DNA of 64,000 bases from Methanohalophilus sp. Lineage in GTDB: Archaea; Halobacteriota; Methanosarcinia; Methanosarcinales; Methanosarcinaceae. A program made the position numbers and the translations under genes. This document shows, in pieces, positions 1 to 64,000 of this stretch (position 1 is its first letter; every line of letters starts with the position of its first letter). A model generated the notes under the pieces. It searched no databases, had not been told where the DNA came from, and was given only the letters and a program-made list of their open reading frames with translations. Location of the stretch: positions 1 to 64,000 of the forward strand of contig NZ_JASGLW010000003.1 of the NCBI RefSeq assembly GCF_030156785.1, given 5' to 3'.

Positions 1-38
1 AAATCAAGTGAAGGAAGTGAAATTCAAGGTATTAATAC

Positions 39-66
39 ACAATCTTGACAGGTATGTCAAGATTGT
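39..66. repeat. Perfect 12-bp inverted repeat
   Basis: Two 12-nt arms, ACAATCTTGACA and its exact reverse complement, flank the tetranucleotide GGTA and end one base before the ATG at 67. It could be an operator, a terminator hairpin of an upstream gene, or part of a mobile-element end. No T-run follows it, so a simple terminator is not the obvious reading. Confidence 0.7.
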
Positions 67-318
67 ATGCTTAGCTTGGTTGAGGATTTCTACAGAGCCC
101 AAAAAATAGAGAGTTCATATTCTTTCAAAAAAGAAACTACAAACAATTCAACAATACTCGTTGCTGAAGACAAAGCTGATGCAAAGAAATTGCTCACGAT
201 CGCATTACGTTCACTAAAAAAGCAGCAAATATCCCCATTTATTATGTACTACAAAAGAGCTACAAAAGAGCTTACGTCAGAAAATAGCAAGATGCTTAAA
301 AATATACCGTTGTCATGA
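67..318 (+). CDS. Hypothetical lysine-rich protein, 83 aa
   Basis: I do not recognise a family. The frame encodes a basic, soluble polypeptide with no signal peptide, membrane helix or Cys motif; its middle (about residues 27-60) could form helices. No convincing ribosome binding site precedes the ATG, which abuts a perfect inverted repeat. Another frame is open from the window edge to a TAG at 108-110 and looks equally protein-like, so the true coding frame is uncertain. Positions 82-100 share 19 identical bases with 30356-30374, inside another orphan ORF. It may be a remnant of a mobile gene. Confidence 0.35.
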
Positions 319-508
319 ACAAATACAAATTCAATCACAAAGAAATATAACTTATTAGAGAATATATTGATGAGAGCTTTATATACTTCAAGACATCATA
401 TATTTGGCAATTATTCTTGAGAATCTACAAAATATAATCTTTTAAAAATGGATTTTCGTCATTGCTATATACCAATAAATATGAAGAGTGTACAGGAGTT
501 GATTTTAT

Positions 509-1036
509 ATGGCTGATAGCAAGAAAATTCTGATGGTAATTGCTCAGGAGAATTTCAGGGATGAAGAGTATTTAGAACCACGGAAAATCTTTGAGAAAAA
601 CGGTTACGAGGTAACAGTTGCCAGCAATTCAACTGCCACTGCTATAGGAATGAAAGGAGAGAAAGTAAAACCCGATATTACCATTGATGACGCAAATGCA
701 AATGATTATGAATCAATTGTGGTTGTCGGAGGCGGAGGGTCCCACAAGTACCTGTGGGAAAACGTGAAACTCCGGAGTCTCCTAAAAGAAGCAAATAAAA
801 GCGGTAAAGTAGTGGCAGCTATTTGCATATCCCCAGTGGTGCTTGCTAAAGCCGGATTGCTAAAGGGTAAGAACTGCACTGTTTTCAAAGATGATACCTG
901 CATCAAAGCCCTTAAGAAAAACGGTGCCATGTATGAAGACAAGGATGTAATACGAGACGGAAGAATCGTGACAGGTCGTGATCCAAAGGCCGCAAAGAAG
1001 TTCGGCGAGACAGTTGTGGAAGCTTTAAAGGAATGA
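509..1036 (+). CDS. DJ-1/PfpI family protein
   Basis: A 175-residue class I glutamine-amidotransferase-like protein of the DJ-1/ThiJ/PfpI superfamily. Members act as glyoxalase/deglycase, chaperone or peptidase; the activity here cannot be told from sequence. The N-terminal strand KILMVIAQENF is typical, VVVGGGGSHKYLW matches the glycine-rich loop, and AAICISPVVLAKAG is the nucleophile elbow with its Cys near residue 103. The length is normal for the family. It stands alone, preceded by about 190 bp of AT-rich DNA that may hold its promoter. Family assignment is firm, function is not. Confidence 0.9.
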   Translation: MADSKKILMVIAQENFRDEEYLEPRKIFEKNGYEVTVASNSTATAIGMKGEKVKPDITIDDANANDYESIVVVGGGGSHKYLWENVKLRSLLKEANKSGKVVAAICISPVVLAKAGLLKGKNCTVFKDDTCIKALKKNGAMYEDKDVIRDGRIVTGRDPKAAKKFGETVVEALKE

Positions 1037-1491
1037 GCTTCCATATTTTTGTATAAGCAGACTGAATTATCCGCCAGAGCATCCATTTAGCAGATTAACA
1101 TCTGCCCCATAATATTTTGTAAGCTGAAGAACATCGACTAATCCGTATTCCATGCATAGGCAAAGGCTTTCATTGGAACTCCCGCAGTACTTTAAACTAA
1201 ATTTTTAATACCTTTACATATTATGATAATCTGATGTAGCTATAAAATATTTGCACATTCTCTTGCTTTTTTATACAAATTCTTTTGAATTTGTATAGGA
1301 CCTACAAAAGAAAGCAAATAACAAAAAGTAATATACGGTGCTATGCCAATAGAAGGACTTCTTGTACCGAACCTGCTCTTTGGACTGATTGTCTTAACCC
1401 GGGCAGCACTTTAGGATCTAAGAGATTTGCTATTTCTGCATTCTGCACATGGCAAGCATGTTCAGGAATATAATTTTTTCAACAACTAAGA
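1037..1491. other. Intergenic region, no firm gene
   Basis: It holds a perfect palindrome (1273-1296). It also holds a 48-codon frame, 1343-1489 on the plus strand, starting ATG and ending TAA, with one internal TAG at 1412-1414. The translation has a hydrophobic N-terminal half (VPNLLFGLIVL) but matches nothing I know. It could be a small TAG-containing gene or a remnant. Confidence 0.4.
1273..1296. repeat. Perfect 10-bp inverted repeat with TTTT loop
   Basis: The arms are ATACAAATTC and GAATTTGTAT around TTTT. It lies between convergent genes. Without a G/C-rich stem it is a weak terminator candidate; an operator is possible. Confidence 0.6.
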
Positions 1492-3735
1492 TTATCCTTT
1501 TAAAACATCCCTGAATTTAACCCATTTGCGAGTCATTACAACAGTCCGGTTGGTATTCTTAATGACTTTTTCCGGGAAAACTCCTAAAAGGAAGTTTGTA
1601 AGGAATGGGCGACTTGTAGCACCAATGAACACAACATCATGATTTGAAGCTTCAGAAGCAATTGCTTTTGGAGCATCGTTTGCTTTGACAAATTTTTCTT
1701 CAGTATTTATACCAATAAACTTGTCAGATATTTCCTTAAATGCATTCTTTGCATTTTTCTCTTCAGCAGCGGAGTGCCCCACGTTTAAAAGTGTTATTTT
1801 GCCTTTTTCTTTCTGGGCGAGTTCACGAGCCAGTTCTGAAGCCAAAACTGAGTGTGGTCCTCCGGCAGTTGGAAGCAGGATGCTTTGCATGTTTTCCAAA
1901 TCTCTTCCTTCCTCAAAGCGAACCACAACCACATCACATCTGGCCTTCAGTAATATCGGATCAAGGGTACTTCCAAGAACAAAATCCTTTCTGTAAGTTC
2001 TTCCGCGCCAGCCCATTACAAGCATATCCGGTTTCTCCTCTTCTATTGTCTCGAGGATTGTTTCTGAGGCTTTTCTACCTACCTTGATAATACCTCCGGA
2101 AGGCACAGTCGTTTCGTCCATTAATTTGTGTATTATTGCTTTTTGCTGTTCAACATACTTGTCAGCTGCTGAAAGAGGGGTCTGTTCAGGTAAAGTGATA
2201 ATATTAAGGAAAGTTATGCTGCCACCACGATTTTCAGCAATTGAGTTGGCAAATTTTGTGAGTTTGGAAGCCAATGTTATGTTTTTCACAGGTACAAGGA
2301 TATTGTAGCCTTCATGTTCCACGGGTTTGTATTCGTAGACTTTTCTCCGAAGTTCTTTTGTGACTTTCTTCAGAGATTTTTCAGAATAGATCAAAAAGAT
2401 AAAGGATCCCAGCAACATCCATAGAATAGTGATTCCCAGAATAAATCCGGTTTGCTCAAGTTGTCTTATAAGGAAATAGCCAATTGAAGCCTGTGTAATA
2501 ATTGCAAAAACAGGCAAGTAAGGAGCCAGAGGCATTTTAAAAGCACGTTTGAGATCCGGTCTTCTAAGTCTAAGGACCACAAGAACTGCATTTACCATTA
2601 TGAACAGAATGAGGAACATCACATTGGCTACAGAAGCAACTGTTTCAATGGGAAAAACTGTCATTGAAGCAATTATAAAATAACTGAAAAGAATGGCATA
2701 GTGCGGAGTGCAATGTTTTTCATTTATCTTTGAAAGGGCAGCAGGCAAAAACCCCATTCTTCCAAGAGCAAATACCACTCTTGATGATGAATAGACTGTG
2801 GCATTCATTGCACTTATGGTAGAAACAAAACCACCTGCAAGGATCAACACAGAACCAAATACCATAATTGTATCCGCCACCCTTATCATGCTGAATTCCC
2901 CGAGTTCTCCCAGGAAAACCCAGCTTGGGACATCCGAATCAATAGCTCCTATCAATGCAAAAGCCACAAGGATGTAGATTACAACTGCTGTCCATAGAGA
3001 AATCATAACCGCTTTTGGAATGTTTTTTTCCGGGTTTTTGACTTCCTCACCGCTTTGCACAATTATTTCATAGCCTTCAAAAGCGATGAATGTCAATCCC
3101 ATTGCAACAAGAAGACCCGTAAACCCATTTGGGAGAAATGAAGGATTCGAAAGAAACGCTATTGACCATCCCGGGGTTGTAATTGTCTTGTATATTCCAA
3201 ATCCTGCAAAGATAACAAGGATAGTAACCTTCAGGAGAGTAATAAAACCACCTAACCTTCCACTTTCCTTGGCACCGAGATAATTTATAAACGCCATTAG
3301 AGTCACGATAAGAAGTGCAGAAACCTTCAACAAAAAACTCTGAGGGACAACATCGTAGCCGAGGAAATGAACAATCATTTCTGAAAAAAATGCTCCGAAA
3401 GTTACTGCATAGAGGGCACAAGCAATAGTGTGGGCTGCCCAGTCTACCCAACCTGCAAGAAAACCAAGATGATTTCCCAATCCTTCTTTCACCCAGAGAA
3501 AACTTCCCCCTGCCTCAGGTATTGCAGAACCAAGTTCCGCATAGGCAAGCCCGGTAAATGTGGCAACAATACCGTTTAGCAGAAAAGCTAGAAGAACAGC
3601 AGGTCCGGCAATACCTGTAGCTATACCCGTTAAGGCAAAAATACCAGCACCAATCATGCCGGCAATACCAATCATTGTAATATCAAAAAGTGTCAGGTCA
3701 CGACTCAGGCTTACCCTAATATTATCATCTGGCAC
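1492..3735 (-). CDS. APC-family amino-acid permease fused to two universal-stress (UspA) domains
   Basis: A 747-residue integral membrane protein. Residues 1 to about 455 form an APC-superfamily transporter with about twelve hydrophobic helices, beginning with the signature IGAGIFALTG in helix 1. The C-terminal 280 residues are two tandem UspA domains. The first keeps the ATP-binding pattern G-x2-G-x9-G-S (GWRGRTYRKDFVLGST); in the second (GATSRPFLTNFLLG) the inner Gly is missing, so nucleotide binding there is doubtful. Such permease-Usp fusions are known in archaea, and the cytoplasmic Usp part is thought to gate transport. The substrate is unknown. The chosen start is GTG; no strong ribosome binding site is visible. 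Confidence 0.9.
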   Translation of the reverse strand: MPDDNIRVSLSRDLTLFDITMIGIAGMIGAGIFALTGIATGIAGPAVLLAFLLNGIVATFTGLAYAELGSAIPEAGGSFLWVKEGLGNHLGFLAGWVDWAAHTIACALYAVTFGAFFSEMIVHFLGYDVVPQSFLLKVSALLIVTLMAFINYLGAKESGRLGGFITLLKVTILVIFAGFGIYKTITTPGWSIAFLSNPSFLPNGFTGLLVAMGLTFIAFEGYEIIVQSGEEVKNPEKNIPKAVMISLWTAVVIYILVAFALIGAIDSDVPSWVFLGELGEFSMIRVADTIMVFGSVLILAGGFVSTISAMNATVYSSSRVVFALGRMGFLPAALSKINEKHCTPHYAILFSYFIIASMTVFPIETVASVANVMFLILFIMVNAVLVVLRLRRPDLKRAFKMPLAPYLPVFAIITQASIGYFLIRQLEQTGFILGITILWMLLGSFIFLIYSEKSLKKVTKELRRKVYEYKPVEHEGYNILVPVKNITLASKLTKFANSIAENRGGSITFLNIITLPEQTPLSAADKYVEQQKAIIHKLMDETTVPSGGIIKVGRKASETILETIEEEKPDMLVMGWRGRTYRKDFVLGSTLDPILLKARCDVVVVRFEEGRDLENMQSILLPTAGGPHSVLASELARELAQKEKGKITLLNVGHSAAEEKNAKNAFKEISDKFIGINTEEKFVKANDAPKAIASEASNHDVVFIGATSRPFLTNFLLGVFPEKVIKNTNRTVVMTRKWVKFRDVLKG

Positions 3736-4124
3736 GATAACAAAGAAGCCGATGCTTTGTTAAATAATTTTTCTTTTAATTATGGGAAAAGAAAACAATT
3801 CAAACTGCATCATCATATTCTGATGGAAAATCCACTATTTCTTCGCCGATATAAAGTGCGTTTTCAATTAGTTCAAGAACCATGAATCATTCATCATGAC
3901 CAGCATAGGGACAGTGTATGTTCCACTGATCTTGCAGGCGTAGAAACAAAATTAGGATCTATTTAACACAGACAATTATTTATTCACTAATCTACAAACT
4001 AATTAAACAAATGGAATGGAGACATTTCATATTCCTATGTTGGCTCCCTGCCTATAAAAGAGAAAAAGGAAAAGAAAAAATCAACCTGATTAAATAACTC
4101 AAACTAATAGATACACAATTTACC
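3736..4124. other. Intergenic region between divergent genes
   Basis: This must contain promoters for the permease (minus) and the aldo/keto reductase (plus). A/T-rich TATA-like stretches occur near 4050 (CCTATAAAAG) and 4090. A 27-codon minus-strand frame encoding an acidic peptide (MVLELIENALYIGEEI...) lies around 3805-3890. It looks like a C-terminal remnant, but I cannot assign it. Confidence 0.35.
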
Positions 4125-5264
4125 ATGCTTTATCGTACTCTTGGAAAGACAGGAGAGAAAGTCTCAATTCTCGGACTCGGTTGTATGAGGCTTCCGGTCA
4201 TTGGTGATGACCCTTCAAGAATTGATGAGATTGCAGCCGAAGAAATTGTCCGCTACGCAATTGATAGTGGAATTAACTACTTCGACACAGCTTATCCCTA
4301 CCATGAAGGCAAGAGTGAATCTTTTTTAGGAAAAGTTCTGAACGATATTGACCGGAAAAAAGTATTTCTGGTTACCAAAATGCCATCTTGGCTCATTGAA
4401 AGCCGGAAAGAAATGGACACCTATTTTGAAGAACAACTTGAAAAGCTTCATACTAATTTCGTAGATGCGTATCTTGTACATACCCTCAACAGTGATTTCT
4501 GGAAATCACTAACAGAATTGGGATTATTTGAGTTTTTAGATACCATCAAGGAAAAGGGAAAAGCGCGATATGTGGGCTTTTCTTTCCATGATAATGTCGA
4601 ACTGTTTAAGGAAATCGTAGATGCTTACCCATGGGATATCTGCCAGATCCAGTATAATTATCTTGATGTTGATTACCAGGCAGGAAAAGAAGGACTGTTG
4701 TATGCAGCAGAAAAAGGGCTTGGAATCGTCATAATGGAACCCCTTCGTGGAGGCTGTCTTGCTGAAAACGTCCCCCCAGAAATCATGGATATCTGGAATA
4801 AAAATCCTGTCAGACGAACTCCTGCGGAATGGGGCTTGAGATTCTTATGGGACTACCCTGAAATCAATATCGTACTCAGCGGAATGACAACGCTTGACCA
4901 ATTGAAGGAAAATATTCAAACAGCTGAAAATGGGCACGCAAAATCACTGACAGACTTTGAACATGAACTAATTTCAAAGGTCAGAAACATTTATCGTGAA
5001 AAATTAAAAGTCAACTGTACCGGATGTAGGTACTGCCTCCCCTGCCCTGCAGGTGTGAATATCTCCCTGAATTTCAAATACCTAAACAATGCAATGCTTT
5101 TTGGAGACATTGAGAAGGCACGACTGGACTACATGAACCATGTTGGAGATGACCGAAAAGCCTCAAATTGCATTAAATGCGGAAGATGCTCCGAACGCTG
5201 TCCCCAGGACATACCAATCCCCGAAATGCTGGAAGAAATCGTGAAGTTGCTGGAAAGTGAATGA
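4125..5264 (+). CDS. Aldo/keto reductase with C-terminal 4Fe-4S ferredoxin domain
   Basis: A 379-residue cytoplasmic oxidoreductase. Residues 1 to about 270 are an AKR barrel: Asp54 and Tyr59 in DTAYPY, Lys in VTKMPSW and His in VHTLN complete the catalytic tetrad. The C-terminal 100 residues carry cysteine sets CTGCRYCLPCP and CIKCGRCSERCP, which would bind two Fe-S clusters. This architecture is common in methanogens and clostridia; ferredoxin may replace or feed NAD(P)H. The substrate is unknown. Base composition is like its neighbours. It is followed after 74 bp by an FMN-binding protein, which could be a redox partner. Confidence 0.92.
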   Translation: MLYRTLGKTGEKVSILGLGCMRLPVIGDDPSRIDEIAAEEIVRYAIDSGINYFDTAYPYHEGKSESFLGKVLNDIDRKKVFLVTKMPSWLIESRKEMDTYFEEQLEKLHTNFVDAYLVHTLNSDFWKSLTELGLFEFLDTIKEKGKARYVGFSFHDNVELFKEIVDAYPWDICQIQYNYLDVDYQAGKEGLLYAAEKGLGIVIMEPLRGGCLAENVPPEIMDIWNKNPVRRTPAEWGLRFLWDYPEINIVLSGMTTLDQLKENIQTAENGHAKSLTDFEHELISKVRNIYREKLKVNCTGCRYCLPCPAGVNISLNFKYLNNAMLFGDIEKARLDYMNHVGDDRKASNCIKCGRCSERCPQDIPIPEMLEEIVKLLESE

Positions 5265-5338
5265 AGACTGTACTTATGGAAAAATGAAAACTATTTATAC
5301 CATGAGAAACCAATTTTTAGCAAACAGGGGACTTTAAA

Positions 5339-5779
5339 ATGACTGATGATATCAAGCAGAAAATAGAGGAATACCTTAAAAACCACAAATGGTTAAACCT
5401 TGCAACAGTGGACTCTGAATGTAAACCTATGGTTCACACCATGGCATATGTGTCAGATGGAGCAACTGTCTATTTTGGAACTTCGAAACAGACACATAAA
5501 GTCGATGACATTATGAATAATTCTAACGTGGCATATACTGTGGATGAAGACAACGTGGATGTTATGACAATAACAGGAATTCAGATGCAAGGAATTGCCA
5601 CTCAGGTAACTGAACCATCCGAGCTTGAAAAATTCAGTACATTAATGAGCGAAAAATACCCATTCATGAGAGATCTACCAAAAACACCGGATTCTGTTGT
5701 TTTCAGAGTTGACCCTGTTGAGGGCTATTATCTTGATTACTCTAAGGGTTTTACTCACCGTGACAAAGTGACATATTGA
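5339..5779 (+). CDS. Pyridoxamine 5'-phosphate oxidase-like FMN-binding protein
   Basis: A 146-residue split-barrel flavin-binding protein of the PNPOx-like superfamily. The N-terminal part (KNHKWLNLATVDSECKP) and the strand pattern through VYFGTSKQTHKVDDI are typical of small FMN- or F420-binding members. It is too short to be a complete biosynthetic PNPOx, so a general flavoreductase role is more likely. A TATA-like AACTATTTATACC lies about 45 bp upstream, so it probably has its own promoter. A short GC-rich hairpin (GCTGCTGCTT...AGGCAGC) followed by TTTCTTTTTT directly after the stop looks like a terminator. Confidence 0.85.
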   Translation: MTDDIKQKIEEYLKNHKWLNLATVDSECKPMVHTMAYVSDGATVYFGTSKQTHKVDDIMNNSNVAYTVDEDNVDVMTITGIQMQGIATQVTEPSELEKFSTLMSEKYPFMRDLPKTPDSVVFRVDPVEGYYLDYSKGFTHRDKVTY

Positions 5780-5953
5780 AGCTGCTGCTTAGAGGCAGCT
5801 TTCTTTTTTCAACTAATTTTATTTGAATTATCACTCCACAACAAAAGGAATATAATGTGGAGGTTAATTAGCAAACTACTATTAACTAACTGATATTTTT
5901 CTGTAAATACGTAATCAAAACATTATTATGCTTCCATTCCCATGTTGCATCAT

Positions 5954-7225
5954 ATGTTCACTATAATCACTGGGTCTCAGTTTGGAGATGAGGGTAAAGG
6001 CAAGATTGTTGACCTGCTGGCAAAAGACTATGATATTGTCGCCCGTTTCCAGGGAGGTGACAATGCGGGACATACTGTGAAAGCGGGTGGAAAAGTATAC
6101 AAGCTTCATTTGATTCCTTCCGGTTTTCTTTTAGATTCTCGCGTTCTTATTGGTCCCGGCACGGTTCTAAACCCAGAAGTCCTGGTCGAAGAAATGGAAA
6201 TGCTTGAAGATGCCGGTATCCCTGTAACCCCAGAAAAGCTGGGAATTGATGCAAAAACCAGTGTAATTATGCCCTATCACATTGAAATGGATCAATTAAG
6301 GGAAGCTGCTCGCTCTGAGAAAATAGGAACTACCAGAAGGGGTATTGGGTATGCATACATCGACAAAGTTGCACGTGATGAAATCTGTATGGCAGATCTT
6401 GTGGATGAAAATCTTTTTCGTGCTCGCCTTGCTGAGATTTCTGCACAAAAAGAAGCAGCAATATCCCAAATGGGTGGAGACCCCTCTATTGTGCTTGACG
6501 ACAAGAACATCTCCCATTATGTTTCACTCGGAAAAATGCTTGCTCCTTATGTGACTGATGTGTCACTTGAAATTAATCGTGGTCTTGATGAAGGGCTCAA
6601 TGTTCTAGCGGAAGGTGCTCAGGGAAGCCATCTTGATGTTATCCACGGCACTCAAAAGTATGTAACGTCTTCCTCCACCATTGCCGGTTCTGCATGTGCA
6701 GGTCTGGGGGTAGGTCCCACAAGGGTGGACGAAGTACTCGGGATCGTCAAGGCATATATAACTCGTGTGGGTGCCGGTCCGCTACCAACAGAACTTGAAG
6801 ATGAAGCAGGAAAACATTTACATGATGTTGGTCATGAATTTGGGACCACCACCGGTAGATCCAGACGTTGCGGATGGTTTGATCTTCCTCTTGTTAAAAA
6901 AGCCGTTTACCTTAACGGGTATACTTCACTTGCCCTGACAAAACTGGATGTCTTGACAGGATTGGATCCAATCAAGATTTGTGTGGGTTACATGTTTGAA
7001 GGAAAACAACTTGACTACCCACCGGAAAGTACTTCCGCTCTTTCGAAATGCATTCCTGTATATGAAGAATTACCCGGATGGAATACTGATCTTACGGTTG
7101 TGGATTCTTATGAGAATCTTCCAAAAAATGCCCGTTTGTATGTTGAAAAACTTGAGGATAAAATCGGTGTGCCTATCAAATATGTTTCGGTGGGACCGGC
7201 AAGAGAACAGACATTTGAGAAGTGA
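5954..7225 (+). CDS. purA: Adenylosuccinate synthetase
   Basis: Catalyses GTP-dependent joining of IMP and aspartate to adenylosuccinate, the first committed step to AMP. The N-terminal GSQFGDEGKGK P-loop, DNAGHTVKAGG, TTRRGIGYAY and the arginine loop TTTGRSRRCGWFD are all present. The second in-frame ATG (5954) is chosen because family proteins start just before the ITGSQFGDEGKGK strand; an ATG four codons earlier (5942) is possible. About 423 residues, a normal length. Other purine genes of this window (purF, purS, purQ) lie far away, so the pathway is scattered. Confidence 0.97.
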   Translation: MFTIITGSQFGDEGKGKIVDLLAKDYDIVARFQGGDNAGHTVKAGGKVYKLHLIPSGFLLDSRVLIGPGTVLNPEVLVEEMEMLEDAGIPVTPEKLGIDAKTSVIMPYHIEMDQLREAARSEKIGTTRRGIGYAYIDKVARDEICMADLVDENLFRARLAEISAQKEAAISQMGGDPSIVLDDKNISHYVSLGKMLAPYVTDVSLEINRGLDEGLNVLAEGAQGSHLDVIHGTQKYVTSSSTIAGSACAGLGVGPTRVDEVLGIVKAYITRVGAGPLPTELEDEAGKHLHDVGHEFGTTTGRSRRCGWFDLPLVKKAVYLNGYTSLALTKLDVLTGLDPIKICVGYMFEGKQLDYPPESTSALSKCIPVYEELPGWNTDLTVVDSYENLPKNARLYVEKLEDKIGVPIKYVSVGPAREQTFEK

Positions 7226-7352
7226 GTGCCTGATTCCATTAATCAGGCAAAAACCATATATATGAAACGTTCGCTTTAAGAACCTTATCTCACTGCGTAT
7301 AGCAAAAAATCATGATAATCTGAGAAGATTCTATTTCATTAAGGAGGATATA

Positions 7353-7802
7353 ATGACTACAGCGTATGATGTGCCTGCTACTGAGATTATTACCAGGCTG
7401 GCAGAGAAGCTAAAAGAAAATGATAACATCCAGCCCCCCGAATGGGCTGCATTTGCAAAGACCGGAGTACACAAGGAATTACCCCCTGTGGATAGTGACT
7501 GGTGGTATACCAGATGTGCTGCAGTTCTCAGGAAAATCTACATGAATGGACCAATCGGTGTCCAGAGACTTAGATCAGTTTACGGTGGTAAGAAGGACAG
7601 GGGTTCAAACCCATACAAGAAAGAAAAGGGCAGCGGTTCCATTGCACGTGTGATTTCCCAACAACTGGAAGCAGCAGGTTTTGTTACCCAGCTTAAAGGC
7701 GGAAGGATTGTAACGCCGGCAGGTCAGTCTTTGCTTGACAACACAGCTAATGAAGTCAAGACAGATTTGCTTTCTACTGTTCCAGGTCTTGAAAAATACT
7801 GA
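7353..7802 (+). CDS. rps19e: 30S ribosomal protein S19e
   Basis: A 149-residue archaeal/eukaryotic-type small-subunit protein involved in 18S/16S maturation. [15 protein letters not shown] and [20 protein letters not shown] are diagnostic. A good ribosome binding site (AAGGAGG) lies just before the ATG. A TATA-like CATATATATG lies about 100 bp upstream. It is followed closely by the PDCD5-family gene and a PP-loop gene, an order common in euryarchaea. Confidence 0.97.
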
Positions 7803-7855
7803 TACAGCTCTGTATTCTGCTCATATGAGCAGTATCCAGATGGATGTGATATGCT

Positions 7856-8206
7856 ATGGAAGACGATCTCGAAGCAATACGCAGGAAACGGATGGCAGAT
7901 CTCCAGCGCCAACAGGCGGCAATGAGTGAGAATGACGTTCGGGCTGCATACCAAAAAGAACAAGAAATGGCTGAAAGGGAAGCTATGATCCAATCTATTC
8001 TGAGACAGATCATGACTCCAGAAGCCAGGGAAAGGCTGACTCGCTTAAAAATGTCTCGCAAAGAAATGGCTGAACAGATAGAAGCACAGCTTGTTTCACT
8101 TGCTCAAAGTGGTCGTTTACAGAGCAAAATTGATGATGATAGATTGAAAGCCCTGCTTATGCAGATGCAACCAAAAAAGCGCGAAACCAAGATCACAAGG
8201 ATGTGA
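7856..8206 (+). CDS. PDCD5-family DNA-binding protein
   Basis: A 116-residue, highly charged helical protein of the archaeal/eukaryotic PDCD5 (TFAR19) family. The N-terminal helix EDDLEAIRRKRMADLQRQQ and the three-helix core with RERLTRLKMSRKEMAEQIE are typical. The family binds DNA in vitro; its cellular role in archaea is unclear. The gene sits downstream of rps19e, as in many archaea, and its stop lies 11 bp before the next start. Confidence 0.93.
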   Translation: MEDDLEAIRRKRMADLQRQQAAMSENDVRAAYQKEQEMAEREAMIQSILRQIMTPEARERLTRLKMSRKEMAEQIEAQLVSLAQSGRLQSKIDDDRLKALLMQMQPKKRETKITRM

Positions 8207-8217
8207 GAAGGTATTCC

Positions 8218-8811
8218 ATGAAGGCGCGAATACTGTTTAGTGGAGGGAAGGATAGTTCCCTTTCCGCGCTCTTATTGGAGTCGTTCTTTGATGTGGAATT
8301 GGTAACCTGCACGTTTTCGTTGGCACCAGTTGTAGAAATTGCTGCAGAAGTTGCTGCTAAGCTGGGATTTAAACATAGTGCTATTGAAATGGATATGAGT
8401 GTGTTGGATGAAGCTTTCCAGTTGATTCTGGATGATGGATATCCCAGACATGCCATTAATCATATTCATTTGGAAGCTCTTGAAAAAGTTGCATCTCTGT
8501 CTCCTGGATGCGTTATTGCAGATGGCATAAGGAGAGATGATATAGCACCACGGCCTGATCAATCAAGTCTCCGAAGTATAGAAGATCGTTTTGGGGTTTT
8601 TTGTGTATCACCTCTGCTTGGATACGGGAGGGCTGCAGTTAATGATCTTGTGAACAGGTATCTGGTTATTGAAGAAGATTTGAGCGACAGGCTTGACAAG
8701 GCAGATTATGAAACTGAACTCAGGCAGCTAATCAGAGATCGATGCGGTGATGAAAAAGTCAAGGAAATTTTCCCAGAGCATATACAATCAAGAGTAATTT
8801 CTCGCAAGTAA
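8218..8811 (+). CDS. PP-loop ATPase-like protein (DUF7411-type)
   Basis: About 197 residues of the adenine-nucleotide alpha-hydrolase (N-type PP-loop) superfamily. FSGGKDSSLSALLLE is the ATP-pyrophosphatase loop; VIADGIRRDD and SPLLGYGR are further conserved spots. The substrate is unknown; relatives thiolate or amidate RNA bases or small molecules. The ATG at 8218 is preferred over a GTG at 8203, because GAGAAGG lies 6 nt before the ATG and the GTG overlaps the previous stop. It is the third gene after rps19e, which suggests a link to translation. Confidence 0.85.
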   Translation: MKARILFSGGKDSSLSALLLESFFDVELVTCTFSLAPVVEIAAEVAAKLGFKHSAIEMDMSVLDEAFQLILDDGYPRHAINHIHLEALEKVASLSPGCVIADGIRRDDIAPRPDQSSLRSIEDRFGVFCVSPLLGYGRAAVNDLVNRYLVIEEDLSDRLDKADYETELRQLIRDRCGDEKVKEIFPEHIQSRVISRK

Positions 8812-8867
8812 TAGAGCATTGGTTTATCAGAGCCGATTAAAGATTTATATGATTAGCTGGTTTATGC

Positions 8868-8880
8868 ACTTAAATATATA
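8868..8880 (+). promoter_or_regulatory. TATA box of the rpl39e-ftsY gene cluster
   Basis: ACTTAAATATATA lies about 27-38 bp upstream of the rpl39e ATG at 8907. This matches an archaeal TATA box and implies a short or absent leader. Confidence 0.6.
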
Positions 8881-8906
8881 GAGCAATATTGATTCAGGTG
8901 AGATAC

Positions 8907-9062
8907 ATGAGCCATAATACAAAAGGACAGAAGAAAAGGTTGGCAAAAGCCCATGTTCAGAACCAAAGGGTTCCTGCCTGGGCAATTATAAAGACTAACA
9001 GAAAGGTTGTTACTCATCCCAAGAGAAGGCACTGGAGAAGAAGCAGCCTTAAGGTAAAGTGA
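8907..9062 (+). CDS. rpl39e: 50S ribosomal protein L39e
   Basis: A 51-residue basic protein lining the exit tunnel of the large subunit. It starts [15 protein letters not shown] and ends with a run of basic residues ([15 protein letters not shown]), as in all L39e. It is first in the conserved archaeal order rpl39e-rpl31e-eif6-rplX-pfdA-ftsY. GATTCAGGTGA upstream provides a ribosome binding site. Confidence 0.95.
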
Positions 9063-9074
9063 GAGGTGAAGATC

Positions 9075-9341
9075 ATGGAAGGCGATATAATAAAAGAGCA
9101 GGTTTATACCATTCCTCTTCGCGCAGCCAAGATGGCTCCAAGATGGAGGCGTGCAAACCGTGCAATTACACTCATAAGAAAGTATTTGATACGTCACATG
9201 AAAGCTGATCCTAAACAGATCAAAATTGATAGCACAATCAATGAACTAATATGGAATAGGGGTTCAGAAAAGCCACCTTCCTCTATACGTGTAAGAGCAG
9301 CAAAATTTGATGATGGGGAAGTACAGGCAGAACTTGCCTGA
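9075..9341 (+). CDS. rpl31e: 50S ribosomal protein L31e
   Basis: An 88-residue large-subunit protein. [19 protein letters not shown] and [16 protein letters not shown] are diagnostic. The ATG at 9075 is preferred over a GTG at 9066 because GAGGTGA lies directly upstream and overlaps that GTG. It starts 12 bp after rpl39e, so the two are almost certainly co-transcribed. Confidence 0.96.
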
Positions 9342-9382
9342 TAACCTTTGGTGACAACGCTGATATTTCAACCGGGTATATC

Positions 9383-10033
9383 ATGACAAGAACTTTGAAC
9401 ATCTATAACAATCCTGTGATTGGGGTTTTTTCCACGTGTACTGAAAATGTTGCAATCGTACCTTCAGGTACTACTGGAGATATTATCCAATCAATAAAGG
9501 AGTACCTTAAAGTGGATGTTTTTTCCACACTTATAAATGGAAGTGTAGTTATTGGTTCTTTGTCATGCGGTAATTCCTCTGGATTGCTTGTGCCCCAACA
9601 CAGCTCTTTACCAGGTTTAATTGATAGTGATGTCCCCATTATAGAAGTGCCGGGTAACCTTACTGCCATGGGGAATAATGTTCTGGTAAATGATTCCGCA
9701 GCATTGGTAAATCCCGAAATGACTGATGAGGCAATTAACGTAATTTCAAAAGCTCTCAATGTCGATGTACACAGGGGAACAATTGCAGGAATTAAAACTG
9801 TGGGAATGGCTGCAGTGGTCACCAACAAAGGTCTGTTAGCACATCCTCGCATAAACCAACATGAATTGGCACAATTGGAAGATATTTTTGATCTTCCAAT
9901 TGAAGTGGGTACAGTAAACTATGGCTCAAAGTTAGTAGGCTCAGGTATTCTCGCTAATTCTAAGGGATATGTAGCAGGTTCTGAAACAACAGGTCATGAA
10001 TTGGGGCGAATTGAAGATGCCCTTATGTATTAA
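9383..10033 (+). CDS. eif6: Translation initiation factor aIF6
   Basis: A 216-residue anti-association factor that binds the 50S subunit and prevents premature joining of subunits. The fivefold pseudosymmetric repeats of the pentein fold are seen as recurring NxIGVF/NNVLVND/TVGMAAVVTNKGLLAHP strands. The length is normal. It lies between rpl31e and rplX in the conserved cluster. Confidence 0.96.
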   Translation: MTRTLNIYNNPVIGVFSTCTENVAIVPSGTTGDIIQSIKEYLKVDVFSTLINGSVVIGSLSCGNSSGLLVPQHSSLPGLIDSDVPIIEVPGNLTAMGNNVLVNDSAALVNPEMTDEAINVISKALNVDVHRGTIAGIKTVGMAAVVTNKGLLAHPRINQHELAQLEDIFDLPIEVGTVNYGSKLVGSGILANSKGYVAGSETTGHELGRIEDALMY

Positions 10034-10058
10034 TTGTCAAGGATACTGGTGATTTAAT

Positions 10059-10235
10059 ATGAAAAATTTCGTGGTAAAAGGTACATTCAAGGCTGGTCAT
10101 AATTGGGAAAAATTTACTAAGAATGTAGAAAGCCAGAATGAAGAGAATGCACGTGAAAAAGTTTACTCTATTTTTGGGAGTAAACATGGAATCAAGCGCT
10201 ATCTGATAAACATTGATACAGTTGAAGAGGCATGA
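10059..10235 (+). CDS. rplX: 50S ribosomal protein LX (L18Ae)
   Basis: A 58-residue protein beginning [19 protein letters not shown] and ending with a basic segment ([11 protein letters not shown]) plus an acidic tail, as in archaeal LX, which is related to half of eukaryotic L20/L18a. It sits between eif6 and the prefoldin gene, its conserved position. The stop lies 4 bp before the prefoldin ATG. Confidence 0.93.
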
Positions 10236-10239
10236 TCCT

Positions 10240-10668
10240 ATGGCAGAAATCGGGCAGCAACAGGATATACAGTATCTTGCGATGCAGCACAGGAGTTATC
10301 AGCAGCAGGCACAGTCTATCCAGCAACAGCTAAATGTGGTTAGAGTTTCTATTGACGAATGCAAAAAAGCTATTAATACTCTTGATGAGTTGCCCGGAGA
10401 ATCTGAATTAGAGTCTTTGATTCCTATAGGATCAGGATCTTTTTTGAATGCGCGTGTTATGAATAATGATAAAGTCGTTGTGGATATTGGTGCAGGATTC
10501 CGTGTTGAGAAATCTGTGAACGGAGCAAAAGAAATTCTCAATAAGCGCTGTGATAATTTACAAAAGATTATGGAGAATATGACTCAATCCCTTTCAAAAA
10601 TTGCTGAAAAACTGCAGTCCATAGAGTCTTTAATAGCACAGCAGCAGAGTGGACAGCCTCCACAATGA
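10240..10668 (+). CDS. pfdA: Prefoldin alpha subunit
   Basis: A 142-residue subunit of the hexameric chaperone (two alpha, four beta) that captures nascent chains. Two long coiled-coil helices (Gln-rich residues 1-50 and 95-135) flank the beta-hairpin core with LIPIGSGSFLNARV and VVDIGAGFRVEKS. The ATG at 10240 is chosen; upstream codons in frame lie inside rplX. The C-terminal Gln/Pro tail (QQQSGQPPQ) is low complexity. The downstream ftsY ribosome binding site begins just after this stop. Confidence 0.93.
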   Translation: MAEIGQQQDIQYLAMQHRSYQQQAQSIQQQLNVVRVSIDECKKAINTLDELPGESELESLIPIGSGSFLNARVMNNDKVVVDIGAGFRVEKSVNGAKEILNKRCDNLQKIMENMTQSLSKIAEKLQSIESLIAQQQSGQPPQ

Positions 10669-10693
10669 ACAAATTGCTGTGGAGGTTCCGATT

Positions 10694-11731
10694 TTGTTCG
10701 GTAAACTCAAAGAAAAGCTCCGTGGATTCACAAAATCCGTGGGCGATCAGATTGAGGAAAAAACAACTCCTTTAGATAAATCTGAAGATGAAATAACTGA
10801 AGAGATTAGTCCTCAGGAGTCACCTGCCCAAGAAAACAAGAAGAGTTTAGGTTTTGCTCAGAAAGCAAAAGCGCTTGTATTTGAAAGAGAATTTATTATT
10901 ACTGAAAGTGACATTGAAGATTCCCTGTGGGAACTGGAGATGGCGTTAATTGAAAGTGACATTGCCCTATCAGTTTCTGAAAAAATTGTATCCGATGTCA
11001 AAAATGAACTAGTGGCAAGTCGGCGGAAGATTGGCTCCAATATAACAAGCATTGTTGAGGATGCTTTGAAAAAATCCATTTACGAGGTCATGTCTGCTAA
11101 CGTTTTTGACTTTGATGAATTTATTGATGCTCACGACAAGCCGGTTCATATTGTTTTCATAGGAATTAACGGCACAGGGAAAACCACGACAATTTCTAAA
11201 CTTGCAAAACGCCTGAAAGACAAAGGCAAATCAGTGGTAATTGCTGCTGGAGATACTTTCAGAGCCGGTGCAATTGATCAGATTGCCATCCATGCGGAGA
11301 ACCTTGGTGTGAAGCTTATCAAACACCAGCCCGGTGGAGATCCTGCAGCTGTTGTTTATGATGCCATACAGTATGCTAAGGCTCATAACACTGATGTTGT
11401 CCTTTCAGATACTGCGGGACGGATGCACACGAATGTAAATCTCATGTCCCAACTGGAAAAGATCTGTCGTGTAAGTTCACCTGATCTCATTGTGTTTGTG
11501 GATGAGGCAGTTGCAGGTAACGACGCAGTTGAGAGGGCAAAACAGTTCAATGAAACTGTGCCCATTGACGGATCAATTCTCACCAAGACAGATGCAGATT
11601 CAAAGGGAGGAGCTGCGATTTCAATCGCCTACATTACGGGAAAGCCCATTCTTTTCCTTGGTATCGGTCAGGGTTATGATGACTTGCAAAAATTCGATCC
11701 AAAATGGTTTGTGGATCAATTATTCAATTGA
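10694..11731 (+). CDS. ftsY: Signal recognition particle receptor FtsY
   Basis: A GTPase that docks SRP-ribosome complexes at the membrane. The start is a TTG at 10694, preceded by GTGGAGG with 8 nt spacing and followed by FGKLKEKLRGFTKSVGDQI, the typical N-terminus; upstream codons lie inside pfdA. An acidic A domain (residues about 20-60) precedes the NG domain with P-loop GINGTGKTTTISKLA, DTFRAGAIDQ, DTAGR and TKTDADSKGG. About 345 residues. It is the last gene of the translation cluster and converges on trpA with its stop inside the trpA 3' end (8-bp overlap). Confidence 0.95.
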   Translation: MFGKLKEKLRGFTKSVGDQIEEKTTPLDKSEDEITEEISPQESPAQENKKSLGFAQKAKALVFEREFIITESDIEDSLWELEMALIESDIALSVSEKIVSDVKNELVASRRKIGSNITSIVEDALKKSIYEVMSANVFDFDEFIDAHDKPVHIVFIGINGTGKTTTISKLAKRLKDKGKSVVIAAGDTFRAGAIDQIAIHAENLGVKLIKHQPGGDPAAVVYDAIQYAKAHNTDVVLSDTAGRMHTNVNLMSQLEKICRVSSPDLIVFVDEAVAGNDAVERAKQFNETVPIDGSILTKTDADSKGGAAISIAYITGKPILFLGIGQGYDDLQKFDPKWFVDQLFN

Positions 11732-12512
11732 TCCCTTTCTTTAAACATCCCCTCTTGAGATCCCTTGTCAGGGATTCTATCTTTTCCAGCACATTGTCGC
11801 CAGAAGCAATTATGTTAACCAATGCCGAACCCACAATAACTCCGTCGGCACCGTCATTAACTGCTTCTTCAACCTGCTCTTTTGTTGAAATCCCAAATCC
11901 TACTGCTTTTGGCTTATCGCTTTTGATCCCGTCAAGCTGTTTTTTCAGGGAATTGCCCAATTCGCTTTTATTACCTGTGACTCCCATTCTGGGAACTACA
12001 TAAATAAAACCGGTAGTATTCTGTGAAACCTTTTCAATTCTATATGCCGGTGTATTCGGAGTTACCATGAAAATATTTGCAATTCCTTTTTTCTGGGATT
12101 CCCTAATGAGATCTCCTGCTTCATCTACCGGTAAATCTGGGATAATTATCCCACTGACTCCGCTTTTAGCACAATCTGAGACAAAATCCTTAATTCCGCG
12201 TGCATAAACCAGATTATAATATGTCATACAAACAAGCGGAATGTCGGTTTCAATGTCCTCGAGAAGTCTGAAGTAACTATCCGTATTCATGCCATTTTGT
12301 ATTGCACGTACCGAAGCCGCCTGTATGATTGGCCCATCGGCAACCGGATCTGAAAACGGAAGTCCCAGTTCGATAATATCTGCACCGCCTTTTTCCAGTG
12401 CATAGACAATGTCTTTTGTAGACTCGATATCAGGATCGCCTGCACAGATATATGTTATGAGAGCAGCTTCATTTTTATTATCAAGCTCTTCAAATTTATC
12501 AGCAATTTTCAT
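11724..12512 (-). CDS. trpA: Tryptophan synthase alpha chain
   Basis: Cleaves indole-3-glycerol phosphate to indole and glyceraldehyde 3-phosphate. The catalytic Glu ([14 protein letters not shown]) and Asp region are present, with the phosphate loop VGFGIST and GVIVGSALV near the end. The start at 12512 is used because AAGGAG lies 8-9 nt upstream; another ATG at 12518 is too close to it. The 5' end overlaps trpB by about 14 bp, implying coupled translation in trpCBA. Confidence 0.95.
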
Positions 12513-13686
12513 TTTCATCTCTCCTTTTGATAAGGCTCTCAAGATCCTTATCTCCCCTACCTGAAAGATTAATAATTACTGTGTCACCAAGTTCTCCGCT
12601 CTTTGCATTCTCGATAACATATCCAACAGCATGTGATGATTCAAGCGCTGGAATAATGCCTTCTTTCCGGCTCAATTCATTAAAGGCATTAACAGCAAGT
12701 TCGTCTGTAATATATCTTGGTTTGAGGCGGCCGATGTTTACCAAATATGCAAGTTCAGGGCCGACCCCGGCATAGTCTAGACCGGCTGAAATGGAAGTTG
12801 ATTCAAGGATTTGTCCGTCCTTGTTTTGCAAGACTTTTGTGTGTGCTCCATGCAGGACTCCTTCCTTGCCTTCACAAAGTGATGCCGAGTGATATGCCAC
12901 TGTAGGTCCTTCTTTTAGTTCCTTGCCTCCGGCTTCAACGGCAAACAGGTCTACATCATCCTCTAAAAAAGGATAGAATATTCCCATGGCATTGCTTCCG
13001 CCTCCGGCACATGCAACGATTGAGTCTGGAAGATCTCCTTCTTTTTCAAGAATCTGTTGCCTGGTTTCTTTCCCGATAACACTCTGGAAATCCCTCACTA
13101 TCATGGGATACGGATGCGGACCTACAACCGAACCTATGAGATAGTGGGTATCTTTTACATTGGTTACCCAATCTCTCATTGCTTCATTTATGGCATCCTT
13201 GAGGGTTTTGGACCCACTTTCCACAGGGATAACTTCGGTACCCATCAGTTCCATCCGATAAACATTCATTTTCTGCCTTTCGACGTCTTTTGCACCCATA
13301 TAAACAGTAGCTTCCATTCCCAGTCTCGCTGCTGCCATTGCAGTGGCAGTGCCATGCTGCCCTGCACCAGTCTCAGCGACAATGCGTTTTTTGCCCATAT
13401 GTTTTGCCAGCAAAGCCTGTCCAAGAGCATTGTTCAGTTTGTGAGCACCGCCATGCACAAGATCTTCTCTCTTCAGGTAGATCTTAATACCATATTTTTG
13501 GCTGAGATTTGGTGCATGATAGAGGGGCGTCGGTCTGCCTCCAAAGTCCCTGAGCAGGTAATCAAGTTCATCAATGAATTTTTTATCAGAGCGCATTTTT
13601 TCATATTCCCGATCCAGCTCTTCAAGAGCTGGCATCAGGAGTTCAGGGACAAATTGACCCCCGTATTTTCCATAATATCCCTTCAT
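12499..13686 (-). CDS. trpB: Tryptophan synthase beta chain
   Basis: PLP enzyme that condenses indole and serine to tryptophan. A 395-residue protein of the TrpB1 type. The PLP lysine lies in [17 protein letters not shown], the indole-site motif is [13 protein letters not shown], and [10 protein letters not shown] binds the PLP phosphate. Its ATG overlaps the trpC stop by 4 bp (ATGA) and its end overlaps trpA, so the three form one tight operon. The enzyme channels indole through the alpha2-beta2 tunnel with TrpA. Confidence 0.97.
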
Positions 13687-14486
13687 TTTGTTACACCTTC
13701 AATACTTGTTACAATTGCTTTTGTATTATCGTATATGTCTCCTTTCATAATTGAGGTGCCTACAAGAAGTGCATCAGCCCCTGCTTTGATCATCCTTCTT
13801 GCGTCATCAGAATTTCGAATTCCACTTTCACTGACCACAAGGTACTTGCGATTATTTTTCTTTTCATCAGTCCTTATGTAAGGAAGTAGTTTTTCCGTGG
13901 TTCCAATATCAACTTCAAGTGTATTCAGATCGCGATTGTTTATTCCCAGCAGTCTTGCACCTGATTGAAATGCGAATTGTAGATCTTCAAGATTATGGAC
14001 TTCAACAAGAGGCTCAATACCTTTAGAGAGAGCAGTTTCTACAAAGACAGGTAATTTTTCCCTCAGGATGGCAGCTATCAGAAGGATTATATCGTTTTCA
14101 CATTCGTCAATTTGTTTTTCGTCAATGACAAAATCTTTCCTTAATACAGGAATGGTGACATTCTTCCTGACAGATTCCAGATTCTCCTGTGATCCATTGA
14201 AATAGTAGGGTTCAGTCAGAACTGATATAGCAGATGCTCCTGCATCTTCCATTATTTTTCCGATGAATGCGGCATCCGAGGGAGTTATATCTTTTATTTT
14301 TTCTCTTGGTGATGAAGGCTTAACTTCAGAAATAACTGCAACATGATTTCTTTGCTTGGCTGCATTGATTGCATCAAGTATTGATCTTTTCTTTGATACA
14401 GACTCTGAGCTCCTGTTTTCATATATTTTGGCTTCAGAAATTCTATTGCTTGTTTTTTCGAGTATGTCATTGATTAGCTGATGCAA
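13683..14486 (-). CDS. trpC: Indole-3-glycerol-phosphate synthase
   Basis: Closes the indole ring from carboxyphenylaminodeoxyribulose phosphate. [37 protein letters not shown] and VVSESGI are family hallmarks with the catalytic Lys/Glu residues. About 267 residues. Two starts are possible: a TTG at 14486 (MHQLINDIL...) with AGGTG six nt upstream, preferred here, or a GTG at 14495 inside that AGGTG. It is the first gene of trpCBA; trpE, G, D and F are not in the window. TGTACA boxes lie directly upstream. Confidence 0.92.
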
Positions 14487-14498
14487 ATAGAACACCTA

Positions 14499-14528
14499 TG
14501 TACATTAATGTATTACTATGTACGTACA
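14499..14528 (-). promoter_or_regulatory. TGTACA box cluster upstream of trpC
   Basis: The stretch contains TGTACA (14499-14504) and a nested TGTACGTACA (14519-14528), 15-20 bp apart and 4-13 bp upstream of trpC. TRP boxes of consensus TGTACA bind the repressor TrpY in Methanothermobacter. The same kind of tryptophan-responsive operator is inferred here; no trpY gene is in the window. Confidence 0.5.
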
Positions 14529-14894
14529 TAATACACCTATTTATAGATTGCGTCAAGGTACTCTTTCATAGCATCCAATTCAGTCATGAACAAGAGCGAC
14601 TTGATTCTTGTCAAAATTTCCACTCTTAGTGATGCCAATAGTATGACAGACATTGATGATACAACTATTCCTAATAATGCAACCCGCTTCTGGTCTGGCA
14701 CTAAGTCCAATGACAACTATTCAGATGGCAGTTAAACCCTGAGTGAGTAGTTCAGTAGACCTTAAATTCACCACTCCAGCACTACATAGTGTTGACAAGA
14801 GAATCTTACTCAAATGATAACTACCTTTGAATTAGGATGTTTACCCATCCTTTTTTTGTATTTTGTTTTTGGGTTTATCATTAATTTGAAATAG
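14529..14894. other. Intergenic region, possible gene remnant
   Basis: No firm gene. A 49-codon plus-strand frame at 14586-14735 (MNKSDLILVKISTLSDANS...) looks like a short leftover of an exported protein, rich in Asn, Ser and Thr, but matches nothing I can name. A terminator-like hairpin lies at 14834-14858. Confidence 0.4.
14834..14858 (+). terminator. Hairpin followed by T-run
   Basis: GGATG and CATCC pair around TTTACC, followed by TTTTTTT. It looks like an intrinsic terminator reading rightward, though no intact upstream plus-strand gene exists for it to end. Confidence 0.4.
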
Positions 14895-15172
14895 TCTTGT
14901 GCTGTATTCTTATTTTGGAGGAATGCTATAACATCTGTTGTTCTTTTATGTACTGATTGGTTTCACAATTTTCCAAAAGCCAAGAAAATCTGGCAGAAAT
15001 TAAAAGAAAAATGTTTTGGATACATTGAGGTGGACGATGAATCAGATGATGGACAAAAATATGTTAAGGATCTTGGTGTTGTGGGAGTTCCGACTACAAT
15101 GATTGAGATGTGGGTTTTGTTAGCATTTCTGATAAAAATGCAATTCAAAATTTATGTAATTGGGGGAACTAA
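14895..15172 (+). pseudogene. Decayed thioredoxin-like gene lacking the CxxC
   Basis: The frame open from 14895 encodes a thioredoxin-fold segment: TSVVLLCTDWFHNFPKAKKI, then IEVDDESDDGQKYVKDLGVVGVPTTMI, where VGVPT contains the cis-proline. The active site reads FHNF where a thioredoxin of this kind has CPNC; both Cys codons would need only TGT-to-TTT changes. After about 15105 the similarity moves to the next frame (DVGFVSISDKNAIQNLCNWGN, stop 15170-15172), a frameshift. No start codon lies in frame upstream. It sits immediately before trxB, where a thioredoxin partner is expected, so it is probably the dead former partner. Confidence 0.65.
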
Positions 15173-15174
15173 AA

Positions 15175-16077
15175 TTGCATGATCTTATTATTGTTGGTGC
15201 TGGTCCAGCAGGACTTACTGCATCTATTTATGCTGTTCGTTATGGTCTCGATGTTCTGCTTATCGATATACTCCCTATAGGCGGGCAGATATCCTCTGCA
15301 AGACTTGTAGAGAACTATCCCGGATTTTCGAGAATTTCAGGGATTGAATTAATGGAGAAATTTGTTGAACATGCTAGTGATGTGGGAGTACAGATGAAAG
15401 AGGCATCTGTCTCTGAAGTTGTGAGTATATCCAACGGTTTTGAAATAGTTACAGGTTCAGAGCGTATACCTTCAAAAGCTGTTATTATTGCAACTGGCGC
15501 TAAACCTAAATTACTGGGAATTCACGGAGAGATTGAATTCACGGGGAGAGGGGTCTCTTATTGTGCAACATGTGATGCTCCATTCTTTTCAGGAAAAAAA
15601 GTTGCTGTAATTGGTGGGGGTGAAACTGCAATTACAGAAGCACTTGTATTGTCTGACATCGCAAAACAGGTTACTGTAATTCATCGTAGGAATTCTCTTC
15701 GTGCATCACAAATCCTTCAGGAACGTGCATTTGCAAGAGACAACATCGATTTTGTCTGGAATACCGTTGTTGAAGAAATCGCAGGGAATGAACTTGTTGA
15801 TAGAATACATGTCCGAAACGTTATAAGCGGGAAAAAATCCACAATTTCTGTGGAAGGTGTTTTTATTTATGTGGGTGTACTGCCAAACACTGATCTTGTA
15901 GACGTGAAGAAAAACGAACAGGGTTTTATTGTGTCAAATGAGGCAATGGAAACTTCTGTGCCAGGTATTTTTGCTGCCGGAGATTGCCGGGAATCTCTCC
16001 TACATCAGGTGATTACCGCTGCCGCTGATGGCGCAGTGGCTGCATATTCCGCACAAAAATTTGTAAGAGGCAAGTGA
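15175..16077 (+). CDS. trxB: Thioredoxin reductase
   Basis: FAD- and NAD(P)H-dependent flavoprotein that reduces thioredoxin. It has an N-terminal FAD motif VGAGPAGLTASIYA, redox-active disulfide CATCD near residue 136, a second nucleotide motif VIGGGETAITEA and a C-terminal FAD motif GIFAAGDCRE. About 300 residues. The start is a TTG at 15175 (HDLIIVGAG follows) with GGGGGA seven nt upstream. A decayed thioredoxin-like gene precedes it, so its present partner must be encoded elsewhere. Confidence 0.95.
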   Translation: MHDLIIVGAGPAGLTASIYAVRYGLDVLLIDILPIGGQISSARLVENYPGFSRISGIELMEKFVEHASDVGVQMKEASVSEVVSISNGFEIVTGSERIPSKAVIIATGAKPKLLGIHGEIEFTGRGVSYCATCDAPFFSGKKVAVIGGGETAITEALVLSDIAKQVTVIHRRNSLRASQILQERAFARDNIDFVWNTVVEEIAGNELVDRIHVRNVISGKKSTISVEGVFIYVGVLPNTDLVDVKKNEQGFIVSNEAMETSVPGIFAAGDCRESLLHQVITAAADGAVAAYSAQKFVRGK

Positions 16078-16139
16078 ATTTATTGTATGAATAATGAATA
16101 TATTATACAGAATAAAATAATAAACACGAGGTGGATTTT

Positions 16140-16532
16140 ATGATATGCTTGAATATATGTGAAGATTCAACTGCAAAGGAACTGGAGCCGATAGCATCCG
16201 CAGTCCATTCTTTATTGGGTTTACCGATTACGATTCGTAGTCTTAACAATCCCGGAATACGAATGGAACGTGGCGAGGTTCTGGATTGGGAATATACAGG
16301 ACCCGTATTGGAAGAAGTCCTGAAAACACACACTACCATTCGTAAGGTCCCGACAGAGGGAACATATAAAGGTAAGGCAGTTGTTGTTTCACCTATAAAG
16401 ACATTGGATGGAAATGTAATTGGTGCAATTGGGGTTGTGGATCTGGTTGCAGCTCTTGATATTCTTTCGGTGTTCCGTGAATATCCTGATATAATAGATG
16501 AAGTTGAAGCAGCCAGAAAACGGAAATATTGA
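16140..16532 (+). CDS. DUF2111 family protein
   Basis: About 130 residues of a family restricted largely to methanogens. Conserved segments LGLPITIRSLNNPGIRMERGEV, YKGKAVVVSPI and GAIGVVDLVAALDIL resemble a small PAS/GAF-like sensor fold. No catalytic residues are known. The ATG at 16140 is chosen with GAGGTG as ribosome binding site; an upstream in-frame GTG lies within that site. Function unknown; neighbours do not clarify it. Confidence 0.8.
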   Translation: MICLNICEDSTAKELEPIASAVHSLLGLPITIRSLNNPGIRMERGEVLDWEYTGPVLEEVLKTHTTIRKVPTEGTYKGKAVVVSPIKTLDGNVIGAIGVVDLVAALDILSVFREYPDIIDEVEAARKRKY

Positions 16533-16591
16533 TTTATTATCCTTAACCTTTCCAAAAAAGATTTTTAAGCAAGCGTTAATTGCAGGTTATT

Positions 16592-17494
16592 ATGATTAGT
16601 GATGTTGCCAGGATATTCAAGGAACTTGACAAAAAAGATTTTCGGATACTTAATGGGATCGAATTAGGGATGCGAACCCACGAATGGGTACCTGTAGAAT
16701 ATCTTCTTTCCTTTACAGGTTTTAGTTACGGGGATCTTGAATATAAACTCAGGAAACTGCTTTACTACAAGCTTGTAATTTCTACTCATATGCCATATGA
16801 TGGATACCGGATATACTTTGAAGGGTATGATGCACTAGCGCTTAATGCATTTGTAAAACGCAATGTTATATGTGCCATTGGTGATGAAATCGGCGTGGGC
16901 AAGGAATCAGTTGTACATGAAGCTATTCGTGAACCAGAACTTGCTATTGGGGATTATGAGCCTGTTATTGTTAAGTTTCACAGGGAAGGGCAAACTAGCT
17001 TTAAATCTGTAAAAAGAGCTCGTGGTCATCTGGAAGGAAAGGAGCATTTTTCTTGGATATATGCTGCAAGGCTGGCAGCCCAGAGGGAATACGAGATTAT
17101 GAAAAAACTGTATCCAAAGGTTTCCATTCCGACTCCCATTGACTGCAATCGCCATGCTATCGTAATGGAAGTTGCAAAGGGATCAATTCTCGCAAAAACC
17201 AAGCTGGGGGACCCTGCACATTTTTTAAATGAAATTCTTTTACAGATATCCAATGCTTATGAAGAAGACGTCATTCATTCGGATTTGAGTGAATATAATA
17301 TATTTGTGAGTACAGAAGGCGTTCAGCTTATTGACTGGCCACAATATGTAACACTTGTTCATCCTCACGCAAAGGATCTTCTTCTTAGGGACATTTCCAA
17401 TATACTGAATCATTTTGAAAAGAAATACGATATTCATATGGATGCTGCTGCAGTATACAATGATATTACTTCCGGCAAGAAAATCCGGGTATAA
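16592..17494 (+). CDS. rio2: RIO2-type serine/threonine protein kinase
   Basis: An atypical kinase/ATPase acting in late small-subunit maturation. It has an N-terminal winged helix (residues 1-80), then the RIO fold with flexible loop GDEIGVGKESVVHEA, catalytic HSDLSEYNI and metal-binding LIDWPQ. About 300 residues, a normal length. The ATG at 16592 matches the conserved start MISDVARIFKELDKKDF. It lies 3 bp before a DUF460 gene, so the two are co-transcribed. Confidence 0.95.
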   Translation: MISDVARIFKELDKKDFRILNGIELGMRTHEWVPVEYLLSFTGFSYGDLEYKLRKLLYYKLVISTHMPYDGYRIYFEGYDALALNAFVKRNVICAIGDEIGVGKESVVHEAIREPELAIGDYEPVIVKFHREGQTSFKSVKRARGHLEGKEHFSWIYAARLAAQREYEIMKKLYPKVSIPTPIDCNRHAIVMEVAKGSILAKTKLGDPAHFLNEILLQISNAYEEDVIHSDLSEYNIFVSTEGVQLIDWPQYVTLVHPHAKDLLLRDISNILNHFEKKYDIHMDAAAVYNDITSGKKIRV

Positions 17495-17497
17495 TCG

Positions 17498-19471
17498 ATG
17501 AACATTAAAAGTCGTATCATTTATGGAATTGATATTGCACGGGGCTCATCACGTTCCAAGCAGGCTGCGCGTTATGCTTTAGTGATACTGGACAATAATT
17601 CCGTATCATATTACACAATGATCAGCCTGCACAGGATATTGCGGATGGTAAGACGCGATATTCCTTCCATTATAGCTGTAGATAATATATTTGAGCTGGC
17701 ACCTGATAAGAAGGGTCTTGTCCGCATCCTTGACAGGCTCCCTTCTGAAGTAAAGCTTGTACAGGTAACAGGTGGGATGAAGCAGGAGGGACTTTTACAT
17801 CTTGCCAAAAAACATGGATTTACTTTTGATCCCAAAGATCCGGTTGAAGAGGCTGAAATCTGTGCCCGGCTTGCTGATATGGGTGTGGGTTGTGAGGTTT
17901 TACTTTTCGAGGACATAACCAGGATAAAAGTGAGTCGCTCCCGTTCTCTTGGTAGAGGGGGGTGGAGTCAGAACCGATACAGGCGAAAAGTCCATGGAGC
18001 TGTGAAAGTAAAGAGTCGGGAAATAGAGGCGATCCTGAAAAAAGCTTCTAAGGAGCGAAAATTTACATTTACCACAAGGGCAATTGAAGGATTTGGAGGC
18101 TATGTCAGCTGCGAATTTATTGTTCATGCCAAAAGATCTGCCGTACCGGTGACACCGTATTCGGGTTCTGATGTGCAGGTTAAGATAACCAGCGTTGTTG
18201 GGGATAAGATTCGTTACAAGGAACTTCAGGGTTCTAAAAGGGTGCCTACAATCGTTGGTATTGATCCTGGGACCACGGTTGGGATTGCAATCCTTTCTCT
18301 TGATGGGGATCTCCTGCATTCGGGAAGTTATCGAGGAATCTCCTTTGATGAAATAGTGAAACTTATTGCTGAATACGGTAATCCGGCAGTTGTGGCGAGT
18401 GATGTTTTCCCAATGCCGGATGCTGTTGAGCGTGTCAGAAGGAGTTTCAGTGCGGTTGCTTATTCTCCGGGAACTGAAATCCCGGCAGATGAAAAAATTG
18501 CGATGGCACGCCCGTATAATTACTCCAATGATCACGAAAGGGATTCCCTGACAGCTGCACTTTTTGCGTACAAGAAGTACAAGTCCCTACTTCAGAGGGT
18601 TGACCGGAAAACTCCTCTTGATGTTGACAGAACGAAAGTCAAGCTGAAAGTCATTCAGGGCCTTTCAATAGGTAATGCCATCGAGCAGATCAGGGCGGAG
18701 AACGGTGTGCTTCCCGCACACGTTTCGGAATCAGGTGAAGTGCGTAAGGATGAAGCAGAAATCCGGAATCTTGTTGAAAAGTTGAAGAGAAAAATTGCGG
18801 AAGTGGAAGAACTACAGGAGTACATCCGTGAGCTGAAAGCTGAAAATGAATCAAAGGAATCCAAAATCCGTTATCTTGAGAACAAAATCAAGAAGATGCG
18901 GGAAACAAACTATGCACAACTTCGAAAAGAGAAGGAAATACGCATAAGGAATGAGCATATTTCCCGGCTGAAGAAAGAAGTCAGAAATCTAAAAAAGAAC
19001 CTGTCGAAATGCCGCCAGCATGTCAAGAGACTCAGGCAAATTAAGAAAATGGAAAGTACCGGGGAAGGTATTCCTGTTAAGGTTATTTCCTCTTTTACCG
19101 CAGAGTCCATAAAACATATTTCGGACCTGTACGGGCTTAAAACAGGGGATGTGGTTTTCCTGAAAGATCCAAGTGGGGGAAGTGCCACTACTGCTGCAAT
19201 ACTTGCGGATGTTGGGCTTCGTGCGGTTATTGTTCCGGATGGAATGTCACATGCTGCAGAAGAGTTATTCTTTGAGAAAAATGTGCCTTTATTACATAAT
19301 CTAGATATTGAAGTTGCTGATGACTTTGGGGTTGTGGCTCCTGATACATTGGAAGAAGCCCTTAAGGAGTGGGAGGAATATGCAGCTAAACGACGCCACG
19401 AGAAGGAAGAGAAAGAACTGCATCGCCTTGTCGATGAGTACCGTAGCGAGAGGCGCCGCAGAATTGTTTGA
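17498..19471 (+). CDS. DUF460 protein with RNase H-like domains and coiled coil
   Basis: A 657-residue archaeal protein. The N-terminal 330 residues contain two RNase H-fold style segments, GIDIARGSSRSKQAARYA and VGIDPGTTVGIAILSLDG, so it is predicted to be a nuclease or Holliday-junction-resolvase relative. Residues about 425-520 are a long charged coiled coil; the C-terminal 130 residues form a small alpha/beta domain (VVFLKDPSGGSATTAA). No biochemical role is established to my knowledge. It follows rio2 directly, which may tie it to RNA or ribosome metabolism. Confidence 0.85.
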   Translation: MNIKSRIIYGIDIARGSSRSKQAARYALVILDNNSVSYYTMISLHRILRMVRRDIPSIIAVDNIFELAPDKKGLVRILDRLPSEVKLVQVTGGMKQEGLLHLAKKHGFTFDPKDPVEEAEICARLADMGVGCEVLLFEDITRIKVSRSRSLGRGGWSQNRYRRKVHGAVKVKSREIEAILKKASKERKFTFTTRAIEGFGGYVSCEFIVHAKRSAVPVTPYSGSDVQVKITSVVGDKIRYKELQGSKRVPTIVGIDPGTTVGIAILSLDGDLLHSGSYRGISFDEIVKLIAEYGNPAVVASDVFPMPDAVERVRRSFSAVAYSPGTEIPADEKIAMARPYNYSNDHERDSLTAALFAYKKYKSLLQRVDRKTPLDVDRTKVKLKVIQGLSIGNAIEQIRAENGVLPAHVSESGEVRKDEAEIRNLVEKLKRKIAEVEELQEYIRELKAENESKESKIRYLENKIKKMRETNYAQLRKEKEIRIRNEHISRLKKEVRNLKKNLSKCRQHVKRLRQIKKMESTGEGIPVKVISSFTAESIKHISDLYGLKTGDVVFLKDPSGGSATTAAILADVGLRAVIVPDGMSHAAEELFFEKNVPLLHNLDIEVADDFGVVAPDTLEEALKEWEEYAAKRRHEKEEKELHRLVDEYRSERRRRIV

Positions 19472-19491
19472 AACTTTTTTCGTCAAAAAGG

Positions 19492-20319
19492 TTAAAGGCA
19501 ACGATACCAGATATTCATACTCTCAATATTGCCGGATATATTGGTATTATTGACAAGCCTGCCACAATATTCATAGCCACATTTTGCAAATACAATATTC
19601 ATTCCATAGGAGTTTGCTCTTGCAATGGTATATGCGGTCCTGATACAAGTTGCTTTCATTTCCTTGTCCATATTCATAAGCAAATGTGACGAGAGCCCCT
19701 TTCCGCGGAATTCGGGCAATGTTGCAAAATCTGTCATTTCCACATTTGAGCTTTCATAGTCTATTTCAGCAGACGAAAGTGCAACAATTTTGTCTTTTTT
19801 AAAGACACCAAAATATACCACATTTTCTTCCATTGTTTTTAACAGGTAATCCGGATCATGTATGGGGAATGGATAAGTTTCAAACGTTTTCTGGTATATT
19901 CCAGCCATTTGTTTAATATCATGCCTCACACATTTCCTTATGGAATATCCAGATGGAAGAATAGAATGTGGATTCTTTTCTTTTGACAGGGCTTTTTTTA
20001 TTACATTATCATGCAGTTCATTGAGACGATTAATACTCCTCTTAGCATCAAGGAATTTGCTCATGACTACAGCATCTTCTTTACCATCATAATATCGCGG
20101 AATTAATGCTTCGCAAAGATAGTTTCGATCAGAAAGCACTTTTTTGAATGACTCCGGAACCTTTGTGAATATCTTCGAGTAATGTTCCTGTTCTGCAAGA
20201 GATTCCAGTTTGTCCATAAGTAAGGGCATATCTGTCGGATCCAGTTTCATGAGATAGATCCGGTCGTTATGCCTGCCGTGCTGGATAATGGAATTGCCTA
20301 TTTTTTCAATAGTATCCAT
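19492..20319 (-). CDS. ablB: Beta-lysine N6-acetyltransferase
   Basis: Acetylates beta-lysine to N-epsilon-acetyl-beta-lysine, a compatible solute made by methanogens at high salinity. A 275-residue protein whose C-terminal 150 residues are a GNAT fold: EMTDFATLPEFRGKGLSSHLL holds the acetyl-CoA loop (RGKGLS). The start overlaps the ablA stop by one base (TAATG), so translation is coupled. It ends about 20 bp from the convergent DUF460 stop. Confidence 0.95.
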   Translation of the reverse strand: MDTIEKIGNSIIQHGRHNDRIYLMKLDPTDMPLLMDKLESLAEQEHYSKIFTKVPESFKKVLSDRNYLCEALIPRYYDGKEDAVVMSKFLDAKRSINRLNELHDNVIKKALSKEKNPHSILPSGYSIRKCVRHDIKQMAGIYQKTFETYPFPIHDPDYLLKTMEENVVYFGVFKKDKIVALSSAEIDYESSNVEMTDFATLPEFRGKGLSSHLLMNMDKEMKATCIRTAYTIARANSYGMNIVFAKCGYEYCGRLVNNTNISGNIESMNIWYRCL

Positions 20320-21629
20320 TAAATCCTTCTCTCCATTCTCTCATTGTTTTCAGGAACAAGGCTTGTGGCGTCATCATAGTCTGCAAGCAGTTTGGCAATC
20401 CCGGTTCCCTTATACTCTGTAGCATCATCGTCAAGTTTGAGCTGAAGGCGGCAATCTCCACATTTGCGATCACAATATGCCTTTACGTATGCGTCCGGCT
20501 CTTTATAGGTGGTAATGACCCCTTCGTAATTACGAAGAACCACACGATTTGTAGACCAGGAAATAATATAATTGGGCATAACCGGTATTTTTCCTCCTCC
20601 GTGTGGAGCATCAATAACGTATGTAGGTACTGCAAATCCACTCGTATGGCCAATTAGATTTTCCATTATTTCAATGCCTTTCCCGACCGGTGTCCTGAAA
20701 TGCGATAAACCTTCTGAAAGATCACATTGATATAAGTAATACGGACGGACACGGTTTTGAACCAGTTTGTGAACCAATTTTTTCATAATTCTGGGACAAT
20801 CGTTTACTCCTGCGAGTAGTACACTCTGATTTCCCAGAGGTATTCCTGCATCTGCAAGTTTTTTGAGAGCCTGTTTTGACGATGCGGTAACTTCCCGGGG
20901 ATGGTTGAAATGGGTATTTAGCCAGATTGGATGGTATTTCTTCAGAATATCCACGAGTTCATCGGTAATCCTGTATGGAAGTACAACCGGCATCCGGCTT
21001 CCGATACGTATCACTTCTACATGAGGAATCTGGGTTATTTCAGAAAGAATCCAATCCAGATATTCATCAGATAACATTAAGGGGTCGCCACCAGAAAGTA
21101 AAACATCTCTTATTTCTGGAGTATTTTTGATGTACTCAATACCCTGAAGTATTTTTTCTTTTCCCGGTATGCAATCAATGTCTCCGACTTTTCGTTTACG
21201 GGTGCAATGCCGACAATACATGGAGCAAACGTTGCTGATATGGAAAAGAACTCTGTCTGGATACCTGTGGGTTATTCCTTCAACAGGGCTGTCCTTGTCT
21301 TCGGACAGGGGGTCTTCAAATTCATCCGATGATATTATAAGTTCTTCAGGTGAAGGGAATGATTGGAGATATATCGGATCGTTCCTGAAATCATCGGCAT
21401 CTATCAGGGAGAGATAATAAGGTGTAATAGATAATGGGAATAATTCCAATGTTTCTTCAAGCTTCTTTTTTTCGGTGAGTTCAAATTTTATTCCAAGTAA
21501 TTTCTCAAACGTTTCAATATCCTGGATTGAGTGTTTTAGTTGCCAATTCCAGTCTCTCCATTTAATCAAAACTTCTTCCGGTTCTATTTTCGATGCAATT
21601 TCTTTTTGTTTTTTGCTGCTTTTTTCCAT
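20319..21629 (-). CDS. ablA: Lysine 2,3-aminomutase
   Basis: Radical-SAM, PLP-dependent enzyme converting L-lysine to beta-lysine, first step of N-epsilon-acetyl-beta-lysine synthesis. A 436-residue protein. [15 protein letters not shown] gives the CxxxCxxC cluster site, [15 protein letters not shown] and [15 protein letters not shown] are family motifs, [13 protein letters not shown] contains the PLP lysine, and CDRKCGDC near the C-terminus may bind zinc. ablA and ablB form an operon with a roughly 300-bp upstream region. In Methanosarcina this operon is salt-induced; regulation here is inferred. Confidence 0.96.
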
Positions 21630-21938
21630 TAAAATACCACAGGTAAAGTTTCGGCTTGAAGAATATACCTACCAGTCAAATTCCAAATCTGGAATAAAAA
21701 AGGGAAATGAACCTTAAGTTTGATAGATATTCTTTTGTCAAAAATTTCGTTGACGGTAGCCTATAAAATAAAATACCCCTAATTAGCTTGTAGTGCTATT
21801 ATAAAATTGTCCGAATGCCTATATAGTTTTCCCTTTATTATTTTAATTTAAATTATTTAATCTGTAAGTGATTATAATAGTCAATTATGTGATAAAATGG
21901 TATGCTGCCAAATCTTTCGACATCATCTTGCTTCAAAA
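21630..21938. other. abl upstream region
   Basis: No gene. It is very A/T-rich, and on the minus strand it has TATA-like AACTATATAGG (around 21820) and ATTTTATAATAG (around 21800). Depending on which is used, the ablA leader would be over 100 nt. The aminomutase pseudogene ends at its left edge. Confidence 0.4.
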
Positions 21939-23015
21939 TCATTCGGGAATATTCGGCAATTTTGTTAATTCACCACGATGATTTTTCAGCACGTATTTTT
22001 CCTCATTCTTATCCATTATGTAATAGTCCGGCATGAGGGGATTTTACCAACATTCGTTGCTATTACATACATAGGCTGGGCAAGACCTGTAGTGTGCCCC
22101 CTCAGGCCGTCACGTATCAATTCCGCTCCTTTTTCCACAGGAGTACGGAAATGATCGATTCTCGGTGCGGGTTCACAATAGAAGATATAGTATGGCCTGA
22201 TCCTTGCGGTTAACAATTTTTGGTGCAGTTCACGTATGGTATCAACATCATCATTGATTCCTTTCAGCAATACTGCCTGATTTCCGACATTGACTCCCGC
22301 AGAAACCAGATCATAAACAGCCCTTTTTGTTTTTTCAGTGATTTCTTTGGGATGGTTGCACTGGGTATTCAGCCAGATTGGTACATCGTGGTAACCACCG
22401 AGTATCTTTTTCAGGTTATCGGTTATCCTGTGAGGTAAAACAATTGGCAGGCGTGAGCCTATGCGGATCATTTCTACACTGGGGATGTCCCGGAGGCTTT
22501 CGATGAGATATTCGATCTTCTCATCAGGCAAGAGCAAAGGATCTCCGCCTTGTAATAAGTACATCCCTGACTTCCGGATGCTGGCGAATCCATTCGATGC
22601 CTTCGTCAAGATCAAAATCCAGTTCCAGATCCCTGTCAACAACCAGTTCTTTCCTGAAACAGTGGCGGCAATAGATTCCGCATTTTTTAAAAACAGTGAA
22701 TGCCACCCGATCTTTATATTGCCTGGCTATACTGTCGGGACGCACTTCATCGGTGGCCCTGTTTTCTTTCCAGACAAGATAATCTTTCATTCCATAGGTG
22801 TTCTTTTTTTCTTTAAGAGAAGGAACGACCTGTTTTCTGATTGGACAATTCTGGTCATCCTTGTCCATAAGGGAAGCAAAATGAGGTGTAGTACCCCAGC
22901 GTGTATCAAGCTCTGTTATAGCTTGCCTTTCGGATTCTGTTAAGTTGATTATTTCTTCGAGCTTTTCAAGAGAATTTATTTCATTTTTTATTTGTTCTTT
23001 CCATTCCTCATTCAT
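21939..23015 (-). pseudogene. Lysine/glutamate 2,3-aminomutase paralogue with two frameshifts
   Basis: This is a KamA-family radical-SAM paralogue, distinct from ablA. The first frame runs from MNEEWKEQIKNEINSLEKLEE through CGIYCRHCFRKELVVD (CxxxCxxC). At about 22550-22566 the reading moves to a second frame (LLQGGDPLLLPDEKIEYL...VGKIP). At 22037-22040 a run of four C (five expected) shifts it again, after which MPDYYIMDKNEEKYVLKN and a stop at 21939 complete the family C-terminus. All parts are well preserved, so the damage is recent or is assembly error in homopolymers. The substrate (lysine or glutamate) cannot be settled. Confidence 0.88.
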
Positions 23016-23281
23016 TATATTGAATGCTCCTTGTCATAAAGAGAAAAGTCATGAATTATAGTATTTATGGTAGAAATTAATAAATAGTAAATCGTTTTCC
23101 GGCATATTCCGGCAAAAACTGGCTTTTAGATTATGCCCGGGTTAGATAGTATGATGAGCTTTTTGGGAAGCTCGTTGAGTATACGATCGGCAAGTTCTGC
23201 ATGTATCAGGAAGATGAGTTTGTGAGATCGCTCTCTCACTACGAATCGTATAACTTAAAATTACAGTGTGTAAAAATTGCT

Positions 23282-23434
23282 TTATAGGTATCCGGGTCTG
23301 CAAAGGTACTTCAAATCGTTTGATGCCCTTCCACAATTCTTGCAATAGAATTTTGCACCTTCAATACGTTTTTTGAATTCTTCTTCGTTGTTCCTTATGT
23401 CCTCTTTTTTCCATGCGCACATATTTTTTGACAT
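23282..23434 (-). CDS. Small cysteine-containing protein, 50 aa
   Basis: A compact charged protein, MSKNMCAWKKEDIRNNEEEF..., ending with CKNCGRASNDLKYLCRPGYL; with the N-terminal Cys6 it could bind one zinc or Fe-S centre. The ATG at 23432-23434 has GGAA about 8 nt upstream; a longer frame extends upstream to 23479 but lacks support. I recognise a type of small metal-binding archaeal protein but not a named family. Confidence 0.55.
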   Translation of the reverse strand: MSKNMCAWKKEDIRNNEEEFKKRIEGAKFYCKNCGRASNDLKYLCRPGYL

Positions 23435-23685
23435 GATAGCATTTCCTGTCAGTACACGTTTAAAATTAATAAAGCACAATATATAATAATAGTTTATGAA
23501 TATTAAAAGCTGGTGTTGTTCTGATCTGTTGAGAAGGTGACAGGTTAGAAACCTGCTCTGTGGGGGAGGAGTCCATGGAACATGTGAAGAAGATGAGTTT
23601 GTAATGGTTTGTTTTCATACTGTTTTTTCTAGCAGAAAATTAACTTTCATTAGACAAACTTATATTTTGTCAAATTCTTTTTAAA

Positions 23686-24300
23686 TTGAGAAGCAGGATT
23701 TTGGATAAAAATTACAAGTTTGAAATTTTACTGGCGATTTTGGTTGTTTTTTTTGTCAGGATCTATATCATATTTCATAGCCGAAGGTGCACAAGATACA
23801 GCAAATGAAGCTAATCGTATTGCTGAAGATGCCAAAAATGAAGCCACCAAAGCAAATGATCATATTGAAATAATCGAAAGTCGACTTTAAAAGTTGGCAA
23901 TTTTAGATACAACAACACAGAAAAAACAATTAAAACAGATTTAATAAATGGATACTATGTTCGCTATCCTGCATATGTTTATGGTGCAAAATTGTACGTA
24001 GACTATTATCCAATTGAAAGCAACTTTGGACCAACAAGTGGCGACCCACTTTTGCTCGGGCAAGGTGAAAGAGTTTCTCTAAAAATACCGGTTAAGGATT
24101 ACATTGATGAATCAAATGATGGTGCATTTAATTTGACTGTTGAAATAAAATACTTGGACTATACTAACATGACAGAAAAAGCTACTTTTGTGACTTTCAA
24201 AGTCCTGTTTTCAAATAACAACATGACTGGCATGACTCCAGTAGAAATGTATGTAGTCGAATATCCAGATAAAATAGGCCACGTATCTGGAAATTTTTGA
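23686..24300 (+). pseudogene. Broken membrane-anchored protein gene (two frameshifts)
   Basis: Pieces in three frames make one plausible protein. A basic start and membrane helix (KFEILLAILVVFFV) runs into a T8 run at 23747-23754, where the frame shifts. SISYFIAEGAQDTANEANRI and an Ala/Glu/Asn-rich helix follow up to TAA at 23888-23890. A third frame resumes near STLKVGNFRYNNTEK and runs to TGA at 24298-24300 as an extracytoplasmic beta-rich domain with many NxT/S sites. The intact gene would encode a single-pass surface protein. No family recognised. The start codon (TTG 23686 or 23701) is uncertain. Confidence 0.6.
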
Positions 24301-24314
24301 AATTACGAAATCCC

Positions 24315-24860
24315 TTATTTCCGATCAAAGAAAGGATTCTTCCCACTTATACTAAGCGGCATCCCGATAGCAACATCAGCATCAATCAAACCTGCCTGCT
24401 TTGTTGCCATTCCCGCTGAATACATCATTCGGCTGTCGATGCATAGATCCTTGGCTTTTGCTGCGGCGGCGCCGAGTGCAATTCCGAGATCGATGTGCTT
24501 GAATGCACAGATGGGTCCATCATAGTCGTGGTAAAGTTTATTCTGCTTGAGCATTTCGTTACACTCTGCATGTCCACAGGCTCCACAGTTAAGTCCTTCG
24601 ACCCCTGAGCTTTTGACGCCGATTAGCAGCAGAGCATCTGCCTGCCTTACATTGCCTGCGTCCCTTTTGAGAAAAGCAAACTTCTCACCTTTCAGGTCGG
24701 CGAGTTCTTCCATTTTGGCTGCGATTTTCTCCCGGTCTTCGGCTTCTGCGAAAGCCGTGACAATGTCATCGATACCTTTTGTTTTCGGTGCGGTGCGAGC
24801 AGCAGTCAGGATTAGTGCTGCCATTGTTTCGATATCGTGCTTTTCATGATTAAATAACAT
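24315..24860 (-). CDS. DUF2148 ferredoxin-like domain protein
   Basis: A 181-residue protein of a family found in methanogens and anaerobes. The central cysteine set GLNCGACGHAEC followed by ICAFKHIDLGIALG is the family signature and should hold an Fe-S cluster. LILTAARTAPKTKGIDDI near the start resembles nitroreductase-like dimer segments. No reaction is known. It is divergent from mobA across about 75 bp, so the promoters of both are back to back. Confidence 0.88.
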   Translation of the reverse strand: MLFNHEKHDIETMAALILTAARTAPKTKGIDDIVTAFAEAEDREKIAAKMEELADLKGEKFAFLKRDAGNVRQADALLLIGVKSSGVEGLNCGACGHAECNEMLKQNKLYHDYDGPICAFKHIDLGIALGAAAAKAKDLCIDSRMMYSAGMATKQAGLIDADVAIGMPLSISGKNPFFDRK

Positions 24861-24936
24861 ATTTTCAGATAGGTGATTCCTTGTGTTTAATATTTTCTTT
24901 CTCCTCTGGCAGAAATATTTAAAGCCAGAAGTTTTA

Positions 24937-25563
24937 ATGAAGGATCATATGTATTTCACATCTCTCATCCTTGCAGGCGGGAAAGCGGAGAGGCTGGATA
25001 ATCATGAAAAAGCTCTTCTACTTCTGGACAGTACTCCTTTATTGAAAGTTATTATGGATTCCCTTAAAACAGTAAGCTCCGAGATCATAGTCTCACTGCG
25101 GGATGAGAGCCAAAGGGATTTGCTTTTTCCGCTGCTTCAGGATTCAACGGTGGTATTTGACAGTTTCAAGGGCAAAGGTCCACTTGCAGGAATCATTGAG
25201 GGATTTAAGGCAAGCAGTCATGAATATGTTTTTGTCACAGCCTGCGACATGCCCTTTGTTAATGTGAAGGTCATTGACTATCTTTTCAATGCTGCACAGG
25301 GTCATGATGCAGCCCTTATTCGCAACTCCGACGGACGCTTCCAGTCCATCTATGCATTTTATCGGGCAAAAGCCATGATTCCACTGATCGAAAAATGCCT
25401 TGATGAAGGGAAAAACTTCATTCTTGCACCGGTTTTTGAACTTAATGATGTAGTCGCAGTGGACATATCTAAAATCAGGAAGATAGATCCGAAACTCAAA
25501 TGTCTTGTAAACATCAATACTCTTCAGGATCTTAAAAAAACGGGAATAAGCATCGCTGATTAA
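24937..25563 (+). CDS. mobA: Molybdenum cofactor guanylyltransferase-type nucleotidyltransferase
   Basis: About 208 residues of the MobA family, which joins GMP to molybdopterin for molybdo- or tungsto-enzymes such as formylmethanofuran dehydrogenase. LILAGGKAERLDNHEKALL is the nucleotide-binding loop (a slightly altered GGxSxRMGxDK), and FVTACDMPFVN the metal-binding Asp motif. Starts at 24937 or 24949 are possible; a TATA-like AAATATTTAAA at about 24912 would place transcription start near either. The tail overlaps the convergent beta-CASP gene by 4 bp. Confidence 0.85.
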   Translation: MKDHMYFTSLILAGGKAERLDNHEKALLLLDSTPLLKVIMDSLKTVSSEIIVSLRDESQRDLLFPLLQDSTVVFDSFKGKGPLAGIIEGFKASSHEYVFVTACDMPFVNVKVIDYLFNAAQGHDAALIRNSDGRFQSIYAFYRAKAMIPLIEKCLDEGKNFILAPVFELNDVVAVDISKIRKIDPKLKCLVNINTLQDLKKTGISIAD

Positions 25564-26807
25564 TCAACAATGTAAGTTTCACCGTTTTCAGGTGCATAGG
25601 CAGGAATATCATGTGTCTCTGAAACCCACTTGGCAAAACCCTTTGTATTGTGACCGTCTCCATGCATGGTAAATACGACTTCAGTTCCATTGCGGCAGAA
25701 ATGATTCACAATTTCCTTCAATTCCTTCTCCCCGCAATGGGCTGAAAAGTCATATTGCTCAATCTTCGGTTTCAGGTGTAAAATCCGGTCATTATTTTCA
25801 ATCATGCCTCTTTCAAGAGCAAGCCTGCCGTTTGTACCCTCAACCTGATATCCTGTAAGTATGATCTTGGCTTTCGGATCATTGTAGAGCTTCTCCAGAT
25901 AGTACAAAACTGGACCGCCGTTCAGCATTCCGGCGGTAGTAACAATAACAGAACTCTCCAGCTCAACTTGCTTTCTATTTGCTCCTCTGACCAGTGTAGC
26001 TGCTTCAAAAGCACGACTCAGTTCCTTAGGCGAGCGCACCGAATCGGGATGTTCCAGCATTTCCTTAAACATCCTTAAGCCCATGCCGTCAACATAAGCG
26101 GGAATACCTTCGGATTGGAGCAGCATCATTATCTCCTGTGTCCTGCCAATTGCAAAAGCAGGAATAAGGACCGTACCGCCGATATCAAGGGTCTCGTAAA
26201 GGGATTCAATGAATTTCCTCTCAGTTTCCTTTCTTGGAGGATGGTCAACCGAATAATAGGTACTTTCAATTATCAGGACATCTGCTTCTGGAAACTCTTT
26301 AGCACCACTCACAAGCCTTGTATCGGTTGTACTAATATCACCTGTGTAAAAGAGACTCTTGCCGGTTGGATCTTCGAGATAAATCCCACATGCTCCCGGG
26401 ATATGACCTGCATCATAAAACTGTACACTGTACCCTTGGCTTTTGAAGTTTTCTCCCACCTCTTTTAGTCTTGTTCTCTGGGCAAGAACCTGCAAATCTC
26501 TCTCATCATAAGGAGTGGGGATACCACGGTCTTCTGAAATCTTAAGAGTATCCTTTCCTAGGATCTGCGTAAACCTTGAAGTCATGGGTGACATATACAC
26601 TTCTGGAGCAAGATCCATCAGATTTGCAACCGCACCGCAATGATCAAGGTGTCCATGAGACACCAGTACAGTTTTCGGGAAGATCCCATCAAGCGGGTAT
26701 TCAGGGTAGTCTCCAGGTTTGATCCCGTAATCAAGCAAAACTTCTTCATTTACGAGAACTGCGGACCTCCCTACTTCTCCACTACCTCCTTTAAAATCAA
26801 GTTGCAT
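25560..26807 (-). CDS. Metallo-beta-lactamase/beta-CASP ribonuclease-like protein
   Basis: A 415-residue cytoplasmic enzyme of the beta-CASP group that includes archaeal CPSF-like and RNase J proteins. Zinc motif 2 is SHGHLDHCGA, with further ligands in AGHIPGACG, YTGDIS and the C-terminal DFSAHC and HGDG. It lacks the KH domains of aCPSF1, so it resembles aCPSF2-type proteins; endo- versus exonuclease activity is unknown. It lies 15 bp downstream of topA in the same direction. Confidence 0.92.
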   Translation of the reverse strand: MQLDFKGGSGEVGRSAVLVNEEVLLDYGIKPGDYPEYPLDGIFPKTVLVSHGHLDHCGAVANLMDLAPEVYMSPMTSRFTQILGKDTLKISEDRGIPTPYDERDLQVLAQRTRLKEVGENFKSQGYSVQFYDAGHIPGACGIYLEDPTGKSLFYTGDISTTDTRLVSGAKEFPEADVLIIESTYYSVDHPPRKETERKFIESLYETLDIGGTVLIPAFAIGRTQEIMMLLQSEGIPAYVDGMGLRMFKEMLEHPDSVRSPKELSRAFEAATLVRGANRKQVELESSVIVTTAGMLNGGPVLYYLEKLYNDPKAKIILTGYQVEGTNGRLALERGMIENNDRILHLKPKIEQYDFSAHCGEKELKEIVNHFCRNGTEVVFTMHGDGHNTKGFAKWVSETHDIPAYAPENGETYIVD

Positions 26808-26822
26808 TTGTTAATTCCCCGT

Positions 26823-29033
26823 TTAAGTTACAGTTTCCTGCCACTTTATAATTTTGCCAACAGGTAAATTAGTACTTTTTGCAATTTCTCTTGGATCCTC
26901 TTTACCAAGGTCTTCTACAGTCGAAATTCCAGCCGAGTTCAATTTTTCAGCAGTCACCTTTCCAATACCGGGGATGTCGGTGATCCTCTTTGGTTTGTCA
27001 TCTGCCTTGTTTTCTTCCTTTAAGGTGGCTTTCCATTCTAGGTAATTGCAATAAGCACATCCTAGGTCCCATGCCCGGCGTTTTCCGGTATTGACCTTGA
27101 TATGATAAATGCCATGTTTCTCGCACTTCTTATCAGTTACAAGGATATTTCCACTCTTTGGAAGAGGAAGTGAGAATGTGCAATCCGGATAACCGTTACA
27201 GCCGATAAATCTGGAACCTCGTTTTGATCTGCGGATCATCAGTTCGGATCCACATTCGGGACATTTGCCTATGATCTTATCTTTGCGAAGACCTTCCCTC
27301 AATGCTTTGGAGATGTTCTCTTGGTTTTTCTTCAGTTCCTCGAAAACTGAGCTAAGCATTGCCCTTGATTCCAGAAGAACTTCCTCTTCACTTACAGTCC
27401 CTTCTGCAATGCGATCCATGTCTTCTTCAAGCTTGCTCGTCATGTCAGGTTTGGTAATTGTCGGAGCATATTTTTCAAGCGCCTCAATAACGGCATAGGC
27501 AGTTTGAGTTGGCTGGAGTGGATTTCCGTGCACATAAGAGCGTGAATACAACTTGCTGATGATTTCGTGACGTGTGGCTTTTGTACCGAGTCCGAGATCT
27601 TCCATTATCTTAATAAGCCGTCCCTGCCCGTACCTGCCCGGAGGCATAGTTTCCTTGTCCAGCATTTCCTTCCCGGATATTGGAAGCGTTTCACCCTCGG
27701 TAAGCTGCGGAAGCAACCTCTCTTCTGGTGCATTATAATGGTAATACCAGCGCCATCCCTCTTCAACAAGGCGTGCACCGTTTGCTCTGAATTCCTCGCC
27801 ATTGATATCGAAACGTGCTTTTATGGTTTCCCAAACAGCAGGTCCTGCAAAAGTGGCAAAAAATCTCCTTACAACCAGCTCATACACCTTCCACTCATCT
27901 TCTCCAAGCTTGGATTTGCTGGCAACTGAAGTCGGATAGATTGGAGGGTGGTCGGTTGTTTCCTTTTTGCCTCTTGTAGGAGTTAAATCCTTTTTGGAAA
28001 GTAATTTTTGGGCATACTTGCCAAAACTTCCTTTGCTGAACATTTCTATTTGTGCCCTGAGATCAATTGACTTTGGGTATACGGTGTTGTCAGTCCTCGG
28101 ATATGAAATAAAACCGTTAGTGTAAAGTGATTCAGCAATTCTCATGGCTTTTGCAGGTGTAAAACCGATGGAATTTGCTGCCCTGATAAACTCTGTTGTA
28201 TTAAATGGAGTTGGAGGCTTGTCCTTCTTAAAACCAGTTTCAATCAGAGTAACAACAGCTTTTGATCCTATTTTCCCATAGGCTGCATCGGCTTCATCCT
28301 TATCCCAGAATCTTGCTGTGGAATGCTTTATGGTAAAAAGCTCTCCATCTTTTGTAATAGTTGCATAGATCTCCCAGTACGGCTGCGCGACAAAGGCATC
28401 ACGTTCTTTTTCTCTGTCCACAATGAGTGCAAGGGTTGGGGATTGCACTCTTCCCACTGAAAGGAACGATTTTCCAAGACGCATTGCCGCAAGGGATAAG
28501 TAACGTGTTAATGCAGCACCCCATACAAGATCTATTACTTGTCTCGAATGTCCTGCATCTGCGAGATTAAAATCTATCTTTATGGGATTTGCAAAAGCTT
28601 CCTCAATTGATGATTTTGTGATTGCACTGTAAACAACCCTGTCATATTCAATATCAGGATTCACTTCTTTAACAATTTCCAGTGCTTCTACTCCGATAAG
28701 TTCGCCTTCTCGATCGTAGTCAGTAGCTATGGTGACTTTTGATGCTTCACGCCCCAGCTTTTTCAGGGCACCAACAATTCTCGTATGTGTTGGTGTTGTA
28801 ATAATGTCTGCATTCACCAGTTCACTGGCATCAACTTCCTGCCAATTATTATAAGCACGGGGGAAATCAAGCTGGACTATATGCCCGCTTAACCCCATGA
28901 TAACTGTTTCTTCCCCGTTGTCAAACCGGTAAATATCAATACCGTTAATACGCTTGTTTTCCGGTTTCCCGGAACTCAAAATAGACGCTATTCTTTTTGC
29001 AGCAATGTGCTTTTCGGCAATTATTAAATGCAT
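26823..29033 (-). CDS. topA: DNA topoisomerase I (type IA)
   Basis: A 736-residue enzyme that relaxes negative supercoils. It has an N-terminal Toprim domain (LIIAEKHIAAKRIA; ATDYDREGELIG), an active-site Tyr in FISYPRTDN, and C-terminal zinc ribbons (CPECGSELMIRRSKRGSRF...; CEKHG...CAYC). It ends with helix-hairpin-helix repeats (ITDIPGIGKVTAEKL), an archaeal arrangement. It is the first gene of a minus-strand pair with the beta-CASP nuclease. Confidence 0.96.
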   Translation of the reverse strand: MHLIIAEKHIAAKRIASILSSGKPENKRINGIDIYRFDNGEETVIMGLSGHIVQLDFPRAYNNWQEVDASELVNADIITTPTHTRIVGALKKLGREASKVTIATDYDREGELIGVEALEIVKEVNPDIEYDRVVYSAITKSSIEEAFANPIKIDFNLADAGHSRQVIDLVWGAALTRYLSLAAMRLGKSFLSVGRVQSPTLALIVDREKERDAFVAQPYWEIYATITKDGELFTIKHSTARFWDKDEADAAYGKIGSKAVVTLIETGFKKDKPPTPFNTTEFIRAANSIGFTPAKAMRIAESLYTNGFISYPRTDNTVYPKSIDLRAQIEMFSKGSFGKYAQKLLSKKDLTPTRGKKETTDHPPIYPTSVASKSKLGEDEWKVYELVVRRFFATFAGPAVWETIKARFDINGEEFRANGARLVEEGWRWYYHYNAPEERLLPQLTEGETLPISGKEMLDKETMPPGRYGQGRLIKIMEDLGLGTKATRHEIISKLYSRSYVHGNPLQPTQTAYAVIEALEKYAPTITKPDMTSKLEEDMDRIAEGTVSEEEVLLESRAMLSSVFEELKKNQENISKALREGLRKDKIIGKCPECGSELMIRRSKRGSRFIGCNGYPDCTFSLPLPKSGNILVTDKKCEKHGIYHIKVNTGKRRAWDLGCAYCNYLEWKATLKEENKADDKPKRITDIPGIGKVTAEKLNSAGISTVEDLGKEDPREIAKSTNLPVGKIIKWQETVT

Positions 29034-29114
29034 TGAGAACCCGTAGGATTTGTTTACTTTAAGAGCAGTTGATTGACAAATATCATTTCATATAAACTTT
29101 ATTGCGAAAATCAG

Positions 29115-29564
29115 TCATATGAAAGAAAATGCCATTTCAACAGCTTCTTCTGGGGTCTCTGCAGTATATGTGCCCTCTATCTCCCATTTAGATTTAAGGC
29201 AAACAACTTTTTTACCCATTTTCAGCGAGAGGGCGATTTCAGATAATGTCCCATATTCGCCGTCAATTGCAATGAGTACATCAGCCGATTGAGCAATTAT
29301 TGCATTCCTTGCATTGCTCATTGCAGTGGTTATCGCAATGTCAACATAATCGTTTGCATCATCAGGATTGTCCGTTGGAAGTATCCCAACTACAATCCCG
29401 CCTTCCAGCTTACATCCTCTGGAAACCGCTTCCATAACTCCTCCCAGACCGCCACAGAGCACAATCCCTTCCTATCTTGCAATTATGCGGCCGACATCTT
29501 CTGCAATAGATGAGATATATTCATCACATTTCCCCGCTCCTATAACTCCTATGTGCGGTTTCAT
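29115..29564 (-). CDS. LOG-like Rossmann protein (TIGR00725 type) with an in-frame TAG
   Basis: A 149-codon frame begins MKPHIGVIGAGKCDEYISSI, matching the conserved start of this family, and continues with LCGGLGGVMEAVSRG and GEYGTLSEIALSL, the nucleotide-binding motifs of LOG/lysine-decarboxylase-like proteins. Codon 31 (29472-29474) is TAG, between RIIAR and EGIVLCGG, where relatives have a variable polar residue such as Lys, Arg or Gln. No frameshift or other damage is seen, so TAG is probably read as pyrrolysine; a nonsense mutation is the alternative. Function of the family is unclear. Confidence 0.78.
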
Positions 29565-29583
29565 GATGGGATGTCCTTTTTGA

Positions 29584-30096
29584 TCACATATAACTTTTCT
29601 GCATTTCAACAACTTCACGACTGTTTTTCGCAGATATGTAGTCTTCCAGAGGATTATGGTTTAATTCTAAAAACGTATATCCCCACCGAAATTTGGAAAG
29701 GATTTCTTTTGCCTGCTCCCTTGCACCCATAATATATAATGCAGCACCAAATGCCTCTGCTGAATTCAGCTTAAACGGTCTTCCAAAATTTACAGGATTT
29801 GCAGCAACAAGGTAGGGAAGTGCACGATGCTTAAAGTTTCGTTTAAGTAAAAGTGGGAACACTTCCTCCACCGTTTCCCATGAGCAATCCAGTACAACAA
29901 TATCTTTTGTATCCATGTCTTCCCTAGAGATTGCTTTCTCAGCAAAGGGGTCAAGTAATATGGAATGTTTGGGGAGAGTATTCACTTTCTCATGGATACG
30001 TGCTAGCCCAAACTTTTTCAGGCGTTTTCCAGTACACTTTTTCGGATTGCACTGGTTTGCATGATAAACATGAAGCTTATAGTTACTATGCTGCAT
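29584..30096 (-). CDS. tsr3: Tsr3-type rRNA aminocarboxypropyltransferase (DUF367)
   Basis: A 170-residue SPOUT-fold-like enzyme that transfers the aminocarboxypropyl group of SAM to a hypermodified pseudouridine in small-subunit r[18 protein letters not shown] at the N-terminus, [25 protein letters not shown] and [15 protein letters not shown] are characteristic. The length is normal. It is the head of a minus-strand run with the LOG-like gene, divergent from an orphan ORF. Confidence 0.92.
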
Positions 30097-30139
30097 TACA
30101 ACCTGCTATATTAAAAGGGGAGTATTTGTCTTTTTGTTT

Positions 30140-30170
30140 TTGTGGACCCCGGTAAATCCGGGATCCACAA
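30140..30170 (+). repeat. 13-bp inverted repeat (one mismatch)
   Basis: TTGTGGACCCCGG and CCGGGATCCACAA flank TAAAT. It lies between divergent genes and 11 bp before an ATG preceded by GAGGTG. As RNA it would form a stable hairpin; as DNA it could be an operator. Confidence 0.55.
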
Positions 30171-30181
30171 GAGGTGGTTGT

Positions 30182-30394
30182 ATGATATATTACCCCAGTG
30201 CTTTGGGAAGAGCAGAAATAAATCTGCCTTATTGCCATTTCCTCTTCTTCCTATTAAGTGTTAACGGTGTAAATGAGATAAGAGTGGTTACAGCAGGCTT
30301 AGTTAGAAGAGGACTTTTTATAAAAAATGTAGTGACTTCAGTTGAGGTTAGAGAAGAGGATTTCTACAGAGCCCTTCTCCTAATTACAATTTGA
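30182..30394 (+). CDS. Orphan ORF, 70 aa
   Basis: A possible small protein with a hydrophobic stretch (LPYCHFLFFLLSVNG) and a basic second half. GAGGTG lies 6 nt before the ATG, just after a hairpin. Nineteen bases near its 3' end are identical to 82-100 at the other end of the window, where they also lie beside an inverted repeat. No family is recognised; it may be a remnant of a mobile element. About 200 bp of non-coding DNA follows. Confidence 0.3.
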   Translation: MIYYPSALGRAEINLPYCHFLFFLLSVNGVNEIRVVTAGLVRRGLFIKNVVTSVEVREEDFYRALLLITI

Positions 30395-30596
30395 GTGTAT
30401 AATAAAATTACAGAAGCTCTCAGAGATTCTAGAAAGGCAAGTTATCACTTGAAAATGGTTTGTGTAGACAGAGTTTTTTCATTGAAACTAAAAAAGGAGC
30501 AAGGAACTTGTTCAAGAAGCGAAAAAATAAGCATCTTCCTTCCAGTAATTCAGTGTTTTCATGGGAATATATAGAAGAGCAGCAGCACTTGCATAC

Positions 30597-31373
30597 TCAG
30601 TTCTTGTCATCAGCACAGAAACTCTTGATCATTTCCAGCATCTTTTCCTTTATTTCAATAAAGGAACCAATGTTCTCCACTTCGGCATCCAGAGGTGCTT
30701 TCCCTTCAAAATCCGCAATCATGAGATCATATGAAAACGGAATTTCACCAAGTATGGGTATACCCATTTCCGCCAGTTTTGGTTTAACATCTGAAGAAGT
30801 TCCCTTGTTTATCACGGCAGCCAGATTGTTTATTCCAATATCTTCAGCAAGCCATTTTATTCGCTCAGCCGTCTCAATGGATCGCATACCTGGTTCCACA
30901 ACAACGATCATCAGATCAATACCCTTTGTAGTACCACGGCCAAGATGCTCGATGCCTGCTTCCATATCTATAATGACAGTACTGCTGTCCTTGAGAACCA
31001 CATGGCGAAGCAGAGCGCGCAGGAAAGCTGAAGCAGGGCACATACATCCACTACCTCCCCTCTCAACCGTTCCCATCACAAGCATCTTGACGCCATCGGG
31101 ACCCACAACTCCAAATTTATCAACTATGTCATCGACTTTGGGATTGTACTTGAACATCCCCTCAGGCTCACCTGCCCTTTCCTCTATAAGTTCCTTGTAA
31201 TCGGTAAGTGGTCTTGGAGATTCCGCAATACCCAAGGATGAAGCAAGGTTCATGTCGGGATCTGCATCTATGGCAAGTACATCGTAACCATCCCTTGCAA
31301 CCAGTCGGGATATGACTCCGGACAATGTAGTTTTTCCCACACCGCCTTTTCCCGTAATTGCTATTTTGATCAT
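30597..31373 (-). CDS. cooC: Carbon monoxide dehydrogenase maturation factor (CooC-type ATPase)
   Basis: A 258-residue MinD/ParA-like P-loop ATPase that helps insert nickel into carbon monoxide dehydrogenase/acetyl-CoA synthase. It has a deviant Walker A ITGKGGVGKTTLSG, IDADPDMNLASSLG, the dimer-bridging CxC in GSGCMCPASA, and IDMEAGIEHLGRG. Length and motifs are typical. No CODH gene is in the window. A role in acetyl-CoA synthesis is inferred from the family. Confidence 0.92.
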   Translation of the reverse strand: MIKIAITGKGGVGKTTLSGVISRLVARDGYDVLAIDADPDMNLASSLGIAESPRPLTDYKELIEERAGEPEGMFKYNPKVDDIVDKFGVVGPDGVKMLVMGTVERGGSGCMCPASAFLRALLRHVVLKDSSTVIIDMEAGIEHLGRGTTKGIDLMIVVVEPGMRSIETAERIKWLAEDIGINNLAAVINKGTSSDVKPKLAEMGIPILGEIPFSYDLMIADFEGKAPLDAEVENIGSFIEIKEKMLEMIKSFCADDKN

Positions 31374-31952
31374 TAATTCACCTTAGACTTTTCATTGTAT
31401 AAAGATTACCGAAAAACAAGGTTCTCAATGATTACTGAACTTTCAAATTGATTCAATACATCATTTCATAATTAAATATCAAAATTATTTCAAAAACATA
31501 ACGATTACTTCTATATTTTGATGAATATTAAAGAATTTACTTAGTACAAATCTGGCGGGACTAATATGCCCTGTGAGTTATTTGTTGGAAAGACATTGTG
31601 ACAACAAATATTGGACCAAAACGAGAGTGGAGGATGATTTCAAATTTGATATGTATGTTCATTTGGTTGAGGAATGGGTGCGGAGAAGGTTATAAAGTTA
31701 GATTAGCAGTGAAGTGTTTTGATAATGTAAGAGGAATTATTTTAGTGATAAATTAGCGAACTACTGACATTGGCATGGCATCTCAAGTTTTTATATGCTG
31801 TCGCCAAAAGTTCTTTTTTGAACCTATTCCTCTCAAAACATGTTCAAAAAACACTATTTTACCTACCAATTAAGCACATTGATCAATTCTGCGAACCTTT
31901 GTAATAACCGGAACATTTATTGATTGAAAATATCATGTAAGATCCGGTAATC
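31374..31952. other. Intergenic region, mostly without genes
   Basis: It must contain the cooC promoter (minus) and that of the DUF5611 gene (plus). A 40-codon plus-strand frame from GTG 31573 to TAA 31693-31695 (MSYLLERHCDNKYWTKTR...) has coding-like composition but no recognisable family or ribosome binding site. The rest is A/T-rich and featureless. Confidence 0.4.
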
Positions 31953-32264
31953 ATGCAGGAATATAAATTAAAACGCGGTAAATCTCCTGATATTGAGAGG
32001 ATCTATGAAGAACTTCGGTCTTGTTTCCCTTCCGAGATTATTCGTGATGGTGATAAACTGACAACTTCTTACGGAGCGATGTCAGAACTATCTGTCTGGA
32101 TGAACGGCAAACTCCTTGCCGTTGAAACGGTTTCGGATGCTGAAGGTCTTGCAGATGATGTAATTCTGGATACCAATAAGCGTTTCAGAGATTTTCTCTT
32201 TAAGGCAACCGGATACACTGCCAAAGAGCGTGTTAAAAATGCAAAGAAATCAGTTTCAAAGTAA
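31953..32264 (+). CDS. DUF5611 family protein
   Basis: A 103-residue protein of a methanogen-specific family. MQEYKLKRGKSPDIERIYEEL and the alternating strands around TTSYGAMSELSVWMNGKLLAVET fit a small alpha/beta fold; the C-terminus is a basic tail. No catalytic motif is seen. It is followed after 17 bp by a chorismate-lyase-like gene, so the two are probably co-transcribed. Function unknown. Confidence 0.75.
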   Translation: MQEYKLKRGKSPDIERIYEELRSCFPSEIIRDGDKLTTSYGAMSELSVWMNGKLLAVETVSDAEGLADDVILDTNKRFRDFLFKATGYTAKERVKNAKKSVSK

Positions 32265-32281
32265 GTTTTTGATCAGTTTTG

Positions 32282-32800
32282 ATGTTTGTTAATCATGATT
32301 TTCTTGAAGCGCTTAAGAGCTTTGAGATTCCTACATGTTTAAGAGTTTGTGCAGGTACCGACGGATCTGTTACATTCCTGCTTGAAATTATGATCCGCAG
32401 TGAGGTTTCAGTGGTTACTGAAGATCAGTATCTTATGGAAGCGGATGCTGAAATGGCTAAATTGCTGGATGTAGAAGAAAGCTCTTCAATAAACCATCGC
32501 ACGGTTATGCTTGTTGCAGATGGTATTCCTTATGTGCATGCTTTATCTCTCTCTCCACTGGATCGGATGCCTGAAGGGGTAAAACAGGATCTGATGCGCG
32601 CCGATATCCCGATTGGTAAGATCCTGAGAAATTATGGAATGGAAACTCGCAGGGATTTTGAGACCATACAGCTTGAAGATGGTAAGGAACTCTTCGGCTG
32701 TGATAAAGTCCTTTCAAGGACTTATAGAATTATTTATCAGAATACCACTCTTATGTGGATAAAGGAAAGCTTCCCGATAGACGGGCGCTGGAACCTGTAA
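32282..32800 (+). CDS. Chorismate pyruvate-lyase-like protein (DUF98)
   Basis: A 172-residue protein of the archaeal DUF98/UbiC-like family. The central region (RTVMLVADGIPYVHALSLSPL...) resembles the chorismate-lyase fold that releases 4-hydroxybenzoate; in methanogens that compound could feed methanopterin or related cofactor synthesis, which is an inference. The end LSRTYRIIYQNTTLMWIKESFP is typical. The ATG at 32282 is used; a TTG one codon earlier is also in frame. Confidence 0.8.
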   Translation: MFVNHDFLEALKSFEIPTCLRVCAGTDGSVTFLLEIMIRSEVSVVTEDQYLMEADAEMAKLLDVEESSSINHRTVMLVADGIPYVHALSLSPLDRMPEGVKQDLMRADIPIGKILRNYGMETRRDFETIQLEDGKELFGCDKVLSRTYRIIYQNTTLMWIKESFPIDGRWNL

Positions 32801-32859
32801 TCCAACCGAAACCTTATTATCTGATATTCCCTATTTTGGGGTCACAATAATCACCATAT

Positions 32860-32931
32860 GCCCTGGTGGCATAGAGGTATCGCGCGTCCTTGGTAAGGAC
32901 GAGGTCGTGGGTTCGAATCCCACCCAGGGCT
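32860..32931 (+). tRNA. tRNA-Thr (anticodon GGT)
   Basis: The acceptor stem GCCCTGG pairs with CCAGGGC. The anticodon arm is CGTCC-TTGGTAA-GGACG, giving anticodon GGT. The T arm is GTGGG-TTCGAAT-CCCAC, and the discriminator is T, as in archaeal tRNA-Thr. No intron is seen and CCA is not encoded. A hairpin and T-rich stretch follow. Confidence 0.96.
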
Positions 32932-32937
32932 TATAAT

Positions 32938-32970
32938 CACGGGGTATAAACCCCCTGATTTCTCTTTTAT
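32938..32970 (+). terminator. Terminator-like element after tRNA-Thr
   Basis: CACGGGG, TATAAA and CCCC form a short G/C hairpin, followed by TCTCTTTTATCAA. A near copy lies at 45994-46032, suggesting a reused 3' element. Confidence 0.5.
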
Positions 32971-33321
32971 CAATAAGATCTATGTTAGTGTAAAAGATCT
33001 GCACTACTCACTTATGCTACGCGCTTTATTTTGTTCCACTTTGCTATTTTGAATTCAGCAACTATTAGCCAGCAACTATTAGCCAGCAACTATTAGCTAC
33101 ATTAGCTATTTCAATGAAAACGACTCCTCAATCGGAGTAATTTATTTTTAATTATTGCAAACCTACTATCAAATTAGTGCATTGAATGCATCTCATTTTG
33201 GGGTTGTTTTTGATCCTGAAATATTACTTCATCCCTGATATTAGATGCTAAAAGAATAATAGAGTGCTTTGCACAGGGCAATTATATAATCATGAAAGAT
33301 AATCTAATTCTTTGAGTGGAC
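32971..33321. other. Intergenic region with a 14-bp tandem repeat
   Basis: No gene. AGCAACTATTAGCC is repeated three times at 33057-33098 (last base differs). The rest is A/T-rich, with the promoter of the FAD oxidoreductase presumably near 33270-33300. Confidence 0.5.
33057..33098. repeat. Three tandem copies of a 14-bp unit
   Basis: Units 33057-33070, 33071-33084 and 33085-33098 are AGCAACTATTAGCC twice and AGCAACTATTAGCT once. It is a short tandem repeat without visible coding role. Confidence 0.9.
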
Positions 33322-34734
33322 ATGGACAAACATATCGGGGAAATAGAATCTAAATACGACGTAATTATCATCGGTGCAGGACCTGCAGGGATGTTTGCGG
33401 CTAACGAACTGGCAGGTCACGATCTGAATATTCTTGTTGTTGACAAAGGGAAAGATGTTAGCAAAAGGCATTGCCCCATGGACACGGTCCAGCAGTGCAT
33501 GCACTGCACTCCCTGTGACATCATGTGCGGTGTAGGAGGAGCTGGTACGTTTTCCGACGGAACATTGAATCTCCGGCCGGATATTGGTGGGGATCTCACC
33601 GAGTTCACGCATGATCTGGATAAAGCATGGGAACTGGTGGAATATGTGGATCATGTATTTCTCCGTAGTGGAGCCACTGAAAAGGTATTATCACCTTCCA
33701 CTCTGGAAGTGGAAGAACTTGGGCGCAGGGCAGCTTCAGCAGGTGCCAGGTTTATCGAGATCAGGCAGCGCCATATCGGTACAGACAATGCACCAACGGT
33801 AATCGGTAATTTCAAAAAAGAACTTGATGAAAAAGGAATTGATTTTCTGCTCAATAGTGAGGTTGAAGACCTTCTGATTGAGAACGGAGTATGCAAAGGT
33901 ATCAGGCTTGAGGATGGCACGACTTTGCGGTCCCGCTATACTCTGCTTTCCCCAGGCAGGATAGGAGGGAGCTGGGTCAACGAACTGGTGGACCGGCATT
34001 TTATTGATGCCCGCTATGCAGGAGTTGATATAGGAGTACGGATCGAAGTTCCGGCTATAATAATGGATCCGGTGACCAGAATCAACCGTGATCCCAAATT
34101 CCATATTCTGACGCGTAAGTATGACGATTTTGTCAGGACTTTCTGTACCAATGAACGCGGTTTTGTTGTCAAGGAAGAATATGAAGGTTTTATCGCCACC
34201 AACGGGCATTCCATGCACGAAAAGGTATCTGAGAATACCAACTTTGCTTTCATGGTGCATATTGAACTGACAAAACCAATTGAAAATACCATCAGATATG
34301 CCAGGTCGGTTGCAAAACTGGCCACCACCATTGGAGGAGGCAAACCCGTGCTCCAGAGGATGGGGGATTTGAGACGTGGAAGACGCTCTACCGAAAAAAG
34401 GCTCTCGAAGAATCCTTTGATACCTACCCTCAGGGACGTTACGCCGGGGGATATTTCGATGGCAATGCCTCACAGGATTGTGATGGATGTTATTGAAGGT
34501 CTTGACATTCTTAACAAAATAATTCCCGGAGTGGCTTCAGATTCCACATTGCTGTACGCACCGGAGGTAAAATTCTATTCTATGAAAATTCTGGTTGACG
34601 ACAACATGCAATCAAGTATCAAAAACTTGTTTGCAGCAGGGGATGGTGCGGGGCTTTCCCGTGACATAGTCAATGCATCTGCCACCGGGGTTCTGGCAGG
34701 GAGAGGTATATTAAGAGTATCTAGGAAAAGCTAA
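33322..34734 (+). CDS. FAD-dependent oxidoreductase (COG2509-like)
   Basis: About 470 residues. The FAD-binding Rossmann motif is VIIIGAGPAGMFAANEL; a cysteine-rich segment HCTPCDIMCGVGGAGTFSDG follows near residue 65, and the C-terminal FAD contact is LFAAGDGAGLSRDIVNAS. The family groups with geranylgeranyl-reductase-like and 'uncharacterised FAD dehydrogenases'; the substrate is unknown. The ATG at 33322 is used; a GTG lies two codons upstream. It is monocistronic. Confidence 0.88.
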   Translation: MDKHIGEIESKYDVIIIGAGPAGMFAANELAGHDLNILVVDKGKDVSKRHCPMDTVQQCMHCTPCDIMCGVGGAGTFSDGTLNLRPDIGGDLTEFTHDLDKAWELVEYVDHVFLRSGATEKVLSPSTLEVEELGRRAASAGARFIEIRQRHIGTDNAPTVIGNFKKELDEKGIDFLLNSEVEDLLIENGVCKGIRLEDGTTLRSRYTLLSPGRIGGSWVNELVDRHFIDARYAGVDIGVRIEVPAIIMDPVTRINRDPKFHILTRKYDDFVRTFCTNERGFVVKEEYEGFIATNGHSMHEKVSENTNFAFMVHIELTKPIENTIRYARSVAKLATTIGGGKPVLQRMGDLRRGRRSTEKRLSKNPLIPTLRDVTPGDISMAMPHRIVMDVIEGLDILNKIIPGVASDSTLLYAPEVKFYSMKILVDDNMQSSIKNLFAAGDGAGLSRDIVNASATGVLAGRGILRVSRKS

Positions 34735-34873
34735 GCCGGTTGATGATCATAATGTACAAAATTGGATTTATCGAGCTTCAATGTCATGCAGACTTTTGGG
34801 CATTACCATGGCTTTTTACATGATGCATGAAATACTCAATTTTATTGGGATTGCACACTTTTTATATTCACAA

Positions 34874-35245
34874 TTATTTAGATGTCACAGTATTTGTACA
34901 GTATTTGCACTCGGACATTTTGCATTTTGGGTTATCAAATTGCCATGTTAGTGCCCATTTCTTAATATCCTGAATAATGCGAATGAAATCTATACCGCTT
35001 TCAGTCATTGAATAGAATGATCTGGCTGGTAAGGCAGTACTGTCAACCCTCTTGCGTATAATTCCCTGTTCTTCCAGTTCCTTGAGCCTTGTGGAAAGCA
35101 TTTTTGGGGTAATACCTTTGATCATTCCCTTAAGTTCATTGAACTGCTTTTCATTGTTATCTCCTTTGTATAGTTCAAGAAGAATGCAAAGTGTCCATCG
35201 TTTCCCGATAATATCCATTGTTTTGTAAATTGTACAATCTTTCAT
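34874..35245 (-). CDS. HxlR-family winged-helix transcriptional regulator
   Basis: A 123-residue DNA-binding protein. The N-terminus MKDCTIYKTMDIIGKRWTLCILLEL and GITPKMLSTRLKELEEQGIIRK are the family hallmark. Five Cys cluster at the ends (Cys4, Cys20, and CKMSECKYC at the C-terminus), suggesting a thiol- or metal-based sensor. It is divergent from hcp with an 85-bp shared region, so it probably controls hcp in response to nitrosative or oxidative stress (inference). Confidence 0.9.
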   Translation of the reverse strand: MKDCTIYKTMDIIGKRWTLCILLELYKGDNNEKQFNELKGMIKGITPKMLSTRLKELEEQGIIRKRVDSTALPARSFYSMTESGIDFIRIIQDIKKWALTWQFDNPKCKMSECKYCTNTVTSK

Positions 35246-35330
35246 AGTATCACATTAGAAACCTCCTACTATATAATAGAGTATCTTAATAATATAAAAT
35301 ATCAATAATATACTATATTGGAGGAAAAAT
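35246..35330. promoter_or_regulatory. Shared promoter/operator region of the HxlR gene and hcp
   Basis: It carries the ribosome binding sites CCTCC (minus) and GGAGG (plus). Between them lies a nearly pure A/T block with ACTATAT repeated near both ends, and TAATATAAAATATC, a good TATA box for hcp. The ACTATAT pair is a candidate operator for the divergent HxlR protein. Confidence 0.5.
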
Positions 35331-36947
35331 ATGTTTTGTTACCAGTGTGAAGAAGCTGCTAAAGGTACCGGTTGTACAACTGGTGGTGTTTGTGGGAAGT
35401 CTGCGGAAGTTGCAGATTTGCAGGACAAGCTGATCTATGCCCTCAAGGGTGTTGCATTTTACAATGCAAAAGCGAGGGAAGAAGGATTTAATAATCCCAA
35501 GGCAGATCAACTGCTACTTGAAGCCTTGTTTTCTACGATTACTAACGTCAACTTTGATTCCGCTTACTTCGAGGCAAAAATTGATGAAATACTTACATTA
35601 AGGGACAGCCTGAAAGAAAAACTCTCAGGCAACATTGCCGTAGCAGATGTTCCCACAGAAGCGACCGTCTCAAGAGAATCCTTGATTTCCGGCAACAATT
35701 TTGGAGTACTCAGGATTGAGGATGAGGATATCCGCTCACTCAAAGAATTGCTTACCTATGGCATCAAAGGCATTGCAGCCTACGCACACCATGCTTATGT
35801 CCTCGGTTTTCAGAATGAAGACATTTTCAAATTCATTGAGAAAGGACTAATTGCAACTACAAGAAATGATATAGGTGTACCAGAACTTGTTGATATGGCC
35901 CTTGAATGTGGTTCCGTAGCAGCAACTACAATGGCCCTTCTTGATGAGGCGAACACTACTACTTACGGAAGTCCAGAACCAACTTCCATTGATATCGGGG
36001 TTGGGACTAATCCTGGTATTCTCATTAGTGGACATGATCTCAAGGATCTCAAACAACTTCTCGAGCAGACCGAAGGTACCGGTGTGGATGTTTACACACA
36101 TGGTGAGATGCTTCCGGCTCATGCATACCCCGAACTCAAAAAGTACAAGCATCTGGTGGGCAACTATGGAGGCTCATGGTGGACACAAAAAGATGAATTT
36201 GAGAAATTCAATGGTCCCATCTTAATGACAACTAATTGTTTGGTCCCACCAAAAGCTTCCTACAAGAATAGGCTATACACAACTTCAATGGTAGGTTTTG
36301 AAGGTGTAAAACACATCGAAGAGAAAGCTGATGGTACCAAAGACTTCTCTGCCATCATCGAGCAAGCAAAGCAGTGCAGTGCACCAGATGAACTTGAAAA
36401 CGGTGCAATCATGGGTGGATTCGCCCACAATGCAGTATTGTCTGTTGCGGACAAGATCATCGAAGCTGTAAAAGCAGGTCAGATTTCCCGCTTTATTGTT
36501 ATGGCAGGATGTGATGGCAGGCATGCATCAAGGGAATATTACACCAACTTTGCAAAGAGTCTCCCAGATGATGCGGTAATCCTGACAGCTGGCTGTGCCA
36601 AGTACCGCTACAACAAACTGGATCTTGGTGATATCGGCGGTATCCCGCGTGTACTGGATGCAGGGCAGTGTAATGATTCATATTCACTTGTGGTCGTTGC
36701 CCTGAAACTTGCAGAAGCTTTCGGATTGGATGATATCAACGAACTTCCAATTTCATATAACATTGCATGGTATGAACAGAAGGCAGTTACTGTGCTTCTT
36801 GCACTGCTTAGCCTTGGGGTTAAGAACATCGTGCTCGGTCCAGAACTGCCGGCATTTGTTTCACCAAATGTTCTCAAGGTTCTTGTTGAGAATTTCAACA
36901 TCAGCAAGAATACCACAGTCGAAGCAGATCTTGAAAGGTTGCTCTGA
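35331..36947 (+). CDS. hcp: Hydroxylamine reductase (hybrid-cluster protein)
   Basis: A 538-residue Fe-S enzyme that reduces hydroxylamine, and is credited with NO reductase activity in bacteria. The N-terminal [20 protein letters not shown] (Cys3, 6, 15, 21) binds the cubane cluster; later Cys, His and Glu residues, as in [39 protein letters not shown] and [12 protein letters not shown], bind the hybrid cluster. A GGAGG ribosome binding site lies just upstream. It is divergent from an HxlR regulator, suggesting stress-inducible expression. Confidence 0.97.
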
Positions 36948-37055
36948 GCAACCTTTTAAAAAATTATGATCCAAGTTTATGATCCAAGTATTTCTAGCAA
37001 TGATTTAAAAGTAAGTAGCTAGATTGGATAAAATTTTACTATTGCAGGTTTAAAC

Positions 37056-37397
37056 ATGATTAAAGTGACAGAAATTAAAAGTGCAGAAATAAAACCCAAC
37101 CCTCATGGTGTAGATGTAAGGAATCTTTATGATTTGGAACACGGGCAGATAGTCCATATAAGTCTCAATCCGGATCAGGAGCTTTTAAAACATGTGACTC
37201 CGGTGGATGCCGCTGTATATATACTTGAGGGTGAAGCAGTGGTCAAGGTAGGGGATGAAGAAAAAACAGTAGGACAGGATAGTCTTGTTGAGTTTCCAAA
37301 GGGGATTCCACATTCTGTGAGGAATTCCAGTAAAACAACTTTGCGTTTTTTAGTTATAAAAATGCCTCGTCAATCCAAGCCCACAAAATTCCTTTAA
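37056..37397 (+). CDS. Cupin-domain protein
   Basis: A 113-residue single-domain beta-barrel protein. VDAAVYILEGEAVVKVGDEE and VEFPKGIPHSVRNSSKTTLRFLVI match cupin motifs 1 and 2, with His and Glu metal ligands partly kept. Such small cupins may be metal-binding enzymes or sensors; the substrate is unknown. It follows hcp by about 110 bp in the same direction, with its own A/T-rich upstream region. Confidence 0.85.
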   Translation: MIKVTEIKSAEIKPNPHGVDVRNLYDLEHGQIVHISLNPDQELLKHVTPVDAAVYILEGEAVVKVGDEEKTVGQDSLVEFPKGIPHSVRNSSKTTLRFLVIKMPRQSKPTKFL

Positions 37398-37490
37398 CCT
37401 TTATTTTTCAGGATTTTTTTGAATTTTTTAATTACCCTTACATCTTTTTATATAGGTTGTGCCATAACCCTATACAAGCGCTTGGTAGGG

Positions 37491-38096
37491 ATGTTTCAAG
37501 AGGTGAATATTTTGGATCACGAGCAGATATTTTCAGACACCTGGAAGGTGTTTAAAAGAGATTTTGTAACTTATATCATCGCAACTTTGGTAACAACAAT
37601 AGGTTCTACCCTTATTATTACTGCTGCACCCCTGTTTTATGGACTATACTATATGGTTCTGAAAGGCATCAGAGGAGAGGAAATAGAAATTAAGGACGTT
37701 TTTGAAGGTTTCAATCATTTCGTTAAAAGCTGGGTATTCTTTATTGTAGCCGCGATTCTTTTAATGATCGGATTTATGCTTCTTGTAGTTCCTGGAATTG
37801 TAATTGGTATTTTATTGATCTATGCTCTTCCTCTTCTGGTCATAAAGGAATATGGTGGCATTGATGCAATTAAGGAAAGTATCGAAATAGCTAGGGACAA
37901 TTTTGTAGATACTCTTATTCTTGCAATTGTATTATGGGTTATCAGTGCCATTGGTGGCTATGTTGTAGTGGGTTTTCTCATAACTATTCCTATAGTAGCC
38001 ATTGCAGAAACAATTGCAACAATGCGTCTTATTGAATCTTGCCCAGATGAATATACTGAAGTTGCAGAAGATTCTGAAATAGAAGAATTTGTATAA
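37491..38096 (+). CDS. Multi-pass membrane protein
   Basis: About 200 residues with five or six membrane helices (TYIIATLVTTIGSTLIITA; WVFFIVAAILLMIGFMLLVV; TLILAIVLWVISAIGGYVV). The N-terminal amphipathic IFSDTWKVFKRDF and the FEGFNHFVKSW loop recall archaeal DUF4013-like or glycerophosphodiesterase-type membrane domains. The first ATG (37491) is used; a TTG at 37512 with GAGGTG six nt upstream is a good alternative. Acidic C-terminal tail. Function unknown. Confidence 0.7.
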   Translation: MFQEVNILDHEQIFSDTWKVFKRDFVTYIIATLVTTIGSTLIITAAPLFYGLYYMVLKGIRGEEIEIKDVFEGFNHFVKSWVFFIVAAILLMIGFMLLVVPGIVIGILLIYALPLLVIKEYGGIDAIKESIEIARDNFVDTLILAIVLWVISAIGGYVVVGFLITIPIVAIAETIATMRLIESCPDEYTEVAEDSEIEEFV

Positions 38097-38490
38097 TCGA
38101 AAGTCTCACTAACCAGCAGAAGTATATTCCTAGGATGACGGAGCAGAAAAGGAACACGCCATCTGACCATCTTTTTATTTTTGGCTTTAGTAATTGGCCA
38201 TAGTCGTATGTTATAAAGGCTTAGATTAATGTATGAATTGTCATAGATGTAAGAAGTCCAAGTTACAAAATAACGGCAGAATTGGTGGCCGAGATGGAAT
38301 GCATACATATATTGGAAAAAAATCCTGCTGGGTATGAAGTGATTGGTGAAGCCAGACCAATTACCATGTAGTAGACTTATAACGCTATGGGAAACGAGGA
38401 CAGTACCTTATTTTTTAATTTATTTCTTTTTAGATGCAATAATAATTGCCATGGTTATATTTATATTGAGTAATTACCATCAGTAATAAT
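38097..38490. other. Intergenic region, no clear gene
   Basis: Short plus-strand frames around 38230-38360 (for example MNCHRCKKSKLQNNG and, in another frame, LEKNPAGYEVIGEARPITM before two TAG codons) suggest decayed coding DNA, but no product can be named. The promoter of the HTH-CBS gene probably lies at 38450-38480. Confidence 0.4.
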
Positions 38491-39048
38491 ATGCATCTTC
38501 CGACTCCCAAAGATCTCAAACAGAGACGTATAGAGTTGGGATTGACACAGAATGAACTCGCAATGCGTGCAGGTGTCAGTCAACCTTTAATTGCCAGAAT
38601 TGAATCTGGAGATGTTGATCCAAGGCTTTCCACCCTCCGGAAAATATTTGATGCATTTGAAATATCGGAAAAAGAGCAGGTTAAAGCCTGCGACATAATG
38701 CATTCTCTTGTAACATTTGTTTCTTCGTCTGACTCATTGGATCATGCTGTGGAAATCATGCAGGAATATGGCTATTCACAATTGCCGGTTATTGATGATG
38801 GAGTACCGATGGGGAGCATTTCGGAAGACATGTTGGTTCGTGCGATGGCTGAAAACAAGCCATCTCGGCTTTCCCAGATGAAAGTTATCGATCTTATGGG
38901 TGAATCTTTTCCAGTTATCTCACCTACAACAGATATTTGGCTTGTATCTCAGGTTCTGGAACGATACCCTGCCGTTCTTGTTGTTGAAAAAGGCCAAACA
39001 ATTGGGTTTATCACAAAACACGATATTATAAAATTGCTTCATGGATAA
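38491..39048 (+). CDS. HTH-CBS transcriptional regulator
   Basis: A 185-residue protein with an Xre-type helix-turn-helix (residues 6-60: LKQRRIELGLTQNELAMRAGVSQPLIARIESG) and two CBS domains (residues 70-185; YGYSQLPVIDDGVPMGSISE and PAVLVVEKGQTIGFITKHDI). CBS pairs sense adenine nucleotides or SAM, so this is probably a ligand-controlled regulator common in euryarchaea. It is upstream of an aminotransferase/riboflavin gene run, with 78 bp between; its target is unknown. Confidence 0.92.
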   Translation: MHLPTPKDLKQRRIELGLTQNELAMRAGVSQPLIARIESGDVDPRLSTLRKIFDAFEISEKEQVKACDIMHSLVTFVSSSDSLDHAVEIMQEYGYSQLPVIDDGVPMGSISEDMLVRAMAENKPSRLSQMKVIDLMGESFPVISPTTDIWLVSQVLERYPAVLVVEKGQTIGFITKHDIIKLLHG

Positions 39049-39126
39049 ATCTCGTTTTTTAAGTAGAGTTATATAGCAAGTTGTTCATTACATAAAATTT
39101 GGATTACAAAGATATGAGGTATTTCT

Positions 39127-40275
39127 ATGGATCTTGAAGATAAATTATTAATGATGCCTGGACCTGTTAATGTTGTCCCGCGAATTTTAAGGGCAATGTC
39201 AAAACCTATGATTAATCATAGGGGCGATGCTTTTTCAGAATTGTATGATGATTGCCGCAAGATTCTTGCAGATGTCTTCCAGACCAGGAATGATATTTTC
39301 GTGATAAGCGGTTCAGGAACCGCTGCAATGGAAGCAGCAGTGGGTTGTGTCGCTGGTCCTTCCGATCGTATTATTTCCCTTGAAAATGGAAAATTCGGTG
39401 AGCGTCTCAAGGACCTTGCCGGAATCTATGGTGATGTTGTACCTCTTGAATATGAATGGGGTCACTCATTCGACCTTGATGAATTGGAGAAAGCCCTTCA
39501 GGAAGGAGCAAAAGCCGTAACAATGGTTCATAATGAAACTTCTGCAGGTATCCTTAATCCTGCAAAGGAAGTCGGAGAGCTTGCTAAGAAATATGGTGCT
39601 CTTTTCATTATGGATGGTGTTACTTCCATTGGTGGCGATAATGTCCCTGTGGACGAATGGGGTGTTGATATTGCGATTGTTGGTTCCCAGAAATGCATTG
39701 CAGCACCACCCGGGTTATCGATGATATCAGTAAGTGAACGCGCTTTTGAAGCCATGGATAAGGACAACCTTCCGTATTATCTTGATCTCAAAGCATATCG
39801 CAAGAGTGCTAATAAGGATAAAACCCAGACGCCTTACACACCTGCCATTCCGCTTTTCTACGGACTTCAGGAAGCTCTCCACATCGTTGCTGAAGAAGGA
39901 ATGGAAGCTCGCATTAAACGCCATGCAACCGCTGCCGCAGCAGTCAGGGCTGCAATGGATGCAATGGGTATCGAGATGTTTCCGCAGCTTAATGAATACA
40001 GCCGTTATTCAAACACGGTTTCTGCCATGAAAGCACCCGAGGGTCTTGATGGTAATAAGATCAAAAAAGCCATGCTGGAGAGTGGTATTATCATTGCAGG
40101 TGGGCAAGCACATCTTAGTGGTAAAATATTCAGGATTGGAAGCATGGGCAATGTGTCATATGGTGACATTATGAGAACTATACAGCAGCTTGCATTAATC
40201 TTTAAGAAAGAAGGGATTATAAGTTCCATTGGTCCTGCAATTGAAGCTGCCGCAGATGTTATCGACAATGCATGA
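39127..40275 (+). CDS. Class V aminotransferase (alanine-glyoxylate/aspartate type)
   Basis: A 382-residue PLP enzyme. MMPGPVNVVPRILRAMSKP, ISGSGTAAMEAAV, MDGVTSIGGDNV and GSQKCIAAPPG (Schiff-base Lys) are conserved. The methanogen relative MJ0959 has broad specificity, with aspartate and phosphohydroxypyruvate, and a similar role is likely. Its stop lies 6 bp before ribC, so it is probably co-transcribed with the riboflavin genes. Confidence 0.9.
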   Translation: MDLEDKLLMMPGPVNVVPRILRAMSKPMINHRGDAFSELYDDCRKILADVFQTRNDIFVISGSGTAAMEAAVGCVAGPSDRIISLENGKFGERLKDLAGIYGDVVPLEYEWGHSFDLDELEKALQEGAKAVTMVHNETSAGILNPAKEVGELAKKYGALFIMDGVTSIGGDNVPVDEWGVDIAIVGSQKCIAAPPGLSMISVSERAFEAMDKDNLPYYLDLKAYRKSANKDKTQTPYTPAIPLFYGLQEALHIVAEEGMEARIKRHATAAAAVRAAMDAMGIEMFPQLNEYSRYSNTVSAMKAPEGLDGNKIKKAMLESGIIIAGGQAHLSGKIFRIGSMGNVSYGDIMRTIQQLALIFKKEGIISSIGPAIEAAADVIDNA

Positions 40276-40746
<471 letters not shown>

Positions 40747-40807
40747 AATACCAAAAAAGTAAACACAATTAATTGACAAACTAATATGCGCTCAGGAGTG
40801 TTATTAA

Positions 40808-41212
40808 ATGACTATGAAGCTGGGATTTGTTGTAGCGGAATTTAACAGGGATTTGACTTACCAGATGGAACTCCTCGGAAAAGAGCATGCAACGTTCCTT
40901 GGTGCTGAAGTTGTGGACACAATTCTTGTACCGGGTGTTTATGACATGCCACTTGCAATCAAAAAACTCTGCAGTAGGGATGACATCGATGCAGTTGTGA
41001 CCATTGGTGCTGTTATTGAAGGAGCAACCGGCCACGACGAAATTGTAGTTCAGCATGCAGCACGTAAGATCACGGATCTTTCCCTTGAATTCAATAAACC
41101 TGTAACTCTTGGCATTACTGGACCCGGCATGACCCGTATGGAAGCACACCAGCGTGTGGATTATGCAAAAAGGGCTGTTGAAGCTGCAGTTAAACTTCTT
41201 AACCGCCTTTAA
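40808..41212 (+). CDS. ribH: 6,7-dimethyl-8-ribityllumazine synthase
   Basis: Condenses 5-amino-6-ribitylaminouracil with dihydroxybutanone phosphate. [45 protein letters not shown] and [16 protein letters not shown] cover the substrate pocket, including the catalytic His region. 134 residues. A GGAGTG-like ribosome binding site precedes the ATG. It lies between ribC and the TAG-containing aminotransferase gene, both in the same direction. Confidence 0.95.
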
Positions 41213-41224
41213 TTGAGGATTCTT

Positions 41225-42367
41225 ATGCCTTCTTCACGCTTAAAACGTGTGGGTGAGTCACCTACTATTCGTATTGCAAATATTGCAAATCAAATGAAAA
41301 GCGATGGGATTGACGTTATAAGCTTCAGCCTTGGTGAACCCGATTTTGATACACCTAAGCATATATCGGATGCTGCCATTGAAGCACTTTAGAATGGAGC
41401 TACTCATTATGCACCGTCTCCTGGCATTCCAAAGCTAAGAGAAGCTATTGCCAATAAACTGAGATCTGAAAACGGTCTTGATGCAATGGCTTCCGATATA
41501 CTTGTCACTCCCGGAGCAAAACAGGCAATTTTTGAAATACTGATGTCAGTACTGGATGACAATGATGAGGCTATTATTTTTGATCCTGCATGGGTTTCTT
41601 ATGATCCATGTATCAGATTTGCAGGTGCCAACTCGGTCTGGGTTCCTACAAACCCTGATAACGGATTTATGCCTGTGGATGTTGCTGACTACATTACGGA
41701 CAAAACACGCATTATTGTGGTAAACAGCCCGTGTAACCCCACAGGAGGAGTTTTTGGTAAGGAAGAACTCAAAAACATTGCCGATCTGGCAATTGACCAC
41801 GATCTTCTCGTACTTTCGGATGAAATCTATGAAAAAATTGTTTACGAACGTGAGCACCTCAGTATCGGTGCAATGGATGGTATGCAAGAGCGCACTATCA
41901 CTGTAAATGGTTTCTCCAAGGCCTATGCAATGACTGGCTGGAGGCTTGGTTATGTTCATGCAAATTCGGAACTGCTTCAGGGATTCAAGAAAATTCACTC
42001 CCATTCCGTAAGCAGTGCCACGACTTTCGCTCAATATGGAGGAGTTGCTGCACTGGAAGGATCACAGGAAGCAGTAACAGCAATGGTAGAAGAATTCCGG
42101 AAAAGACGCGATATCCTGATTGACGGATTGAATGCAATAGGGATCAAATGCAACAAACCTGAGGGTGCTTTTTACGCATTTGCAGACGTCAGTGAATATG
42201 GTGACGGAGATAGTGTTGCAGAAAAGCTGCTTTCAGAGGCCCATGTTGCTTTAACACCGGGGTCTGCATTTGGTGCAAGCGGCAAGAATTTTGTAAGAAT
42301 TTCTTATGCAACTTCACAGGAAAGAATAAGGGAAGCCCTGAAAAGGATTGAAGAATGTCTTCTTTAA
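41225..42367 (+). CDS. Class I/II aminotransferase (aspartate aminotransferase-like) with an in-frame TAG
   Basis: A 380-codon frame from ATG 41225 (MPSSRLKRVGESPTIRIANI) to TAA. FSLGEPDFDTP and THYAPSPGIPKLREAIA near the start, VNSPCNPTGG, SDEIYEKIVY, NGFSKAYAMTGWRLGY (PLP Lys) and FVRISYA near the end make a complete PLP aminotransferase. Codon 56 (41390-41392) is TAG, between AAIEAL and NGATHYAP, a surface-helix position that is variable and often polar in relatives. Everything on both sides is intact and in one frame, so UAG is probably translated (pyrrolysine). It starts 12 bp after ribH. Confidence 0.85.
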
Positions 42368-42792
42368 TCCCTTTTTCCATTTCTTTTTAGAATTTCTTTT
42401 ATTATGCTTCCGCTGCTGCAAAATTCGCAGGATTCTGATTTTTTGATTCTTACAATTTCAGGTTTGAATCCCCTTTTTGCAAGTTCCTCTTTTAATTTAT
42501 CAGAATCAAAAACCTGATCATGGCCAAGAGCTATTACATCAGGCTGGATTTTTTTGAGAGGCTCAAAAATATCGTTTTCGCTTCCCAGAATAGCGTGATC
42601 TACAATCTTTAATGCTGCAATCATCTTAGCCCTTTGTTTTTCTGGAACAATTGGTCTGGGTTTGTGCTCGATTTTTGAATCCCTTGCAACGATTACGTAT
42701 AATTCATCCCCCAGCTTCTTTGCTTCCTCAAGAAAAAAGAGATGTCCGGGATGAAGCAGATCAAATGTACCGGTTGCAAGTACTCTCTTCAA
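42364..42792 (-). CDS. ribL: FAD synthase (archaeal RibL)
   Basis: A CTP/ATP-dependent nucleotidyltransferase converting FMN to FAD. ATGTFDLLHPGHLFFLEEAKKLGD is the HxGH cytidylyltransferase signature and CEFCSSGSIIKEIL near the C-terminus holds conserved Cys residues and the ISSS-like motif variant. 142 residues. The start is a TTG with AGGTGA just upstream. It overlaps the convergent aminotransferase stop by 4 bp. With ribC and ribH it completes a flavin cluster. Confidence 0.93.
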   Translation of the reverse strand: MKRVLATGTFDLLHPGHLFFLEEAKKLGDELYVIVARDSKIEHKPRPIVPEKQRAKMIAALKIVDHAILGSENDIFEPLKKIQPDVIALGHDQVFDSDKLKEELAKRGFKPEIVRIKKSESCEFCSSGSIIKEILKRNGKRD

Positions 42793-42852
42793 AATATCAC
42801 CTGTTTGGATTCCATAAGCAACAAACTATTTAGGATTTTTGAACTTACTCAA

Positions 42853-43635
42853 TTAACCTTCAAGGACAGCATCCCGAACATTATAGTAACATGCTTTGAG
42901 TGTATCAAGGCTAGCAGAAATATTCATAATGTCAAAATTAAAGATTTCTGCAAAATCCTCAACCTGTGTGTAGAACTCCTTCTCATAGTTAAGCCCGGTT
43001 TCAACTCTGGCAACGTGTTTGTATCCCACCGTTTCAAAAACAAAACGGGATGTCTCAATGTCATCCCGATCACTTCCAAAACCGGATGAAACAAGCATGT
43101 CCCTCCAGTTAGCTGCCCACATCGGTGTCAGAAAAAACGTTCCTTCTCCATTGAAACTTTTCAGGGTTTTGAGGTAGGCATCCCTTCCCCCAAGGACGGC
43201 TCCAATGCAGTCATCAATAATTTCTCCATTGGGTTCTTTCAGGATAGCAACTTTGCACGGATGGTCTTCAAAATCCTTTTCTACGTTCCTCAGGATATTA
43301 CCGCATAGCCCGTAGAAAAGGAGAATGCCATCGGAATAAGGAGTAAATTTGTTTATGTTTGCATAAACCTCATCTTTTAGCTTTGCAGGTATTGCATGCA
43401 ATGCAAATTCAAGTATCTGGACAACTACATTGAATCCGTCTTTGTCGAGATCATCATTGAGTGCTTCCAATCTGTTAAGATGATGCTGAACCCCTGAAGC
43501 TTCCAGCTTTTGCCGGATTCCTTCAGACTCACCATTTTCAATAACTATAATGTCAGTAATGCGAGGATCTTCTTCCAAAAGATATACAACTTCATCTTCA
43601 AACATCCTGCAGCAAATAAGTGTTAATACAGACAA
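42853..43635 (-). CDS. DUF1638 family protein
   Basis: A 260-residue protein found mainly in methanogens, often near methyltransferase and corrinoid-protein genes. It carries several conserved Cys (LICCRMFEDE; FYGLCGN; DDCIGAVLGG), suggesting metal or corrinoid-related chemistry. No reaction is established. Here no methyltransferase gene is adjacent; it sits between ribL and a sodium:solute symporter. It is monocistronic as far as can be seen. Confidence 0.82.
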   Translation of the reverse strand: MSVLTLICCRMFEDEVVYLLEEDPRITDIIVIENGESEGIRQKLEASGVQHHLNRLEALNDDLDKDGFNVVVQILEFALHAIPAKLKDEVYANINKFTPYSDGILLFYGLCGNILRNVEKDFEDHPCKVAILKEPNGEIIDDCIGAVLGGRDAYLKTLKSFNGEGTFFLTPMWAANWRDMLVSSGFGSDRDDIETSRFVFETVGYKHVARVETGLNYEKEFYTQVEDFAEIFNFDIMNISASLDTLKACYYNVRDAVLEG

Positions 43636-43703
43636 TCCTTCTCCTCCGTTTACCTTAACCTGAGTTTACAGTTTGCCTGTATTTAACACTGACGTGTTTG
43701 GAG

Positions 43704-45296
43704 TTATTTGCATCCTTTATAGCAGAAATCAATGTGTTCTTGTGGGGTAGGTTTTGTTGCCAGACTCACCACAACTGCTGCTATTGCTGCAATAGGTGTT
43801 GCAACAAGGATTGGATCTACCAGTGTCCACGTTCCTGTAAGGATTGTATCTACTCCAAAAAGAGCCTGTGAGATCCCAAGGGGTACAGCTTCTTTTGCGT
43901 GGACAAATGTCAGCCAAAAAAGACTGCTGAATGTACCTACGATAAGGCTTGCAATTGCACCCTCTTTAGTCATTCTTTTCCAGAACAATGCTCCTGCATA
44001 CATCGGGAGGAATGCTGCTGCACAAAGCCCGAAGAAAATTGCAGTTCCTCTGGCGACGATGCTTATCGGAAGGGTGTAAGCCAGAATGACACTGATAATA
44101 ATTGTAACGGAAATTCCCATTCTTGTAACGGTTACAGTCTGTCGAGATTTTCCTTTCATAAGGAATTCCTTAAAGAAATCGTGACCAATTGCAGTTCCCA
44201 TTGTATGGTATTGTGAGCTCATGGTTGACATTGCTGCTGCAAGAAGTGTTATCATGAAGATGACCACAAACAGATCAGGCATTGCACTGTTAATGTATTT
44301 GGGCATGATTGAATCCATATTCCCGCCGGCTGCAACTAGCGAAATAACTCCCTCCGTCTCAAAAAAATAAACATTTGAAAGTGCGCCTACAATGTAAGCT
44401 ACTCCTGCCATCATAAGAATAAAAGGTCCTCCAACAAAAACAGCCCTGTTGAGGGACTTCTTGCTGTCTACTGTCATGAAACGAACTGCAAGTTGTGGCT
44501 GGGCCAGTACTCCAATTCCAACACCAAGAATGATTGTTGATACCATAGTCCACCATATTGGTGTGCCGAACGCTGGCATGGAAGTCCAGCCGGTATGACC
44601 GCCTGCTTTCAAACTTTCAGGGACAAGATATGCCATGTTAGTAAGTGCCTGATGGGCTTCCACGACACCTCCCAGTTTGGCATAGGTCAATACAAGAAGT
44701 ATTGCCATACCTACAATCATAAGTCCGCCTTGAAGGGCATCAGTGTACATTACTGCAAGTAAACCACCGGTAATTACATAGGCTGCGACCATTACTGTAA
44801 GAATCAAAACTGCTACATCATAATCAATTCCCAGAGCAGTTTCCACAAACCTTGCTCCGCCGATGAGGACTATTCCTGCATAGAGGGGCATAAACAAACC
44901 AATCAGGGCACCGGAAAATCCCTGTATGAAACGTGACTGGAATCTTTTTCCCAGAAGTTCCGGGAAGGTTATTGCATTAAGGTTCACTCCCATACGACGA
45001 GTACGCGATCCGAAAATTGCAAAGGCAATGAAAATTCCGACTACGATGTTCATGAATACTAGCCACAGGGTTCCAAGGCCAAGGGTTGCACTCACTCCTC
45101 CAAAACCAACAATAGCTGCGGTACTGATAAAAGCCGCACCGTAAGAAAGTGCAAGGATAACAGGATGGACTTTTCTTCCTGCCACCATATAGTCGTCAAC
45201 TTCTCGGGTACGTTTGTATGCAAGCCAGCCACACCAGAAAACAAGAAGAAGGTATATCAGTATTACGATTCCAAAGAGTGCTGTGCTTACAGCCAT
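43704..45296 (-). CDS. Sodium:solute symporter
   Basis: A 530-residue membrane protein of the SSS family with about thirteen helices. RTREVDDYMVAGRKVHPVILALSYGAAFISTAAIVGF is the typical N-terminus (TM1-TM2) and GVLAQPQLAVRFMTVDSKK is the conserved central loop. Substrates in the family include proline, pantothenate and organic acids; none can be assigned. Its ATG overlaps the stop of a 37-residue membrane protein gene (TAATG), so the two are translated together. A GTAACA-rich region lies upstream. Confidence 0.93.
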   Translation of the reverse strand: MAVSTALFGIVILIYLLLVFWCGWLAYKRTREVDDYMVAGRKVHPVILALSYGAAFISTAAIVGFGGVSATLGLGTLWLVFMNIVVGIFIAFAIFGSRTRRMGVNLNAITFPELLGKRFQSRFIQGFSGALIGLFMPLYAGIVLIGGARFVETALGIDYDVAVLILTVMVAAYVITGGLLAVMYTDALQGGLMIVGMAILLVLTYAKLGGVVEAHQALTNMAYLVPESLKAGGHTGWTSMPAFGTPIWWTMVSTIILGVGIGVLAQPQLAVRFMTVDSKKSLNRAVFVGGPFILMMAGVAYIVGALSNVYFFETEGVISLVAAGGNMDSIMPKYINSAMPDLFVVIFMITLLAAAMSTMSSQYHTMGTAIGHDFFKEFLMKGKSRQTVTVTRMGISVTIIISVILAYTLPISIVARGTAIFFGLCAAAFLPMYAGALFWKRMTKEGAIASLIVGTFSSLFWLTFVHAKEAVPLGISQALFGVDTILTGTWTLVDPILVATPIAAIAAVVVSLATKPTPQEHIDFCYKGCK

Positions 45297-45409
45297 TATT
45301 CTTCCTCCTCTTCATTCCATTTTAAAAGACCATACACTGCACATCCAACTGCACTTACGATGCAAAGGATGTATGCACTCCAGATATAAGGATCATCAAT
45401 ACCAAGCAT
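45296..45409 (-). CDS. Small accessory membrane protein of the symporter
   Basis: A 37-residue protein: MLGIDDPYIWSAYILCIVSA leads into one membrane helix and it ends with WNEEEEE. Small one-helix partners encoded directly before SSS symporters are a recognised arrangement. The stop overlaps the symporter start by one base. It was found by reading the upstream gap, being too short for routine ORF calling. Confidence 0.85.
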   Translation of the reverse strand: MLGIDDPYIWSAYILCIVSAVGCAVYGLLKWNEEEEE

Positions 45410-45431
45410 TTAAGCTACCTCTGATTACCGA

Positions 45432-45530
45432 CATGTGTTAACATGTAACATATTACATGTGTTAGGTTATATGTAACATATTTGAAACTTTCTATGTAAC
45501 AATGCCGAACGATGGTGAAAAACGAGTAAC
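45432..45530. promoter_or_regulatory. GTAACA repeat cluster, putative symporter operator
   Basis: CATGTAA-CATA-TTACATG (45442-45459) is a perfect 7-bp palindrome. GTAACA recurs near 45445, 45473, 45495 and 45525, and ACATGTGTTA occurs twice (45431, 45456). Such clustering 25-120 bp upstream of the symporter pair suggests cooperative binding of a dimeric regulator. Confidence 0.5.
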
Positions 45531-45993
45531 AATGCTATAAGTTGTACAATGAAAAAAAGAGTTTCTCTTTAACATTGTGTGGATAAACTCAGTTTTCCTG
45601 CCACAAGAATCATTGTATTTCTTCACTTCTCAGTTCTTCAACCCATCTGATCCTCTTAAATGCATCTTGAAAATAGAACAAGGAATTTACTTTCTTAAAT
45701 AAAATCAAGATGCATATTCACTCTCTTTTTAGAAATGCTAGGATTTAATTGGTACAATCTAATACAGGTTGAATGAGTTCTTGATCTTCATATTGAATTA
45801 GAGGAAAATATTAATACCGACTCAATCTTGAGGGGATCACTTTTACAATAATAATGCACAATGCTGCTGAATATTTAACACATATAATATATCTGATCTT
45901 TAAAAAACGATGATTGTTATTTGCTTAACCATAAAGTATAACTACGTGTTACTTATTAATAGATAATTGTTATTAAAATGAAAGCCATTCAGA

Positions 45994-46032
45994 CACGGGG
46001 TACAAAAGTACCCCCTCCTCTCTTTTATCAAA
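45994..46032 (+). terminator. Hairpin element matching the tRNA-Thr terminator
   Basis: GGGGTAC-AAAA-GTACCCC followed by CCTCCTCTCTTTTATCAA. Its flanks (CACGGGGTA... and TCTCTTTTATCAA) are shared with the element after tRNA-Thr. No plus-strand gene precedes it, so an unrecognised short RNA could end here, or it may work bidirectionally for the phosphoesterase operon. Confidence 0.4.
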
Positions 46033-46047
46033 AATTAATGATTTTTA

Positions 46048-46542
46048 TTAAAACTCAATTATTTCAGCTTCATTGGTATCTGGATCCCAAAAGGCAAGTG
46101 TCCTTTTCCCACTAAGAACACCACAGCATTCACCTGGATTGATTACAAGAGTTCCACTGATTTGCTTAATTGACGGCTCGTGTGTATGACCTCGCACTAC
46201 AAGATCGAAATTCCCTGATTTTGCGAGGGAATCAATAATTTTTTCGTTGGTTCCGTGGAGAAGTGCGATTTTACGGTTTTCAATTTCAAGGGATGCAAAA
46301 TTCCCATATATAGTGGCTCCAAATACCTCAAACCAACTTTTAATAGTTATTTTATCGCCCTCGTTGTTCCCGAAAACCATGTACAATTCAGGCTCTAGTT
46401 TGCTAAATGCACGTGCCATGAAGGGGGAGACGAGGTCTCCTGCATGGAGCACAGCAGTGACTCCTTTATTATTGAGAATTTCAATTGCATCTTCTACTGC
46501 TTCAAGGTTATCGTGAGTGTCTGAGATTATACCGATCATCAT
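46048..46542 (-). CDS. YfcE/MJ0936-type metallophosphoesterase
   Basis: A 164-residue calcineurin-like phosphodiesterase. All metal motifs are present: SDTHDN, HAGDL, GNNEGD, LLHGTNE and RGHTHEP. Relatives hydrolyse phosphodiesters such as bis-p-nitrophenyl phosphate; the natural substrate is unknown. It overlaps the macro-domain gene by 4 bp (ATGA), so the two are an operon, possibly for ADP-ribose or nucleotide-linked phosphoester turnover. Confidence 0.93.
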
Positions 46543-47081
46543 TCTGCCTCGTTAGAATTGTTGTTTATTATTTGAGTGAGTGATTCCATGTACCTTAAAA
46601 AGGTTTCATTATTGTAACAAACTATTATTACTTTATCAATTTCATTGTTATGTAATAAGAAATTATGAATTGCTTCAACTGCAATCTTTGCAGCTCTTGG
46701 AATTGGAAAACGATATGCTCCAGTACTTATTGCTGGAAAAGCGATTGTCTTAATCCCATTCTCAACAGCAAGTGTGAGAGAGTTCAGATAACACCGCTCC
46801 AGTATTTCATCTTCCCTGTCTTTCCCGCCCTTCCAGACCGGTCCAACAGTATGAATTACCCATTTCGCAGGAAGATTATAACCCCTTGTTATCTTTGCAT
46901 CGCCGGTTTTACAACCTCCGAGGGTACGACATTCTTCAAGAAGCCCAGGTCCTGCAGCCCTGTGAATAGCACCATCAACCCCGCCACCCCCAAGAAGGGT
47001 GTTGTTTGCAGCATTAACAATTGCATCAACGTGCTGTTTAACAATGTCTCCCTAGATGATTTCTATTTTTGGATGGTCCAT
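46539..47081 (-). CDS. Macro-domain (ADP-ribose-binding) protein with an in-frame TAG
   Basis: A 180-codon frame, [29 protein letters not shown], then [36 protein letters not shown] and [12 protein letters not shown], a complete YmdB/Af1521-like macro domain that binds or hydrolyses ADP-ribose derivatives. TAG is codon 10 (47052-47054), exactly where relatives such as YmdB have Gln in VVQGDIT; CAG to TAG is one change. I read every codon to the TGA and found no other interruption. It precedes the phosphoesterase gene. Probable readthrough or recoding as pyrrolysine. Confidence 0.82.
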
Positions 47082-47123
47082 ACAAGACAGGTGATTCCTA
47101 TTCGGATTAATAAATATCGGGTA

Positions 47124-48362
47124 TCAGAACACAAAGGTATCAAGTATAAGAGTTGCAATGAAAAGCAAAATTCCAAGTATCGCCAGCGGAAGGGTATAAT
47201 TGTAAATAATTTTTTTAATCGGATCCCGGGTTGTTCGATGGATCAGCCAGAAATAGGGGTCTGTCATATATGGCACAATCAACGTTCCTGCCGAAATCAT
47301 AAGAATCTGAGAGGGTTGAGTGATACAGGCTGCATAAGAGCTCTGCGCAATAATCGATGATGCAACAATTGCAGTCACAACCCTTGAACCCTGTGCTGTT
47401 TGCACAAGTGCTGCAAGAACAAACGGGATCACTATTACAGGAAATAAACCTTCAAGCAGAAGGTATGCATCATTTGCAAAAGAACTTGCTGCAATTACTC
47501 CTCCCAATGCTCCGGCCCCGCAAAGATCAAGCATAATTATTCCTGCATTTTTTGTTCCGTTTTCAAAAACAATGCTGCGGTTTTTTTCCTTAAGAAGCAA
47601 CAAAGAGAATAAAGCAGCAAGAAACATGGCTAGATTAATGTTTGTCAGGAGGCTGAATCCCCGGTAAGCATAGCCGGCGGCAAGCAACATAATCGGCAAG
47701 ATTATTGGAATCCATGCAATGTATGATATGCTTTTGGTTAATTCATCACTGCCTTTCCATGTATCTGTATGAACATCTTTTTTCCAGAGTATGAGGTAAC
47801 CAATAACCAGTAATACAATTGAAATCGGTATAGTTATTCCGTTAAAGGTTGCCACATCTTTAATTCCCAGATTGGTTGTAATGCTGTATAGTACTGGCAG
47901 AGGATACAGGAGCACAAAGGAAAGGGTGCTACCAATTGCTGCAGTGTAGAAGCACTTTTTCTTGACATTTTCTTCAACTTTCAGGTTTTCTATAAGTGGC
48001 ACCATTACAACGTAGGCTGTCATGCAGCACATCAGCGGAATTGAAAGCAGGTATCCCACAATTCCCGATGATAAGGCAGGCTTTTTTGATACCTTTTCAA
48101 TATCAGAAACAAATCTTGATCCATAGTTTTCATGCCTTACAACCTGTGCGATAAGGGAACCACAAAAAATAGGGATAGCAAGCAAAGAAAATATTTTTCC
48201 TGCACTCTGCGTTGTGAGGACAATTGTCATTTCCTGCATTCCTGAAAGGAATCCGTAGAACAGGGCTGCTCCTGTCAGAGCAAAAAAAGGAGGTATCCTG
48301 AAACGCCACAGTATGATAGTTATCATCAAAAGTGTTATTATAAATAACAGGATACTTGTCAT
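47124..48362 (-). CDS. DUF401 (GntP-like) permease
   Basis: A 412-residue membrane protein with about ten to twelve hydrophobic helices spread along its length. The N-terminus (LLMITIILWRFRIPPFFALTGAALFYGFLSG) and the loop SIPLMCCMTAYVVMVPL are typical of this archaeal/bacterial group of anion-transporter-like proteins. No substrate is known. It is divergent from the HdrD-like gene across about 100 bp. Confidence 0.85.
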   Translation of the reverse strand: MTSILLFIITLLMITIILWRFRIPPFFALTGAALFYGFLSGMQEMTIVLTTQSAGKIFSLLAIPIFCGSLIAQVVRHENYGSRFVSDIEKVSKKPALSSGIVGYLLSIPLMCCMTAYVVMVPLIENLKVEENVKKKCFYTAAIGSTLSFVLLYPLPVLYSITTNLGIKDVATFNGITIPISIVLLVIGYLILWKKDVHTDTWKGSDELTKSISYIAWIPIILPIMLLAAGYAYRGFSLLTNINLAMFLAALFSLLLLKEKNRSIVFENGTKNAGIIMLDLCGAGALGGVIAASSFANDAYLLLEGLFPVIVIPFVLAALVQTAQGSRVVTAIVASSIIAQSSYAACITQPSQILMISAGTLIVPYMTDPYFWLIHRTTRDPIKKIIYNYTLPLAILGILLFIATLILDTFVF

Positions 48363-48464
48363 CTTAAATCAACTCATCCAATGTTATTCTTGAATAACTT
48401 TATTGCTATAGCAACAGTAAAAATAGTGGCAGTATATCTTAAGTAATTATTCTGAGGCTTTTTG

Positions 48465-49550
48465 ATGATGTCGTTACAGAAATATGCGGACTCATGTATC
48501 AATTGCAGGAAATGTATCGATGTCTGTCCGATAGTGATAGCTACTGAAAATGAAAATTTTTCCCCGCAATCGAAATTACGTCTTCTCTCCAGAATAGAGG
48601 CAAATGAATCCATTTCGGAAGAAGATATCGATAATGTTTATCTTTCGACAAGATGTGGTGCATGTGATGCCGTATGTCCGATAAATATCCCCATTACTTC
48701 TATTATCCAGCGGGAAAGGCAACTCCTTTCAGAGCAAGGACTTGAACCTCAGCGTACCGGACAAATAGTTCAGAATATCCTTGAAAGGAATGTTCCAGGG
48801 CACATGGATGATTCAAATCGGTTTGACTGGGTCAGCGATGATCTTGAATTATCGGAAAAATCCGATGTTGCCTATATGGGAGGATGCTGGGCATCGTTTG
48901 CTCATCCGGAAATTGCTCGAGATACAATAAGACTTCTGAATGCTGCAGGCGTTAAGCCAATGTTATTGGCTGAAGAGAAATGTTGCGGTTTATTTCTCAT
49001 CGACAACGGTCATCTTGATGATGCAGCATTGCACGCGGAAAAATACGTAACTTACATAGAATCCTTAGGTGTAACAAAATTAATTGTATCATGTCCCGGT
49101 TGCTATGAAGTGCTCGGAAAACAATACCCGCTTCTTTTCAGGAAATCAAGTTTTGAAGTGATTTTATCATCTTTCCTCTTTAAAGAAATGATTGATAAAG
49201 GTATACTGGTTCCAAAAAAAGGCGAAGGCAAAGTTGCTTTGAGGGATGCCTGTCCATTAAGAGAGGACTGGGAAATATTCCGGGACATAATATTCTCACT
49301 TGGTTTTGATACGGATGAACTGTTTGAGACAAATATGTGTTGTGGAGCTCCCGCAGGTGTTAAACCCAATTATCCGGAAGTGTCCAAAAAAGTTGCAATG
49401 CTTACAATCGAGAAAGCCAAAAAAAAGAATGTAAAACTGATTTCATATTGCCCGTTTTGCCTTTATCATCTTGAAGGTACTTGCAAGGAATGTGGTGAAA
49501 CCCTTGACATGCAGGATATCACTTCCCTTATTGCCGAAAGGGTTTTGTGA
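48465..49550 (+). CDS. HdrD-like Fe-S protein with two CCG domains
   Basis: About 361 residues. The N-terminal half has two 4Fe-4S motifs (CINCRKCIDVCP and CGACDAVCP). The C-terminal half has two CCG domains: CCGLFLIDNG with SCPGC, and CCGAPAG with CPFC, ligands of the special [4Fe-4S] clusters in heterodisulfide reductase HdrB/HdrD. It is therefore a soluble HdrD/GlpC-type disulfide or dehydrogenase partner. It is shorter than the main methanogenesis HdrD, so a paralogue. GAGG lies 7 nt before the ATG. Confidence 0.9.
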   Translation: MMSLQKYADSCINCRKCIDVCPIVIATENENFSPQSKLRLLSRIEANESISEEDIDNVYLSTRCGACDAVCPINIPITSIIQRERQLLSEQGLEPQRTGQIVQNILERNVPGHMDDSNRFDWVSDDLELSEKSDVAYMGGCWASFAHPEIARDTIRLLNAAGVKPMLLAEEKCCGLFLIDNGHLDDAALHAEKYVTYIESLGVTKLIVSCPGCYEVLGKQYPLLFRKSSFEVILSSFLFKEMIDKGILVPKKGEGKVALRDACPLREDWEIFRDIIFSLGFDTDELFETNMCCGAPAGVKPNYPEVSKKVAMLTIEKAKKKNVKLISYCPFCLYHLEGTCKECGETLDMQDITSLIAERVL

Positions 49551-49556
49551 TGCCTG

Positions 49557-51059
49557 TCAGACAATCTGGAATATTTTGAGCATGTTTGTGCCGCGTCCTG
49601 TTTCAGATTTCGTACCTCTTGTGAGAACTACAAGATCACCACAGCTTGAAATACCCATGTTTTTCAGGATTTCAGTAGTGCGATATTCCCAATCTGGCTT
49701 TTCGTTTTCAATGCAAATTGGATATACTCCATATGATAACGTAAGTTGCTCACATATATCACGATGGCTGCTCAATGCAAAAATCCAACGTTGTGGCTTG
49801 AACCGGGAAATATGCCGTGGCGTTCTTCCGGTAACGGTAGGGGTAATAACATAATCAAGATCCAGCTTCTGGATGGCCTCATTTACCTGCAATGCAATCA
49901 CATCACTGATTGACATTGCCATACTGTCCATCTCCCCTACCAAACTGCACTTATCTCCTTCTCCATACTTTGCACGAATAGACGTTGCTATTTTGTCAAT
50001 TCCTTTGGTTAAGATATCAAGACCCCATCCGGTCTCATTTCTCCATTTTTCGGTCCTTTCGGCAATTTTTGTCATCATCCTGACCGATTCAACCGGATAC
50101 TTCCCAATTGTGGTTTCACCAGAGAGCATTACTGCATCAGTGCCGTCAAGGATTGCATTTGCAACGTCAGTGACTTCTGCTCTTGTGGGGCGATTGTTCT
50201 CGATCATAGACTCAAGCATGTGAGTTGCGGTAATGACAGGTTTGCCCACAAGGTTTGCTTTATGGATTATTACTTTCTGGAGTATCGGCACTCCCTCAAT
50301 TGGAACTTCTACTCCAAGATCTCCGCGTGCAAGCATAATTGCATCCGATTCTTCGATAATCGAATCTATGTTCTGGACAGCAGATTCTCTTTCGATTTTT
50401 GCAATAAGGTAGACATTTTTGCCTCTGCTTGCAGCAAACTCACGAGCTTTTTTGATATCATCTGCTTTTTCGATAAATGAGAGGCTGAATGTATGAATTC
50501 CTTCTGAAAGGGCAAAATCCATAAACTCCAGATCTTTTTTGGTAATTGAGTCGATAAAAAGCTTTGAACCAGGAAGATTCACTCCCTTATGTGACGATAG
50601 TATTCCACCGACCATAACATCGCATTCGACACCCTTTTCCGTGACTTTCCGACACAGTAACTGTATGAAACCATCATTGAGATATACATGTGAATTCGGG
50701 CTAATGCTTTCGTATAGTTTGCTATAATTGACAGGAATTATCTTAGAATTACCTTCAATTTCATCCGTGGTCAGGTAAACACGATCTCCTGTTCTCAGGG
50801 TAACCGGTTCATCTCCCATGTTTCCTACCCTGATCCTAGGCCCGGGTAGGTCAGCCATTATATTTACGATAGAATTAAGATCCGAAGCCGCTTTGCGGAT
50901 ATTTTTGATCGTATTTCGGTGTTGCTCAATGTCACCATGAGAAAAATTAATCCGAGCAACGTTCAAGCCTGCAAGAATCAGTTCCTTCAGTTTGCTTTCG
51001 GGAGAAGAAACCGGGCCTATTGTACACACAATTTTAGTTTGGTGATCAGGAAGATCCAT
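49557..51059 (-). CDS. pyk: Pyruvate kinase
   Basis: Converts phosphoenolpyruvate and ADP to pyruvate and ATP. A 500-residue protein. TKIVCTIGPVSSPESKL, LNVARINFSHG, IMLARGDLGVEVP and PVITATHMLESMIENNRPTRAEVTDVANA form the catalytic core, and KPQRWIFALSS leads into the C-terminal allosteric domain. The last 150 residues are intact. AGGGGTT lies about 8 nt before the ATG. It converges on the HdrD-like gene with 6 bp between stops. Confidence 0.96.
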   Translation of the reverse strand: MDLPDHQTKIVCTIGPVSSPESKLKELILAGLNVARINFSHGDIEQHRNTIKNIRKAASDLNSIVNIMADLPGPRIRVGNMGDEPVTLRTGDRVYLTTDEIEGNSKIIPVNYSKLYESISPNSHVYLNDGFIQLLCRKVTEKGVECDVMVGGILSSHKGVNLPGSKLFIDSITKKDLEFMDFALSEGIHTFSLSFIEKADDIKKAREFAASRGKNVYLIAKIERESAVQNIDSIIEESDAIMLARGDLGVEVPIEGVPILQKVIIHKANLVGKPVITATHMLESMIENNRPTRAEVTDVANAILDGTDAVMLSGETTIGKYPVESVRMMTKIAERTEKWRNETGWGLDILTKGIDKIATSIRAKYGEGDKCSLVGEMDSMAMSISDVIALQVNEAIQKLDLDYVITPTVTGRTPRHISRFKPQRWIFALSSHRDICEQLTLSYGVYPICIENEKPDWEYRTTEILKNMGISSCGDLVVLTRGTKSETGRGTNMLKIFQIV

Positions 51060-51088
51060 TTATTTAACCCCTGGATGATTCTGTTTTT

Positions 51089-51280
51089 TTATTCATTGCT
51101 ATCTTTCTTTTTTTTACCTACTTCCAGACGGCACCATTCACTGATTTGCCTGTCGGCATCAGTCATCTCATTTTCAGGTTCGACAAAAGACTCGCACCAG
51201 TCTTTGATTTCCTCTTCGGTGTCCTCGATTTCTTCATCCCCAAGTTCGCCTTTCTTGTTGTTGGAATTATTATTTTTCAT
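51089..51280 (-). CDS. Small acidic hypothetical protein, 63 aa
   Basis: MKNNNSNNKKGELGDEEIEDTEEEIKDW... is very acidic in the middle and basic at the C-terminus, with two Cys in WCESF and WCRLE. GGAGGGTTACAA precedes the ATG, a strong ribosome binding site. No family is recognised. It lies between pyk and the fused synthetase gene, all on the minus strand, so may be in one transcript. Confidence 0.6.
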   Translation of the reverse strand: MKNNNSNNKKGELGDEEIEDTEEEIKDWCESFVEPENEMTDADRQISEWCRLEVGKKKKDSNE

Positions 51281-51309
51281 TTGTAACCCTCCAATTAGAT
51301 ACATACATT

Positions 51310-53451
51310 TTATTTGTCAACCAATTTAGCTTTTTCAATTACAAAGCGTGCGGTGTACTCATCCAGCTCTACAATCCGACTTTCCAGTATATGGATTCGC
51401 TTCCTGAAAAGAGGAGCATCCAGCACAAAACTCTCAAATTCCCCACCTTCGCCGGCAATGTTTAATCCTATCTTCTCATGCAGATTTGCCAGCTTTTCAA
51501 TGTCATATTCAGTTATTACTTTCCCTAACCAGCTACTGCTTAATCCATATGCTGCAATGCTGCTGAAGATAAACGAAAAACCATAATCAAGCAGTTCTCT
51601 CATCTCTTGTTCCTGATCCATCCCCCAAAGAGGAGAAAATACCTCGATTCCAAGTTCCCTGCAGATATTATCGATCCTTTCTTTCTGGTAGTTCGAGTGC
51701 AGGGCTCCAGTAATAATTCCCTTGATTCCGAAATCTTCCATTGCTTTTTGGATTGCATTTTTCAGGTCTTCAAGCTCTACTTCTTTTTCCCCTTTAGTAT
51801 TCCATTCAATAAGCGGGATTCCCATTGCATAGGCCTGCATCTGTGCAAGATTTATGTTAGGCGTGTGGAACATGTATGAATCGGGATTCTGGCTTCGAAC
51901 CGTAATGAGACACCTGATTGGATATCCCTGCTCATGCATTAGGTGAAGGGCATAATTACAGTCCTTTCCTGAACTAAAAAGCACACCTAATGGCGTTTTT
52001 TCTTTTTTTACCAGACTTTTAAGATATTCAGATTTAAGCTTAAATCCATGCTTTTTTGCCAGTTTCTCAATTGCCTTATCAGAGCGACTCCCATACTGTG
52101 CAGCCTTCTTCGGCCTTTGTGCAGTTTCAGTATCCATTCCAAGTTTCCCAGCTATCAGCCTTAAAATGTATTTGTTCTCATTATCATGCATTTTGCAGTT
52201 CTCAGGAAGATTCAGTGCATACTCCATAACTTTCCTGTCAAGAAACGGTGCCCTCAAAGAAATACCGCATTCTGAACCGATGAGTTCATCACGATAGGTA
52301 TCACGAATATGTATACCAAGCGTATCCTTCAGGCATTCTTCGGAAAGGTTTTCGACAAATTTGTGGCGACCATATCCACCGAACATTTCATCGGCTCCAC
52401 TTCCAGTAAGAAGGACTTTTATCCCATCTTCACTGGCTGCTTTTGTCGCTGCATAAAGGGCAAGGGCCACTCCAAGCATTGGAACAGATGTTGTTTCAAG
52501 CAGTGGGACGAGTTTTTTCAGATAGCTTTCCGCCTGTTCAAGTGAAATACTTACAACCTTTAATGGGACACCAAGTCTTTCGGTAACTTTTTTTGCATGT
52601 TCTATATCAGGAGCTTCAGTTTCTCCTTCAAAACCTGCTGTGTAACAGGTAAACCGATTCTCAGGTCGAATCTTCTTGCAGATGGCTGCAATAAGGGATG
52701 AATCCAATCCTCCTGAAAATAAAATTCCAAATGGTTCAACTGGTATACGTATTGCAGTAGTTTCTTCAAGCAATACTGATAATTCTTTGCCAGCAGTTTC
52801 ACAGTTCTTTTCTATCTTTTTTATTCCGAAATTGTGAGTCCTTTCAAATAAAGTACAGTTTTTTTCCTTTGAGTCATAAATGAGTATTTTCCGGGGATTT
52901 AGCTTTTTGGGATTTACATCCTCTGGGAGAAACTTTTTTTCGGAGGCTGCTGCAAATCCGATTTCAGAAGTGTACCAGATAGCTTTCAGTCCTTCAATAT
53001 CGCAGGCAATAAACACATAATTGCCAACTTTGCCTATTATTGTGTAAGCCCCTCTTACGTTCCTGAGTGCTTTGTCCAGATTTTCAGCAACACTTTTCCC
53101 GGTATAATCAATGTCCTGCAGACATTCACTAATTAATTTTTTCAGGACTGCATTGGATTTGTCAATGTTTAGCTTGTTTTGTTCCACCAACTCCTCGAGG
53201 TTATAGATGTCGCAATCTGCTACGATAATGTTTTCTGCAATCTCGCGCCCATATTTTGTACATGCAGAAGCTTCAATTATCATGCTTGTGCGACCGGGTA
53301 ATTCACATTCAATAATATTATCAAGTAACCTTCCTTTTTTTTCAGAGTATATCTGTATGTTAGCATGCCCTCGCTTATTCAATTCATCTATTATGCGTTC
53401 TAAAAAAGATTTTTGTAGGTTTTGATCGAAATATGCCGCAATTCTGCTCAT
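51310..53451 (-). CDS. Fusion of asparagine-synthetase-like and diphthine-ammonia-ligase-like proteins
   Basis: About 713 residues. Residues 1-220 resemble the Ntn glutaminase domain of AsnB, but the N-terminus is MSRIAAYFD where AsnB has the catalytic Cys2 (MCGIAGIF). Residues 230-490 form an AsnB-type PP-loop ATPase (LFSGGLDSSLIAAI; TGSGADEMFGGYGRH; APFLDRKVMEYALN). Residues 500-713 form a second PP-loop, Dph6-like (LFSSGKDCNYALHLM; TGALHSNYQKER; GEGGEFESFVLDAP), the enzyme finishing diphthamide on elongation factor 2. An earlier ATG at 53475 is possible. The fused synthetase half may supply or channel ammonia; substrate unknown. Confidence 0.88.
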   Translation of the reverse strand: MSRIAAYFDQNLQKSFLERIIDELNKRGHANIQIYSEKKGRLLDNIIECELPGRTSMIIEASACTKYGREIAENIIVADCDIYNLEELVEQNKLNIDKSNAVLKKLISECLQDIDYTGKSVAENLDKALRNVRGAYTIIGKVGNYVFIACDIEGLKAIWYTSEIGFAAASEKKFLPEDVNPKKLNPRKILIYDSKEKNCTLFERTHNFGIKKIEKNCETAGKELSVLLEETTAIRIPVEPFGILFSGGLDSSLIAAICKKIRPENRFTCYTAGFEGETEAPDIEHAKKVTERLGVPLKVVSISLEQAESYLKKLVPLLETTSVPMLGVALALYAATKAASEDGIKVLLTGSGADEMFGGYGRHKFVENLSEECLKDTLGIHIRDTYRDELIGSECGISLRAPFLDRKVMEYALNLPENCKMHDNENKYILRLIAGKLGMDTETAQRPKKAAQYGSRSDKAIEKLAKKHGFKLKSEYLKSLVKKEKTPLGVLFSSGKDCNYALHLMHEQGYPIRCLITVRSQNPDSYMFHTPNINLAQMQAYAMGIPLIEWNTKGEKEVELEDLKNAIQKAMEDFGIKGIITGALHSNYQKERIDNICRELGIEVFSPLWGMDQEQEMRELLDYGFSFIFSSIAAYGLSSSWLGKVITEYDIEKLANLHEKIGLNIAGEGGEFESFVLDAPLFRKRIHILESRIVELDEYTARFVIEKAKLVDK

Positions 53452-53613
53452 GATGGGGAAACTTCCGTGATGCAATATAGACTTGGATTTATTAATAGCT
53501 CAACTTGACAGCTTAAAAAGAAACAATAAGTATTTGAAGTTTAACGTTGACTATAAGTTTTATCATAATCATTATAACGGATTATATTAGTAGGCATTAG
53601 TGAGCGTCTTATC

Positions 53614-54240
53614 GTGTTATCTGAAGACAAAACTGCTGAAAAATGGTTCCAGACCGGATTTCACTCGGAATATCCTGAAGACAAAATCAAATATTACTCA
53701 TAGGTCATCGAAGGCCCAAGAGATCCGCTTCTATGGGACGATGAAGCAGTTGCCCTCGTATGGATGAACTAGGGTATTGCCCACTGTGATTTGGCTGAGT
53801 ATGAAAAAGCAATTGAATGCTTTGAAAAAGCCCTTACTCTTGATTCTGATAATCCCTTTATATGGTACAATAAAGGAATTGCTTACTCTAACCTTTGTGA
53901 TCTGGAATGTGCTCTTTCATGCTTCGAAGAAGTTCTTAAGCTTGATCCATCTTATGATAATGCATGGATTAACAAAGGCTTAATGCTTTGTATGCTTGGT
54001 AAGTATAGGGATGCGATAAAATGCTATGAAAATATTTCCTTTGATAGAGATTCCATGACCGATGAGAAAAAAGCTTTTGTGTGGAACAATAAAGGAATTG
54101 CCCATTCATATCTCGGGGAATATGAGGACGCAATCAAATGTTTTACCAAAGTCTTGCACATTGATCCTGACTACGACGACGCCAAATCAAACATGCAAAA
54201 AGTAATTCGAAAATTATCAGCCGAAGAAAGTGATAATTGA
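53614..54240 (+). CDS. Tetratricopeptide-repeat protein with two in-frame TAGs
   Basis: A 208-codon frame from GTG 53614. Segment AEKWFQTGFHSEYPEDKIKYYS is a first TPR-like unit, ended by TAG (codon 30, 53701-53703). VALVWMN-TAG-GIAHCDLAEYEKAIECFEKAL (codon 53, 53770-53772) is a second, followed by two or three perfect TPRs (NPFIWYNKGIAYSNL; DNAWINKGLMLCML; AFVWNNKGIAHSYL). In the later repeats the position of the second TAG is Lys (NKG). Both interruptions are TAG, one AAG change each, and no other damage exists. Probably a scaffold protein with pyrrolysine at these sites; a decayed N-terminus is the alternative. Confidence 0.75.
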
Positions 54241-54330
54241 TATTTTCATCATAGCTTAATCTGAAGTCCAGTCATTATTTAATACTAAGAATCCCTTTAT
54301 TCTAAAAATAAACAATGCGAGGGGTGTCGA

Positions 54331-54912
54331 ATTCTAGGTAATTTAAAAGATACCGTAAGAGTAGGAATTCTTCCTGTTGCTTCTAGGATTCCTTTATCTC
54401 CAAATGTCATAACTGTTCTTGGACTTGTTGTAAGTGCAATAGCAGCCCTGATGTTTGCACGTGGTGAATTGGTATTAGGTGGAATCCTGCTTTTGCTCAG
54501 TGGTATTTTTGATGTTTTAGATGGAGCAGTGGCAAGGGCTTCAAATTTTACCACACCGTTTGGGGGAGTACTTGATTCGGTTTGTGATCGCTATGCAGAT
54601 GCATTGATTTTTGCAGGAATTATTTACGGACTGGTATCAGGTAGTATAAAATCCAGCCTTTTTGGTGCAGATCTATGGCTCTGGTGCATATTTGCAATGA
54701 TTGGTTCATTTATGGTAAGCTACACACGCGCAAGGGCTGAAGCTGCCGGCTCCGGTGTTCTCAATGTAGGAATTGCCGAGCGTTCCGAACGCATGATTCT
54801 ACTGATGATTGGTGCATTCACAGGATTCTTGGGGCCTATTTTAGCATTTGTTGCTATTATTACCCACATAACTTTATTACAAAGGATTATCTCCGCAAAA
54901 GGTAGATTGTGA
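54331..54912 (+). CDS. CDP-alcohol phosphatidyltransferase, non-canonical start
   Basis: A membrane enzyme for archaeal phospholipid head-group transfer. The motif DVLDGAVARASNFTTPFGGVLDSVCD matches D-x2-DG-x2-AR-x8-G-x3-D-x3-D. The first ATG in frame (54451) would lose PLSPNVITVLGLVVSAIAAL, the conserved first segment and membrane helix. Reading back, the frame is open to 54313 but has no ATG, GTG or TTG; GAGGGGTG at 54319-54326 precedes an ATT at 54331 by a normal spacing. Either ATT is the start or a small error/frameshift removed an upstream ATG. About five membrane helices. Confidence 0.82.
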   Translation: MLGNLKDTVRVGILPVASRIPLSPNVITVLGLVVSAIAALMFARGELVLGGILLLLSGIFDVLDGAVARASNFTTPFGGVLDSVCDRYADALIFAGIIYGLVSGSIKSSLFGADLWLWCIFAMIGSFMVSYTRARAEAAGSGVLNVGIAERSERMILLMIGAFTGFLGPILAFVAIITHITLLQRIISAKGRL

Positions 54913-54994
54913 ACAAAGATTATATAATTGCAAGTGTTTAAACTGCCTGATTGCTTTATATCTTTGATGCTAAAACAATTTCAGAGGACCTAAA

Positions 54995-55246
54995 ATGCTC
55001 TATCTTGCAGAAGTCACCGTTAAACTCAAAGCAGGGATGCTGGATCCTGAAGGTACCACAATCAAACGCGCTCTCGAACACCTTGGCTACCATCCTAACA
55101 GTGTCCGGAGTGCAAAAGAATATCTCATCGAGCTCGAAGCTGAATCTGCAGACAAGGCTCGTGAGCAAATAGACCAAATGTGCCAGAAACTAATTGCAAA
55201 TCCCATCATTCATGATTATATAATTGATTTGAGGGAGATTGAATGA
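54995..55246 (+). CDS. purS: Phosphoribosylformylglycinamidine synthase subunit PurS
   Basis: An 83-residue subunit linking the PurL and PurQ parts of FGAM synthase, fourth step of purine synthesis. AEVTVKLKAGMLDPEGTTIKRAL and the closing IIHDYIIDLREIE are typical. It overlaps purQ by 4 bp (ATGA). purL is not in the window. Confidence 0.95.
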   Translation: MLYLAEVTVKLKAGMLDPEGTTIKRALEHLGYHPNSVRSAKEYLIELEAESADKAREQIDQMCQKLIANPIIHDYIIDLREIE

Positions 55247-55932
55247 GCATCGCAATCGTGCAGTTTGGTGGAAGTAATTGCGACCTTGATGTACTGCATG
55301 TATTGAAAGCTGTGGTGGATGCAGATGCCAATCTTGTGTGGTACAAGGATGCAGATCTCAGTGATTATGATGCTGTGATAATCCCTGGAGGTTTTTCTTA
55401 TGGTGACTATCTGCGCTCAGGAGCTATTGCTTCCCGAACGCCTATAATGGATTCTGTACGCAAAATGGCAGAAGATGGAAAACCAATCCTGGGAATTTGC
55501 AATGGTTTCCAGATCCTAACAGAAGCAGGTCTTCTTGAGGGTGCTCTTACTACCAACCGTTACCCAAAATTTAGGTGTGAATGGACATATCTTAAAGTAG
55601 AAAATACTGATACTCCCTTTACTTCTAACTTCAGGAAGGGTCAGATTGTCCGTATTCCAATTGCACATAAGGATGGGAACTATTTCATAGACGATACAAG
55701 GCTTGCAAACCTTGAGGACAATGGTCAGGTTGTTTTTAGATACGTTGATGAAAACGGCAATGCAACAGAAGAAGCAAATCCAAATGGTTCCAGAAACAAC
55801 ATTGCAGGAATCAGCAATTTTCAGGGGAACGTTGTCGGACTCATGCCGCATCCCGAAAGGGCTTCTGAAGAAATCCTTGGTTCTGCAGATGGTCTTGCAA
55901 TGTTCAAATCAATGGTTGAACACATTAGTTAA
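55243..55932 (+). CDS. purQ: Phosphoribosylformylglycinamidine synthase subunit PurQ
   Basis: The glutaminase subunit, which delivers ammonia for FGAM synthesis. A class I amidotransferase of 229 residues: nucleophile Cys in LGICNGFQIL, His and Glu in MPHPERAS. VIIPGGFSYGDYLRSGAIA is the oxyanion region. Translationally coupled to purS. Confidence 0.96.
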   Translation: MSIAIVQFGGSNCDLDVLHVLKAVVDADANLVWYKDADLSDYDAVIIPGGFSYGDYLRSGAIASRTPIMDSVRKMAEDGKPILGICNGFQILTEAGLLEGALTTNRYPKFRCEWTYLKVENTDTPFTSNFRKGQIVRIPIAHKDGNYFIDDTRLANLEDNGQVVFRYVDENGNATEEANPNGSRNNIAGISNFQGNVVGLMPHPERASEEILGSADGLAMFKSMVEHIS

Positions 55933-56136
55933 TGAGGATGTTTCAAAAATATAAATACTACTTATACTAATTATAGTTTTCAAGGGATTGCTACTGGATA
56001 TTGCGTGTTTCATCTAATGTGGAATTAAAGTATAAGAAGGAATTGTGAAACAGGTTAGATGTCAAATCCCCTTAAGATGGCAATTTCCGGAAAGTTCTCT
56101 ATTTACATGCTTTCTTCTGGGATAATAGGCATTTGC

Positions 56137-56562
56137 TTAACCTTTCTTCTTTTTCTTGCCCTTGAATACGGACGAAAGATCAACGGCGTAAGTACCGTCT
56201 TCTTTAATAGCCATCACAATTTCCTTACGATTTAAGAGAGAATCAAGGTTAAGTTCATAGGAACCGGGAGCAAGTATCCGAACAGATTCAACTCTATTCC
56301 CGTTTTCTTCTGTGACACTTCTTTCCTGACGTTCGATGCCGATTAAATCATCAATTTCTTTGATGAAATCTTCCGATGGTGCATTTTCCTTTTTTTCTTC
56401 GGAAACCTCTGGCTTCACCTGCTCTTCTGCAACTTCTTGTTTTTTCTCGTTCTCAGGCATTACATAGAGGAATTTGTTCCAGCCGCAGTTAGGGCAGCCG
56501 TTAAGAATAATTGAGGCGCCGTCTTCAAAGATAGATCCGCATCGGGTACATTTATGTGGCAT
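56137..56562 (-). CDS. OapC/ArvC-family zinc-ribbon protein (DUF2072)
   Basis: A 141-residue archaeal protein. The N-terminal zinc ribbon is MPHKCTRCGSIFEDGASIILNGCPNCGWNKF; a Glu/Lys-rich linker (residues 40-70) leads to a C-terminal domain (VRILAPGSYELNLDSLLNRKE) ending in poly-Lys. The family is known from haloarchaea, linked to replication-origin neighbourhoods or vesiculation GTPase operons; the precise role is unknown. It is downstream of mtnP in the same direction. Confidence 0.82.
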   Translation of the reverse strand: MPHKCTRCGSIFEDGASIILNGCPNCGWNKFLYVMPENEKKQEVAEEQVKPEVSEEKKENAPSEDFIKEIDDLIGIERQERSVTEENGNRVESVRILAPGSYELNLDSLLNRKEIVMAIKEDGTYAVDLSSVFKGKKKKKG

Positions 56563-56608
56563 CTGTTCACCGTTTCAATATGAAATTAATTTATATATCT
56601 CAGTATTT

Positions 56609-57466
56609 TCACCCTTTAAGATACTTTCCGATAAGAGGTTTTAACTCTTGTTTTGCATCATCCGGGATATGTTCTTCTGCTGTGGTAATCGCACCGGCAA
56701 GAGCAGTCTTGCATATACAATCGTCATTCGGTTGTAACTTTTCAAGTGTTTCCTTAATGATTTCACGTACGGTCTTTTCGTTTTTCATTACATTTTCGAT
56801 AATGGACTCTATTGTGACATCTTCCTCATGCCATACGTCATAATCAGTCACAGTGGCAATGGTGGCATAACATATTTCAGCTTCCCTTGCAAGCTTGGCT
56901 TCAGGAATGGCAGTCATTCCTATGATATCAAATCCGAGATTTTGGTAGACTTTTGATTCCGCCCTTGTGGAAAATTGTGGTCCCTCAATGCAAACATAGG
57001 TGCCACCATTGTGTGTACGGTACCCTCGTGATGAAGAGATGTCATAGAGCATTCTGGACATGCTCGGGCAGAACGGATCAGCAAATCCCATATGGACCAC
57101 AAAATCATCAAAAAATGTTGCAGGACGAAATTTGGTGCGATCATATATCTGATCAGGGATTACAATGTCAAGTGGCTTAAGTTCCTTTTTGAGGCTGCCA
57201 ACCGCGGAAGCAGCAATAATCTGCTTCACTCCCAGTTTCTTAAGTGCGAAAATATTTGCCCGGTAATTGAGGTTGGACGGGGATATGCGATGGCCGCTTC
57301 CATGTCTTGGCAGGAAACAGACTTTTCTGTCGCCAAAATCACCAACCGTGATTAAATCGGATGGCCTTCCAAAGGGTGTATCAACATCCACCTGCTTTAC
57401 ATTATCAAACAGGCTCACGTCATATACTCCACTGCCTCCGATTATTGCAATATCCACATTTTCCAT
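56609..57466 (-). CDS. mtnP: 5'-methylthioadenosine/methylthioinosine phosphorylase
   Basis: Phosphorolyses MTA (or its deaminated form MTI) released by SAM-dependent reactions. A 285-residue protein: phosphate loop IIGGSGVYD, PRHGSGHRISPSNLNYRANI, EGPQFSTRAESKVY and TDYDVWHEE, the purine-contact segment. In methanococci a relative uses MTI, so the exact substrate is open. It lies 10 bp after the phosphoribosyltransferase gene; together they could form a purine salvage route. Confidence 0.93.
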   Translation of the reverse strand: MENVDIAIIGGSGVYDVSLFDNVKQVDVDTPFGRPSDLITVGDFGDRKVCFLPRHGSGHRISPSNLNYRANIFALKKLGVKQIIAASAVGSLKKELKPLDIVIPDQIYDRTKFRPATFFDDFVVHMGFADPFCPSMSRMLYDISSSRGYRTHNGGTYVCIEGPQFSTRAESKVYQNLGFDIIGMTAIPEAKLAREAEICYATIATVTDYDVWHEEDVTIESIIENVMKNEKTVREIIKETLEKLQPNDDCICKTALAGAITTAEEHIPDDAKQELKPLIGKYLKG

Positions 57467-57476
57467 TATTCATCCC

Positions 57477-58175
57477 TCAGAGTTTTTTCCATAAGCCTTC
57501 TCCTGCATTTACTTGTTCAACTATGCCCCGCCTCTCCATCTCTTTAAGGATTTCTGCAATCCTTCCTGGCTGGATCATTTCCAAAGATATTGGCTCAATT
57601 GAATGATTCTTGTAAAGAGAATGTTTAATTGTGGGAATATCCCATACATCATGTTCAGTATCCCTCATAATCAGCCCGCTTATGATGTCCGTCATATCTT
57701 CGATGAAGTTCCATGGATAGACTATCCACGCCCATTCATATACTTTATCTCCGCAGTAGTCAGGCTCAAATATGGAATTATAGAGATATTGCAGTGTTGC
57801 CGTACGAACCTCTTTCGGGTCCTGCTGCAGGACATATTCCTTAGCGTGTTTCATGCTCTGCCCTGTGTCCGTAATATCGTCAACAAGAAGGACTTTTTTT
57901 CCGGCTGCAACCTTGTCGGCAAGTGGATACTTGATATGGGGTTCTTCACCATGTTCTGCAGCACCAATGTAGTGTTCAATTTTGAGACTGCTGAGATCAT
58001 CAAGGTTCAGAAAATCACAAAGAACTCTGCCTGCAAACCATCCGCCTCTTGCAAGGGCAATTATGATATCCGGTTCATATCCGTCATCTTTAATTTGTTC
58101 AGAAACGTTCCTGCACAGGTTGTAAATGTAATCCCAGTTAGTTACAACACATTTAAAATTGTCTGGCAATGCCAT
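57477..58175 (-). CDS. Purine-type phosphoribosyltransferase
   Basis: A 232-residue enzyme. The PRPP motif VLLVDDITDTGQSMKHA and the N-terminal ALARGGWFAGRVLCDFL identify the type I PRTase fold; the C-terminal part adds a helical domain (PGRIAEILKEMERRGI). The base is unknown; with mtnP next door, hypoxanthine or adenine salvage is likely. The ATG at 58175 follows GGAGGG by 7 nt; the frame stays open upstream across the tRNA gene only by chance. Confidence 0.9.
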   Translation of the reverse strand: MALPDNFKCVVTNWDYIYNLCRNVSEQIKDDGYEPDIIIALARGGWFAGRVLCDFLNLDDLSSLKIEHYIGAAEHGEEPHIKYPLADKVAAGKKVLLVDDITDTGQSMKHAKEYVLQQDPKEVRTATLQYLYNSIFEPDYCGDKVYEWAWIVYPWNFIEDMTDIISGLIMRDTEHDVWDIPTIKHSLYKNHSIEPISLEMIQPGRIAEILKEMERRGIVEQVNAGEGLWKKL

Positions 58176-58307
58176 TCTTTTGCCCTCCGATTCAGGATAA
58201 ATTAGGATTCGGGTGTTTATATTATTTCGCATGCTGTGTACGAATCCATGCGCAAACTTTATCTGTAATGACCATGTTATTTGGGTTCCACAGCATACTA
58301 CCATCCT

Positions 58308-58382
58308 AGCGGGGTGGGGTAGCCAGGAGATCCCGACGGGCTCATAACCCGTAGACCGATGGTTCGAATCCATCCCCCGCTA
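58308..58382 (+). tRNA. Initiator tRNA-Met (anticodon CAT)
   Basis: The acceptor AGCGGGG pairs with CCCCGCT, giving the A1-U72 pair of archaeal initiators. The anticodon arm CGGG-CTCATAA-CCCG has the three consecutive G-C pairs that mark initiator tRNA. The T arm is GATGG-TTCGAAT-CCATC and the discriminator is A. TTTTTC follows and may terminate transcription. Confidence 0.96.
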
Positions 58383-58918
58383 TTTTTCTAAAAACTTTAC
58401 TAATTTAAGTTAGAATCATTCTCCTTTTACATTAGATCAGACATCGTCTTGGAATAATGTAACCCTTAATAAATTAGCAAAGATCGATGTGAATTGGTTT
58501 ATTAAATTTGATTTGATATATAGATAATAATTTAATAAAATTTTAACGGTTTTTAAATTAAATTTGGTTAAAACTAATTTCAGAATAGTCTAATAAAAAA
58601 TTGACATGGTAATTTATAAAATCAATTAAAAATTCCATTCTAATTTTGGACAATTTGATATTTTATTCCATTAACTTAGCGACAGTGTCATTAAATCACC
58701 TCAATTCAGATTACTGCAATCTTTCCTGCATCAGTTATGGAGTAAACATCTTAGTCTGTTATAACCCTCCTCCATTTAAGCCCACTCAAATGCTATATGT
58801 CATCCTTTTTGTTCTTATCAAGGGTTTAAGAGACAATTGAGGAAGGATTTAAAATATAAAGATTCAACCAAACTCATACATAAAATAAATATATGAACAT
58901 ATGATCATACATTCATGA
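58383..58918. other. Intergenic region with a possible gene remnant
   Basis: No intact gene. It is strongly A/T-rich. On the minus strand around 58690-58800, fragments such as DVYSITDAGKIAVI, interrupted by TAA and TGA, recall the C-terminus of a winged-helix regulator, a likely relic. The promoter and operator of the ArsR gene occupy the right end. Confidence 0.45.
58893..58916 (+). promoter_or_regulatory. Palindromic ArsR-type operator
   Basis: ATGAACATATGATCATACATTCAT is a 24-bp dyad, symmetric at 20 of 24 positions and centred on TGATCA. It ends 2 bp before the ArsR ATG. Binding here would block transcription or translation start, as expected for autoregulation by the ArsR protein. Confidence 0.5.
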
Positions 58919-59266
58919 ATGAAAAAATGTGAACGTCTTGATGAAACTCTCATAAAACAAATGATGGAGATACTCCCAGGCAATAATACAATCATCCGGA
59001 TGGCTGATATTTTCCAGGCCCTTCAGTCTGAAACGCGTCTTAAACTTCTATTTTTGCTAACAAACAAGGATATGTGCGTATGTGAACTCACTTATGCACT
59101 GGATGTGACACAATCTGCCATCTCCCACAGCCTGCGAACTCTGAGGCAACTTGATCTTGTGAGGGTGAAAAAGGAAGGCAGATATACAGTGTACTATATT
59201 GCAGACGAACATGTAAGGCTGCTAATAGAAATGTGCAAACAACATGTAATTGAGGAAGGCAAATGA
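58919..59266 (+). CDS. ArsR-family metalloregulator
   Basis: A 115-residue winged-helix repressor. The recognition region LCT-like MCVCELTYALDVTQSAISHSLRTLRQ contains the CVC metal-binding pair in helix alpha-3 typical of ArsR/SmtB sensors; HVRLLIEMCKQH at the C-terminus adds another Cys/His set. It overlaps the permease gene by 4 bp, forming an operon that probably responds to a thiophilic metal or metalloid. Confidence 0.93.
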   Translation: MKKCERLDETLIKQMMEILPGNNTIIRMADIFQALQSETRLKLLFLLTNKDMCVCELTYALDVTQSAISHSLRTLRQLDLVRVKKEGRYTVYYIADEHVRLLIEMCKQHVIEEGK

Positions 59267-60375
59267 CATTTACGATGACAGTGATTGCAGCGATTTTCGG
59301 AATTGCAACCGAAACGTGGCATCTATTTGAGGAAGCAGCACCTTACCTTTTCCTCGGTTTCGGAGTGGCTGCACTGCTGGACATGGTGGTGCCGGAAGAT
59401 AAAATAGTAACTCATCTGGGAGCAAGTGCAGGAAAATTCAAGTCCGTGCTGAAAGCATCACTTGTCGGAGTGCCTATTCCCCTCTGCTCATGCGGAGTTA
59501 TTCCTGCCGCCATATCCCTGAAAAAAAAGGGAGCTTCCAATGGAGCTATCCTCTCATTCCTTATTTCCACTCCTGAAACCGGAACAGATTCCATTGCAAT
59601 CACGTATGCTCTACTTGACCCCATAATGACAGTATTCCGACCACTGGCAGCTTTTGTCACAGCGCTGGGAGCAGGGATTGCGAATAACCTACTGATTCGA
59701 GACGAAAAAACTTCAGCTTTAACGAATCTTATAACTCCTTCAACTTTACCCAACACTCTGACCTGCGATACATCCTGTAATTGCTGCATTGAAGAACATG
59801 ATTCTGAATCTGGGAATATACAGAAAATCACCGGTGCAATCAGATACGCTTACGTGGAATTACTCGGTGATATCGTCAGATGGTTGATTGTTGGCTTTGT
59901 ACTTGCAGGTATTATTTCATATATGATTCCCGAAGAGCTTATTCGCACATACCTTGGAGGAGGGGCATTCTCAATGTTCCTCATGCTTTTGATAGGATTT
60001 CCGTTATACATCTGTGCAACCGCATCAACACCTCTTGCAGCAGCGCTTCTCGCAAAGGGGATGAGTCCGGGAACCGCATTTGTATTCCTGCTTGCGGGAC
60101 CTGCAACCAATACCGCCACAATCACTGTTGTGACAAGATTTCTCGGGAAAAAGGTGGCTGCTGTATACCTGATAATGATCGCAGTATTTGCTCTCCTGTT
60201 TGGTCACCTGCTGGATTTCATCTATTTCAAACTTGGAATTGATGCAAGATTTATTGTAGGTAACGCAAGTGACATCCTGCCCGATTATGTGAAAACTTTC
60301 TTTGCAATAGTCCTTACCCTCCTGATTACATATTCCTTATATAAGAGAAGAAAAGGAAATAGCTGTGGAAACTAA
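59263..60375 (+). CDS. DUF318/ArsP-type permease (Cu/Zn or organoarsenical efflux)
   Basis: A 370-residue membrane protein with about eight to ten helices. PIPLCSCGVIPAAISLKKKGAS is the family signature with a Cys pair, and IGFPLYICATASTPLAAALLAKG its second half; TCDTSCNCC in the loop is an extra metal-binding candidate. Relatives export Cu/Zn or trivalent organoarsenicals. Co-translated with the ArsR sensor, so metal efflux is a sound inference, the metal is not known. Confidence 0.92.
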   Translation: MTFTMTVIAAIFGIATETWHLFEEAAPYLFLGFGVAALLDMVVPEDKIVTHLGASAGKFKSVLKASLVGVPIPLCSCGVIPAAISLKKKGASNGAILSFLISTPETGTDSIAITYALLDPIMTVFRPLAAFVTALGAGIANNLLIRDEKTSALTNLITPSTLPNTLTCDTSCNCCIEEHDSESGNIQKITGAIRYAYVELLGDIVRWLIVGFVLAGIISYMIPEELIRTYLGGGAFSMFLMLLIGFPLYICATASTPLAAALLAKGMSPGTAFVFLLAGPATNTATITVVTRFLGKKVAAVYLIMIAVFALLFGHLLDFIYFKLGIDARFIVGNASDILPDYVKTFFAIVLTLLITYSLYKRRKGNSCGN

Positions 60376-60418
60376 TAGCCAGTAGCACTTTCATTAGCGA
60401 TGCTAAAGAGAACACGTT

Positions 60419-61828
60419 TTAAAAATCGTTTATCTTAAGCTGCCTGCAGTGGCATTCTTCCCCGGGCACTTCGATTGGGTAAATACCTGTAAGGCAGGCA
60501 AGACACAGCTCTTCGCGAACAATACCTATTGATTTAACGAGACCATCAATACTCAAGTAACCAAGAGAATCTGCATTGATTGCATTTTTGACAGTTTCTA
60601 TTTTTTGATATGATGCTATGAGTTCCTCGCGGGTAGCCATGTCAATACCCATATAACACGGTGCAATTATTGGAGGACTTCCAATTCTTGCATGTATCTC
60701 GGAAGCACCAGCCTTTCTGACCATGTTTATGATTTTACGTGAAGTTGTCCCCCTTACAATACTGTCGTCAATGAGGATTACTTTTTTACCTTTTATGTTA
60801 TCAGCAATCGTGTTCATTTTGAGACGCACAGCGGTTTCACGCATCGCCTGTCCCGGTAGAATAAAAGTTCTCCCTATGTACCTGTTTTTCATAAGACCTT
60901 CTTCATAACGAATTCCGGATTCATATGAATACCCTATTGCTGAAGTAATGCCTGAATCCGGTACTGGTGAAACAATATCAGCATTTACCGGGTGCTCCTT
61001 TGAAAGCTCTCTACCAATTTTTTCCCTAACTTTATAGACTAGCTGGCCGTCAATAATGGAATCAGGCCTTGCAAAGTAAATATACTCAAAAACGCAATGA
61101 GATGAACGTGAATTTTTGTAAATCTGGTGGCTTTCAAAGCCATCATCCTTGAAAATTATGACTTCTCCGGGTTTTACATCACGGATAAGTTCACCGTTAA
61201 GGGTATCAATAGCCACACTTTCAGAAGCAACTGCAAGCCCTCCATCAATTTTTCCAATGCAAAGAGGCTTAAATCCAAGGGGATCTCTTACAGCTATCAG
61301 CTGATCATCAATCATAATTACCAGTGAATATGATCCAACAAGCTCCCCCATAACGATTCTTATGGCTTCAATCGGTTCATGGTGCAACAGCTCTTTTACA
61401 AGCAGGTGAGCAATAACTTCAGTATCGGAGCCTGTAATAAATATTCTTCCTTCTGCTTCGAACTTATTTCGGAGTTCAGTTCCATTCACAAGATTGCCAT
61501 TATGTGCAATTGCCACAGTTCCTCTTTTGTAGTTGACAATCAGAGGCTGGCAGTTCTCGATTCTTGAATCGCCGGTTGTAGAATAGCGAACATGTCCGAT
61601 GCCTACTTTTCCTTTAAGGTTGATAATGTCTTCCCGGGAATAAACTTCAGGGACAAGACCCATGCCCTTGATAGAGCGGACGCTTTCCCCATCATGAACT
61701 GTTATACCAGTAGATTCCTGCCCCCTGTGCTGCAAAGCGTAGAGGGCATAATATATCTGAAGTGCAACCGTGTCGCTCTGGGCTTCCTCGTTCATCAGAA
61801 CGCCCGCGACACCGCATTCTTCTTTCAT
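60419..61828 (-). CDS. purF: Amidophosphoribosyltransferase
   Basis: First enzyme of de novo purine synthesis, making phosphoribosylamine from PRPP and glutamine. About 469 residues. The nucleophile Cys5 (MKEECGVAGVL) would be exposed after removing a short propeptide. Glutaminase residues RHGQ-like ALQHRGQESTG, IGHVRYSTTG and HNGNLVNG, and the PRPP motif VILIDDSIVRGTTS are intact. The ATG at 61828 is chosen; a GTG two codons earlier lies in the ribosome binding site GAGGTG. It precedes nothing obvious in the same operon; rpl37e and lsm lie upstream on the same strand. Confidence 0.96.
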   Translation of the reverse strand: MKEECGVAGVLMNEEAQSDTVALQIYYALYALQHRGQESTGITVHDGESVRSIKGMGLVPEVYSREDIINLKGKVGIGHVRYSTTGDSRIENCQPLIVNYKRGTVAIAHNGNLVNGTELRNKFEAEGRIFITGSDTEVIAHLLVKELLHHEPIEAIRIVMGELVGSYSLVIMIDDQLIAVRDPLGFKPLCIGKIDGGLAVASESVAIDTLNGELIRDVKPGEVIIFKDDGFESHQIYKNSRSSHCVFEYIYFARPDSIIDGQLVYKVREKIGRELSKEHPVNADIVSPVPDSGITSAIGYSYESGIRYEEGLMKNRYIGRTFILPGQAMRETAVRLKMNTIADNIKGKKVILIDDSIVRGTTSRKIINMVRKAGASEIHARIGSPPIIAPCYMGIDMATREELIASYQKIETVKNAINADSLGYLSIDGLVKSIGIVREELCLACLTGIYPIEVPGEECHCRQLKINDF

Positions 61829-61851
61829 TTGCACCTCAGCAAAAAAAGATT

Positions 61852-62022
61852 TTAGTATTTAGACTTTAATTGCCATTTGTAGCTTCTCATTCTGGGAGTC
61901 CTTCCGAATCCACAGGATGTGCACTGTTTTGTGTGAATGTTGAGTGATACGCTTCCGCAGCGCCTGCATTTAACGTGTGTGCGCTTTTGTCTTTTTCCTC
62001 TTGATGGAGTACCTTTTGACAT
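61852..62022 (-). CDS. rpl37e: 50S ribosomal protein L37e
   Basis: A 56-residue basic zinc protein: [20 protein letters not shown] with [20 protein letters not shown] as its four-Cys zinc ribbon. Diagnostic of L37e. It lies about 80 bp downstream of lsm, the usual archaeal pairing, and about 24 bp upstream of purF. Confidence 0.95.
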
Positions 62023-62102
62023 CTCTTAGTCACCTTTTGTATCTCAATAATTGTGATTTAGTCGTGAGGGATCAGCCTTGATGTTCCTATTATTCATATA
62101 GG

Positions 62103-62327
<225 letters not shown>

Positions 62328-62476
62328 TTACTCCGAAATTATAATAGGCATAATTATTAATCATCCATAGTTCATAAAACCCATTGATGTGAATCTCTTT
62401 TGTTGCAAATACTATATATAAAACTATCGAAGATAAAGTGAATTATTCTGATTAATTTCCTTAGAGGTGAATTGTT

Positions 62477-63808
62477 ATGAGTGGATCACAGGTTTTACTG
62501 ACTATCGCAGGCTCAGATTCGGGTGGAGGTGCGGGCATTGAAGCGGATATTCGAACATTTGCAGCTTTGGGATATCACCCTTCATGCGCAATTACTTCAG
62601 TAACTTCCCAGAATACCACCGGCGTACTGGATACTTTCGATATACCGGTTTCCCACATTGTTTCACAAATAGATGCAGTATGCACTGATATGCGTGTCAG
62701 GTGGGCAAAAACGGGAATGCTTTCTAAAAACGAAATCGTAGAATCCGTTGCAGATTGCATCAGGAAACAGGGTTTGAAAGTTGTCGCTGACCCAGTAATG
62801 GTTGCTGAATCAGGAGGGCAGCTACTCGAAGAAGACGCTGTTGATATAATACGAGACGTATTGCTACCTGTATGTCTGGTTACAACTCCCAATATTATGG
62901 AAGCTGAAAAACTTTCCGGAGTTTCCATAAAATCATGGAAAGATGGTAAAAAAGCTGCCCGCAGAATTGCTGATTGTGGAATAAACAATGTAATCATAAC
63001 CGGAGGACATCTTGACGCTTCTGATCTGGTCTATGAAGCCGAAAACGACCGCTTTACCACCATTCCAGGAAAGTTTGTCAGTGGAGGAACTCATGGTTCA
63101 GGTTGTACATACTCTTCAGCACTGCTTGCATACCTTGCCAAAGGTCTTGATATGGCGGAAGCTGCAAGATGTGCAAAACGTTTTGTAGAGAATGCAATCT
63201 CCGGAAGTCCGCAGGTTGGCAGCGGCCAATCTCCGGTAGATCCGCTGGCATCACTACGGACGTCTGCACATCGCTACAATGTAATAAGAGATGTTATGAA
63301 GGCTTCAGACATGCTGGTTTCAGAACCCATATTTACAAAACTGATTCCTGAGGTGGGTACAAACATAGGCATGGCTATCCCAGGAGCATCTACCATTTAC
63401 GATATTGCAGGAATTACAGGACGGATAGTGCGTGCCGGTACCAGACCGGAAATGGCCGGGCATATTGATTTTGGAGCAAGCAGCCATGTGGCACGCATTA
63501 TTCTTGCTGCAATGGAGCAGGATCCTCGTTTCAGGGCGGCTATGAATATCAAATATTGTAGGGAAGTTCTGACTGTATGCAGCCAGATGGGACTTGGCAT
63601 ATCTTCTTTTGATCGCGAAGATGAACCTGAAGATACACATACTATAGATTGGGGTGTCACCTATTCTATTGAAAGATATGGTCGTGTTCCCGATATAATA
63701 TATGATGAAGGAGGTATCGGAAAAGAACCCATGATCCGTATCTTAGGCAGGGATGCAACTGCTGTGGCTTCAGTTGCGCTAGAGATTGCAGGCAGGCTTA
63801 AGGTTTAA
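62477..63808 (+). CDS. thiDN: Bifunctional hydroxymethylpyrimidine kinase / thiamine-phosphate synthase (ThiD-ThiN)
   Basis: A 443-residue enzyme. Residues 1-265 are ThiD, phosphorylating HMP and HMP-P (TIAGSDSGGGAGIEADI; SGGTHGSGCTYSSALLAYLAKG). Residues about 270-443 are the archaeal ThiN domain (EVGTNIGMAIPGA; GHIDFGASSHVARIIL; IIYDEGGIGKEPMIRILG), which joins HMP-PP to the thiazole phosphate. The fusion is common in archaea. No thiamine riboswitch is evident upstream. Confidence 0.95.
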   Translation: MSGSQVLLTIAGSDSGGGAGIEADIRTFAALGYHPSCAITSVTSQNTTGVLDTFDIPVSHIVSQIDAVCTDMRVRWAKTGMLSKNEIVESVADCIRKQGLKVVADPVMVAESGGQLLEEDAVDIIRDVLLPVCLVTTPNIMEAEKLSGVSIKSWKDGKKAARRIADCGINNVIITGGHLDASDLVYEAENDRFTTIPGKFVSGGTHGSGCTYSSALLAYLAKGLDMAEAARCAKRFVENAISGSPQVGSGQSPVDPLASLRTSAHRYNVIRDVMKASDMLVSEPIFTKLIPEVGTNIGMAIPGASTIYDIAGITGRIVRAGTRPEMAGHIDFGASSHVARIILAAMEQDPRFRAAMNIKYCREVLTVCSQMGLGISSFDREDEPEDTHTIDWGVTYSIERYGRVPDIIYDEGGIGKEPMIRILGRDATAVASVALEIAGRLKV

Positions 63809-63855
63809 ATCCCGTTACATCTAAACTTAAATACTGTAGAAAACAACACTTTTAT

Positions 63856-63877
63856 GGGAGAGGTATTTGCCTCTCTC
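63856..63877 (+). repeat. Hairpin upstream of the last gene
   Basis: GGGAGAGG and CCTCTCTC pair around TATTTG. It lies about 25 bp before the GTG at 63901, in the probable leader, and could be a terminator of thiDN or a leader structure; no T-run follows. Confidence 0.45.
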
Positions 63878-63900
63878 AATACAAGGGGGCTTTTGCAATC

Positions 63901-64000
63901 GTGCAGATTGAATTATTCTATTCAAGCATTACTATTTTTCTGATTACCATCGTACTGATACTTTTACTCCAGTATTTCTTCAGGAAAATCCCAATTTTTA
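63901..64000 (+). CDS. Membrane protein, partial at window end
   Basis: A frame opens at GTG 63901 and runs off the window: MQIELFYSSITIFLITIVLILLLQ..., an N-terminal membrane helix followed by FFRKIP. GGGGG lies 11 nt upstream as a loose ribosome binding site. The product cannot be named from 33 residues. Confidence 0.45.
   Translation, partial: MQIELFYSSITIFLITIVLILLLQYFFRKIPIF

Follow-up and report, generated by a model that had tools for sequence, protein, structure and literature searches.

The gene at positions 53614 to 54240 of the window (the whole stretch of 64,000 nucleotides of Methanohalophilus sp. contig NZ_JASGLW010000003.1 that was analysed) very probably encodes one 208-residue TPR scaffold in which codons 30 and 53, both TAG, would be translated as pyrrolysine (Pyl), the 22nd amino acid, the TAGs having been gained by near-neutral drift. 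This reading was made from sequence comparisons and is held with high confidence. Pyl decoding of in-frame UAG is a known phenomenon; the twist is that related species carry UAGs elsewhere in the same gene. In the literature searched, Pyl had not been described in this TPR family. G000 denotes the source genome, G033 and G034 are congeners, and Methanococcoides is the sister genus.

53614..54240, forward strand: TPR protein gene with two in-frame TAGs, 208 codons, GTG start, TGA stop at 54238-54240 (translation, profile and ortholog alignment)
53701..53703, forward strand: TAG codon 30 (TAG30), inside model helix 21-33, present in the G000 assembly only
53770..53772, forward strand: TAG codon 53 (TAG53), inside model helix 43-59 (the first helix of TPR 1), common to G033
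53510..53613, forward strand: presumed promoter region, a stretch conserved in G033
54337..54912, forward strand: CDP-alcohol phosphatidyltransferase, archaetidylinositol phosphate synthase-like, the next gene in the conserved order
51310..53475, reverse strand: divergent neighbour, an asparagine synthase-like and diphthine-ammonia ligase (Dph6) protein

Translation of the frame confirmed the initial annotation, in which two TAGs had been placed within the N-terminal 53 codons with no other stop or shift; TAG30 and TAG53 are the only internal stops. With TAG read as sense, the 208-residue product matched Pfam TPR_1 in four stretches (E = 1.2e-38) on profile search and also matched consensus TPR proteins in the PDB. 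There was no above-cut-off match in NCBIfam naming a specific function, and the matches in a plasmid collection were distant TPR proteins only. The fold suggests that the protein is a binding scaffold. Under the standard code, the sole open reading frame (ORF) in this frame is 53791-54240, and an ordinary gene caller would therefore drop the first 59 codons. Within the presumed promoter region, a TATA-like stretch, TTATAT (53582-53587), lies approximately 30 bases 5' of the GTG. The transcript is possibly leaderless.

An AlphaFold model, built on a 30-sequence alignment with the TAG positions modelled as Lys, was all-helical with a mean pLDDT of 93.7. The N-terminal part comprised helices 8-17, 21-33 and 43-59, and residues 8-59 were mostly well-predicted helices. 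The model thus places the TAG-bearing N-terminal part within the TPR solenoid.

Orthologs were sought in 112 genomes from the family and found in several genera, and G000 was aligned with 29 orthologs. Loss of the first 53 codons in all relatives, the outcome that the initial annotation had set against its own interpretation, was not seen. The N-terminal part was retained in all 29, both flanks of TAG30 and TAG53 were co-linear with them, and the read-through proposed for the two codons is supported by these orthologs. Between G000 and G033, the dN/dS was 0.055 over codons 3-52 (20 synonymous changes at 28.8 sites and 12 nonsynonymous changes at 121.2 sites) and 0.082 after TAG53, with a dS above 1 and synonymous sites near saturation. 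These values indicate that codons 3-52 are under purifying selection, as is the downstream part.

G033, an independent assembly from the same genus with 82% identity, has TAG at position 53 and Met at position 30, and the alignment indicates that TAG53 predates the split between G000 and G033. Six other congeners have Arg at 30 and Lys at 53, with TAG at the positions equivalent to 93 and 96. At least one TAG is therefore present in all eight genomes of the genus, at 30 and 53, at 53 alone, or at 93 and 96. The Methanococcoides genome G022 has a TAG, aligned to residue 26, where its close relatives have Glu. The orthologs in the other Methanococcoides and in all sampled g10 genomes are without TAG. 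The presence of TAG thus recurs and its position does not, which probably reflects tolerance; the recurrence in three lineages is slightly above the expectation from drift alone.

The residues tallied at the two columns (TAG being written as K in the tally) were diverse. Among the 29 orthologs, column 30 held Ala in 11 (Methanococcoides), Leu in 10 (g10), Arg in 6 (the six congeners), Met in 1 (G033) and Lys in 1 (genome G003). With Met, Arg, Ala, Leu and Lys all present at codon 30 in relatives, no Lys-specific origin can be claimed for TAG30. Column 53 held Lys in 17 and Thr in 11 of the 28 orthologs with a standard residue, Thr being seen in Methanococcoides. For this codon, Lys had been predicted from the internal repeats of the protein (MN-TAG-G against YNKG, INKG and NNKG); the repeat comparison was correct and agrees with the ortholog column. 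The proposed change from AAG to TAG was sustained in part: an ancestral Lys is supported by the orthologs, but the AAG codon itself is not, as Lys is encoded by AAA in G034 and the residue is Thr in Methanococcoides. An AAG-to-TAG origin of TAG53 may be regarded as plausible.

The gene order of TPR gene, archaetidylinositol phosphate synthase, purS and purQ is kept in G033, the other congeners, G003 and Methanococcoides. G033, G003 and most Methanococcoides also have the asparagine synthase/Dph6 gene upstream; the G034 stretch that was compared gave no match to it. The g10 orthologs lie in a different gene neighbourhood. A scan of a genome contig collection with the TPR gene returned relatives from Methanococcoides and none from Methanohalophilus. 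In G034, the archaetidylinositol phosphate synthase-like gene (C1:1346876-1347523) carries a TAG near its C-terminus, at codon 196 of 215.

The source genome (1.55 Mb, 94.6% complete) contains a single cluster of tRNA-Pyl (pylT, CUA anticodon) followed by pylS, pylB, pylC and pylD, of which pylS and pylB were confirmed by profile and pylC and pylD were named from cluster position and sequence. Its mtmB gene has one in-frame TAG and its mttB gene has a TAG at residue 334. The organism is a pyrrolysine-encoding, methylamine-using methylotrophic methanogen. As the genome encodes pylTSBCD, the residue inserted at codons 30 and 53 should be Pyl. Pyl has been detected by mass spectrometry in the MttB of Methanohalophilus portucalensis (PMC4928046). 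A PYLIS-like stem-loop after the UAG is dispensable for Pyl insertion (PMC9499178), and for Pyl-encoding archaea, insertion has been proposed to proceed in competition with release factor (PMC9499178, PMC2933860). In the proposed mechanism, point mutations at tolerant positions would have created the TAGs, and tRNA-Pyl(CUA) would decode codons 30 and 53 as pyrrolysine in competition with release factor. The TAGs would persist with the Pyl machinery present and TAG nearly emptied of its stop function, and part-time termination at TAG30 or TAG53 is possible. Two eRF1-domain proteins, with frames of 346 and 420 aa, were noted in G000, one presumably the release factor and the other a possible Pelota.

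Stop codon usage was analysed in 291 kb of G000, corresponding to 19% of the genome. The 235 gene ends sampled from standard-code calls comprised 120 TAA, 110 TGA and 5 TAG, against 17.2% TAG expected from base composition (binomial P ~1e-13). Three of the five TAG-ended calls were interior TAGs of read-through genes (mtmB, mttB and an HtrA-like protease), and the remaining two belonged to pylB and to a DUF5616 protein whose extension is 7 codons long. The same depletion was observed in the congeners (5/370 in G033 and 9/359 in G034). Reported TAG stop frequencies are ~4-5% in Methanosarcina and 1.6% in 'Ca. Methanomethylophilus alvus' (PMC4153887). The TAG that ends pylB, a gene of Pyl biosynthesis (L035:3362-3364), lies one base upstream of the pylC ATG. 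This TAG is conserved in Methanohalophilus, Methanococcoides, G003 and genomes resembling Methanosarcina, whereas the g10 genomes sampled lack it. Where TAG stops are otherwise avoided, feedback control is one possible explanation for it and a mere overlap constraint another.

When genes were read with TAG as sense, an interior TAG was present in 11 of the 232 sampled. In this set, the TAGs of pylB and the DUF5616 gene are near-terminal, and those of a minus-strand gene (L047) and an ABC gene (L040) are in the leader and may lie before the true start. About seven cases are firm, and ~3-5% of the sampled genes have any in-frame TAG. Besides the TPR gene, genes with an in-frame TAG include the following, of which the first three are in the window.

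41249-42367, forward strand: class I/II aminotransferase, TAG at 41390 (codon 48), Tyr in relatives
46542-47084, reverse strand: macro-domain protein, TAG at 47054 (codon 10), Lys in relatives
29118-29567, reverse strand: SLOG cluster-4 (LDcluster4) protein, TAG at 29474 (codon 31), Ser or Arg in aligned relatives
L039:867-1988, reverse strand: HtrA/trypsin-like protease with PDZ domain, TAG at 1634 (codon 118)

Among the relatives compared, the aminotransferase, macro-domain and SLOG TAGs were private to G000. As drift predicts, TAG replaces several different residues (Tyr, Lys, Ser/Arg).

It is very improbable that the true start lies after TAG53, for example at the TTG at 53791, with the upstream codons a decayed remnant. 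The standard code does list only the ORF 53791-54240; however, codons 3-52 are subject to strong purifying selection between G000 and G033, are present in all aligned orthologs and form confident helices. A start at this TTG (codon 60) would cut off the first helix of TPR 1, and an in-frame ATG is absent between codons 53 and 124. We consider it equally hard to credit that the gene is a pseudogene in progress and the TAGs disabling mutations. The small genome (1.55 Mb) and the TAG private to the G000 assembly would suit such decay, but the frame contains no frameshift, TAA or TGA, TAG is hardly used as a stop in G000, and TAG53 was already present before G000 and G033 diverged, since when dS has exceeded 1 with a low dN/dS. 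Both the downstream start and the pseudogene were ruled out by the dN/dS and the orthologs. The residue tolerance at the TAG sites would permit TAG to be decoded not by tRNA-Pyl but by a conventional tRNA for Lys, Gln or Tyr, either near-cognate or a suppressor; nevertheless, with a dedicated tRNA-Pyl (CUA) and PylS present, such decoding is most unlikely. The scan for other CUA tRNAs covered selected stretches of G000.

Selection for the presence of TAG, with its position free, would give a different meaning to the recurrence. Full-length TPR protein would then be made only when Pyl-tRNA is plentiful, and the gene would sense pyrrolysine or methylamine supply. All eight Methanohalophilus genomes are tagged, as is one Methanococcoides at a Glu codon, while an in-frame TAG occurs in only ~3-5% of sampled genes. 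Independent lineages among the eight genomes nevertheless number only two, the gene has no TAG in the other Methanococcoides or in any g10 genome sampled, and TPR surfaces tolerate substitution. With TAGs in 3-5% of genes, a second independent hit would not be very surprising, and it was for its TAGs that this gene was selected for analysis; such gating is therefore given a low probability only. In the same way, we regard it as improbable that UAG content rather than position has been selected, with lineages having swapped sets of UAG sites and the amount of TPR protein reporting pyrrolysine supply. Translation of both TAGs as Pyl in a single TPR protein, with near-neutral gain of the codons, is the preferred reading.

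A close parallel in a single gene is Thg1 (tRNA-His guanylyltransferase) of Methanosarcina acetivorans, in which, in the passages of PMC2933860 and PMC3639795 that cite Heinemann et al. 2009, the Pyl is ascribed to neutral evolution. On these passages, Thg1 is likewise a non-methyltransferase protein with an in-frame TAG in a Pyl-encoding methanogen; in contrast, the TPR gene is short and has two TAGs, one common to two species, with congeners having theirs at other positions. 'Ca. Methanomethylophilus alvus' has many unrelated genes with in-frame TAG, some with homologs without TAG, and 1.6% TAG stops (Borrel et al. 2014, PMC4153887). It resembles G000 in having unrelated genes with in-frame TAG and very few TAG stops, but belongs to a different archaeal order, and its gene list does not include this TPR family, although it does include a Sel1-domain protein (PMC4153887). 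The methyltransferases MtmB, MtbB and MttB would share with the TPR gene the machinery that decodes UAG as Pyl, and mtmB and mttB copies are present in G000; their UAG position is conserved and catalytic, whereas that of the TPR gene is neither. A 2025 report in Science, on an archaeal genetic code with all TAG codons as pyrrolysine, is said to propose that some archaea read all TAGs as Pyl, with support from proteomics.

Because gene callers truncate such genes at TAG, the N-terminus goes missing and proteins in archaea that encode Pyl are wrongly annotated. A protein in which several Pyl residues occupy movable sites and have no catalytic part would provide a clean test of UAG as a simple sense codon in these cells, and the TPR protein would also allow the effect of a non-catalytic Pyl on a protein to be tested.
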